IMG/VR virus record: IMGVR_UViG_3300032116_010479
Span: 1 to 29,984 of that record
Direction: 5' to 3' (one strand)
DNA length: 29,984 nucleotides
Source of the DNA: a virus
Below the pieces are notes generated by a model. It ran no database searches. It was given only the letters and a program-made list of their open reading frames with translations, and was not told the DNA's origin. Below, one piece after another: positions 1 to 29,984 of this stretch. Position 1 is the stretch's first letter. The number at the start of each line of letters is the position of its first letter. Made by a program: the position numbers and the translations under genes.

Positions 1-920
1 CCTGCATCTTTTGCTCCATTAGGATATATCTTACCATATGAGTGGGCTGCCCACAAGATGTTCTTATTTTTTAATTTAGCAGCAATAGATATTCCAAGCT
101 CTCTTCCTGCTGTATCTGCATCAGTCATCAATATAATCGTATTAAAATATCTATTTAGTAATTTTATATTGTCGTGAGATATATGTCCGCCTAAAGTTGC
201 TACAACATTTGGAAACCCCGCCTGATGTATTCTAATTGCATCGAATGTAGATTCAACAATAATTACCTTATCTCCAATACGCTTAGCCCTATGAATGTTA
301 AACATAGTTTTACTTCTTGGTAAATTGTTACTGTTCTTAAACTTCTTTTCTGATACAGACCTGCCAACTAAACCAACTGGGGTTCCGTCTGGACTATGAA
401 CTGGCACAATTACCATTCCTAAATTAGATGAATATCCTAATTTAAAGTAATGCATTGAATCTAAATTAATGCCTCGATGCTCAAGATATTCCTGTGCGTG
501 TTTATTTTTGCCAAGGTTATTGTATAGATCATCCAGCGTTTGCTGGGAAAATTCTACAAAGTCTGGCTTATCTTCAAACATAGACTTTAATTCTTCATCA
601 AAATTTTCCAAAGACTCTTGTTGTTTTGACTCTATATATCTTAAAGCTTGGTATTCATTTTTACCTAATGATTCTTTTACAAGATCCATTATGGTTCCAG
701 TCTTTCCGCAAGATGGGTTAAAGCAAATATATGCTCCCTTAGTACGGCTTACACTAAAGCTTGGCGTATGTCTATTTGAATGAAATGGACAATAAGATAA
801 ATAATCGTTAGATGTTTCTCCTGCAATATCTATGCCAAGACTTTTAATTACAGACTTTATGTGAGCTGGCGTGTATTCCGTTTGATTGGTTTGTTTTGGG
901 ATATACCCTCTAATTGCCAT
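1..920 (-). CDS. DNA primase, CHC2 zinc finger plus TOPRIM (3' end beyond window)
   Basis: Reading from ATG at 920, the frame stays open to the window edge (306 codons plus two bases), so the C-terminus is missing. An N-terminal primase zinc site has C44-x2-H47 (CPFH) and C66-x4-C71 (CFNPSC), the CHC2 pattern of DnaG-type primases. The TOPRIM fold follows, with the acidic residue E223 in VIIVESTFDA and the metal-binding D267-A-D269 in MTDADTAG. Such enzymes make RNA primers for lagging-strand synthesis and work with the replicative helicase, which is encoded just upstream. ATG 920 was chosen because it is the only start that keeps the zinc finger and has a purine-rich stretch (GAAGAGG) before it. 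This start lies inside the 3' end of the preceding 96-residue gene, an overlap of 64 bases. The family is clear; whether a helicase domain follows cannot be seen. Confidence 0.93.
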   Translation of the reverse strand, partial: MAIRGYIPKQTNQTEYTPAHIKSVIKSLGIDIAGETSNDYLSYCPFHSNRHTPSFSVSRTKGAYICFNPSCGKTGTIMDLVKESLGKNEYQALRYIESKQQESLENFDEELKSMFEDKPDFVEFSQQTLDDLYNNLGKNKHAQEYLEHRGINLDSMHYFKLGYSSNLGMVIVPVHSPDGTPVGLVGRSVSEKKFKNSNNLPRSKTMFNIHRAKRIGDKVIIVESTFDAIRIHQAGFPNVVATLGGHISHDNIKLLNRYFNTIILMTDADTAGRELGISIAAKLKNKNILWAAHSYGKIYPNGAKDA

Positions 921-1147
921 GCCCTCTTCTTTCCCACATAAATTCCATGGATAGTCATTAAGAACTTCCATGTCTCGCCTGTGAATTCTACCGAAAAAGC
1001 TGGGTCTATGTCAAGTACCCTAATATACCCAGCGTCACGCATCTGACTTATTAATAGATTTTCATATTGATTTCTGATTCTAATAATATCAGAATCATCA
1101 ATAAACTCTACCTCAACCTGAAATCGTTTTATTTTCTTGTGAGTCAT
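857..1147 (-). CDS. Conserved-looking phage protein of unknown function (96 aa)
   Basis: I do not recognise this protein. It is small, basic at the C-terminus (QNKPIKRNTRQLT) and has an alternating pattern that suggests a compact alpha/beta fold: a first strand (FQVEVEFID), a helix (IIRIRNQYENLLISQMRDAG), then strands (IRVLDID, SVEFTG, WKFLMTIHGIYVGK). No catalytic motif is visible. It starts with ATG inside the last 35 bases of the helicase gene and ends inside the first 64 bases of the primase gene, so it is translationally locked between the two replication enzymes. That position suggests a role in replication, for example an accessory or helicase-primase coupling factor, but this is only context. 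The gene is likely real because its frame gives a well-balanced protein with a good start. Confidence 0.7.
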   Translation of the reverse strand: MTHKKIKRFQVEVEFIDDSDIIRIRNQYENLLISQMRDAGYIRVLDIDPAFSVEFTGETWKFLMTIHGIYVGKKRAWQLEGISQNKPIKRNTRQLT

Positions 1148-2378
1148 TATTTAATTCTGGTAAATTTTCGTAGATAGGTTTAATAATTCCACGATTAATA
1201 TCCCAATCAAGGAAGAATCTAAAGTCATGTCCGTGACGATTCTTTCTAGAAACCACCTCAATCATATCTGTGTTAGCATGCTTGTGAATAGCAATAGCCA
1301 TATCGGCATCATACTCAATAGCCTTAGACCACGCAACCTGGCTCATCATAGGAGGCTCATCTTGATCTGATATGTCATCTGCAGTTGCAGCAGTAATATC
1401 TATAATTGGAATGTTGTTTGCTACTGCCAACAATTTAAAGTCTCTTGAAATATTTCTATTTCTTTCAACCTCTGAGTTACTACGTTTGTTGTCGTTAAAC
1501 AACTGATGATAGTCAAGAATAACTAAATCTGGTTTGTGTTGATCAATCTTTCCTTGAATTGTGGCAGGTGTGACTTCTGCTGTGCCTTCATTAGAAATAA
1601 GAATAAAGCTGTTCTTACCTTCCGTTGTTTTCTTTCCCCATGACCTGAAATCATCTAAATTAATATCTCCTTTTGAAAAATCGCTTGCACGGAATAGTCC
1701 AGAACCAAGCATTGTGTAAATACGATCACGCATATTCTCTGGTGCCATTTCCAGAGAAACAATCATTGGCTTAAAGCCTTGCTCCCATGCCTTGCAGGCT
1801 AGATAAGAAGTAAACCATGTCTTACCCCTTCCTGGCCATCCTATGGCCACTATAAGGTGTCCTGGAGCCATGCCTGTTGGGTATGCCTTATCAATTGCTT
1901 CGAACCCAGTTAAAATTCCTGGGCTTCCTCCCATAACAGTAGATCTTTCTTTTACAGACTGATAATGTCTTTCTGCTGATTCAATATCTGTAATATCAAC
2001 ATCTCTTACGTTATTTGTATATCTACTTAAGGTGGCCAATTGGCTTTGCATTGTGCCTAAAACTCTTGATGGAGCATCTTCTTTTAACGATGAACCTGCC
2101 TGCAGCATAATAGTTTTTAGCTTGGCAGCAACAAACTCATTTTTAAGTTTATCTAAGTAATAACCTGTTTCTGCTTTAGTTTGGACTGGCTCAAAATCTT
2201 TAAACTTATCTTGAAGCACTCCAACTTCTGGAACTGCCCTAAACTTATAATAGTAGCCTTTTAATCCCTCCCATATATCTTTATGGGAAGTAAATAGGTC
2301 ATCGGCATTATCGGCAAGAAGTGTGCTAATGTCTTTATTTTTACATACTGCAGAAATTAACTCTGCTTCGGTATTCAC
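1113..2378 (-). CDS. Replicative DNA helicase, DnaB/gp41-like RecA fold
   Basis: This is a hexameric replicative helicase of the DnaB superfamily (421 aa), which unwinds the phage fork using ATP. An all-alpha N-terminal region (about 1-140) precedes the RecA-like motor. Walker A is GWPGRGKTW with K186; the helix after it and the strand MIVSLEMAP match the DnaB H1/H1a region. Walker B is DLVILDYHQ with D289. A later segment (SWSKAIEYDADMAIAIHKH, give or take a residue) and the basic SRKNRHGHDF match the DnaB motif that ends in the arginine-finger region. The start is GTG at 2378, overlapping the upstream stop as GTGA after a GAAGAAGAG ribosome-binding site. It sits directly before the unknown 96-residue gene and the primase, a normal helicase-primase pair. 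The N-terminal region is shorter than in bacterial DnaB, as is usual for phage versions. Confidence 0.93.
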   Translation of the reverse strand: MNTEAELISAVCKNKDISTLLADNADDLFTSHKDIWEGLKGYYYKFRAVPEVGVLQDKFKDFEPVQTKAETGYYLDKLKNEFVAAKLKTIMLQAGSSLKEDAPSRVLGTMQSQLATLSRYTNNVRDVDITDIESAERHYQSVKERSTVMGGSPGILTGFEAIDKAYPTGMAPGHLIVAIGWPGRGKTWFTSYLACKAWEQGFKPMIVSLEMAPENMRDRIYTMLGSGLFRASDFSKGDINLDDFRSWGKKTTEGKNSFILISNEGTAEVTPATIQGKIDQHKPDLVILDYHQLFNDNKRSNSEVERNRNISRDFKLLAVANNIPIIDITAATADDISDQDEPPMMSQVAWSKAIEYDADMAIAIHKHANTDMIEVVSRKNRHGHDFRFFLDWDINRGIIKPIYENLPELNNDSQENKTISG

Positions 2379-2689
2379 TCTTCTTCAACCAACCTTTTTG
2401 TTTGTTCCAATAGGCGAGCCCTATTAGCTACATCTTTATTAATCTGTATCATCATATCTTCAAGCCTATCAAAATTATTATAAAAGAAATTTAATGGGTG
2501 CCCGTTTTTGCCTGTGCGAAAATAATAATTCAATACATCTTTTGCGCTGTCAAAACCTATGCTGTCTAATACGTCTTGCATGGCCCACTTTTCTTTATAC
2601 TTATTTATTCTAGGCTTCTTCCCATACTTCTGCTCATAGAGTGCCATATAAATAGTAAGCAGTATGTATGGTTCTTTATTTGTTGCCAT
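2375..2689 (-). CDS. Small protein upstream of helicase; possible helicase loader or DNA-binding protein (104 aa)
   Basis: No family is recognised with certainty. The protein looks mainly helical: ILLTIYMALYEQKYGKKP, then a lysine-rich turn (RINKYKEKW), a helix (MQDVLDSIGFDSAKDVLNYYF) and a C-terminal acidic helix (ARLLEQTKRLVEEE). The combination of a basic N-terminal half, an aromatic FRTGKNGHPLNFFYNNF stretch and its place immediately 5' of the replicative helicase fits a helicase loader or a DNA-binding replication accessory factor, but that is inferred from position. ATG 2689 lies in the last 14 bases of the preceding gene, and its stop overlaps the helicase GTG start (GTGA), so the three genes are probably translated as a coupled set. 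Confidence 0.75.
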   Translation of the reverse strand: MATNKEPYILLTIYMALYEQKYGKKPRINKYKEKWAMQDVLDSIGFDSAKDVLNYYFRTGKNGHPLNFFYNNFDRLEDMMIQINKDVANRARLLEQTKRLVEEE

Positions 2690-2942
2690 TTAGCTCTTCT
2701 TCAACCTCTTGAGTTTTTGCTATCAATTTACTTTCAACAAACTTATATACTCTGTCGGTAGCGGCATCAACTGACTCTCCATCTCTAACGTAATCATCAA
2801 CGCCAATACCTATTTTTATGCTTTCAAAGTTTCCTAAATTTCTGGTAAATGATAAATCAACTCTAACTTGAGTTGGTGGCTTCCAATTAAAATAAGGCAA
2901 TTCCATATCATTTTGTTTTGGCTGTAGTGGTTCAAATCCCAT
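2676..2942 (-). CDS. Unknown replication-operon protein (88 aa)
   Basis: I do not recognise the function. The chain begins with a proline-rich stretch (MGFEPLQPKQNDMELPYF), followed by a strand (VRVDLSFTRN), a second strand (FESIKIGIGVDDYVRDGES) and a C-terminal amphipathic helix (ATDRVYKFVESKLIAKTQEVEEEL). This alpha/beta layout with a charged C-terminal helix recalls small phage proteins that lie beside single-strand-binding or recombination genes, but no motif proves it. It starts at an ATG that shares its A with the stop of the small zinc-finger gene (TAATG), and its end overlaps the following gene, so it belongs to a tightly coupled operon. Confidence 0.75.
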   Translation of the reverse strand: MGFEPLQPKQNDMELPYFNWKPPTQVRVDLSFTRNLGNFESIKIGIGVDDYVRDGESVDAATDRVYKFVESKLIAKTQEVEEELNGNK

Positions 2943-3049
2943 TAGTGTTCCGCCTTTCTATGTCTGCTCAATGTGTCGTGGCCAAATATGCCCCAACGCA
3001 ATTCTATTTCCTTTTTACATATCTCACAGACAACCACCCTGTTTGACAT
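2942..3049 (-). CDS. Tiny zinc-finger protein (35 aa)
   Basis: Found by direct translation of a 106-base gap between two genes. The product begins MSNRVVVCEICKKEIELRW and ends GHDTLSRHRKAEH. C8-x2-C11 followed by paired histidines (H24, and H30 or H35) gives a C2H2-type zinc-finger pattern, with a basic SRHRK stretch that could touch nucleic acid. The evidence for expression is strong: the ATG at 3049 shares its A with the TAA of the preceding gene, a GGAGGGCGGA ribosome-binding site lies just upstream, and the TAA at the end shares its last A with the ATG of the next gene. Both junctions are TAATG. It may be a DNA- or RNA-binding regulator or a small adaptor; the target is unknown. Confidence 0.82.
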   Translation of the reverse strand: MSNRVVVCEICKKEIELRWGIFGHDTLSRHRKAEH

Positions 3050-3531
3050 TATTCCGCCCTCCATACTGGTACAAAGTTGCCCTCGTTAGTCTTAGTATAC
3101 AATATTGTATTGTGTTTGAGAAGAGCTTTTAATTCTGTTTTTGATGGCATATTTTTAGAATATCCTGATTCTAAAATAAATTCATGTATGTCCATTATGT
3201 CCGATTCACTATACATAAATTTATACCAATCACTTTCAGGATTACTTATTGGGTAAACTTTTTGTGGATATTTTATTTTCCCATCTAATATGTAATCTTC
3301 AATAGTGATCTTGTGCTTATTTAGTATTTGTGAAACCTGTTTAGTTGAATATGCATTTTCCATATTCTTAACTACTTGAGAGTAAGAATATAGAACACGC
3401 TTTTTGTCTGGATAACACCAAGCAATCAATTCATCTTTTGCCCTAGAATAATTTAATACTTTGTGTATTTTATTATTTAAGAAGAAATAGCTAAATCTTT
3501 TAGTTTGTTTTTTTCTGCTTGCTCTAACCAT
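3049..3531 (-). CDS. Putative DNA-binding protein with helix-turn-helix-like segment (160 aa)
   Basis: The N-terminus is strongly basic (MVRASRKKQTKRF). The central part has a pattern like an excisionase or MerR-type winged helix-turn-helix: AYSTKQVSQILNKHKITIED followed by YILDGKIKYPQKVYPI, that is, a helix pair, then a short wing leading to a proline. A C-terminal helical segment (ESDIMDIHEFILESG) follows. This suggests a DNA-binding regulator or recombination-directionality-like protein; no enzyme motif is seen. The ATG at 3531 has an AGGA four bases ahead and lies 54 bases inside the upstream zinc-ribbon gene; no later ATG would keep the basic tail. The stop overlaps the start of the tiny zinc-finger gene as TAATG. 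Three consecutive small nucleic-acid-binding candidates thus follow the metallophosphoesterase. The function is inferred from pattern only. Confidence 0.72.
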   Translation of the reverse strand: MVRASRKKQTKRFSYFFLNNKIHKVLNYSRAKDELIAWCYPDKKRVLYSYSQVVKNMENAYSTKQVSQILNKHKITIEDYILDGKIKYPQKVYPISNPESDWYKFMYSESDIMDIHEFILESGYSKNMPSKTELKALLKHNTILYTKTNEGNFVPVWRAE

Positions 3532-3665
3532 CGTCCTAGTGAACTTGTATCCTTATTAAGCATCCACCGTTTCCCACACATTATGCAAAACAGCTCTACA
3601 TGTAGTTTTTGTGAAAATACTCTGTCTACAAAAACTCTTCCTCGGCATTTACTGCACTTCATCAT
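3477..3665 (-). CDS. Small zinc-ribbon protein (62 aa)
   Basis: The product starts MMKCSKCRGRVF and holds two CxxC pairs, C4-x2-C7 and C27-x2-C30, spaced by 19 residues with a CGK turn after the second pair. This is a classical zinc ribbon, as in rubredoxin-like and transcription-factor-like folds. The C-terminus (WLEQAEKNKLKDLA) is a charged helix. I place the start at ATG 3665, which overlaps the TGA of the metallophosphoesterase gene as ATGA, with AAGGTG eight bases upstream; a second ATG follows at 3662. The longer frame from 3695 would add ten residues inside the previous gene without a good ribosome-binding site. Likely role: nucleic-acid or protein binding; the partner is unknown. Confidence 0.8.
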   Translation of the reverse strand: MMKCSKCRGRVFVDRVFSQKLHVELFCIMCGKRWMLNKDTSSLGRWLEQAEKNKLKDLAISS

Positions 3666-4462
3666 AATGTAAACACCTTGCCATCTACAACACATGAATA
3701 ATCTGGAGCAATATGAATCATTTGAATATGTGGGTAATCATTTACAATATGTGCAATTGCAAATCCTTTTTGCCAATCATGATGTTGCATATACTTCATT
3801 CCTGGGCCTTTTTCATCACACATATGCCCAATTTCATATCCACGAATTGTTTCTCCAGCTCCATCATTTCGCAATTCATATGTTTGCAAATGTGATGCGA
3901 TTCTGTGTGAATGCCCACGAATTAATGATATTTGTAAATCATTCATGTCTTTTCTAACAGCACCAGTATCAGCAATTGATAACCCATGATGAACATGTAT
4001 GTCGCCAAAGCGACGTTTAGGCAATTCGTTGTAGTGGATATATTCGTAACCTAAAGAGTCTAAACTCCACAAAGCCTCTGGAGTAACTTCATTAATATAA
4101 TCGGGAAGCTTTGCATCTATGTAATTAAAAACTCTAATATCATGATTTCCTAATGCTGAAAACAATTGTGCATCTGGAAGCATCTCTCTTGTCTTGGCAT
4201 AAAAATCACGAGCACCTTTAGCCTCATGCCTCATCATGGGAACAATAAGATCTCTGCTGTCTGTTTTATGAAGATTTAGAAACTCTGCAGATCTTCCTTC
4301 TGTATACTTGCTATAACAAGCCTGATCATCTGTATCTCCAAGATAGTCTACAACGTCTGGCTTAAACCACTTCATAACCTTAAACCATAAAGATATTGCT
4401 TTGTCGTCTTGATAGGGAAATTGTTGATCGGATGACAGCATCCATTTCAAATCATTTGTCAT
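3662..4462 (-). CDS. Calcineurin-like metallophosphoesterase (266 aa)
   Basis: The five metal-site blocks of the calcineurin-like phosphoesterase fold are present in order: SSDQQ (D12), LGDTDD (G42-D43, with D46), LGNHD (N106-H107-D108), HVHHG (H156, H158, H159) and GHSH (H184, H186). The enzyme would hold two metal ions and cleave phosphomonoesters or phosphodiesters, for example nucleotides or nucleic-acid ends. Block I normally reads D-x-H; here it is D-x-Q (Q14), an unusual change at a metal ligand. It is the first gene after the promoter at 4537-4510 and has an AGGTGT ribosome-binding site before ATG 4462, so it opens the replication operon. Phage members of this family act in nucleotide metabolism, DNA repair or end-processing; the substrate cannot be told from sequence. 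Confidence 0.9.
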   Translation of the reverse strand: MTNDLKWMLSSDQQFPYQDDKAISLWFKVMKWFKPDVVDYLGDTDDQACYSKYTEGRSAEFLNLHKTDSRDLIVPMMRHEAKGARDFYAKTREMLPDAQLFSALGNHDIRVFNYIDAKLPDYINEVTPEALWSLDSLGYEYIHYNELPKRRFGDIHVHHGLSIADTGAVRKDMNDLQISLIRGHSHRIASHLQTYELRNDGAGETIRGYEIGHMCDEKGPGMKYMQHHDWQKGFAIAHIVNDYPHIQMIHIAPDYSCVVDGKVFTL

Positions 4463-4509
4463 TAAACACCTAAATATATACGCAAATACTTTATATTAGC
4501 GTAGTAAGA

Positions 4510-4537
4510 ATTGTAACATAAATAAACAGATTGTCAA
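4510..4537 (-). promoter_or_regulatory. Strong sigma70-type promoter for the replication operon
   Basis: On the minus strand a perfect -35 box TTGACA (4537-4532) is followed by a 16-base spacer and a -10 box TACAAT (4515-4510), matching five of six consensus bases. The predicted start is near 4503, about 40 bases before the metallophosphoesterase ATG. The -35 box lies in the loop of the hairpin described separately, so folding or protein binding at the hairpin could affect the promoter. It is the best consensus promoter I found in the window. Confidence 0.75.
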
Positions 4538-4553
4538 TACTATCTGTTTATTT
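4520..4553 (-). terminator. Perfect 12-bp inverted repeat at end of the tail operon; terminator or operator
   Basis: Arms 4520-4531 (AAATAAACAGAT) and 4542-4553 (ATCTGTTTATTT) are exact inverted repeats around a 10-base loop. The stop codon of the lectin-like gene (4542-4540) lies at the arm-loop junction. In the minus-strand transcript the 3' arm ends in TTTATTT, so a weak intrinsic terminator is possible, but the stem is AT-rich and no long U run follows. Because the loop contains the TTGACA of the next promoter, a dyad operator for a repressor is an equal alternative. Confidence 0.6.
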
Positions 4554-4965
4554 GCTTTTCAGCTACTGCAATGTAATTTACAACAACACCTTTGGCATAG
4601 TTAACATTTGATGAATTTACAGTAATGGTGCCAGTGTTGATTCCAGTCGCTTTTGCGGAAACTGAAAACTGAACATTGTCACTGTTTAATGCTTTAGTAA
4701 TAGAAGCAACTATTGTAGGTGTTGTTGAAAATTTATTTCCAAAATTAATTGTAGCCTGACCCTTACCTCCAGTTAATTGCACTGTTACATCGTTTCCATA
4801 AACTATTGGTAAAGTAGACTCTGTTTGTCCATTATTTGATGTTGCGTCTAACAAATTACTTGCCTGAGTGTAGACATAAGTAATATTTGTCATTAACTGA
4901 TTTAATGCAGAAGGATCTATTGGGGCACCCTCATAAAACGTTATTGGATTCCACTTGTCTGACAT
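4540..4965 (-). CDS. Small tail-tip protein with H-type-lectin-like domain; receptor-binding candidate (141 aa)
   Basis: The N-terminal 35 residues (MSDKWNPITFYEGAPIDPSA, then LNQLMTNITYVYTQ) look like an attachment helix. The rest is a beta-rich domain: VTVQLTGGKGQATINFGNKF, STTPTIVASI, NVQFSVSAKATGINTGTITV and VVVNYIAVAEK. The order, a strand ending in F, then TPTIVASI, then a TGTITVNSS strand and a final VNYIAVAE strand, resembles H-type lectin domains, which bind sugars on trimeric proteins and occur at tail-fibre ends. It follows the S74 fibre and the coiled-coil gene, so a host-binding tip protein is a reasonable inference. ATG 4965 has an ideal AAGGAGGA site and shares its A with the upstream TAA. 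It is the last gene before the hairpin. Confidence 0.75.
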   Translation of the reverse strand: MSDKWNPITFYEGAPIDPSALNQLMTNITYVYTQASNLLDATSNNGQTESTLPIVYGNDVTVQLTGGKGQATINFGNKFSTTPTIVASITKALNSDNVQFSVSAKATGINTGTITVNSSNVNYAKGVVVNYIAVAEKQINR

Positions 4966-5102
4966 TATTCCTCCTTAGCCTGCGAATTATTAATTAATTC
5001 AGTAAGCTCTGCTCTTAATACAGCAATTTGAGTTTCATAGTTTGCTACTAGCTCTCCAATACGCTGTTGTAATGCAGTTATAATTAATTCATTTCTTTCC
5101 AT
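4965..5102 (-). CDS. Very small coiled-coil protein between fibre and tip genes (45 aa)
   Basis: Found by direct translation of a gap between longer genes. The product begins MERNELIITALQQRIGELVA and continues NYETQIAVLRAELTELINNS with an acidic end (QAKEE). Hydrophobic residues recur in a heptad-like manner over nearly the whole length, so it should form a single amphipathic helix or coiled coil. A TAGGAGAA ribosome-binding site precedes ATG 5102 by a normal distance. The TAA at the end overlaps the next ATG (TAATG), and its last codons AAG GAG GAA also form the ribosome-binding site of that next gene. Likely roles are oligomerisation or assembly of the tail tip, or a fibre chaperone; none is proven. 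Confidence 0.8.
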   Translation of the reverse strand: MERNELIITALQQRIGELVANYETQIAVLRAELTELINNSQAKEE

Positions 5103-5132
5103 TGTTCTCCTAACCTTAAACAAATAATATCA

Positions 5133-8100
5133 TTATGGCTCTAATGCGTCAAGTCTTTGTTCAATACTATCTAATCTATCTTTAACTTCTTGTATCGCCA
5201 ACACTAAAAGAGCTCCCATTCTGTCGTACGCAATACTCATTGGAGCTCCTTGAATGTCATAATTTACTACGCCTCTAAATTTTTCAATTAAGTCAAGGTC
5301 CTCGGCTATTAATCCTGATATTGTTGGCTCTTCTTCTTCAGGGTTTATGTAATTAAAGTTAACTGGCTTAATTTGCATTACTGCATCTAAATAACCATTC
5401 CTTGGTATTTCGATAATGTTTTCTTTTAAAGTTCTGCTAGATCCAGATACCTTTAAAAATCCAGAAGAGTTTTGAACTACCGTAGAACCTGTTGTCGTTC
5501 CAGATCCAGCGTTTAATGTATTTGCATATATAGCACCAGTTGAATATATTCTTATTAAAGGTCTCTCAGAAACAGTTGATGCTGTTGGGCTATCACTATA
5601 TCCATCTCCACCTAGCATAATGCTTCCAGTAAGTCTTAGATTTCTCCACCTATAAGGATATGTTAAATAAGTTGGACTATACTTTACACCAAGGTCTGCT
5701 GCTCCATCATAATACGGATACCAAGAACTTACTACGCCAGCCGTAGCTGTTGAGATTAATCCTACTGCGTTTAATCCAACGCAATTAACAGCAGAATATC
5801 CTCCAAAAGGTGCTCTTTTGTATAAAGTTGTTAGTGAGTTAGACGCACTTGATAGGTTTGTTTCGTCGCCAGCTCCAGAATCTGAATCAGATCCTGCATC
5901 TACTAAACTAGGAACTCCAGTAATATTGACATTACCTCCGTAAATTAATGCTCCAGAAATTGTTCCATTTGACGCATTTAATTCAACTGCTCCACTAGTT
6001 ATTTTATTACTACCAATTAACCAACCAGAAGATTCTCCTCCAATATAACCGCTTGTTGCTTTAATGGTTCCAGTAAGATCTACAGATGAGGCTTTAAGTT
6101 TTCCTAATTTGCTTACAGAAAATAAAGTCGGAAGAGCAACTTGTAAAACAACTGGATCTTGAATTGGGTCTATTAATTGTGCTGCTGTTGGCACCCTTAT
6201 AAATGTTTCATATGTTATATTATTATTAGTAAATGAGTTATATATCTGCCTAGATCCTATCGACCATCCTTCTTCTCCGCCTATAAAACCAGCACTTGCT
6301 GTTATTTCGCCTTTAAAAAATGCATTACCAGATTGATTTATTCTAAAGTTTTTTGACGTTATAGAGGGACTTGTTATGCTGTTTCCAAGGTTTATGGCTG
6401 TTCCATTTGATGAATATGAAGACCCGTCAAAAGATCCAGAGTATCCCCAAGATCTAATTATTCCAGTAGTTATAACAGAGCCATCTATTGTTGTAGAGTT
6501 AATTCCACCGATATGTTTATAAACATCTGCCGCAGCAACTCCAGATCCAGCTAGTCCAAGCTGAGCCTCTGCATCTGTGTAAGAACCTATTTGAACTTTT
6601 CCATTTGAAAAAACTCCAAAAGTAAGTCCGCTAGCTTTATTTGCTGGAGGTCCTCCAGCCCAAAACAATAGGTCATTGCTTTGTGATGGCGAAGCTAATC
6701 CAACATAAAAAGTGTTGCTAGTGTTTTTAGTATATATTGCGCTGTTAGATGCATCTAAAACAACATTACCTTTTGTAATTGCAGAAGAATTTACTATCCA
6801 ACCTCCGCTGCCAGTTCCATTTCCACCAAGCTCTGCGCTTGATGTGTAGAATGATGTTTGTGGCGCTGTTGGATTTGCAACAATTCTTGTTACTTCTGAT
6901 CCTCCATAAAAAGATGAAATTCCAGAACTATTCATAACAACTCTATTACCGCCTGGAGTTCCAGCTATAATTGTACCTGTCGTAACCTGTAAATTTCCAG
7001 TTGATATAGTTCCAGATGTTGCATTTATTTGTCCTTCAACAAAAAGATCGTTGCCATCAAATCTTAATTTATTTTTAAGTGAGAACCTTCCAGATGCATC
7101 TACATAAAAACCACTACCTGTGCTATTGTATCCGCCAGTTCCTGATCTTATGTATGTATCAGAATCTGTTGATGAAGAATTTATTTTAATTGAATTTGTG
7201 TTGGTTCCAATAGTTATATACTGTGTTGCAGCAAGTGTGCCAGTTGTTATTTTATCTGCAGATAAATCAGATATGTATGCGTTTGAAATAAATGGTATTG
7301 ATTTTGCAAGAGAAAGATCGGATGCGATTGATGAGTATCCACCATTATTTATAGCTTTAGAATAAAACTTATATGTTGTATTTGCTTGAACATTAACAGT
7401 AAAATTTCCTTCTACATAATTCATATTTCCGCCAGATGCTGCTGCTTTTAATGTACCAATTTTTTGTGCAACAGAATCATTTGCTGATGTATAAGAAGAT
7501 GGAATTGCCCATATCTCAAAATGACTTATATCTTTTTCTATGTCTGTTCCATCAGATTTTTGTGAATATTGCCTAATTCTTACTGCCATTGGACCAGGAT
7601 TTGTGTTTGTAGAATCAAGACCTACGTAAGCCTCTGGCGTTTTAGGCTTAGATATTGATGTGCTACTTAATACGGATATGGATGATGGTGACGCTGTGGT
7701 AAAAGATGACTGCTTTAGTGTATTTCCATTTACAGAAGAAACTCTAATGTTATAAGATAAACCCTGTATAAGATTTTCTATTTTGTGCAAATACTTTGGA
7801 GATGATGTTGTAAATGGCACGAATATAGAATTGTATCCTGTGTCTGTAGATAACTTATATTCTATATTTACTCCGCCATGTTTAGAATAAGTTGATAAAT
7901 CTGAAATAGTCCAGCTAACAGATATGCTTCCAACTCCATTTTTAATTTCATAAGATGAAAGTGTATTTGATGTTACAGTAACAGAAGATGGGGCTGCTGG
8001 GATAGTATTATCTTCAGTTATAACTGGATCTGGAGTTATAGAATGAACAGACGAATACCCTTGACCTTGAAGGTCATTAGTGTCATAAAATATAGCTCTA

Positions 8101-9155
8101 ACATATTTTGTAGAAGAATTAGATTGTATATTAACTGGATTTGAAGAAGTGTTAGCAACCTGTGACCATGGTCCAGAAGGAGAAGAGGATTCTTCTATAA
8201 CAATAACTGCAACTTTATCATCAAGAGTGGCTGCTGGAGCTACCCATGCAACTGAATAATATCCTATGCCTTTTGATAAAGAAATTGTTGGAGCTGGCAA
8301 TGTACTAGTTTTAGATGGAGCTGTCCAGGAATAGGGATTTTTTGGAGAACCGTTTTCTGCTACTGTTTCTATAGTTCCGTAAAGTTGTGTTTTTAACGGA
8401 AATCCAAATCTTTCTTTATTTTCTTTTTCTGTAAAAGTTCCAATGTGTATAGAACCACTAGAGCTTTTTTCAATTCTTTTTGTAAATGCCAGGGCATTAT
8501 TTCCGTAATAAGCATTCAGCAAATAATGACTTAAGGTTTTGTTATTTGGTAATGTCAAATCATGTGTTATTGTAAATACTAAATCTCCACCCTTCCAAGC
8601 CATAGAAACATTTTGTATTGGATCATTTGCTTCAGAGTCTATTTTAATTGTTCTAGTATCACTAAAATTAGAGACTTTTCCTCTAGTACTTATTGCTCTC
8701 AGTTTTACTTCATAAGTTTCGTTTTTACTTGCTGGAACAGCTAATGGTTCGCCAGCTTTAGTTATTTTATTTGAATATGGAATAAACTGACCTTGGTCAA
8801 CATTTTTATACCAAACTTCTATTTCTTTGAAGTTAGAAGAATATGCAACTCCATCTTTATCTAAACCGCTCCAAGTTACTACAAAGTTTTTACCGTCTGA
8901 TTTTAGGTGTGAAGATAAGAATTCTGGCGCCTCTAATGGGTCTTCCTCTGGTGTAAAAATTACTTTTATGTGTGACCATGGGCCATTAGTACCATCTTTA
9001 TACACCCATCTAAATTGAATGGGATACATTTTATCTGGCTCAAGGTCAGATATTATAAGCTTAAAAAATCCTTCTCTATCAGATTTTACTGGCTTATCGT
9101 TTAACTGAACTTTCTCAGGCAGTACCAAAATTGATCTCCATTCTGTACTCAACAT
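5133..9155 (-). CDS. Large tail fibre protein with fibronectin-like repeats and C-terminal S74 self-cleaving chaperone (1340 aa)
   Basis: Residues 1 to about 620 show serial fibronectin-III-like beta domains (for example GKNFVVTWSGLD, GDLVFTITHDL, YYSVAWVAPAA, GSISVSWTISD). From about 620 to 1230 there is a repetitive fibre shaft with recurring ITTGTLAATQYI, GTIKATSGYIGGESSGWLIG and GEITASAGFIGGEEGWSIG units. The last 102 residues are a peptidase S74 intramolecular chaperone: GSSRTLKENI holds the expected Ser-x4-Lys pair (S1239, K1244), followed by GLIAEDL, YDRMGALLVLAIQEVKDRL and a final coiled coil. Members of this family trimerise the fibre, then cut before the serine. ATG 9155 lies 41 bases inside the previous gene with only a distant GGAAG; a TTG at 9128 has GGAG seven bases ahead and is a credible alternative start. 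Likely role: host-binding side or central fibre. Confidence 0.92.
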   Translation of the reverse strand: MLSTEWRSILVLPEKVQLNDKPVKSDREGFFKLIISDLEPDKMYPIQFRWVYKDGTNGPWSHIKVIFTPEEDPLEAPEFLSSHLKSDGKNFVVTWSGLDKDGVAYSSNFKEIEVWYKNVDQGQFIPYSNKITKAGEPLAVPASKNETYEVKLRAISTRGKVSNFSDTRTIKIDSEANDPIQNVSMAWKGGDLVFTITHDLTLPNNKTLSHYLLNAYYGNNALAFTKRIEKSSSGSIHIGTFTEKENKERFGFPLKTQLYGTIETVAENGSPKNPYSWTAPSKTSTLPAPTISLSKGIGYYSVAWVAPAATLDDKVAVIVIEESSSPSGPWSQVANTSSNPVNIQSNSSTKYVRAIFYDTNDLQGQGYSSVHSITPDPVITEDNTIPAAPSSVTVTSNTLSSYEIKNGVGSISVSWTISDLSTYSKHGGVNIEYKLSTDTGYNSIFVPFTTSSPKYLHKIENLIQGLSYNIRVSSVNGNTLKQSSFTTASPSSISVLSSTSISKPKTPEAYVGLDSTNTNPGPMAVRIRQYSQKSDGTDIEKDISHFEIWAIPSSYTSANDSVAQKIGTLKAAASGGNMNYVEGNFTVNVQANTTYKFYSKAINNGGYSSIASDLSLAKSIPFISNAYISDLSADKITTGTLAATQYITIGTNTNSIKINSSSTDSDTYIRSGTGGYNSTGSGFYVDASGRFSLKNKLRFDGNDLFVEGQINATSGTISTGNLQVTTGTIIAGTPGGNRVVMNSSGISSFYGGSEVTRIVANPTAPQTSFYTSSAELGGNGTGSGGWIVNSSAITKGNVVLDASNSAIYTKNTSNTFYVGLASPSQSNDLLFWAGGPPANKASGLTFGVFSNGKVQIGSYTDAEAQLGLAGSGVAAADVYKHIGGINSTTIDGSVITTGIIRSWGYSGSFDGSSYSSNGTAINLGNSITSPSITSKNFRINQSGNAFFKGEITASAGFIGGEEGWSIGSRQIYNSFTNNNITYETFIRVPTAAQLIDPIQDPVVLQVALPTLFSVSKLGKLKASSVDLTGTIKATSGYIGGESSGWLIGSNKITSGAVELNASNGTISGALIYGGNVNITGVPSLVDAGSDSDSGAGDETNLSSASNSLTTLYKRAPFGGYSAVNCVGLNAVGLISTATAGVVSSWYPYYDGAADLGVKYSPTYLTYPYRWRNLRLTGSIMLGGDGYSDSPTASTVSERPLIRIYSTGAIYANTLNAGSGTTTGSTVVQNSSGFLKVSGSSRTLKENIIEIPRNGYLDAVMQIKPVNFNYINPEEEEPTISGLIAEDLDLIEKFRGVVNYDIQGAPMSIAYDRMGALLVLAIQEVKDRLDSIEQRLDALEP

Positions 9156-9999
9156 CTACAGATCTTCCAGAAATTTTAACTAGTGGAGTAGACAAAACTT
9201 TTCTGCTTATTAATCCGTATGTTGGGTCAAAAGAGTCTTCATCATTTATTCTTAGCCCGTCTAATCCAACAACTGTCTGAAGACCATTCTTCGGAACCAG
9301 GACTATTCCAATTTTATTTATTTTAGAAAAATCTGGATTGTTTGAATTTGCACCAGCTAATAATGTTGAAATTAAAATATCATTAGATATTTTGTTTCCA
9401 GTTCCAACATTATCCAATATTTCAATTTCATAATAAGCTAAATCAGAACTATAAAATCTTATTTTAATTTTTTCAAGATTATTATCATTTTTGTAATAGG
9501 ATAGCTTTACTGTGTCATTAACACTATAACCAGAAAAGTCTGTCTCTGGAATTGTTGAAGTGTAAATGTTTTCAGATCCAATTCCAGATTGCATGTTTAA
9601 TAAGCTATCTGCAATAAGAGCACCTGTTGTAGATGATAATGGGTTGAATCCATCTAAATCTGTCCAATCAAAAGCATCGGAGAAGTCTGATATAAATTTG
9701 CTATCAAAATTTATTAAAGATAATTTTCTGGATGGGTATATTCCAACTTCTTTTATATTCCCAGCAATATCTACTGGCAAAATTGCTTTGTATATAACAA
9801 AATACTTTATGACATTTGAATCTGAATATATATCTGTGCCGCCAAACTCTACTGGAGTTCTGTAGAATTCAAACCCTAGTCTGGTATCGGTTTGAGATGC
9901 TGAAGTATTGTCTATGCCAAACACCATATCTTTAGCCTGACTTGAAATATTACCAGCTATAAAATTTGTCAAAAATCTTTTTCCGAATAGTGTTATCAT
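9115..9999 (-). CDS. Minor tail/baseplate protein with beta-sandwich domain (294 aa)
   Basis: The protein begins MITLFGKRFLTNFIAGNISS, then has a beta-strand region (DMVFGIDNTSASQTDTRLGF) seen in phage tail-tip proteins. A central jelly-roll-like domain (about 100-250) contains paired strands such as KIKIRFYSSDLAYYEIEI and KINKIGIVLVPKNGLQTVVG ending in a DGLRINDED turn, reminiscent of carbohydrate-binding modules. I place the start at ATG 9999, which overlaps the TGA of the preceding gene as ATGA and has GGAGAG just upstream; a frame-extended ATG at 10026 would add nine residues inside that gene and lacks this site. The C-terminus overlaps the fibre gene. It probably builds the baseplate or fibre socket; exact role unknown. 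Confidence 0.8.
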   Translation of the reverse strand: MITLFGKRFLTNFIAGNISSQAKDMVFGIDNTSASQTDTRLGFEFYRTPVEFGGTDIYSDSNVIKYFVIYKAILPVDIAGNIKEVGIYPSRKLSLINFDSKFISDFSDAFDWTDLDGFNPLSSTTGALIADSLLNMQSGIGSENIYTSTIPETDFSGYSVNDTVKLSYYKNDNNLEKIKIRFYSSDLAYYEIEILDNVGTGNKISNDILISTLLAGANSNNPDFSKINKIGIVLVPKNGLQTVVGLDGLRINDEDSFDPTYGLISRKVLSTPLVKISGRSVDVEYRMEINFGTA

Positions 10000-10358
10000 A
10001 TCTCTCCAAACTGTGCGTCCACCCAATTAACAGACTGAGGCATTGAAGATGTATTTTTTACATAAATTTCATACTCCCAGTAAAGGACTCCATTTTTATA
10101 TATTGCCTTTGGAGGCAAAACAATCTCTATGTCTGAAAGGTCTGGCTTATCTCCTCCAACATCAGAATCAGAATCGCCATCTTTACCTTCTGGAAACTTA
10201 AATTGTATTTCAGAAATTTTAGATGATCCAGAATTTGTGATTGATTTTCGCTCTCCACCTACAACTCTGTCTGAAGGTTTTAAAAAAATAGATGCCTTAC
10301 TTCCAGGAGTAACAACTACTACTGGATTATTTTGGTTAGCCGAATCCTTTTTAATCAT
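9996..10358 (-). CDS. Small tail-tip protein of unknown function (120 aa)
   Basis: The N-terminal half is strand-forming (NPVVVVTPGSKASIFLKPSD and SSKISEIQFKFPEG), the middle is a low-complexity acidic loop (GKDGDSDSDVGGDKPDLSD) that could bind calcium, and the C-terminal half is again beta-rich (IEIVLPPKAIYKNGVLYWEY, EIYVKNTSS). The last residues, NWVDAQFGEI, overlap the next gene. It lies between two minor tail genes, so it is likely part of the tail tip or baseplate. ATG 10358 follows a poor ribosome-binding site (GGGTAAATGG), 21 bases after the preceding gene. No enzyme motif was seen. Confidence 0.75.
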   Translation of the reverse strand: MIKKDSANQNNPVVVVTPGSKASIFLKPSDRVVGGERKSITNSGSSKISEIQFKFPEGKDGDSDSDVGGDKPDLSDIEIVLPPKAIYKNGVLYWEYEIYVKNTSSMPQSVNWVDAQFGEI

Positions 10359-10379
10359 TTTTTTATTATACCATTTACC

Positions 10380-12086
10380 CTATATAGTGCGACATGTTAT
10401 GCTTGTCTTCAAACCAGCGCTAAATGTATGCCTGATATTAGTAACTATTAATGGCTCCTCCCCAGTAAAATTTTGATAGTCATATTTAACTGTAACTATG
10501 TCTCCAACTTGAATCAGAGGGTTGCCAAAAATTTCCATTTTTATAATTCTTCCTTTATTGATTACTTTATTCTTAATCCATTCACCTAGACTTTTTGCAT
10601 CCTCAGATCGTTGTATCCATTTAGTCTCAAAAATTACTGGCCTCTTAATTCCATAATCTTTATCGTCTCCAGTAGTATAAATGAGTTGAGAAGAATTACT
10701 TAACTTGTTTCCATATAAATGCAATTGAGTTGTTTCCCCATCTGTAACTGGTATTGTTGTTGAGCTATTATTTAACACCCATGCTGTTGACGTAAAGTTA
10801 TTCCAGCCCTGAGATAATATTGAGGCTGCAGAATTTATTCCAGTGTCCCATCCAATTGGTACTGCTGGAGAACTGTTAAACTTAACATCGTATTTTCTTA
10901 TCTCTCTTGCTATGGTTCCAAACTCATCTACGTATTCTCCATCAATTTGTGGAGGCTGATCTTCATTAAAAACTAATTCTCCAAAAGCATTGGAAATAAA
11001 ATCTTCTGAATATTGTCCATAATATTTATTTGTAATACTTGATGTGTCTGAATAGTATTTAGCATCTGTTGATCTACCATACACATAGTCATAGTGAACT
11101 TTTCCTCTTGAACAAATTAAAGTGATTTTAGAAGTAGGATCAACTAACTTGAAAACTTTTTTGCTTCCAGTATTATAATATGTTTTATCAGAAGCTCTAA
11201 GCATAACTCCGTTTACATATGCGATCATTGTAATATTAAATCCATCTAGCTTTACCCTTATATCAATGTTGTATATCTGTCCAGCATATATAGCAGTTTG
11301 AAATGTTTCAGCTAAAGTCTCTACCCCATCTTTTCCTTTTTGAATTTTAACCCACCTTATAGCTTTTCTTCCTACAGATGAAGCAGAGGATGTTGTCTCT
11401 ATAAGCAAATAATATCCTTTATTTGCCCTATCGTCCGTAAAAAATCCCATTCCTCCACCAGATAATCCATTTTCAACATCTGCTGCAAACCTTAAGCTTG
11501 TACCGAAAGAAAAATAGCTTGCATTTTCTCCAGAAGGGTATTTTGGAGCTGAGTTTTTGCCTCCAGGCAAAAGTCCTTGGGAACTTTGTGGGACTTTTAT
11601 TGCACTAAATGATCTCGTAGCAACAGTATATTTTTTATCATCTGCAACTTTAGAGTTTAATGTTAAGTACCCTTTATAAAAATTACTAGTTATATCCTTT
11701 GGGTCGGTAGAGTTGCCTATTAAAGAACTACCAGCTAATTCCTCATCCATGACATACCCAAATATTTTTAATTCATCTGGGTTATCTGAAGGATCCAATC
11801 CCTCAAATATGGCCTTTATTGTGATGTCATATTTTTTTCTTCGTTCTAAACCAGTTATTTCAAAAGGTGACGAAGTTGGATTTGGAGAAACTTGAGTTAT
11901 TACTCCAGAAGATACATCTTTATATGCAACATTATACAAAGATGGCTCCTCATCCATATTCATTGTTTCAACAGTTATTCTAATTGCTGTATCAGAAACT
12001 TGCTCTACTACAGGACGATTTAACATTGATTTGTTAAAATCAACACCGCCATCATCTACTCTTAATCCAGGATAGAAATATTTCAT
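10380..12086 (-). CDS. Minor tail protein with fibronectin and concanavalin/LamG-like domains (568 aa)
   Basis: Residues about 25-105 form a fibronectin-III-like domain (TAIRITVETMN ... FEITGLERRKKYDITIKAIF). Residues about 170-330 look like a laminin-G/concanavalin jelly roll: SYFSFGTSLRFAADV, GGGMGFFTDDRANKGYYLLI, IYNIDIRVKLDGFNITMIAY; such domains bind sugars or proteins. The C-terminal part ends with NPLIQVGDIVTVKY and TNIRHTFSAGLKTSITCRTI, a strand pair common at the C-terminus of phage baseplate-hub or minor tail proteins. The ATG at 12086 shares its A with the TAA of the preceding gene. It probably sits at the tail tip with the 755-residue protein and contacts the host surface. Family assignment is by pattern, not by search. 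Confidence 0.82.
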   Translation of the reverse strand: MKYFYPGLRVDDGGVDFNKSMLNRPVVEQVSDTAIRITVETMNMDEEPSLYNVAYKDVSSGVITQVSPNPTSSPFEITGLERRKKYDITIKAIFEGLDPSDNPDELKIFGYVMDEELAGSSLIGNSTDPKDITSNFYKGYLTLNSKVADDKKYTVATRSFSAIKVPQSSQGLLPGGKNSAPKYPSGENASYFSFGTSLRFAADVENGLSGGGMGFFTDDRANKGYYLLIETTSSASSVGRKAIRWVKIQKGKDGVETLAETFQTAIYAGQIYNIDIRVKLDGFNITMIAYVNGVMLRASDKTYYNTGSKKVFKLVDPTSKITLICSRGKVHYDYVYGRSTDAKYYSDTSSITNKYYGQYSEDFISNAFGELVFNEDQPPQIDGEYVDEFGTIAREIRKYDVKFNSSPAVPIGWDTGINSAASILSQGWNNFTSTAWVLNNSSTTIPVTDGETTQLHLYGNKLSNSSQLIYTTGDDKDYGIKRPVIFETKWIQRSEDAKSLGEWIKNKVINKGRIIKMEIFGNPLIQVGDIVTVKYDYQNFTGEEPLIVTNIRHTFSAGLKTSITCRTI

Positions 12087-14353
12087 TATGCCCAGGAGGC
12101 CTTATAAGCCTTCCACTTCCCTCCTTCAAAAGCTTTTGCTGTTAACTCATGAGACGAAATAGTTGTCCCAAGAGCGCCTCTTTTTTTAACACGCAACTTA
12201 TTGCTTGGAGCAAACGTTGAATCTAGCGATCCTGTTGACCCATCAAAACTTCTAGCTCTTGCTATGTTTCTATATTTAGCAACATCAGCTTCTGACTCAA
12301 CCCATACATACTTAACTCGATTAGTGGAGTTGTCTTTTAAAATTAATTTATATTCTATTGCGTCATACTCTATAATTTCAGAATTTATTACAATGTATCC
12401 TTGATAAGCAAACGGGGACTGTATATTATTGAACTCTGTCATTTGATCTATTTGGATTTCTATAGCTTGACCTTCTATTGGATTTGTAGTTGTTATTGGA
12501 GAAATTAATGCCCCTGCGGCTAAATAACTTACTGGTGCTACGAATAAATTTTCTGAAGTTCCTACTAAGTTTGAATTAAATGGGCTATCATATATAATCT
12601 TAACTTGATTAGCACTTGGAATTTCCTTATGGGAAAATGAGGCTATGTTTGGCAAAACTCCGTTGTCTAAATTGTATGTAAAGTTTGTCTGAAACAATCC
12701 AGTGCTTTCATACATATAGTCTCTACTATAAAGTTGTAAAATTCCATCTTCATCTACTATAGCATTCATTTGAATGTCATTACAAATTTCTTGCAAGCAC
12801 TCCCAAACGCTTTTAGTGCCGTCCGACCACCAATAATTTATAACTGGAACTGAATAGTCTTCATAAATTTGAACACCTAATATTTCGCTTGACACTGTTA
12901 CTAAGTTAAATTTATAAGAGGTAAATCCTACAGAGTCTAATAATGCTGTTATTATTCCTACTGCGGTAAACGATTCGTAATATCTTTCTGGGGCAAAAGA
13001 GTCCATGAGAATTTTTGCTGCATCAAAAGCTTCTATAGAAGTATCTCCTTTATTTTTAATTTCCCAAGAATCAATATAAAATTGCCCCTGTACAACAACA
13101 TCATATTCTCCTGGAACCGTTATTGCATTTTCATGAAAAATTTTAAAATATGGAACAATCATAGATTTAGAAAACATATAAATTAAACTTGAGTCTAAAT
13201 GTTCATTGTTAAAATCATAATTAACTATTTGCAAACTATCTTGATTATTTTGTGAATCTTTATATTTAGCAATTGACATTGATAATGAGTTAGATGTAAC
13301 TTTTCCAATAGGTAAGACATCTTCCGAATTCGCAGAAGACTCCTTTTGAATTTCAAATGAAACTATATCATCAGATATGTTTTGTACCCATCTAGGGCTC
13401 AAATCTATGAGGCCTATCATTTTGTCTACAGAATTAGCTGCAGTTATTCTTACATGCTCAATCTCAATTGGGTTTGCATATTTAAAATCTGAATTCCACA
13501 CGTCTTCTTGAAGTTTTACCCAGTTAAAAGTTCCATTTAAATCTTTATAATGTAATATTACTTTGTTATCAGACACAGAAAATTGGCCCAGACTTTGTTC
13601 TGCCTGACCGACTTTTTTTATATATATGTAACAGTTAGATGGAACATGATGAAATTTTTCAAAGGTGGCAACTATTTTGTTTGTTAAGGCTGGTTTTGTT
13701 GGATCAGAAAGTTCAGCTAATCCACTTTGTGTTATTTTTTGTGGAGCGACTGTATCGTTTATTGTAAAAATATTTTTTTCTGGAACTGAAGATATTTGTC
13801 CAGCCATTGAAAGTGATCCCATGCCAGTAACAGTGACTATCATGCCACTTGTAAATCCATGACTTTCAGTTGTTGTAAAAAATACTTTTTCTCCAGTGCT
13901 GTAAGCTTCTTTTACTGTAGCAGTTTCATGCACATATTTAATTTTTACATCTAACATTTTCCCTTTAGGGGTTAGAAAGTATTGATAATCATTAGTAGCT
14001 CCAGCATAGTAAACTCTTGGCATATCTGAAGGATACTCAAAAACTCTTAAACTAGAATAATATTCTCCATTAGACAAGGGGTACTCCGAATCTGAGTCTA
14101 CATAATATTTTACTCCGCCTTCTCTTGGCCTAAATGGTTTTATTATAGAATCTACTGGGAACAATTTTTTAAAAGGATTTATTTTAATTGTTGGTGTCAC
14201 TTGACCAATATAATCTTGATCTGTAGATGTAGTTGTCACGGTTATATTCTGTAACATTGAATTCATGTTGTGCTCTAATAAAGCACCAGATCCAATTTTA
14301 ACAGTATGGTTTTGTTCAAATAAATCTTTTAAATCGTCAGATACCTGTATCAT
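12086..14353 (-). CDS. Large minor tail / baseplate-hub-like protein (755 aa)
   Basis: A mostly beta-rich protein that follows the tape measure and a small tail gene, the normal place for baseplate hub or tail-associated proteins. Parts that can be recognised: an N-terminal domain with repeated threonine-rich strands (TVTTTSTDQDYIGQVTPTIK), a small barrel-like insert near 150-215 (KVFFTTTESHGFTSGMIVTV and NIFTINDTVA), and a helical-beta region around 450-560 (ERYYESFTAVGIITALLDSV, WECLQEICNDIQMNAIVDED, GILQLYSRD) that resembles the hub domain common to siphophage Tal/gp27-like proteins. No peptidase motif was identified. Its ATG at 14353 shares its A with the upstream TAA. It likely caps the tube and anchors the fibres. 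Confidence 0.83.
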   Translation of the reverse strand: MIQVSDDLKDLFEQNHTVKIGSGALLEHNMNSMLQNITVTTTSTDQDYIGQVTPTIKINPFKKLFPVDSIIKPFRPREGGVKYYVDSDSEYPLSNGEYYSSLRVFEYPSDMPRVYYAGATNDYQYFLTPKGKMLDVKIKYVHETATVKEAYSTGEKVFFTTTESHGFTSGMIVTVTGMGSLSMAGQISSVPEKNIFTINDTVAPQKITQSGLAELSDPTKPALTNKIVATFEKFHHVPSNCYIYIKKVGQAEQSLGQFSVSDNKVILHYKDLNGTFNWVKLQEDVWNSDFKYANPIEIEHVRITAANSVDKMIGLIDLSPRWVQNISDDIVSFEIQKESSANSEDVLPIGKVTSNSLSMSIAKYKDSQNNQDSLQIVNYDFNNEHLDSSLIYMFSKSMIVPYFKIFHENAITVPGEYDVVVQGQFYIDSWEIKNKGDTSIEAFDAAKILMDSFAPERYYESFTAVGIITALLDSVGFTSYKFNLVTVSSEILGVQIYEDYSVPVINYWWSDGTKSVWECLQEICNDIQMNAIVDEDGILQLYSRDYMYESTGLFQTNFTYNLDNGVLPNIASFSHKEIPSANQVKIIYDSPFNSNLVGTSENLFVAPVSYLAAGALISPITTTNPIEGQAIEIQIDQMTEFNNIQSPFAYQGYIVINSEIIEYDAIEYKLILKDNSTNRVKYVWVESEADVAKYRNIARARSFDGSTGSLDSTFAPSNKLRVKKRGALGTTISSHELTAKAFEGGKWKAYKASWA

Positions 14354-14829
14354 TATACCTCTTCCATACTAAGAGATACATTCCAGAAAGCATTTACTCC
14401 TCTTTTTACTAATGTAAAATTACAATTTGTAAATGAGACTAGGTATTCTTCTTCTTTGGTAGTATCATAATCTTTTGCCCCGCCTTTTGAAAAATTAACT
14501 CTTATCTTAAATACATCTCTTCCTAAATCACTTTTATAGAATTCTCTTAAATCTTCTGCTCCCCATTTTCCATCTGCTGTTTGCGATCTATATGATGGAA
14601 GCATCATCCAAGAAGTGCTGAATGTTTTTTTATCTGCTACCCAAAATTTTCGCAAAGACCCGTTAGCCATTCTTTGAGAGTCTTCTATTCTCATTGAGGA
14701 TACCTCTAATTCAGATCTATTATGATCCGACAATTCTCTCCATCCAAGTGTAGTTATTGCTGGGGTGGCCAATTTATCTGGAGCATAAACTCTAATCAAA
14801 TTACCTTTAGGTAATATTATTGCGGCCAT
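14353..14829 (-). CDS. Small tail protein after the tape measure; distal-tail-like (158 aa)
   Basis: The protein is short and beta-rich with a single tube-like domain: NLIRVYAPDKLATPAITTLG, RSELEVSSMRIEDSQRMANG, KTFSTSWMMLPSYRS, VFKIRVNFSKGG, EEYLVSFTNCNFTLVKRG and a closing WNVSLSMEEV. The ending, a phenylalanine-rich strand pair and then the S-L-S-M-E-E strand, recalls tube-fold proteins (tail tube or distal tail). The gene lies one base after the tape measure stop, with an AGGAG site in the last codons of that gene, and overlaps the next start as TAATG. A distal tail or tube-like adaptor at the tail tip is likely; a tail tube paralogue is another possibility. Confidence 0.75.
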   Translation of the reverse strand: MAAIILPKGNLIRVYAPDKLATPAITTLGWRELSDHNRSELEVSSMRIEDSQRMANGSLRKFWVADKKTFSTSWMMLPSYRSQTADGKWGAEDLREFYKSDLGRDVFKIRVNFSKGGAKDYDTTKEEEYLVSFTNCNFTLVKRGVNAFWNVSLSMEEV

Positions 14830-14830
14830 A

Positions 14831-17800
14831 CTATGCTCCTCTTCCTATATTAATTGATGGTCCAGCTTTTGAATTTTCAAAATTGATAAGTGATTTAAAT
14901 TCTTCAAACACTTGTCTTCCATTTGTAACTGGCTCAGTAAATTCCATTTTAACGGAACCAACATTAATTACTTTAGAATTAGATGCTGGGGAATTCATTG
15001 TACCATTTCTAAGAGCATTTATATAGCTGCTTTGATAGACACCTTCGGTTCCAGCTTTTAATACGGCCCCTACTTCTTGTCCATAAGGTCCTGGCACCAT
15101 TCCATTCCAATCGTGGAATTTTCTAACTTGATTAAAGTATCCTCCATCATTAAAATCAAAAGCTGATTGTGGTCTTTTTGCATTACTCTTAGTTATTCCA
15201 TGAAGCATTAACATTCTCAAAGCTTCTATAGATGGAGATCCTAAATGTGTATAAGATGTACCAAATCCTGCTGAGCTGCTTTTTCTTAAAGCAGACTCTA
15301 ACATTTCTGGATAAGAGCCAGAGTGTATTTCTGTAGAAAGCCTTAGCTGCTCAGCAAGCTTATATATTTTATCCTGACGAGCAGAGCTATTTAGTCCGTG
15401 TTGTTCTAACGAAACTGGACCAGTTTCAATGCCTAATAATTTTTTAGCTTCTTGCAAAGCCATTGTTTCTAAAGTTGAAGACTCTCTTCCAGAAATTGAC
15501 CCTGCTCTATATTCTGGAGCCAGGCTTTCAAACCAAGATCTATCTAAATCTGTATAACTTTCTTTTAAGAAATGTAAAACGTCTTTTGTTTTGTGGTCTA
15601 CAACCAATAGTGGTGCATCTTGATCTGCAGTTATTAATCCTCTTTTAACAAGCTCTTCTTTATACTTTGTAGCATCTTTGTAAGGGCGGATTATAGCAGG
15701 ATTTGGAATAGTCAATCCTTCTCCTGGACTTCTCATCCACCAAGTATCTGTTGAATTTAAGTTATATGGCTTCCCGTTGCTACCAATCATTGATGAAAGA
15801 GGAGAAACTATTTTAGCCTGCTCCTCATCCCACTTGCCCATCATATGAGACTTTACAGTATCTTCTAGAGTAAAATGAAGTGAAGCTCTAGGATATGCTC
15901 CAGGCTGAATTATATTTCCTTCGCTATCTAATTTTTGAGTTTTTCCAACATTATAATGGCCATAAGGATAAAGAACTATGTTTCCATCTGCATCACGTAT
16001 AGCTGGAAACTTAGTTGAATGTATTGTTGGAACCTGAGAAGAATCAGCAGATACTCCAGCAAGTCTGGCGCTTAGAGTTTCTCCCAAAATGTCTTCAGCT
16101 TCTTTTTTTGCTTTTTGCTGTTCAACAATCTTAATTAAGGCTTGCTGTTTCCAAAATATATATCCAGATGAGGCTGCGTCCCCAGTCAATGCCTGTATTA
16201 TATTTATAAATCCATCTGCATTTTCAAATGGAAGTGCTTCGCCTTTATCTCCAATTGAAATGGCTGCATACATTTTGTCTAAAAGGTCTCTTTCTGCAGA
16301 ACCAATATTATTTTTCATAAAATTTTCTAGCATCGCCTGATTCTTTTTATCGTTTGGCTTAATTTTTAATGCTGCCTGTAAAATACCTATTGGGTCTGTT
16401 GGAACAGTAGTGACTCCAAAACTAGAAAGATCTGGGATCTCCTCTTTAAATCCTTGGAACGCAAAAGTGTGTTTGCCCATTCCATAAGTAGGAATTGTTG
16501 ATCCATCATCTAGGGTTATTTCTTTTTTAGCGACTGCAAGCATCTCTTGATTTTTTTTCTTTAATTGATTAAATCTAGATAACGCAAGTTTGCTTGTTAC
16601 TCCAATAGCTGGCAAAACTCCTAAGACATCTAAAGCCCTACCGATATTCTTGCTTCCGAAAACTTCTGGGCTAGTATTATTTTTTAAATTAAATGCAGAT
16701 GTGTATCCAGAAAGAGTTTGCGCTGTTTGAAGAAGCATTAAATCTTTTTGTTTTTGAGAAATTCTAGATTTATAATTTATATCTTTATTAAAAGATTGAC
16801 TAGATCCAAAGCTCTTAAACCCGTCAAGCATTTGAGATATGACATTGACAGGATTAAATCTACTAAAGAAATTTCCATCATTATGTTTATGTCCTGCAGA
16901 GCCACCTTTATGAAAGCCTAAATATCCGCCATTTTTAAATCCTAGTGCAGAAAGCTTTGAAACTCCAGAAATCTTTAATGGAATAATGTCTTTAAAATCT
17001 GGAGAAGCTTCTATAATGTTAGCTGGTGAAGACATTCCCTTTTCATAATCTTGCTTTGCTTTATCTGGACCTGGATAAAGAGTAGATGCTGCATCAATAT
17101 AATCTTTTCCAGTATAAAGTTTATATGCAGCATATGCATGAGTATTTCTTTCTTTCCACCTCAACACTCCTGGTCTTTCATATTGATCCATAAATATATA
17201 AGCAGCTTTGCTTATGTCAGTAAGACTCTTAAATTTTGCTGGATTTGCCAATTGCCCATTGTGCATTTCCCACCAAATAAAATCTAACTGATTTGCTAAA
17301 TCATAAATTCCCTTTTTGCCGTTTTTCTTTAACCAGTTCTGATATGTTTTCCATCTAGCATTTACGCCCCATTGTGCAATTCCACGTCCCTCTTGTGTAT
17401 GTCCAACTTCTTCTGCACCAGGCCTCAATGTAGATTCTGCAATTAAATTACCAACAATTCCAGCAGCTGCTTCAGGTGTCATGCCCTTTGAAATTAAATG
17501 TCTCATGGCATATGCAGTTCTATCATTTAGCTTATTAAAGTTAAACTCTTTAGGTTTAGTTTGAGGTAATCCACCAGTTGAACCCATTGCATAGTTAACA
17601 AGTCTATTAACATAGCCGCCAGTTGCAGCATTAACTCCAAGAAGATTTTGGGCTGCCATAACAACACCTTCTGCACCTCGCTGATTAATAAGATCCATAT
17701 TTGGTACGCCTATATCGCTAACAGAGGATGACCTTGTTATATATTCAGTATTTGAAACTCTGATTGGAATTGCTCCACCATCTGCATATCCAGTTATATA

Positions 17801-20800
17801 ACCTGGGATAGAATCAGATGTTCCAGTTCCTGGACCACGTAGATATCCTCCGCCAGAAAAATTAAATGGATTAAATCCTAATGTTTTTTCAAAAAATCCA
17901 TCCCAGAATTTTTGTGCTGTGCTCCTATTGTCTTCTTTAACTTTCTTTTGATCTGTTCTAGTTAATCCAAGTATTTCTTTTAGTTCATCAACACTTGTCT
18001 TTAACCCTTTTAGTGTTGCTTCCAAAAGAGTATCAAATTCTGTTTTGCCTTTTGGTTTTTTTATTTCTCCCTCAAGAATTGGAACCAATGCCTTAATCTC
18101 TGGGTTTACAGATTTCTTTAATTCACTAATTAGTCCTTCTACTATTCCTACTTCCCATTTATCATATCCGCCTTGGCCCATCATCATTGCCTGAATAGAT
18201 CTTCCAAGCAAGTCTTCGAGCTTGGCAACATCTTCTGCGCCTTTCTTGGCGGTATCTTGAGCAATTTCAATTCTGTCTTGCAATGACTTGATTTGATTTC
18301 TTAATGAATCAATTTCAGCCTCTTTTGCATCAACATCTCTTTTTTCTTTCTCATCAATAGCTCTCTTTGCAAATTCTGTTTGCTGCTGACCAACTAATCT
18401 TTGTATATCAAGCTGAGCTTGTGCAGCTGTCTGCATATCTCCAGCAGCAAGTGCATTGTTGTACTCAAGCTGTTTTTTCTTAATTTGAAGAAGTATATCT
18501 TCGTCTTGCTGCTCTTCTTCTAAGGCTCTCCTTCTTTCATCAGCCTCTTCTCGTATTGCTTCAATTTCTTTTTGCTTAAGCTCAATTAATTCTTCTAAAT
18601 CTTCTTTTTTCTTTTCAGCGTTTTCAATAGTTTTTTGATCTGCTGCTTCTGATGCTTTTTTAGCTTTTTCAATTTGAGACACTAGGCCAGCAAAGGGATT
18701 GCTTTTTGTTTTATCTGTTCTATAGAATGTATCCATTTTCATTATGGCAACAGATAGCTTCTGTGCCATTTGTGGATCTAATTGTGTAAAGTCCATTGAT
18801 ATTCCCATGCTATACATTCTAAGTTTTGCAAACACGCTGGCAAGGGTTTCGGAGGTTCCCAATATTGTTGCTAACACTGGATTTTGAGCTTTAAGCGCTT
18901 CTAGCTGTCCACCAGACAATTTATTGCTAGAGCCTTGAGTGGAGTTAATTCTTTCTAGAGTAAGTTGATATGCTTCAGCGGCATCTACAACTTCATATTG
19001 ATTCATGGTTAATCCAATTAATTTTGTTTCAGAAGCCTGCAAAGCATTAAGAACTGTATCAAATGCAGAAACTAATTGATCTGTATTTCCTTTACTTATT
19101 AAATCATAGAATGTTTGAATTGAAGCACTTGCTGCAGTAGCCTCATCTTTAATAGCTCTAAATCCTTGTGAAGCAATTGCTCTAATTGCAAATGTTGCTT
19201 TATTGGATGCCGCTATTAATGCGTATATTATATTTGTAGCTTCTTGTGCATCCATTCCGCCAGCCACAAACTGTGCCTTTAATGAAGCAGCTTTTGCAGA
19301 AACTTCTGAGCCTGCTGCCTGATCAAACATCTGAATTAGTTCTGGGAAATCCTGAGTAACTTTTTGTTTTAATTCACTTAATTGCTTTATGGATAAAGTT
19401 ATTCCAGGAATACCTGCACTTGTGTAAGTTGCATATAGCGCTCCACCAGATTCTTTAAATGCTTCCATTCTGGCCCTTGTAGCATTTAGTGTATCGTTAA
19501 GTGTTGTAAACTTAAGATTAAGCTTTTCTATAATATCAGTAGATGGGCCAAATGCAAGACTTACAGTTTTTCTATGATTATTTATTGCATCAAAAACTTT
19601 TTTAACGGCAAGGCCTACTGTAACTAAAGCTGCAACAAGTTTAACTGGTCCAGGAAGTTTCCATAGCCACTGGAAAGCCTTCATTGCCATGGAGCCACCT
19701 TTTGCAGCATCCTTTGATTTATTAAATAATGCATCCATGATTTTAAATGAAGCCATGTCTCCAGCAATTCCAGCAGCCATTCCAACCATTTGGTTTCCAC
19801 CGCTAAGTGCTAAGCCAGCGCTGTATGAACCCATTCCTATTGCCATTGATCCTGCCATCATCATTCCAGAGCCACGAGGTCTCATTGAACCAGAATTCGG
19901 ATTATCTACATAATTTGTTTTTGGCAATCTTTGTAAATACCCAAGCTCGGCATTATCTAGTGGTGTACCTAGAGGTATTTGATAAGGGAAATTGTCTGGC
20001 AACTCTGTAAGAATATGTTTGCCGCTCATTGCATCATATCTAGTCCTTAATCTATTACCATATGCAGCACGATTTCTTCTTACAACTCCGCCACCTTTCC
20101 TGTATCCTATTGGACCTCCAGCATTGTATCCACTATATGCAAATCTAGAAGCATTTGGCATAAAGTATGATCTTGGATCTAGCCTACCCATTATTGCTCT
20201 AAGCAACCATTGTCTTGTTCCAGAAGTCATTCTTGGTGATGTAAAATCAACATTTCTTCTTTGCTGTTGACGTATATCAGATCTCTTTGCGGCATTTGTT
20301 AAAGGTATTTGATCTGGCCTTGCAGCTCCAGTTGCCCTATGTATATCTGCTGTAAGAGAATTTATTTCTCTCTCTCCAAGCATGGCCATTCCAAAATTAC
20401 CAGCCATTGAAAATTGTTTTCCAGTTTTAGGATCTGTCCATAAACCTTCTCTAATTGTGTGTTCTGAAACTGGTAAAAATTCATCGCCCTTAAATTGCTC
20501 TATATCAAAGCCTCTTGGATACAAAGATCCAATTACTCTGTCAAATAAAGAAACCCCTCCAAATTTTCCAGACGATGCCTGTTCTCTAAATTTTCCAAGG
20601 AGGTTTGATGTCGGTCTAAATCTAGCAGTTTGTCCTACGCCACCGTATGATTCTAAGTTTCTTAAATCGTCTCTGCCATTTTCAATTAATGCATTAAGTT
20701 TTGCATTAATTCCTTTAGCTCCTTTAATTCTGGCTGCCATCCATTGTCTTGGATCAATCAATCCAGTTTTTGAATCATATGTAGCATCCCAAGCATCATC

Positions 20801-23800
20801 AAAATATTTGGTTGCTTGAGCAATTGCTTCATCTTCAGTTAATCCAGCATGAGAATGTAATATTGAGGCATCATGCATAATACTTCTTAATCTAACTTCT
20901 TGTTCCCAATTTGGAGAACTTAATACTCTAGATTCTACTCTAAATATCTTAGAATATAAATCTCTTAAATCACTTGACCCTATTGATCTTCCGTATCCTC
21001 TTCTAATGGTATTTATTATTCCGCCGCCCAAATTATATCCATTATTTGCAGCATCTACTGCTGCATACAATAATGGATCTCTATGTATTCCAGGGCCTAA
21101 AACTATTTCTCCAGGAGTTACTGCTGCCTCTATTGTTGGTCCAGAAGAAGTATAAGTTGATGGAGCTATATTTCTAATCCATTGATTATTTGGATTCATA
21201 GAGGCAGACTGATTTAAAACATATCCATCTACTGGTAAACTTGCTATTCTGTCATCATAATTAATTGATGTTGGGCCAGACACTACAGTTTTATTTGGAC
21301 CAAATCCTTCGATGTCTCCACCTGTTGCGAATTTAGGAAGTCTTGTTGTTTCAATACTGTATGGAGCTCCAAATGTCCTAATGCCACGAAGTCTTCCAAT
21401 TTCTTCAAGGACACCCTTGTTGGATTCTTTTTTAAATAAATCTCTTAATGTAAATTGTCCACTAGCATCTACTACTGGCTGATCCATCAAGGGGGCTTTT
21501 GTAAAGTCAATTGTTCTTCCCTTTGATGCTGCGTATAAACCAACTTGCTCTCTAAGCATTGCATCTATTTGTGCATTAAGAGCAATAATTTTTGCTCTTG
21601 CCTGTTCAATAGTTATTGTTCCAGCTCTTAGCTCTCCAACAATTGCTGCGGACTGTACTGCTGCACCGTCTGCAATTTTAGCTGTTATTGGCAATATATC
21701 GTCAAACGTATCTAATAGTTCTTTGCTTACAGTTCCACCAAGTGCAACTGTTTTCTTTAAAGCAGCAACTTCTTCTTGAGTTTGCATTCCAAGAGTTGCC
21801 ATTAACGCATGGAATCTGGCAGCTTCTCCTGAAACAATACCTGTAGATATTCCCTTAACAGATGTTAGACCTTCTATATCTGGGAGTCTTTCACTCATGT
21901 ATATTTGAGGAGTTCTTCCTATGCCTCTATTTACTGGAATAGCTCCTGGCACAACGCCCATTAATGATGCTGGATTATTTGGATCTCTTGGATTTATGTG
22001 AGACATTGCTCTTGTCTCTAATTCTCCAGCGTAAGCACTTGTAGGGTCAACTTCTCTTCTCATTCCAGGAACTCCAGGAATAATTGTACTTCCGCCAACT
22101 GTAGATACTGTTGGATTAACTGGTATGACTCCAGCGGCCATAGACGTCTTTAAACTTGCGTAATCAAATATTAATTTTTGTAAAGCTGTATGCAACACAT
22201 TTGCTGCCGCTGCATCCGAATAAAATGATTTCTCTACCATTCTTGCAGCTTTTTCTGCTGCAATCATTTCTGGCGTCAACATCTTCCATCCCTTTGTTCC
22301 CTGGAAGAAAGACCTCATTAATACAATGCCCTTAGTTATATAGCCAAAGAAGTTTGCAAGAACACCAGTTATCATAATCAAAGGACCAGCTATGGCTGTT
22401 ACTCCGCCGAATAATGCTAATAATTTTTGAACTGGGCCAGGAAGGTTGTTAAAAAAGTTAACAATCTTTTCAAATACGTTTAAAACTTTGGTTCCAAATT
22501 CTAAGAATTGCTCACCGATTCCACTCATACTTGCTTTTAGAGATTCAACAGCTCTCTTAAATTTTCCAGAAGCTGACTCAGTAACTAGACTTAATTCTCG
22601 ACCAGCCACTGAAGCAAGTTCTCCTGCTGTGGCATTCATTAGTTCCATAACTTGAACAGTTTGGCTTCCAGATTTATTTAAGTTATTAAATAAAGCTGCC
22701 ATTCTGGCGAACTGGAACTTTCCAAACATTTGCTCTAATGCTCTTGCCTTACTTAATGGATCTAAAGTTTCTAATGCTGCCTGCAAATCCAAAATCATTC
22801 CAGTGGTGTTACCAGTATTTCTTGCAACCATTCCCATTATGTCGATTCCAAAATCAGACATAACCCCAATTGTTTGTTTTGTCGGATTGATCATAGAAGC
22901 AAGACCAGACTTTAATGCGTTTGCGGCTTCAGACGCATTAACGCCACCTTCACGCATTGCTGTAATGTATAATGCTAAGTCTTCTACGCTACCACCTAAT
23001 TGCTTTACTACTGTACCAGCTTTAGGAATAGCTTCTACTAAATCATTTAGAGTTGTTGAAGTTTGGTTTTCTACTGCGTTTAAAAAGTTAATTGATTCAG
23101 TTAATTCTTCTGTGTTTGATTTAAATGCTGTTTGAATTGCAAGAGTTGCTTTCATTGCTTCTTGCCTATCTACTTCACCAAGAACTGCAAGTCTCGTAGT
23201 TTCTTTTACTGAAGCAATTAAATCTTGGCCAGTTTTACCAGTAGCTGCTACGTCAGCAGCAAGTGCCAAAGTTTCTTTAAAACTCACACCCATTGCGCTA
23301 GATAATTCTTTTGCAGTTGCGGTTACATCTTTTCTGATTCTGCCTAGTTCTTCTGCTGATGTACCAGCTATGTCTCCATAAACCTTTACTAATCTTGTTA
23401 ATTCTTGATCTGCTTCTTTAAATGCTTTTGCGGCTGCTGCTCCAAACATGGTAAGAGGAACAGTTAAACCTACAGTTAATTGACGACCTGCCCACTGAGT
23501 ATTTTTACCCCAGTTAATTAATGATGTCGAACCTTCTAGTAATGCTTTATTAAATATCTGAAGCTCCATACGAGCTAATTGAGATTTATTTTTTATTGCA
23601 TCTAGGCCTCTTGGGACATGCACATTGTACTGCATTAATCCTTGTGCATTTCTGCCTAATGGTTGCAGAATTGCATTCTCAAGCATTACCTGTTCTTTAG
23701 CAAGCTCTCTAATTAACCCTTTAGATGTTTTTAGATGTGTTTGAAATGTTGAAAAATAATCTCTTAACTTTAATCTCCCAGTATCTAAATTTTTACCAAA

Positions 23801-24034
23801 TTTATTTACATCTGAGTTAAGATTAACAAAGTGGCTAGAGAATAGGCCGCTTTGAACCAAAGTATCTCTAAACGCATTGTTTGCTACTTTGGTTGAAGCG
23901 GCTATAGACTTATTTGAAGCAATTAATTCTCTTTGTAATTGTTGTAGGCTGGCAGTTACCCTGTGTACTTCGGACACAAGGCTAGACAAGTCGGCTTTAG
24001 CGACTATACTAGTTACTATTTGTTCATCAGCCAT
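14831..24034 (-). CDS. Tail tape measure protein with internal tail lysozyme domain (3067 aa)
   Basis: The tape measure sets tail length and travels down the tube at infection. N-terminal helices (1-175) lead into the conserved tape measure core (about 180-530; GRQLTVGLTVPLTMFGAAAA, VEAIPKAGTVVKQLGGSVED, MREGGVNASEAANALKSGLA). Hydrophobic segments lie near 540-575, 1390-1415 and 1458-1482. A charged coiled coil spans about 1780-1935 (EEADERRRALEEEQQDED). A glycine-rich GPGTGTSDSIPGY segment near 2061 precedes a phage tail lysozyme domain at about 2175-2330, with the likely catalytic glutamate E2200 in GNLIAESTLRPG and a conserved RGIAQWG. This would cut peptidoglycan during DNA entry. A further domain of unknown type lies at about 2660-2950. 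The chaperone gene stops eight bases upstream, with AAGGAG in its last codons. At roughly 0.15 nm per residue, the tail could approach 0.4-0.5 micrometre. Confidence 0.96.
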   Translation of the reverse strand: MADEQIVTSIVAKADLSSLVSEVHRVTASLQQLQRELIASNKSIAASTKVANNAFRDTLVQSGLFSSHFVNLNSDVNKFGKNLDTGRLKLRDYFSTFQTHLKTSKGLIRELAKEQVMLENAILQPLGRNAQGLMQYNVHVPRGLDAIKNKSQLARMELQIFNKALLEGSTSLINWGKNTQWAGRQLTVGLTVPLTMFGAAAAKAFKEADQELTRLVKVYGDIAGTSAEELGRIRKDVTATAKELSSAMGVSFKETLALAADVAATGKTGQDLIASVKETTRLAVLGEVDRQEAMKATLAIQTAFKSNTEELTESINFLNAVENQTSTTLNDLVEAIPKAGTVVKQLGGSVEDLALYITAMREGGVNASEAANALKSGLASMINPTKQTIGVMSDFGIDIMGMVARNTGNTTGMILDLQAALETLDPLSKARALEQMFGKFQFARMAALFNNLNKSGSQTVQVMELMNATAGELASVAGRELSLVTESASGKFKRAVESLKASMSGIGEQFLEFGTKVLNVFEKIVNFFNNLPGPVQKLLALFGGVTAIAGPLIMITGVLANFFGYITKGIVLMRSFFQGTKGWKMLTPEMIAAEKAARMVEKSFYSDAAAANVLHTALQKLIFDYASLKTSMAAGVIPVNPTVSTVGGSTIIPGVPGMRREVDPTSAYAGELETRAMSHINPRDPNNPASLMGVVPGAIPVNRGIGRTPQIYMSERLPDIEGLTSVKGISTGIVSGEAARFHALMATLGMQTQEEVAALKKTVALGGTVSKELLDTFDDILPITAKIADGAAVQSAAIVGELRAGTITIEQARAKIIALNAQIDAMLREQVGLYAASKGRTIDFTKAPLMDQPVVDASGQFTLRDLFKKESNKGVLEEIGRLRGIRTFGAPYSIETTRLPKFATGGDIEGFGPNKTVVSGPTSINYDDRIASLPVDGYVLNQSASMNPNNQWIRNIAPSTYTSSGPTIEAAVTPGEIVLGPGIHRDPLLYAAVDAANNGYNLGGGIINTIRRGYGRSIGSSDLRDLYSKIFRVESRVLSSPNWEQEVRLRSIMHDASILHSHAGLTEDEAIAQATKYFDDAWDATYDSKTGLIDPRQWMAARIKGAKGINAKLNALIENGRDDLRNLESYGGVGQTARFRPTSNLLGKFREQASSGKFGGVSLFDRVIGSLYPRGFDIEQFKGDEFLPVSEHTIREGLWTDPKTGKQFSMAGNFGMAMLGEREINSLTADIHRATGAARPDQIPLTNAAKRSDIRQQQRRNVDFTSPRMTSGTRQWLLRAIMGRLDPRSYFMPNASRFAYSGYNAGGPIGYRKGGGVVRRNRAAYGNRLRTRYDAMSGKHILTELPDNFPYQIPLGTPLDNAELGYLQRLPKTNYVDNPNSGSMRPRGSGMMMAGSMAIGMGSYSAGLALSGGNQMVGMAAGIAGDMASFKIMDALFNKSKDAAKGGSMAMKAFQWLWKLPGPVKLVAALVTVGLAVKKVFDAINNHRKTVSLAFGPSTDIIEKLNLKFTTLNDTLNATRARMEAFKESGGALYATYTSAGIPGITLSIKQLSELKQKVTQDFPELIQMFDQAAGSEVSAKAASLKAQFVAGGMDAQEATNIIYALIAASNKATFAIRAIASQGFRAIKDEATAASASIQTFYDLISKGNTDQLVSAFDTVLNALQASETKLIGLTMNQYEVVDAAEAYQLTLERINSTQGSSNKLSGGQLEALKAQNPVLATILGTSETLASVFAKLRMYSMGISMDFTQLDPQMAQKLSVAIMKMDTFYRTDKTKSNPFAGLVSQIEKAKKASEAADQKTIENAEKKKEDLEELIELKQKEIEAIREEADERRRALEEEQQDEDILLQIKKKQLEYNNALAAGDMQTAAQAQLDIQRLVGQQQTEFAKRAIDEKEKRDVDAKEAEIDSLRNQIKSLQDRIEIAQDTAKKGAEDVAKLEDLLGRSIQAMMMGQGGYDKWEVGIVEGLISELKKSVNPEIKALVPILEGEIKKPKGKTEFDTLLEATLKGLKTSVDELKEILGLTRTDQKKVKEDNRSTAQKFWDGFFEKTLGFNPFNFSGGGYLRGPGTGTSDSIPGYITGYADGGAIPIRVSNTEYITRSSSVSDIGVPNMDLINQRGAEGVVMAAQNLLGVNAATGGYVNRLVNYAMGSTGGLPQTKPKEFNFNKLNDRTAYAMRHLISKGMTPEAAAGIVGNLIAESTLRPGAEEVGHTQEGRGIAQWGVNARWKTYQNWLKKNGKKGIYDLANQLDFIWWEMHNGQLANPAKFKSLTDISKAAYIFMDQYERPGVLRWKERNTHAYAAYKLYTGKDYIDAASTLYPGPDKAKQDYEKGMSSPANIIEASPDFKDIIPLKISGVSKLSALGFKNGGYLGFHKGGSAGHKHNDGNFFSRFNPVNVISQMLDGFKSFGSSQSFNKDINYKSRISQKQKDLMLLQTAQTLSGYTSAFNLKNNTSPEVFGSKNIGRALDVLGVLPAIGVTSKLALSRFNQLKKKNQEMLAVAKKEITLDDGSTIPTYGMGKHTFAFQGFKEEIPDLSSFGVTTVPTDPIGILQAALKIKPNDKKNQAMLENFMKNNIGSAERDLLDKMYAAISIGDKGEALPFENADGFINIIQALTGDAASSGYIFWKQQALIKIVEQQKAKKEAEDILGETLSARLAGVSADSSQVPTIHSTKFPAIRDADGNIVLYPYGHYNVGKTQKLDSEGNIIQPGAYPRASLHFTLEDTVKSHMMGKWDEEQAKIVSPLSSMIGSNGKPYNLNSTDTWWMRSPGEGLTIPNPAIIRPYKDATKYKEELVKRGLITADQDAPLLVVDHKTKDVLHFLKESYTDLDRSWFESLAPEYRAGSISGRESSTLETMALQEAKKLLGIETGPVSLEQHGLNSSARQDKIYKLAEQLRLSTEIHSGSYPEMLESALRKSSSAGFGTSYTHLGSPSIEALRMLMLHGITKSNAKRPQSAFDFNDGGYFNQVRKFHDWNGMVPGPYGQEVGAVLKAGTEGVYQSSYINALRNGTMNSPASNSKVINVGSVKMEFTEPVTNGRQVFEEFKSLINFENSKAGPSINIGRGA

Positions 24035-24042
24035 TTATACAA

Positions 24043-24704
24043 TTACTCCTTAGAGTAGCCCAACCCCATTCCAACTCCGAATCCAGCTTCTGCGGCAAAT
24101 GCACCTCGTAGTGAAACTACATCGTCAGCGCTTGTATCAATACCCATAGCTTTTCTTCGGACATCGTCAAAAGTTTTGGTCTCCTCTTTATCTTGTCCAT
24201 CTCTCAGGTCTACACCTTGTAGTGATGCCAAGAATATTCTATTTTCTTGATCAGCCTTTTGTTTTGCTTTTAATGTTAAAAGCACTTCTGGCATTGAAAG
24301 GCTGCTCTCTATTTCATCGTAACTTTTCCAGTTACCAAGAAGAAATAGTTCTCCTAATAGTGCGGCAATATCTAGTTCTGACCAGCTAGAACCGCTGCCG
24401 CCATCAGGTTTGGGTCGTCCATTTTAATACCTCCACAAACTTCAAGGATGCGGTTGATTGTTGGGACGTCCAATGCGTCTTCTAATGCATCACGATCAGC
24501 AACTAAATCTGGTAGTTGCTTTTCTAATGCCACTGCACAAGCGTCGATAAGAATAGTTAGTGTCTCATCTTCGTTTTGAACTGTTGCTGTCTTTTGAATT
24601 GCCGTCATAAACTTACGAAGCTCTTTAATCGTAAGCGGCTTTAGAGTGACTTTTGCGCCATTCTGTAATTGAATTTCTTCTACGTCATATACTGTTGTAG
24701 CCAA
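24043..24704 (-). CDS. Tail assembly chaperone, long form made by -1 frameshift (220 aa)
   Basis: Ribosomes reading the short chaperone can slip back one base at CCCAAAC (24414-24408): 99 codons are read from 24704 to 24408, base 24408 is read twice, and 121 further codons follow to the stop at 24045-24043. The extension begins PDGGSGSSWSELDIAALLGE and runs through LLGNWKSYDEIESSLSMPEV into LLTLKAKQKADQEN and a glycine-rich end (FGVGMGLGYSKE). The downstream frame is open all the way back to the slip site and has no convincing start of its own. This is the known gpG/gpGT arrangement of siphophages, in which both forms coat the tape measure while the tube is built. The gene lies directly before the tape measure. 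Confidence 0.92.
24372..24704 (-). CDS. Tail assembly chaperone, short form (110 aa)
   Basis: This is the product of normal decoding. It starts at TTG 24704, with a strong AAAGGAGGA site seven bases upstream; no ATG is better placed. The sequence (MATTVYDVEEIQLQNGAKVT, LKPLTIKELRKFMTAIQK, DALDVPTINRILEVCGG) is typical of siphophage tail chaperones: a strand pair followed by helices and an acidic C-terminal segment. It ends at the TAG 24374-24372, eleven codons after the slip site. It binds the tape measure and recruits tube subunits; it is not expected in the finished virion. A terminator and a promoter precede it, so its level can differ from that of the tube protein. Confidence 0.93.
   Translation of the reverse strand: MATTVYDVEEIQLQNGAKVTLKPLTIKELRKFMTAIQKTATVQNEDETLTILIDACAVALEKQLPDLVADRDALEDALDVPTINRILEVCGGIKMDDPNLMAAAVLAGQN
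24408..24414 (-). other. Programmed -1 ribosomal frameshift site CCCAAAC
   Basis: The heptamer is in the correct phase (C CCA AAC) for tandem slippage to CCC AAA. Fourteen bases downstream, GGTTCT (24393-24388) can pair with AGAACT (24379-24374) around an eight-base loop, with one G-U pair. This small hairpin covers part of the zero-frame stop and could stimulate slipping, though it is weak. Confidence 0.9.
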
Positions 24705-24730
24705 TTTATCCTCCTTTAGGATTCTAAATT

Positions 24731-24759
24731 ATTATAGCATAAGGGTATTACAGATACAA
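24731..24759 (-). promoter_or_regulatory. Extended -10 promoter for the tail chaperone and tape measure genes
   Basis: On the minus strand TTGTAT (24759-24754) is followed by exactly 17 bases and TATAAT (24736-24731). The spacer ends in TGC, which gives an extended -10 motif TGCTATAAT. The -35 box matches only three of six bases, but an extended -10 compensates for this. It starts right after the terminator of the tube gene and lies about 27 bases ahead of the chaperone start codon. Confidence 0.65.
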
Positions 24760-24766
24760 TAAATAA

Positions 24767-24784
24767 GCCCCCATTTCTGGGGGC
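24767..24784 (-). terminator. Intrinsic terminator after the major tail tube gene
   Basis: In the minus-strand RNA, GCCCCC (24784-24779) pairs with GGGGGC (24772-24767) around AGAAAT, extended by flanking A-U pairs (AATAAATA/TTATTTATT with one bulge), and is followed by the U-rich TTATTTATTGT. It lies about 26 bases past the tube stop codon. It is nearly symmetric, so it could also work in the other direction. Confidence 0.85.
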
Positions 24785-24809
24785 TATTTATTAATAATTA
24801 AATTAATTA

Positions 24810-25556
24810 TTAAACTTCAAGAACACGATCAATAATTACGCCGTATTCTTTTCCAGTGTAGTCTTTATATGCAGCTGGTGTTCCAACTGTATTTGAAGAC
24901 TGGCTCTTTGGAAGAAGACGGAATGTTACTGGGAATGTTGTTGGTGTGGTACGAGCAAGCGAGAACTGTGATTGCTGTACTGACAATACACGACGAGCAT
25001 AATAAATACGCTCTGTACGTGCTAATGCAGTACCGTCATCTGCTGTTGTAGGAGCATTTCCTACAGCAACTAATTGACGCTCTGTTGGCTGTACGCCAAG
25101 AGCTCCTGCTTCAAGACCCAAAGTGTCTGTTGCACCTGTTCCAGAACCTGTTGATGTTAATGTATCGTTTCCTTGTCCAAAAACAACTAGAATATTTGCT
25201 AGTGTACCTTCGGACATTTCTGTTGCAATCATAACCTCCATAGCAGACTTGAAAAGCTTAGCTGTATCAAGCAACTGATCTACGGTAACAGAGTCATATG
25301 TTGGATTATAGGTAATTTGAAGACCATTGTTGGTATAACCAACGTTTCTCCATTTAGCTGTAGCTGAATTTGAATCGTATGCATCATTAAGAGTCTTAGT
25401 ATAAGAAACTCCATTAGCGAATGCAACTCCACCCAAATCAGCATCGTTTGGCACTAGGTCTGCGCTGTAGTCAGAGCCTTGTGTCGAATCTGTTGTGGAC
25501 AAAAAAAGCGGAGAAGCACCAACGATGATGTTTCTGGCCTCATTGTATTTTGCCAT
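24810..25556 (-). CDS. Major tail tube protein (248 aa)
   Basis: The sequence (MAKYNEARNIIVGASPLFLS, GLQITYNPTYDSVTVDQLLD, AKLFKSAMEVMIATEMSEGT, TTFPVTFRLLPKSQS, GKEYGVIIDRVLEV) has the strand-helix-strand layout of siphophage tube subunits, whose hexameric rings stack around the tape measure. Length and position (after the tail terminator, before the chaperones) agree. It has the best ribosome-binding site of the window (AGGAGG six bases before ATG) and its own terminator 26 bases downstream, as expected for an abundant protein. Its base composition looks richer in G and C than the fibre genes. A low-complexity loop (TSTGSGTGATDT) near the middle is probably surface-exposed. Confidence 0.92.
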   Translation of the reverse strand: MAKYNEARNIIVGASPLFLSTTDSTQGSDYSADLVPNDADLGGVAFANGVSYTKTLNDAYDSNSATAKWRNVGYTNNGLQITYNPTYDSVTVDQLLDTAKLFKSAMEVMIATEMSEGTLANILVVFGQGNDTLTSTGSGTGATDTLGLEAGALGVQPTERQLVAVGNAPTTADDGTALARTERIYYARRVLSVQQSQFSLARTTPTTFPVTFRLLPKSQSSNTVGTPAAYKDYTGKEYGVIIDRVLEV

Positions 25557-25568
25557 GTTTTTTCCTCC

Positions 25569-25582
25569 TATTTCATGAAATA
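25569..25582. repeat. 14-bp palindrome TATTTCATGAAATA before the tube gene
   Basis: A perfect palindrome ends about four bases upstream of the AGGAGG site of the tail tube gene, beside a short TA run (25583-25595). It may fold in the leader RNA and tune mRNA stability or translation, or bind a protein dimer. The 101-base gap between the tail terminator and tube genes also holds a possible -10-like TATACT (25638-25633) without a good -35 box. Confidence 0.45.
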
Positions 25583-25657
25583 AATATATATATATTGTGG
25601 CTGGCTAGGCCCTTTCCTCTAAGACTAATTTTAAAGTATAATGTGGCCTAAAGCAAA

Positions 25658-26167
25658 TCAGGCAAATCTGCCTGAAGAATCAGTAATTCTTGAATATTGT
25701 ATTTCTAATACTATATCTGAGGCCAAAAATCCTTGTACTTCTTCAGAAGGTTTTGTGGGAGATATATCGGCTATAAATATACTATGAAATTTAAACTTGT
25801 CAGATAGCCCAGACCAATAATTTATATCCCTAGCAGACTCGTCCATCCTTCTAAACTCATCAGTCATAAAGTTTCTTATCTCTACTATGTCTATCATGTC
25901 TGTAGCATATACAGTAAATAATATTTGTTCGCAACATATTAGCCAATTGTCTTTGTAGGACATTCCTATCTTGTCATAGATTATATGCTTCTTCCCGCTC
26001 AAAAATTGATTCATTTCTGGAACCTGTTGAACTGGAATAATTGGCACCATGGTTTCTTTTAGATTATCTGCATAATATGTATGCTCATCAAATATTGAGG
26101 CTGCTTTCATTTTATTCCAAAGATACTTTCTTAACTCAAACATCGCATCTAGTTTATAATTAGGCAT
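25658..26167 (-). CDS. Tail terminator protein (169 aa)
   Basis: Located between the gp10-like neck gene and the tail tube gene, the standard place for the tail terminator (lambda gpU-like) that caps the finished tube. The sequence has an N-terminal helix (LDAMFELRKYLWNKMKAASI), strands and a helix with a typical arrangement (WLICCEQILFTVYATDMIDI, VEIRNFMTDEFRRMDESARD), then FKFHSIFIADIS and a final ASDIVLEIQYSRIT strand. This alpha/beta layout agrees with the terminator fold. ATG 26167 lies in the last codons of the upstream gene with a GGGGG stretch as ribosome-binding site. The role rests mainly on gene order plus fold pattern. Confidence 0.82.
   Translation of the reverse strand: MPNYKLDAMFELRKYLWNKMKAASIFDEHTYYADNLKETMVPIIPVQQVPEMNQFLSGKKHIIYDKIGMSYKDNWLICCEQILFTVYATDMIDIVEIRNFMTDEFRRMDESARDINYWSGLSDKFKFHSIFIADISPTKPSEEVQGFLASDIVLEIQYSRITDSSGRFA
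25659..25674 (-). terminator. Short hairpin at the end of the tail terminator gene; weak terminator candidate
   Basis: CAGGCA and TGCCTG form a perfect six-base stem around GATT and overlap the last codons and stop of the tail terminator gene. The bases after it (ATTTGCTTTAGG) are only partly U-rich, so termination would be inefficient at best; mRNA processing or end protection is an alternative. Confidence 0.35.
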
Positions 26168-26951
26168 TTGCTACCCCCGAAAATGCTGCTATTAATGCTG
26201 CGTCCGCTTCGCTTGCAATGCTGTTTGGTGAAAATTTATACTTCACAGTTTTAATTTGAACTGGAGTTGATAATGCCTTTGTCATGGCAGAATTAAATAA
26301 TCTTTGAAAACCAGATTTTTTAATTGACATGTTTACTAGCTGTCCTGTAAAAAAATATTTATATGAGGCAAGAAAAGAATTTTTTGTAGCAGCCCCGCCT
26401 GGTTTTGTTACTGTAACAGATTCGCCTTTAGGCATAAATATAACATTGCCATCAATATTAAAAACTAATCTTTCTGAATGTCTTGGTGTTATTATAACAG
26501 TTTTACCAGATTCCATAACAGAAGCTTTTTTTACAAAAACGTGTCTGCTGTTAGATGACTCAGCTGGTACGAATGAGACTGAATCTAATAGCTCGTAATT
26601 AATTCTAAATGATAATCCAGACTCATCTACTTTTTTTAATTTAAAAAGCCTAGCAGATTTATCTCCAGTCCTTTTCCATTCATAAACGTGATGTAATGAT
26701 CTGGGAGATGTACGTGCTTTTGCATCAATATAATCACCAAAATCTTGTTGTATCTGATCAAATATTGTCTTGCTGAAAGCTTTTTGAAACGCTACATTAG
26801 AAGTTAATTTTGCAAGGACATTCGTTTTATAAAAAACAGCAGCAGATATTTGTGCAACAGTACTGTCTTTAATTGCGCCATCGACTGGCTTGCCAGCCAT
26901 TAAATTAACTAATCCGCTAGCAGCCTGTAGAGCTAATGCCTCAGAAGCCAA
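26160..26951 (-). CDS. HK97 gp10-like neck / tail completion protein (263 aa)
   Basis: The N-terminal third is helical (FQKAFSKTIFDQIQQDFGDY) and is followed by the SPRSLHHVYEWKRTGDKSAR region and a set of beta strands, a layout resembling HK97 gp10-like minor head or tail completion proteins, though it is longer than the usual 110-150 residues. The extra length comes from a beta-rich insert (TVIITPRHSERLVFNIDGNV, IFMPKGESVTVTKP) and a C-terminal helix set. The start is a TTG at 26951 with GGAGA about ten bases upstream; an in-frame ATG at codon 18 is less likely. It overlaps the stopper gene by 11 bases. The protein would join the head-closure complex to the tail. Confidence 0.75.
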   Translation of the reverse strand: MASEALALQAASGLVNLMAGKPVDGAIKDSTVAQISAAVFYKTNVLAKLTSNVAFQKAFSKTIFDQIQQDFGDYIDAKARTSPRSLHHVYEWKRTGDKSARLFKLKKVDESGLSFRINYELLDSVSFVPAESSNSRHVFVKKASVMESGKTVIITPRHSERLVFNIDGNVIFMPKGESVTVTKPGGAATKNSFLASYKYFFTGQLVNMSIKKSGFQRLFNSAMTKALSTPVQIKTVKYKFSPNSIASEADAALIAAFSGVANA

Positions 26952-27366
26952 TTTGCTGATTCTCCGATCTTCTTAATGAAGTGTTATACCCTACAACATT
27001 TCCAAAGGGATCTGTTATTGGAGTTGCTCCTATGACCTCAAAAACTGTAGCTGTGTCATTTGGATAATTTAATTCGTACCATATTGGATTGCCTTCAGCA
27101 TCACGAATATTTTTAATCTTTTCTCTTATAGTCAATCTTTCTGCAGTTCTAACTTCTATAAATTGCTCATTAGAATACTGATTTCCAAAAGCCTGTTTGT
27201 CTAAATTTCTATTAGTGCTTTTACTAATAATTCCACGAGCATAGCAATTTAAAGTTTTATAATACATAAAGTTTCTTTTCATTAATCCCGTATCGGGATC
27301 TTGCTCTTCTTCTTGTCTATAGACATCCAATTTCATAGACATTAAGCCATCTACTATACCGAACAC
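26941..27366 (-). CDS. Head-tail stopper / head closure protein (141 aa)
   Basis: A small beta-rich protein of the size and position of head-closure proteins (SPP1 gp16 or HK97 gp7 type), which plug the portal after DNA packaging. Visible strands are MKLDVYRQEEEQD, FMYYKTLNCYARGIISKST, QFIEVRTAERLTIREKIKNI, WYELNYPNDTATVFEVIGAT and VVGYNTSLRRS. The start is GTG at 27366, which shares its G with the upstream TAG (TAGTG); in-frame ATGs at codons 9 and 11 (MSMKLDVY) are possible true starts because the first ribosome-binding site is poor. Assigned from order and fold pattern; no strict motif. Confidence 0.75.
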   Translation of the reverse strand: MFGIVDGLMSMKLDVYRQEEEQDPDTGLMKRNFMYYKTLNCYARGIISKSTNRNLDKQAFGNQYSNEQFIEVRTAERLTIREKIKNIRDAEGNPIWYELNYPNDTATVFEVIGATPITDPFGNVVGYNTSLRRSENQQIGF

Positions 27367-28349
27367 TATACCACAACCATTTGAGTGACAACATAATCAA
27401 GCAGTAATTTATCTGCGTAGGCTGACCCAGTTCCGCTAAAAGCATCTGAACCATATTGGAAATTCCAATCTGTTGTCGATATCTTATTTACATACCTGTC
27501 TTTCCATAAACGATCTTGTGAAAAATACATTCTCATAATTTCAATGGTGGCTTGCTCCACCTCATCTGGAACAGAATCCCAGCCGAACCTGGCATAAACT
27601 TTATATTGCTTGCCTCTTCTAAATATATTTGGAGAAACGTCATGAATAGATGGTGGCACCATTCCATTTGCAATATACGCATCGTTATCTAAAAAAGCTG
27701 ATTGGTTTACTTTAATTCCAAACCCGCTTGTTGTTGGCTCTATAACATAACCCAAATGATTAATACCATCTAAATTATCTATCCACAATTGATCATTTTG
27801 GTGTAATGTATGTAGTGTATGTAATTTTCTAGGAAGTGGCAGAGTATCTGAGTCATTGCCCATTACTGTAAATGTATCATCAAATAAAAAGAATTTTTGA
27901 CCAGTATAATATTCAACCATTTTTCTTGCATATTTTTCTGCCATACGAATTTCATGATATGTTTTATGATTTGGGTCGTTAGCATCTGAACCAAGATTCA
28001 GGTCTTCTATCGCCTCTTGTACAGAAACGTATGGCGTAACAACATCAATATAAGATTCTTGAACTGAAGCTTGAGATCCATATATGTAAGTCCACTCTAT
28101 TCTAAATTTTCTATCTCTGCCTAAAGCAGATAATGGAAAATAAAATTTATATGAGCCAACATCTGTTTCGTCTGCTTCGGCTATAAAATCATAAACTACT
28201 GTATTAGGATTAATAGGTGGAGAAATTAAAGGATCCTCTGTTATGTCGTGAACCTTTACAGTAACGTCAGAGTCTGGAGTAACAGGTTCGCCTCTATAAA
28301 AAAGTTTATTTGTTACTGCTGTACTTACACCTTTATATATTTCTGCCAT
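27366..28349 (-). CDS. Head-tail adaptor/connector with extra N-terminal Ig-like domain (327 aa)
   Basis: The C-terminal two thirds contain the helical connector part (DPNHKTYHEIRMAEKYARKM, VEYYTGQKFFLF) followed by strands (FTVMGNDSDTLPLPRKLHTL) and a final helical segment (DEVEQATIEIMRMYFSQDRL), which fits gp6/gp15-type adaptors that sit under the portal. Before it, residues 1 to about 110 form a beta-sandwich-like domain (DVTVKVHDITEDP, TVVYDFIAEADETDVGSYKF, FRIEWTYIYGSQASVQESYI). Such an addition is not part of the basic adaptor, which is 100-200 residues long. I use ATG 28349; a TTG directly before it is in frame. The upstream gene ends nine bases away, and the ribosome-binding site is weak. 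Confidence 0.78.
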   Translation of the reverse strand: MAEIYKGVSTAVTNKLFYRGEPVTPDSDVTVKVHDITEDPLISPPINPNTVVYDFIAEADETDVGSYKFYFPLSALGRDRKFRIEWTYIYGSQASVQESYIDVVTPYVSVQEAIEDLNLGSDANDPNHKTYHEIRMAEKYARKMVEYYTGQKFFLFDDTFTVMGNDSDTLPLPRKLHTLHTLHQNDQLWIDNLDGINHLGYVIEPTTSGFGIKVNQSAFLDNDAYIANGMVPPSIHDVSPNIFRRGKQYKVYARFGWDSVPDEVEQATIEIMRMYFSQDRLWKDRYVNKISTTDWNFQYGSDAFSGTGSAYADKLLLDYVVTQMVVV

Positions 28350-28358
28350 CAATAAAGC

Positions 28359-28757
28359 TTAGTTGTAGTACTCCTGTACCTCTTTTGGAGTTGCTAATCT
28401 AAACCCTTCCTCCTTATCAAAAATTTGTTGCGCTTTTTCAGGTTTCATAGCTACAAAAGGATGTTCTTTTGTAAACGTATGTCCTGCAATATCATATCTA
28501 TAATTTGCTCTAGTCATTCTAACTAAAACCATGTCCTCATTTAATTCCTGGTTAGGATCAAATTTAGGTAAAACTTCTGGTGCCTCTTCTTTTGAGTCTT
28601 CTATATTTTTAAGTGTATTTTGATAGACTGACCAAGTTACGCCTTCTTCTGCCAATGCGGCAACAATATCTGCTTTGTTTTTTAGTCCATCTGTGTCTAC
28701 GGCAAAATCTTCAGCAATTTGCTTTAAATCTTTTACCTTCAGTGTGTCAAATGACAT
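28359..28757 (-). CDS. Small SAP/Rho-N-like protein next to the capsid gene (132 aa)
   Basis: Residues about 4-45 (LKVKDLKQIAEDFAVDTDGL, KNKADIVAALAEEG) have the helix-turn-helix pattern of SAP or Rho N-terminal domains, which bind nucleic acid. The C-terminal half (DMVLVRMTRANYRYDIAGHT, PFVAMKPEKAQQIFDKEEGF, RLATPKEVQEYYN) is a small beta-alpha unit similar to proteins found between capsid and connector genes in many siphophages. A perfect AAGGAG site lies five bases before ATG 28757, and a promoter lies just upstream. It could be a head decoration or packaging-related protein; the exact role is unknown. Confidence 0.75.
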   Translation of the reverse strand: MSFDTLKVKDLKQIAEDFAVDTDGLKNKADIVAALAEEGVTWSVYQNTLKNIEDSKEEAPEVLPKFDPNQELNEDMVLVRMTRANYRYDIAGHTFTKEHPFVAMKPEKAQQIFDKEEGFRLATPKEVQEYYN

Positions 28758-28782
28758 ATTTACTCCTTTGGTATGTAAATAA

Positions 28783-28791
28783 ATTATAGCA
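28783..28791 (-). promoter_or_regulatory. Extended -10 promoter for the connector genes
   Basis: The minus strand reads TGCTATAAT, a perfect TATAAT with the TG extension. At a 17-base spacer the -35 position (28811-28806) is TTTTCC, a poor match that overlaps the 3' arm of the capsid terminator. The same ATGCTATAAT string occurs behind the tube-gene terminator. The start codon of the SAP-like gene is about 26 bases downstream. Confidence 0.6.
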
Positions 28792-28806
28792 TTAGTGGGT
28801 TAAAAG

Positions 28807-28840
28807 GAAAAGCCCCCAAAAATTAATTTGAGGGCTTTTC
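28807..28840 (-). terminator. Intrinsic terminator after the major capsid gene
   Basis: In the minus-strand RNA, GAAAAGCCC (28840-28832) pairs with GGGCTTTTC (28815-28807), nine perfect pairs around an A-T-rich loop, and is followed by CTTTTAA. It starts about 25 bases after the capsid stop, which fits a terminator that lets capsid mRNA be made in excess. Confidence 0.85.
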
Positions 28841-28864
28841 AGCAGTTTTAATCCTATTTATTAA

Positions 28865-29899
28865 TTAGGAAGCAACTTTAACGTTCTTAACAACGACCCA
28901 CGCATCTGCCTGCTCAATTTGGCATCCAACACGAGTATACATTGTATATTCGATGGAGTCCTTCTTTGGCCAGAAGAAGCGATAAACTGTTACATCACGC
29001 TTGATACCAATAACGACGTTATTTGGGAATGTCAAGTGGATATCGCCAAGATCATTGTCAGCACCCTGAGTTTCCTTCAATAGAGGAACTTCAACAATTG
29101 GAATACCAAATGCAAATGGCGCTGTGAATCCAGCTGGACCACCTAATCCTGCAGTGTCTCCACGGATAATGCTTGCAGCAATATCTTGTGGGTTAACATT
29201 CTGGATATTTTGTGATGTTGAATACAAATAATCCTGAATTAGATTTGATCCTGACAAGAAGCGAAGATCTGGTCTGCGCTGCTTGTACTTACGTGGCATA
29301 GCCTTAAGTGCGTTATTGAATACAGCACGTGAGACTGCGTCTCCGTCTGCATCTACAACGTGACCGTTGGCCTTAGCAAGCTTCACAATACCATCGAAGG
29401 CCTTGTAAAGATTGTCTGATGAAAGCGAAGTATCTCCATTAAGGACTACGTCCTCAAGGTCGTTACCTGCCTGTGTTGCCATAAGTCTTGCAATGTGGTC
29501 TTCGAGATCGGCACCTTCAATATTATCTTCTAGAGATTCTGTTGAAAGCTCCCAATCCAAACGAAGCTTCTTTGTTGTAAGAGAGATCTTTGAGAACTGT
29601 ACAGCAGAATTGCTGCCAGTGTTCTCAGCTTCAGCGGCAAGCTTCATAAGCTTCTCGCCAACACCGATACGATCTATCTCAGTAGTATCAGCTCGCATGC
29701 GAACTGTACGTGCTAATTTTCCGACTACTGTTGCATCGAACATGTAATCAAGGAATCTTGCGGACTGCTCTGGATTGAGCAAGCCACCCTTACCCTCGGA
29801 ACCGACGTGGATTCCAGTGGTGGGATCTGCTGCGCCTTCCATACTACCTGTTATAGTAGTACCTGCTGCAGCCGCTTTAGCTAATAGTTCATTACTCAT
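28865..29899 (-). CDS. Major capsid protein, HK97 fold (344 aa)
   Basis: The sequence has the features of a short HK97-fold capsid subunit without a long delta domain: N-terminal arm (GTTITGSMEGAADPTTGIHV), the P-domain long helix and E-loop region (VRMRADTTEIDRIGVGEKLM, FSKISLTTKKLRLDWELSTE), the spine-helix region (DLEDHIARLMATQAGNDLED, VVLNGD) and the A-domain with KDSIEYTMYTRVGCQIEQAD near the end. The E-loop strand pair followed by an acidic ESLEDN and the NGD motif is typical. It is the longest and most G+C-rich of the head genes, has its own terminator, and follows the end of an unknown gene by only 19 bases. No protease or scaffold gene is visible within the window; the upstream gene may be one. 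Confidence 0.93.
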   Translation of the reverse strand: MSNELLAKAAAAGTTITGSMEGAADPTTGIHVGSEGKGGLLNPEQSARFLDYMFDATVVGKLARTVRMRADTTEIDRIGVGEKLMKLAAEAENTGSNSAVQFSKISLTTKKLRLDWELSTESLEDNIEGADLEDHIARLMATQAGNDLEDVVLNGDTSLSSDNLYKAFDGIVKLAKANGHVVDADGDAVSRAVFNNALKAMPRKYKQRRPDLRFLSGSNLIQDYLYSTSQNIQNVNPQDIAASIIRGDTAGLGGPAGFTAPFAFGIPIVEVPLLKETQGADNDLGDIHLTFPNNVVIGIKRDVTVYRFFWPKKDSIEYTMYTRVGCQIEQADAWVVVKNVKVAS

Positions 29900-29918
29900 T
29901 AGTTATTTTCACCTACCC

Positions 29919-29984
29919 TTATTTAATCAATTCACTAACGGAACCGAGGAAAGTGCCGTTCCATTTTGATTTCTTTATTGTTAC
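29919..29984 (-). CDS. C-terminal end of a gene upstream of the capsid (partial)
   Basis: The last 21 codons before a TAA at 29921-29919 are open to the window edge and read VTIKKSKWNGTFLGSVSELI plus K. The two other frames on this strand contain stops in the same stretch. Gene order in siphophages makes a scaffolding protein or capsid maturation protease likely, but the piece is too short to identify. Confidence 0.6.
   Translation of the reverse strand, partial: VTIKKSKWNGTFLGSVSELIK

Follow-up and report, generated by a model that had tools for sequence, protein, structure and literature searches.

A conserved promoter and leader hairpin, rather than the inverted repeat over the promoter, appear to form a phage tail–replication junction

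At the point where the tail genes of this virus end and its replication genes begin, a perfect inverted repeat overlaps a promoter. Does this repeat end the late operon and start or repress the replication operon as a single compact switch, as a sequence-only reading had proposed, or is the junction organized by other elements? We analysed the window (the whole stretch of 29,984 bases, which is the complete record and itself a fragment) together with its relatives. The DNA upstream of the phosphoesterase gene was collected from 163 loci (the window and relatives, with some contigs entered twice), which yielded 82 distinct sequences.

All long genes in the junction region lie on the minus strand. 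Upstream of the junction are a long tail protein with a Peptidase_S74 (endosialidase chaperone) domain, a 52-aa protein, and a lectin-like protein of 141 aa (4540–4965), the last tail gene, which carries an H-type lectin domain (Pfam PF09458, E 4.9e-6). The downstream operon begins with a metallophosphoesterase (3662–4462; phrog_221, E 1e-52) and continues with an HTH-like protein (3049–3531; HTH_17 weak, E 0.007; phrog_9440), a DnaB-like helicase, and a primase. For the phosphoesterase, 586 relatives were confirmed in IMG/VR; some distant mycobacteriophage relatives are annotated as recombination directionality factors. A pattern search of IMG/VR for relatives of the tail protein returned none. 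The lectin-like tail gene is hypervariable while its flanking genes are conserved: its relatives, which occur in 7 loci and in none of the closest phages, share at most 35% aa identity. No contig matched when the host was sought through the phosphoesterase in bacterial genomes; judging from the phage relatives, the host is probably an actinobacterium.

The inverted repeat was confirmed. Its arms, AAATAAACAGAT (4520–4531, inside the promoter spacer) and ATCTGTTTATTT (4542–4553, the last codons of the tail gene), are complementary at 12 of 12 positions around a 10-nt loop. In an extended form, 15-nt arms are complementary at 14 of 15 positions (93%) and enclose a 4-nt loop. The stop codon of the tail gene does lie within the structure, with TAG (4542–4540, minus strand) overlapping the inner base of one arm, and TACAAT does stand 16 bases from TTGACA. 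The placement of TTGACA in the loop holds for most of the hexamer, but its last bases pair in the 15-nt form. Within the window, this is the sole perfect inverted repeat of at least 12 bp with a loop of up to 30 nt. Such a repeat was present in 26 of 300 dinucleotide shuffles, or in 10 of 300 with the loop limited to 10 nt, and a 14/15 repeat with a loop of up to 10 nt was present in 8 of 500. The dyad, equalled in 1.6–9% of shuffles and picked after looking, is a modest surprise.

None of the relatives carries the 12-bp dyad; among the 82 distinct junctions, the window included, it belongs to one record only. No exact copy was found in IMG/VR in either of two forms at spacings of 3–20. The closest relatives, L001 and L002, are 88% identical to positions 1–4541 of the window, with 99.6% aa identity in the phosphoesterase and 90% in the HTH-like protein. 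They have the promoter and leader of the window and a different tail gene, and the promoter spacer contains ACCCTAAGAATT where the window has ATCTGTTTATTT. Relative to these two phages, the dyad corresponds to about 8 changes in 12 bases with unchanged flanks. The DNA similarity to them stops at the stop codon and −35 box; the downstream exchange boundary of the lectin-like gene coincides with the −35 box. As a family trait, dyads near the −35 box were not supported (mean fold z −0.65 over 48 clusters, with 3 below −2.5). L036, L056, and L136 have inverted repeats of their own that take in the −35 hexamer and are unrelated to this dyad (TATTGACAC/GTGTCAATA; AATCTGTCA/TGACAGATT). A role of the dyad as a terminator, operator, or switch is not supported, since every relative examined, the nearest included, is without it. 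The sequence-only reading had itself named absence in close relatives as a refuting result; by that criterion the dyad switch is refuted, and the promoter survives.

The promoter (4510–4537, minus strand) is composed of TTGACA (4537–4532), a 16-bp spacer, and an extended −10 element, ATGT with TACAAT (4515–4510), an 11/12 match with TG before the −10. The arrangement TTGACA-16-TAnnnT with ATGY (ATGT or ATGC) before the −10 is present in 71 of the 82 distinct junctions. In these 71, TTGACA, the ATG, and the T, A, and final T of the −10 are invariant and the spacer length is always 16; across junctions, no other part of the promoter varies as freely in sequence as this spacer. With hexamers 16 bp apart, within the 16–18 bp of the class, the TG, and conservation in relatives, the element has the properties of a sigma-70/SigA-type extended −10 promoter. 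In 64 of 70 junctions, the tail stop codon ends 0–17 bp ahead of TTGACA; in the other 6, it ends 4 bp inside the hexamer. The site, proposed earlier as the end of the tail genes and the promoter of the next operon, is a true operon junction with a strongly conserved promoter. The comparison supports the assignment of this promoter, which is kept almost unchanged in dozens of related phages, to the phosphoesterase-helicase-primase operon.

In most relatives, a stem follows the −10 element (e.g., AAAGTCACG-TACC-CGTGACTTTTTT), and in nearly all of them it starts 12–15 nt past the −10. Compared with shuffles, the leader fold has a mean z of −4.5 over 48 clusters, and compensatory changes were found in 7 of 9 hairpin pairs among 29 representatives. 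For this hairpin and a second stem together, 28 cells had changes on both sides, compared with 7.1 in shuffles, and none of 500 shuffles reached that number; these counts are inflated by sequence relatedness, and sliding the partner columns by 1–3 left only 1–8 such cells. The conserved order in the sequences compared is tail stop codon, promoter, leader hairpin of 7–11 bp, usually with a T-tract, and phosphoesterase-replication operon. The promoter therefore occupies the gap between stop codon and putative terminator. Hairpins in L136, L138, and L165 are without a T-tract, and L003/L006 have no clear leader hairpin. In the subgroup of the window (the window and L001–L012), the standard hairpin is lost or replaced by weaker, T-poor ones. 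The leader hairpin of the window itself (TACGC-T-AATAT-AAA-GTATT-T-GCGTA, 4479–4503, minus strand) lies at the predicted transcript start; by position it appears to be the counterpart of the family's leader terminator, and it is T-poor downstream. No known RNA family was found in the window.

The second stem, ATGYTACA/TGTARCAT, surrounds the −10 in L013 and its relatives, with two covarying pairs and 3–7 nt loops in its strong forms. Its left arm is outside any transcript started here; any action of the stem would therefore have to be at the DNA level or in read-through RNA. Neither stem was found more than once per genome searched, apart from a few inexact matches of the second. The −10 dyad TGTTACA-N5-TGTAACA was considered as the operator of a network and rejected, with exact matches only at the junction and few others at one mismatch. 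The leader hairpin was likewise rejected as a repeated terminator cassette, with at most one copy per genome searched.

Terminator strength was scored by the formula of d'Aubenton Carafa and colleagues. The leader hairpins of L013, L021, L034, L036, L056, L077, and L099 score from 2 to 13.6; in the window, the dyad scores −28 and −30 on the two strands and the leader hairpin −52. The dyad was not called as a terminator in a scan and lacks the combination of a G+C-rich stem and a T-run. The leader hairpins of the seven relatives just named have this combination; those of L136, L138, L165, and the window's subgroup do not. Termination fell from ~90% to <10% when the distance between a stop codon and a terminator behind it was shortened from 28 to 5 bp, and ribosomes at an overlapping stop codon repress terminators (PMC4824070). 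With a score of −28 and an arm that overlaps the stop codon, the dyad would be expected to terminate poorly. The leader hairpins of the relatives lie about 40 nt or more past the tail stop codon, and several have scores above zero; we infer that they end the tail transcripts. Since the standard hairpin is weakened or lost in the window's subgroup, termination at the window's own junction is uncertain.

Elsewhere in the window, the usual terminator-then-promoter order, opposite to that of the 4.5-kb junction, was observed. At 24785–24731 (minus strand), a strong intrinsic terminator (AGCCCCC-AGAAAT-GGGGGCT, score 11.0) precedes TTGTAT-17-TATAAT, which has ATGC in front of its −10, and a gene starting at 24704 comes next. 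Just before this terminator, an A+T-only inverted repeat with 10-nt arms (24791–24813) lies at a gene end.

The dyad might instead be an operator, with a dimeric repressor of the phage lineage or the host bound to both half-sites and covering the −35 box. The half-sites are 22 bp apart from centre to centre, which is a two-turn spacing, their symmetry is perfect, the −35 box is overlapped, and the HTH-like protein encoded in the operon had been named as a candidate binder. However, the 30-kb window, a fragment, has no second half-site with 0 or 1 mismatch, and its matches with 2 mismatches are at chance level. In the relatives, matches with 0–1 mismatch are scattered and about as frequent as those of a backward control, and the half-site was rejected as a repeated operator. 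The dyad is not conserved together with the proposed regulator, being absent from relatives whose HTH protein is 83–90% identical (90% in L001/L002), and IMG/VR holds no exact dyad. An operator at this place is therefore unlikely in our judgement. We also think it fairly unlikely that the dyad serves as a weak terminator, perhaps in both directions, or as a 3′-end hairpin of the tail mRNA that replaces the lost leader terminator of the subgroup. Its RNA fold (−12.1 kcal/mol, z −4.0), its T-rich 3′ arm, and a score of −28, the best at the window's junction (the leader hairpin has −52), agree with such a role, as does a subgroup devoid of the standard leader terminator. However, the score is negative on both strands, there are few G-C pairs, and ribosomes should melt a dyad that has the stop codon in its arm (PMC4824070); the close relatives L001 and L012 have neither the dyad nor a standard terminator.

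The model in which a single dyad would terminate the late operon and also act as the switch of the replication operon has in its favor that the dyad sits at a true operon junction, over a true promoter. It is nevertheless very improbable, because no relative keeps the dyad, though the promoter, the HTH-like protein, and the operon are kept. The interpretation given in the sequence-only reading is thus partly supported: the family does seem to possess a compact element that ends one gene set and starts the next, made up of the promoter and the leader hairpin and not of the dyad. We consider it probable that these two elements are the conserved core and that the 12-bp dyad is a lineage-private extra outside it. 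Two points count against the view of a private repeat: a perfect 12-bp dyad is somewhat improbable by chance, and its position exactly over the promoter could reflect a function.

According to the promoter-and-hairpin explanation, a housekeeping-sigma-type promoter would start the phosphoesterase-helicase-primase operon a few bases past the stop codon of the last tail gene. The family leader hairpin, mostly with a T-tract, would most likely end the transcripts coming from the tail genes. The promoter would fill the clearance between stop codon and hairpin, so that the ribosome leaves the hairpin free to fold. Transcripts of the promoter itself would run into the leader hairpin soon after their start, so that partial read-through or some form of control may be proposed. 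The dyad may have arisen at the point where the exchangeable lectin-like gene abuts the promoter spacer, which varies freely, through chance or through template switching as the DNA replicated, and any effect of it would be local at most. The roughly 8 clustered changes fit template switching but do not prove it. The dyad is probably a by-product at the exchange boundary of the hypervariable lectin-like gene.

Cluster O mycobacteriophages likewise have sigma-70-like (SigA-like) promoters at operon starts and dyad-symmetric repeats (PMC4351075). There, however, a single 17-bp dyad sequence recurs in more than 30 copies, most of them not at promoters (PMC4351075), whereas the dyad of the window occurs once, overlaps a promoter, and was found in this phage alone. 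In lambdoid late operons (PR′-tR′) with Q (PMC6606751) and in the AlpA system (PMC9371919), the transcript of a promoter also meets a downstream intrinsic terminator. In the family studied here, the hairpin starts no more than ~15 nt from the −10, and a tail gene precedes it as well. The gene order resembles that of Rhodococcus and Streptomyces phages. Phages of Stanwilliamsviridae, Weaselvirus, and Trinavirus (Comrade, Grayson, and NiceHouse) share the order of minor tail gene, small genes, and phosphoesterase, with an HTH protein and a helicase further on in Comrade and NiceHouse and a primase in Comrade, but other genes lie between. The 14-bp gap before the phosphoesterase gene of NiceHouse leaves no room for such a junction. 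Little usable literature was found on this order of promoter and terminator.

These observations replace a one-phage curiosity with a conserved, testable junction common to many related phages, in which stop codon, promoter, and then terminator stand in the reverse of the usual order. Exchange of the lectin-like tail genes has its boundary at the promoter, and symmetry over a promoter, however striking, can be no more than noise of a lineage. More tentatively, an actinobacteriophage-like family may use a junction of ~75 bp in which the promoter lies between the tail stop codon and a covarying leader terminator, which the operon's own transcript would meet after ~30 nt. Expression would then need read-through or antitermination, and in some lineages further inverted repeats over the promoter, such as the 12-bp dyad or the covarying ATGYTACA/TGTARCAT stem, would tune it. 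Should the leader hairpin act as a terminator, these phages would control their replication genes by attenuation or antitermination.
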